Source: Acholeplasmatales bacterium
Lineage (GTDB): Bacteria > Bacillota_I > Bacilli_A > Acholeplasmatales > Anaeroplasmataceae
Length of the DNA: 5,639 nucleotides
Reading direction: 5' to 3'
NCBI GenBank assembly: GCA_024681175.1
Contig: JAILBI010000215.1
Span: forward strand, 1-5,639
The notes under the pieces are model-generated. The model saw only the letters and a program-made list of their open reading frames with translations, was not told the DNA's origin and did no database searches. Made by a program: the position numbers and the translations under genes. Positions 1 through 5,639 of the stretch are shown here, piece after piece (positions within the stretch are counted from its first letter, which is position 1; each line of letters begins with the position of its first letter).

Positions 1-81
1 ACTAGTACACATGATAACTCATATTTCACATGGTATGTTAAAGTGGATAATATTTCTAATTTACAAATAGATTATGAATAA
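1..81 (+). CDS. C-terminal end of an unidentified gene (5' end outside window)
   Basis: Reading frame 1 is open from the first base to a TAA at 79-81, giving a 26-residue tail that begins TSTHDNSYFTWYVKVDN and ends in NLQIDYE. The frame is supported by the intrinsic terminator that follows within 10 bases, which is where a gene end is expected. The tail is hydrophilic with several aromatic residues and has no recognisable motif, so I assign no function. It is too short to exclude chance, but 26 open codons plus the terminator placement make a real gene end likely. Confidence 0.6.
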   Translation, partial: TSTHDNSYFTWYVKVDNISNLQIDYE

Positions 82-88
82 ATAATAG

Positions 89-118
89 GCTAGAAATTCA
101 AATTTCTAGCTTTTATTT
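89..118 (+). terminator. Rho-independent terminator after the left-edge gene
   Basis: Perfect 10-bp arms GCTAGAAATT (89-98) and AATTTCTAGC (101-110) flank CA, so the real loop is probably the central TTCAAA. The downstream arm runs straight into TTTTATTT. This separates the left-edge gene from the HD-GYP/ohrR unit. Confidence 0.8.
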
Positions 119-125
119 TATGTAA

Positions 126-159
126 TTGAAAATTATATTAAAAAAGATTAAAATATAAT
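126..159 (+). promoter_or_regulatory. Promoter of the HD-GYP/ohrR unit
   Basis: TTGAAA at 126-131 is followed after 17 bp by TAAAAT at 149-154. A perfect TATAAT also lies at 154-159 but is 22 bp from that -35, so which hexamer is the -10 is open. Either choice puts the transcription start at about 160-167, inside the palindrome at 157-175. Confidence 0.6.
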
Positions 160-175
160 TGTATTTTATACAATT
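157..175. promoter_or_regulatory. Putative OhrR operator at the HD-GYP/ohrR promoter
   Basis: The 19-bp sequence AATTGTATTTTATACAATT has perfect 8-bp arms (AATTGTAT and ATACAATT) around TTT. The half-sites AATTGTA and TACAATT are those known for OhrR operators in Bacillus. Here they are in the outward order with a short spacer, as in the middle of a tandem OhrR site. The element overlaps the -10/start region, a position suited to repression. Since ohrR is in the transcript, autoregulation is inferred. The arms are AT-rich, so part of the match could be compositional, but the same half-sites recur at the gpx promoter. Confidence 0.6.
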
Positions 176-191
176 TATTTAGGAGAATTAT

Positions 192-1535
192 ATGCGTACT
201 AGTGAAGAAATCTATAAAGAGGCGGAGAAAAGAGCCAATAAATTTAATATGTATGGTTTATTATTTATGGCCTTACTTGCCATAATAGTTATTATCTTAG
301 GTGCAACACATTTATTTCCTTTAGATAAAGAAATATTACTAATTACAATGGGTGGTTTAATAATAAATGCAATTGCCCCATTTATGATATATTTATTCCA
401 TGACATTATATTTAAAAGTGAAATAAGCGTTTTTGAAAAATCATTTTATAAAAATTTAATTATCATTATCACTTTTTATATTGTTATAGATTTAGGTATT
501 TCATTATCATTCCATGCAATATTATTATTAGCTGTTCCTATTTTAGTTGCAGCACAATATAAAAGTGATAAAAATGTATTTATATTTATTACAATTGCTT
601 CAATTGTAATGGTTCCAATTACATTATATGGTAATTACTTTTTTGGAAATGTATATGATGCAAATCTATTAAAGCCTTTAACCGCAGCTGAAGCTGAAAA
701 TATTCAAAACAGAATAGATATTGCTACATCTTCACGTATGTGGGAAATTTTCTTTCATTATGCAGTACCAAGAATGATAACACTTGCTGCAATTGAGTAT
801 TTAGCAATTACAATGACAGGAAGAACTACAGAAATGCTACATACTCAAATTGATTTAAATAATAAGGTTCAAGAACAAATGGAAAAAAGAACTAATTTAC
901 AAAGTGAAATTATTTTTCATTTAGCTGATGTTATTGAATCAAGAGATATTGAAACTGGTGAGCATATTAAAAGAACTAAAAGATATGTATCTATCTTAGC
1001 TCATGCAATGCAAAAAGATGATAGATATGAAAAAATATTAACTAAAGATTATGTTCAAAGATTAGAGGAAGCTGCTCCATTACATGATATTGGTAAAATA
1101 GTAGTAAGTGATTTAATATTATGTAAGCCTGGCAAATTAACAGATGAAGAATTTGAAAAAATGAAAATTCATACAACTAAGGGTGGCGAAATAATTAAAA
1201 ATATTTTACATAATATTGATGATAAAAAATTCTTAAATATGGCATATGATGTTGCAACAACGCATCATGAAAAATGGAATGGTAAAGGTTATCCTAATGG
1301 CTTAAAGGAAGAAGAGATTCCATTATCAGGAAGAATAATGGCTGTTGCAGATGTATTTGACGCCTTAGTTGCAGAAAGAGTATATAAAAAGCCAATTCCT
1401 GTAGAAGATGCAATTAATATTATTATTAATGATGCAGGAACTCATTTTGATCCAAATATTATAGAAATATTTAAAAAGGTAACAGTTGAATTTAAAGAAG
1501 CATCTCAAGAAAAACTAATAGATGAGGAAAGATAA
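192..1535 (+). CDS. Membrane-anchored HD-GYP domain phosphodiesterase
   Basis: This is a 447-residue protein starting at an ATG with AGGAG six bases upstream. The N-terminal half is very hydrophobic, with membrane segments at about 20-40, 46-70, 87-122 (probably two), 128-150 and possibly 186-208. A charged, probably coiled-coil linker (about 212-240) leads to a C-terminal HD-GYP domain at about 241-430. Visible signatures are H258 in the first helix, HDIGK (298-302), H327, HHE (358-360), GYP (366-368) and DVFDAL (387-392). The family hydrolyses cyclic di-GMP, some members other cyclic dinucleotides, using a di- or tri-metal centre. The usual HHExxDGxGYP has Asn at 363 instead of Asp; all metal-ligand His/Asp residues I can place are present. 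The membrane half matches no sensor family I can name, but is probably a signal input domain. The gene is one base upstream of ohrR and shares its promoter. Confidence 0.9.
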   Translation: MRTSEEIYKEAEKRANKFNMYGLLFMALLAIIVIILGATHLFPLDKEILLITMGGLIINAIAPFMIYLFHDIIFKSEISVFEKSFYKNLIIIITFYIVIDLGISLSFHAILLLAVPILVAAQYKSDKNVFIFITIASIVMVPITLYGNYFFGNVYDANLLKPLTAAEAENIQNRIDIATSSRMWEIFFHYAVPRMITLAAIEYLAITMTGRTTEMLHTQIDLNNKVQEQMEKRTNLQSEIIFHLADVIESRDIETGEHIKRTKRYVSILAHAMQKDDRYEKILTKDYVQRLEEAAPLHDIGKIVVSDLILCKPGKLTDEEFEKMKIHTTKGGEIIKNILHNIDDKKFLNMAYDVATTHHEKWNGKGYPNGLKEEEIPLSGRIMAVADVFDALVAERVYKKPIPVEDAINIIINDAGTHFDPNIIEIFKKVTVEFKEASQEKLIDEER

Positions 1536-1536
1536 T

Positions 1537-1986
1537 ATGGATAAATATGATTCTTTAAAATTAGGAAACCAATTATGTTTTCCTTTATATGCAGCAGCAA
1601 AAGAAATCACAAGAAAATATAAACCATTTTTAGATGAATTAGATTTAACATATACACAATATATATGTATGATGGTTATGTGGGAACATAAATCATTAAA
1701 TGTTAAAAAATTAGGTGAATATATTTATCTTGATTCAGGAACATTAACACCATTATTAAAAAAATTAGAAGAAAAAGGCTATATTGAAAGAAATAAGAAT
1801 TTAAAGGATGAAAGAAATTTAACAATTTCTATCACTGATAAGGGTTTAAAGCTAAGAGATAAGGCTTTAAGTGTTCCTAAAAGCATGGGAAGCTGTATAT
1901 CTTTAAACCCTGAAGAAGCAACCTTACTATATAAAGTATTATATAAAATATTAAATAATTTAGATGATAATAAATCTCAAGAATAA
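1537..1986 (+). CDS. ohrR: OhrR-type MarR family organic-peroxide-sensing repressor
   Basis: This 149-residue protein has the length and sequence pattern of OhrR, a dimeric winged-helix repressor released from DNA when a reactive cysteine is oxidised by organic hydroperoxides. The sensing Cys is C14 in NQLCFPLY. Y18, Y28 and Y39 match the tyrosines near Cys15 in the Bacillus protein (Y19, Y29, Y40). The recognition helix region LDSGTLTPLLKKLEEKG (65-81) and the wing with DER (91-93) are intact. C120 sits about 106 residues after C14, like the resolving Cys of two-Cys OhrR proteins. I chose the ATG at 1537 over the in-frame ATG at 1522: GAGGA at 1524-1528 is well spaced for 1537, nothing precedes 1522, and the family begins close to this Met. 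The gene follows the HD-GYP stop by one base, so translational coupling is likely. It probably represses its own unit and the downstream gpx unit. Confidence 0.93.
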   Translation: MDKYDSLKLGNQLCFPLYAAAKEITRKYKPFLDELDLTYTQYICMMVMWEHKSLNVKKLGEYIYLDSGTLTPLLKKLEEKGYIERNKNLKDERNLTISITDKGLKLRDKALSVPKSMGSCISLNPEEATLLYKVLYKILNNLDDNKSQE

Positions 1987-2009
1987 AAACTTGAGATTTT
2001 TTATTTTAT
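1972..2009 (+). terminator. Rho-independent terminator overlapping the end of ohrR
   Basis: Perfect 10-bp arms AAATCTCAAG (1972-1981) and CTTGAGATTT (1990-1999) enclose an 8-base loop, followed by a T-rich tract (TTTTTTATTTTAT). The 5' arm is the last codons of ohrR and the stop codon is in the loop. It separates the HD-GYP/ohrR transcript from gpx. Confidence 0.88.
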
Positions 2010-2011
2010 AC

Positions 2012-2040
2012 TTGACTTTTTAAATTAAATTGCATACAAT
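2012..2040 (+). promoter_or_regulatory. Promoter of the gpx/flavoprotein operon
   Basis: TTGACT (2012-2017) is followed after exactly 17 bp by TACAAT (2035-2040), a good sigma-A pair. The start would be near 2047, giving a leader of about 50 bases. The -10 hexamer is itself the left half of the operator at 2035-2049. Confidence 0.78.
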
Positions 2041-2066
2041 GTAATTGTAAATAGATTGCATACAAT
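2029..2066 (+). repeat. 12-bp direct repeat ATTGCATACAAT, two copies 26 bp apart
   Basis: ATTGCATACAAT occurs at 2029-2040 and exactly again at 2055-2066. Each copy contains the TACAAT half-site and resembles the centre of a tandem OhrR site (AATTGTATACAATT) with one change. The repeats bracket the -10 and the predicted start, which suggests two regulator binding positions. Confidence 0.65.
2035..2049. promoter_or_regulatory. Putative primary OhrR operator at gpx
   Basis: TACAATGTAATTGTA has arms TACAAT and ATTGTA around GTA and differs by one base from TACAATT-N-AATTGTA, the inverted-repeat form known for Bacillus OhrR. It covers the whole -10 hexamer. The sequence match, the position and the adjacent ohrR gene together make this the best-supported operator in the window. 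Confidence 0.75.
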
Positions 2067-2075
2067 TTAATTTAT
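2061..2075. promoter_or_regulatory. Possible secondary OhrR site in the gpx leader
   Basis: TACAATTTAATTTAT starts with a perfect TACAATT half-site, but the second half is degenerate (AATTTAT for AATTGTA). Its centre is 26 bp from that of the primary operator. It could be a weaker co-bound site, or only part of the direct repeat. Confidence 0.4.
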
Positions 2076-2095
2076 GCATCATAGGAGGAAATATT

Positions 2096-2623
2096 ATGAA
2101 TGATAAATTTTATGAAATAGAAGTATTAAACCAAGATGGTTCTAAACAAGATTTAAGCTCTTATAAAGGAAAGGTATTATTAATTGTTAATACTGCAACA
2201 CGCTGTGGCTTTACACCACAATATAAAGAATTAGAATCTATATATAAAGAATATAAGGATAGAGGATTTGAAATTCTTGATTTTCCTTGTAACCAATTTG
2301 CAAATCAAGCTAAAGGAACAGATGAGGAAATTAATCAATTTTGCTCATTAAAATATGATACTACCTTTAAAAGATTTAAAAAGGTAGAAGTAATTGGTGA
2401 AAACAAATGTGATTTATTTAAATATTTAACAGAGAATGCTAAATATGAGGGTAAAGGATTTAAGATGGGCTTAATTAATAAAATTAGTAAAGCTAAGGAT
2501 GATGAAGTTAGATGGAATTTTACTAAATTTTTAATTGATAAGGAAGGAAATCTTATTAAAAGATTTGAGCCTGTAAATAAATTAGAAGATGTTAAAGAAG
2601 CAATTGAAAATCTTTTAAAATAA
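2096..2623 (+). CDS. gpx: Glutathione peroxidase family peroxidase, Cys type, probably thioredoxin-dependent
   Basis: This 175-residue cytoplasmic thioredoxin-fold peroxidase starts at an ATG with AGGAGG seven bases upstream. The peroxidatic cysteine is C37 in NTATRCGFTPQY and is encoded by TGT, so it is not a selenoprotein. FPCNQF (63-68) and WNFTKF (140-145) are the family signatures. The expected catalytic tetrad is C37, Q71, W140 and N141. C83 (QFCSLKY) matches the resolving cysteine of two-Cys GPx enzymes, which are reduced by thioredoxin rather than glutathione. This fits bacteria that often lack glutathione and the flavoprotein encoded next. The usual GxQEPG after NQF reads ANQAKG here. 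The length is somewhat above the usual 155-165 because of an insert around 118-138. The gene is first in an operon whose promoter carries OhrR-type operators, so induction by organic peroxides is inferred. Confidence 0.92.
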   Translation: MNDKFYEIEVLNQDGSKQDLSSYKGKVLLIVNTATRCGFTPQYKELESIYKEYKDRGFEILDFPCNQFANQAKGTDEEINQFCSLKYDTTFKRFKKVEVIGENKCDLFKYLTENAKYEGKGFKMGLINKISKAKDDEVRWNFTKFLIDKEGNLIKRFEPVNKLEDVKEAIENLLK

Positions 2624-2664
2624 TATTATTTTATGTATAATTATTTTTGTGTGGAGGTGTTATT

Positions 2665-3522
2665 ATGTTTGATACAATTATAATTGGTTCAGGTCCTGCA
2701 GGATTATCTGCTGCATTAACCTTAAAGCAATTAAATAAAAATATATTATGGTTAGGTAAAAAGGATTTATCTTTTAAAATAAATAGTGCTGAAAAAATTA
2801 GAAATTATCCTGGTTTAATAGAAGTATCAGGTAAAGAGATGAGAGATGTTTTTTTAGAACAAATTAAAAAGATGGATTTAGAAATTGTAGATAAGCAAGT
2901 AACTGGTGTATATCCACAAACAGGCAAAATAAGTGTTTTATGTGGATCTGAGGCTTATGAAGCTAAAACAATTATTTTAGCTGTTGGAGTTGAAACAGTT
3001 AAGCCAATTGCTGGTGAGCTTGAAAATGTTGGGCAGGGTGTTTCATATTGTGCTACATGTGATGGATTCTTATATAAAGGAAAAGAAATATTTGTTTATG
3101 CAACAAATAAAAATTATGAGCATGAAGCTAAATATTTAGCTACACTTGCAGCTAAGGTATATTATTGTCCTATTTATAAGGATATTGATATAAATATGGC
3201 TAATGTTGAAATTATAAATGTTAGACCTAAAGAAATTAAAAGAAATGGTTTAAGAAAAAAAGATATTATTTTATCAGATGATAAGGCAATAACTGTAGAT
3301 GGTATATTTATGCTAAAGGATGCAGTATCACCAAGTGTACTTGTTCCTGGCATTGAAACAGATAATAACCATATTAAGGTAGATAGGCAATGCAAAACAA
3401 ATTATGATGGTATATTTGCAGCAGGAGATTGTACGGGCAGACCTTATCAATATGCAAAAGCAGCAGGAGAAGGAAATGTTTGTGCTCACAGTGTAGTTGC
3501 ATATTTAAACACAAATAAATAA
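2665..3522 (+). CDS. Thioredoxin-reductase-like flavoprotein lacking NADPH motifs (candidate ferredoxin-dependent FFTR)
   Basis: This 285-residue flavoprotein has the FAD motif GSGPAG (8-13), the redox pair CATC (129-132, followed by DG) and the second FAD motif FAAGDC (251-256) with a conserved C-terminal helix. That is the fold of bacterial low-Mr thioredoxin reductase. Where NADPH-dependent enzymes have GGGxSAxEEA, this protein reads YATNKNYEHEA (145-155). Where they have HRRxxxR, it reads CPIYKD (168-173). Both pyridine-nucleotide signatures are therefore absent although the domain is present. The same losses, and a length slightly below the usual 305-320, are known in ferredoxin-dependent flavin thioredoxin reductases (FFTR) of clostridia. 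I chose ATG 2665, with GGAGGTG five bases upstream; an in-frame TTG at 2647 would put that ribosome binding site inside the gene. It lies 41 bases after gpx with no terminator between, so it is co-transcribed and probably supplies the peroxidase with electrons through a thioredoxin. Confidence 0.85.
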   Translation: MFDTIIIGSGPAGLSAALTLKQLNKNILWLGKKDLSFKINSAEKIRNYPGLIEVSGKEMRDVFLEQIKKMDLEIVDKQVTGVYPQTGKISVLCGSEAYEAKTIILAVGVETVKPIAGELENVGQGVSYCATCDGFLYKGKEIFVYATNKNYEHEAKYLATLAAKVYYCPIYKDIDINMANVEIINVRPKEIKRNGLRKKDIILSDDKAITVDGIFMLKDAVSPSVLVPGIETDNNHIKVDRQCKTNYDGIFAAGDCTGRPYQYAKAAGEGNVCAHSVVAYLNTNK

Positions 3523-3526
3523 AAAT

Positions 3527-3560
3527 AAAACCAACTAGATATCTAGTTGGTTTTTTTAAA
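3527..3560. terminator. Bidirectional terminator between convergent genes
   Basis: A perfect palindrome with 14-base arms spans 3527-3554 (core CCAACTAGAT/ATCTAGTTGG). It has T7 at 3551-3557 on the + strand and a T-rich tract on the minus strand (complement of 3517-3530). It closes the gpx/flavoprotein operon from the left and the phosphofructokinase gene from the right. Confidence 0.92.
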
Positions 3561-3563
3561 TTC

Positions 3564-4814
3564 TTATTTCTTATCTACTAATATTTTCTTTAATTTAGCA
3601 AATCTAGGAAGACCTTCTTCGAGTGGAGCTTTACAGTCTCCTTGAATCAATGGTAATGCATAATCAATATAATCTTGTGTTAATCCTGTACCATCCTTTG
3701 TAATCCATTCAAGTGGTACTTTCTTTTCAGCGTTTGCAACCTCTTCAAGTGGAACTCTAATATATTCACAAGAATATTTACCATCTTTCATGACTCTCTT
3801 AAAGCCAATCATATAATCTGTAACACCTTCGCATGCAGCCTTAACAGCTTCAGCACCAGCATTAAATGCTTCCTCAACATCAACCTTAGATGCTAAATGT
3901 TGAGCACAACGTTGTAATAATGAAAATTCAATTGGTCTTACTTTAACATTTAATCTATTTTTTAATAAATCAGCTAAAACAGAAGCAGTACCACCCATTT
4001 GCTTATGACCAAATGCATCTACTGAAATGTCTGAAACTAATTCTGGTACATATTTACCATCCTTAGTTTTAATACCTTCAGATACTGCGATAATAACATT
4101 ACCATTATTTTCTTTGTATTTCTTTTCTACATCTGCGTAAAATTTTTCAAGGTCAAATGGAATTTCTGGTAAATAAATTAAATCTGGACCACAGCCTTTA
4201 TAAACAGCAAGCTGTGCAGCAGCAGTAAGCCAACCAGCATTTCTTCCCATAACCTCAACTACTGATACCATTGGTGTATCATATACTGTTGCATCACATT
4301 TTAATTCCATAAATGTTGTCGCAACATATTTAGCTGCAGAAGCATAACCAGGACAATGATCTGTTACAACAAGGTCATTATCAATTGTTTTAGGAACACC
4401 CATACAGAAGCATTTATAATCATTGTTTTTGAAGAATTTAGATATTTTATTACATGTGTCCATTGAATCATTTCCACCATTGTAGAAGAAATATCTAATA
4501 TTATATTTTTTAAATACTTCTAAAAGCTTTCTATATTCAGAATCATCTTCTTCAAGCTTTTTAAGCTTATATCTTACTGAGCCTATTGAAGAAGAAGGTG
4601 TTGTTTTTAAAAGTTCTAATTCCTTCATATCTTCTTGATTTATATCATAGAATTCCTCATTAAGAATACCTCTAATACCATGGGCTGCACCATAAACTTT
4701 TGTGATATTTTTTTGTTTTAATGCCTCAATAAAAACACCAGCTGCAGAAGCGTTGATAACTGATGTAGGACCACCTGATTGTCCAATAATTGCGGCTCCT
4801 TTTAAATCGTTCAT
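3564..4814 (-). CDS. 6-phosphofructokinase, pyrophosphate-dependent type
   Basis: This 416-residue cytoplasmic enzyme would phosphorylate fructose 6-phosphate to the 1,6-bisphosphate, reversibly if PPi is the donor. Visible motifs are GQSGGP (11-16), GGNDS (113-117), PKTIDND (141-147) with catalytic D145, and MGRNAGW (189-195). Donor choice in this family follows two positions: ATP enzymes have Gly in GGDG and Gly in GTIDND, while PPi enzymes have Asp and Lys. Here they are D116 and K142, both the PPi state. The length fits the roughly 400-residue PPi-PFK clade and exceeds the 320 of PfkA. The ATG has AAGGAGG (complement of 4825-4831) ten bases upstream, slightly far. It is transcribed divergently from pfkA and converges on the gpx operon. 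The donor call rests on residues, not an assay; some family members with these residues differ in donor range. Confidence 0.9.
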   Translation of the reverse strand: MNDLKGAAIIGQSGGPTSVINASAAGVFIEALKQKNITKVYGAAHGIRGILNEEFYDINQEDMKELELLKTTPSSSIGSVRYKLKKLEEDDSEYRKLLEVFKKYNIRYFFYNGGNDSMDTCNKISKFFKNNDYKCFCMGVPKTIDNDLVVTDHCPGYASAAKYVATTFMELKCDATVYDTPMVSVVEVMGRNAGWLTAAAQLAVYKGCGPDLIYLPEIPFDLEKFYADVEKKYKENNGNVIIAVSEGIKTKDGKYVPELVSDISVDAFGHKQMGGTASVLADLLKNRLNVKVRPIEFSLLQRCAQHLASKVDVEEAFNAGAEAVKAACEGVTDYMIGFKRVMKDGKYSCEYIRVPLEEVANAEKKVPLEWITKDGTGLTQDYIDYALPLIQGDCKAPLEEGLPRFAKLKKILVDKK

Positions 4815-4851
4815 ATATATAATTCCTCCTTGAATCGTTTTTTAATCATTC

Positions 4852-4889
4852 ATTATAATCATTTTAAGTAAAAAAAGGCTTAAAGTCAA
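4852..4889 (-). promoter_or_regulatory. Promoter of the PPi-type phosphofructokinase gene
   Basis: On the minus strand TTGACT (4889-4884) is followed after 17 bp by TAAAAT (4866-4861). A perfect TATAAT also occurs at 4857-4852 but is 26 bp from that -35. The start would be near 4850-4855, or about 10 bases further downstream for the second hexamer. Confidence 0.6.
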
Positions 4890-4900
4890 GACAATAAGCC
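4870..4900 (-). terminator. Terminator-like hairpin upstream of the minus-strand phosphofructokinase
   Basis: Read on the minus strand, GGCTTA (4900-4895) pairs with TAAGCC (4882-4877) across a 12-base loop and is followed by TTTTTTT, the form of a weak intrinsic terminator. It overlaps the -35 TTGACT, so it could act only on transcripts starting further upstream. Coincidence is possible because the stem is only 6 bp. Confidence 0.35.
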
Positions 4901-4918
4901 ATATTTAGGAAAGTTAAA

Positions 4919-4935
4919 CGCATACATTGTGTGCG
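4919..4935. promoter_or_regulatory. Inverted repeat between the divergent phosphofructokinase promoters
   Basis: CGCATACATTGTGTGCG has 8-bp arms (CGCATACA/TGTGTGCG) with one mismatch around a single T. It is locally GC-rich in very AT-rich DNA. It lies 30 bp upstream of the minus-strand -35 and about 39 bp upstream of the pfkA -35, a place suited to a shared regulator. I do not recognise the operator family. Confidence 0.35.
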
Positions 4936-4973
4936 ATTTTTATTTATAAATAAATACTTTGTAAATAATCATA

Positions 4974-5001
4974 TTGAAGTCATATTTTTTTATGATATAA
5001 T
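4974..5001 (+). promoter_or_regulatory. Promoter of pfkA
   Basis: TTGAAG (4974-4979), a 16-bp spacer and TATAAT (4996-5001), with TG one base before the hexamer (4993-4994), form an extended -10. The start would be near 5008, giving a leader of about 29 bases. Confidence 0.75.
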
Positions 5002-5016
5002 AACAAACGGGTATTT

Positions 5017-5035
5017 TTTATCTTGAGGTGATAAA
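5017..5035 (+). promoter_or_regulatory. pfkA ribosome binding site in a hairpin loop
   Basis: The Shine-Dalgarno GAGGTGAT (5025-5032) begins four bases before the start region of ATG 5037. TTTATC (5017-5022) and GATAAA (5030-5035) are perfect complements and would place TTGAGGT in a 7-base loop. The SD decides the start; the hairpin is weak (one GC pair) and its role is uncertain. Confidence 0.4.
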
Positions 5036-5036
5036 C

Positions 5037-5639
5037 ATGAAAATTGGAGTTTTAACCTCGGGTGGTGACGCACCTGGAATGAATGCCGCAATTCGTTCAA
5101 TTGTAAGATCCGCAATTCAATCAGGAGATACCATTTATGGTATTTATGATGGTTATAGGGGTCTTGTTGAAGGAAAATTTAAAGAATTTACTAGAAAAGA
5201 TGTTTCTGAAATTCTTAATAAGGGTGGCACAATTTTAGGTACAGCGAGATTACCCGAATTCAAGTACGAGCAGGTACGTGAAATCGCAGTTAAAAATCTT
5301 ACCAAAGAAGGAATAGAAGCTTTAATATGTATCGGTGGTGATGGTACATACCAAGGTGCGATGCGTCTTCATGAAATGGGCGTTAAGACAATTGGTGTTC
5401 CAGGAACTATTGATAATGATATTAAATCTACTGAATTTACAATTGGCTTTTCTACAGCGTTAAATACTGCATGTGAAGCAATTGATAAATTAAGAGATAC
5501 TTCATCATCTCACCAACGTTGTTCTATTATTGAAGTAATGGGAAGACATTGTGGAGATTTAGCTTTATATTCTGGTTTATGCTGTGGTGCTGAATATATT
5601 ATCACAGCTGAGACAGGACTTGATGAAGAAAAACTTCTT
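5037..5639 (+). CDS. pfkA: ATP-dependent 6-phosphofructokinase (5' part; runs off the window)
   Basis: The first 201 codons are present, still open at the window edge; PfkA is about 320 residues, so roughly two thirds is here. It commits fructose 6-phosphate to glycolysis with ATP. The N-terminus [20 protein letters not shown] is nearly that of the E. coli enzyme. GGDGT (100-104) and GTIDND (123-128) carry Gly at both donor-deciding positions (G103, G123), the ATP type. Catalytic D126, R161 and MGR (168-170) for sugar phosphate binding are present. R20 and R24 lie in the N-terminal helix that helps bind the allosteric effector in E. coli PfkA. GAGGTGAT precedes the ATG. It is transcribed divergently from the PPi-type enzyme. 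In many Firmicutes pyk follows pfkA, but that region is outside the window. Confidence 0.97.

Follow-up and report, generated by a model that had tools for sequence, protein, structure and literature searches.

A putative ferredoxin-linked thioredoxin reductase gene beside a glutathione peroxidase-family gene and an OhrR-type regulator gene in a member of the Anaeroplasmataceae

Can peroxide removal be fed from the ferredoxin pool rather than from NADPH, and would the reductase involved be reserved for one peroxidase or shared with the rest of the cell? The question is raised by a stretch of 5,639 nucleotides from an Acholeplasmatales bacterium of the Anaeroplasmataceae (contig JAILBI010000215.1; hereafter the window, meaning the whole stretch), in which a thioredoxin reductase-like gene lacking the usual NADPH-binding motifs follows a glutathione peroxidase-family gene. 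An initial annotation had read the reductase as a member of the FFTR type, supplied by ferredoxin and dedicated to the peroxidase under peroxide control. The family referred to below is that of the relatives G510, G528 and G092, and also of G010 (locus L080, 'Candidatus Avacholeplasma') and G008 (L074, 'uncultured Anaeroplasmataceae bacterium'); the G092 family was found within the class of G006 (L070, 'uncultured Bacilli bacterium'). The relatives' genomes are drafts, and the absences reported here, that of a TrxB with both NADPH motifs among them, are therefore soft.

The reductase and its nearest kin

The gene and the sites that bear on its cofactor use are as follows.

2665..3522, forward strand: FFTR-type thioredoxin reductase gene (fftr), 285 aa, assigned from the PDB ranking and from its tree clade with 6gna and 6gnc
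3049..3060, forward strand: CATC redox disulfide, residues 129-132
3097..3129, forward strand: site of the NADPH glycine motif (GxGxxA), here YATNKNYEHEA, residues 145-155
3166..3183, forward strand: site of the HRRxxxR motif, here CPIYKD, residues 168-173

The reading frame is intact, its ATG start is preceded by GGAGGTG, and the gap of 41 bases to the peroxidase gene is confirmed, that gene ending at 2623. As initially noted, the FAD motifs (GSGPAG and AAGDCTG) and the CATC are present while the two NADPH motifs are lost, their sites reading as given above. When the protein was aligned with 29 homologues drawn from the best 120 of 7,994 matches, the CATC as a whole and residues G8, G10, G13, C129, C132 and D255 were invariant among the 30 sequences, so the motif loss goes beyond chance. 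FFTR matches were also seen at two loci of viral contigs, at 29-34% identity.

Among solved structures in the PDB, the Clostridium acetobutylicum FFTRs 6gna, 6gnc and 6gnd scored 245-250 bits and the next best entry, 7aaw, 115 bits; the NCBIfam thioredoxin reductase model TIGR01292 gave 176.4 bits, short of its cut-off of 343.45. In a tree of 59 proteins, made by a quick method with SH-aLRT support, no bootstrap and a deepest split supported at only 66, the window protein falls within a clade of 35 rows that includes 6gna and 6gnc (SH-aLRT 99), and ten NADPH-type rows fall outside it. A second clade of non-NADPH TrxB proteins, whose HRR site mostly reads FTNG or FTDG, adjoins the FFTR clade (support 81). 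Motif losses, PDB ranking and tree thus uphold the FFTR assignment, the alignment and phylogeny grouping the protein with the clostridial enzymes and apart from those of NADPH type. The loss of both binding motifs, the low score with the NCBIfam model and the position among FFTRs also make it highly improbable that the protein is a pyridine-nucleotide enzyme whose pocket has been remodelled. An AF2 model (pLDDT 83.5, pTM 0.68) has an FO-like domain orientation, and its top Foldseek matches are six FFTR chains; it was rejected as an arbiter of the NADPH pocket, on which it settles nothing because it can be overlaid on FFTRs and NADPH enzymes alike.

Judged by its sequence, the product of 2665-3522 is a clostridial-type FFTR, which would take its electrons from ferredoxin. 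The enzyme might instead be as proposed and be served by another one-electron carrier, such as flavodoxin, or by another flavoprotein, the identity of the donor being beyond what sequence can tell and the NADPH-like domain being divergent. We consider such a donor distinctly unlikely, given that the nearest characterised proteins in the PDB and Foldseek rankings use ferredoxin and that ferredoxin-domain proteins occur in all 10 close genomes. Their frames are 56-88 aa long in nine of these genomes and 915-1209 aa long in six, and by size the longer ones would fit pyruvate-ferredoxin oxidoreductase.

Peroxidase, regulator and gene order

Around the reductase gene, the window holds the following.

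about 149..163 (to 168 at widest), forward strand: weaker box, with 1 mismatch, 5' of the HD-domain gene and ohrR
192..1535, forward strand: HD-domain (HD_5) protein with a hydrophobic N-terminal half; the gene ends one base before ohrR
1537..1986, forward strand: OhrR-type MarR regulator (ohrR), 149 aa, with Cys14; best PDB match 1z91
1972..1999, forward strand: terminator-like hairpin at the end of ohrR
2012..2040, forward strand: promoter-like TTGACT-17-TACAAT 5' of gpx
2035..2049, forward strand: palindromic box TACAATGTAATTGTA (TACAAT-N3-ATTGTA), proposed OhrR operator, overlapping the -10 of the gpx promoter
2096..2623, forward strand: glutathione peroxidase-family gene (gpx), 175 aa, with Cys37 and Cys83; PF00255, 3cmi
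3527..3554, both strands: terminator-like hairpin after fftr

Positions 3564-5639 carry a pyrophosphate-dependent phosphofructokinase (PPi-PFK) gene on the opposite strand, followed by the first part of another phosphofructokinase gene. In several family genomes, too, fftr lies beside the PPi-phosphofructokinase gene with phosphofructokinase next, with or without an adjoining gpx (L117, L119, L121, L124, L125). The HD-domain gene, which is HD-GYP-like, is absent at that place in the relatives' loci compared.

The product of gpx reaches the cut-off of the PF00255 domain with ease (128.7 bits against 27) and that of neither NCBIfam equivalog model (161.6 of 270 and 114.2 of 207.3). Its best PDB match is 3cmi, yeast Hyr1, and its Cys37 and Cys83 align with what we take to be the peroxidatic and the resolving cysteine of that enzyme. 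Cys37, Cys65 and Cys83 are present in all 31 distinct family sequences, including that of the window, a pattern that fits a thioredoxin-dependent peroxidase. The initial proposal that the peroxidase is fed by way of a thioredoxin is thus retained as far as its sequence type goes, and as far as trxA is the first gene of the operon in six relatives; it finds no such gene in the window itself. This absence, together with the separation of fftr from gpx in many relatives, might suggest that the peroxidase relies on glutathione or some other small thiol, with fftr a neighbour by chance or through shared regulation only. Such a reading is very unlikely in the face of the resolving cysteine, whose position all 31 distinct GPx sequences of the family keep, and of trxA lying directly 5' of gpx in at least 10 family genomes (G510, G528, G511, G506, G526, G521, G092, G520, G512 and G522).

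The regulator has OhrR as its best PDB match (1z91, 143 bits), but its 171.4 bits with the NCBIfam OhrR model NF052638 stay below the cut-off of 200, so we name the gene OhrR-type only. Cys14, Tyr28 and Tyr39 occur in all 25 distinct sequences of the family, that of the window among them, and 21 of these have a second cysteine, Cys120; we take Cys14 to be the reactive N-terminal cysteine of OhrR, and the two tyrosines to have their OhrR roles. All 7 upstream regions that were aligned share the promoter-like sequence. A match of this kind means little by itself, the window having 41 of them against 39.9 in shuffles. The box TACAATgtaATTGTA has one exact match in the window and none in 200 shuffles, and six relatives carry it at this promoter, save for a single mismatch, as TACAATRTAATTGCA; boxes with up to two mismatches number four in the window, a figure that 16 of 200 shuffles attain and that is no more than chance would give. 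We propose that the box at 2035-2049 is an OhrR operator, an assignment that rests on the Bacillus subtilis operator being, as we assume, of the TACAAT-N3-ATTGTA kind. The peroxide control assumed at the outset is likely in view of the OhrR-type regulator, its conserved cysteine and tyrosines, and the box over the -10 in all seven upstream regions.

The locus was also compared across genomes. G510 and G528 share the gene order of the window, with identities to it of 91% for PPi-PFK, 83% for the partial phosphofructokinase, 83-84% for GPx and 87-89% for OhrR. FFTR matches at E<=1e-60 were found in 2 of 296 genomes drawn from the class and in 16 of the 55 family genomes. In 7 of these 16 (G510, G528, G511, G506, G526, G521 and G519) gpx lies directly upstream of fftr, and in the other 9 it is not beside it. 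The first six named have the order trxA-gpx-fftr, and five of these have ohrR upstream, with one gene between ohrR and trxA in G510 and two in G528; in the sixth, G521, the contig ends upstream of the operon and the genome gave no OhrR match. The order in G519 is gpx-fftr-ohrR, and in G092 and G520 ohrR, trx and gpx share one locus, with fftr at the phosphofructokinase locus. G505, G518 and G525 carry gpx-trxB-trx-ohrR, the TrxB being of the second non-NADPH clade; overall, 28 family genomes have a GPx match, and in 10 of them gpx and a trxB are neighbours. Proteins of that second clade (about 281-289 aa, CATC or CAIC, HRR motif replaced by FTNG or FTDG) are encoded beside trx in many family genomes (loci L205, L209, L218, L220 and L228), and in the gpx-trxB-trx-ohrR order at L196, L200 and L201.

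A similar comparison involving 391 genomes of the class Clostridia gave an FFTR-like match in 64, a GPx match in 105 and both in 22, where 17 would be expected under independence. The two genes are neighbours in 3 of these 22, as fftr-trx-gpx-ohrR in G004 and G678 and as fftr-gpx in G708, so that the linkage is uncommon there but recurrent. A neighbour scan of 80 named loci found GPx in at least one, L028 (from G004), a lower bound, as in some loci another frame had been taken as the FFTR.

A dedicated or a general reductase

Whether fftr serves the peroxidase alone depends on what else could reduce thioredoxin in these bacteria. No protein in any of the 55 family genomes passes the thioredoxin reductase cut-off, which 12 of 14 control genomes do, and 52 of the 55 have a weaker match. 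Among 59 TrxB-like proteins of the family (a count that excludes frames outside 230-345 aa, with them the second matches of about 420 aa mentioned below, L087 as the same gene as L125, and L088 as outside the family), 50 have CxxC and neither NADPH motif, 7 have CxxC with the glycine motif alone, one has neither, one has both motifs without CxxC, and none combines CxxC with both NADPH motifs. At E<=1e-20, four of the six trxA-gpx-fftr genomes (G506, G511, G521 and G526) have no TrxB-like match besides the FFTR; G510 and G528 have one further match each, of about 420 aa and 86-91 bits, and the one such protein inspected, in L233, has no CATC-like site. The Fe-S thioredoxin reductase domain PF02943 was not found in the 10 close genomes. 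The TrxB-like proteins at L190, L191, L192, L193 and L194 keep GGGNSA, lose the HRR motif and have CVAC, and possibly have a changed nucleotide preference.

The initial annotation had the FFTR dedicated to the peroxidase, which would leave general use to another thioredoxin reductase. The operon shared with gpx and a peroxide-type regulator agrees with this, as does the fact that several TrxB copies are usual in Clostridia, according to a recent survey (PMC10880999). Yet a dedicated enzyme was not borne out and had to be abandoned as the leading reading: where it is the only TrxB-like match, as in four of the six operon genomes, and where no family protein has CxxC with both NADPH motifs, the FFTR likely serves all thioredoxin, and we hold dedication to be unlikely. 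The enzyme is probably a general thioredoxin reductase that has been put under peroxide control.

The window differs from its relatives in two respects. Only 109 bases separate ohrR from gpx, and the window has no trxA; the interval contains the promoter and box that in relatives precede trxA, here joined to the gpx ribosome-binding site. The simplest reading is that trxA was lost in the window lineage, so that thioredoxin would have to come from elsewhere. In addition, the FFTRs of G510 and G528 (L119 and L121) share 82% identity with each other but only 63-64% with that of the window, whereas GPx, OhrR and PPi-PFK of the window reach 83-91%; the window gene may thus differ by descent from its counterparts in these two genomes. 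In the tree it stands with G092 and G520 (support 89) and not within the clade formed by the six operon genomes, and it looks replaced or fast-changing. A domain-specific change following the loss of trxA was considered and rejected, as both domains differ from eight relatives without a clear signal (65-72% identity in the FAD part, 54-62% in the disulfide part). The protein database entry P0007 has a window-type FFTR over its first ~130 residues and a G092-type one, at 100%, over the rest, the switch lying near the conserved CATC region; it would be either an assembly chimera or a recombinant.

Proposed mechanism and comparison with known systems

We put at about 70% the probability of the scheme as a whole, namely a peroxide operon of a clostridial-type FFTR and a GPx under an OhrR-type repressor, with the FFTR also acting as general thioredoxin reductase. 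Against it weigh the missing trxA, the divergence of the window FFTR, the family and Clostridia genomes in which the two genes lie apart, the weak deepest split of the tree, the ambiguous structural model and the sub-threshold OhrR score. It builds on the observed motif loss, clade, and conservation of operon and promoter, from which we infer the ferredoxin donor, the thioredoxin link, the binding of OhrR and the general role. Reduced ferredoxin would pass single electrons to the FAD of the FFTR, and these would reach thioredoxin by way of the CATC disulfide; the thioredoxin, supplied by a gene outside the window that in six relatives is the first of the operon, would re-reduce the Cys37-Cys83 disulfide formed in GPx once peroxide has been removed. 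The OhrR-type regulator, bound to the box over the -10, would repress the gpx-fftr promoter and release it upon oxidation of Cys14, so that peroxidase and reductase would rise together. One might go further, at somewhat less than even odds, and suggest that the family's only thioredoxin reductase is ferredoxin-dependent and lies in several members in an OhrR-controlled trx-gpx operon, so that the ferredoxin pool would feed both peroxide removal and general disulfide reduction, with peroxide as the switch; in the window lineage, trxA would have left the operon and the FFTR would have been replaced or have diverged fast.

If the scheme is true, a thiol peroxidase is tied directly to the ferredoxin pool, and peroxide can be removed without a need for NADPH. 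The range of FFTRs would be extended to a family of the Bacilli, seemingly as its main thioredoxin reductase, and the module could be studied in different hosts, since it recurs with the genes rearranged and with either of two kinds of non-NADPH TrxB.

The C. acetobutylicum FFTRs (6GNA, 6GNC and 6GND) resemble the window protein in sequence (~43-44% identity), CATC, length and lack of NADPH motifs; they differ in host class, and the window gene in lying beside ohrR and gpx. The same species also has the trx-trxR-gpx cluster CAC1547-1549, in which the same three enzyme types stand side by side, presumably oxygen-induced and under PerR rather than OhrR. The B. subtilis regulons in which OhrR is paired with Ohr share with the window an OhrR-type regulator and, presumably, the kind of box; where they have Ohr, the window has a GPx accompanied by a reductase gene of its own. 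A literature search, mostly of titles and abstract openings and with thin coverage of subscription journals, returned no account of an OhrR-gpx-FFTR operon or of an FFTR from Bacilli.

The distinct physiological role claimed in the initial annotation shrinks to the OhrR-GPx linkage at most, since a stress-induced operon with an FFTR-type TrxB, trxA1-trxB1, is already known from Clostridioides difficile (PMC10880999). That operon is like the window's in joining such a TrxB to a stress response; it differs in being under sigma factor control, in a cell that also has NADPH-type TrxBs, and the available part of that account mentions no GPx or OhrR with it (PMC10880999). A cell with an FFTR as its sole reductase also has precedent in some cyanobacteria, among them Gloeobacter violaceus, whose FFTR is, like that of the window, a ferredoxin-type thioredoxin reductase (PMC12796991). 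The Gloeobacter enzyme is of the cyanobacterial type, with a C-terminal tryptophan tail (PMC12796991), whereas the window FFTR has no Trp among its last 15 residues. For Bacilli, the 2024 survey of 349 genomes gives one TrxB, and it assigns the non-NADPH types for the most part to Negativicutes and Clostridia (PMC10880999). Neither FFTRs nor the loss of the NADPH motifs in them is new; the OhrR-linked operon, and an FFTR as the main TrxB of a Bacilli family, look new.
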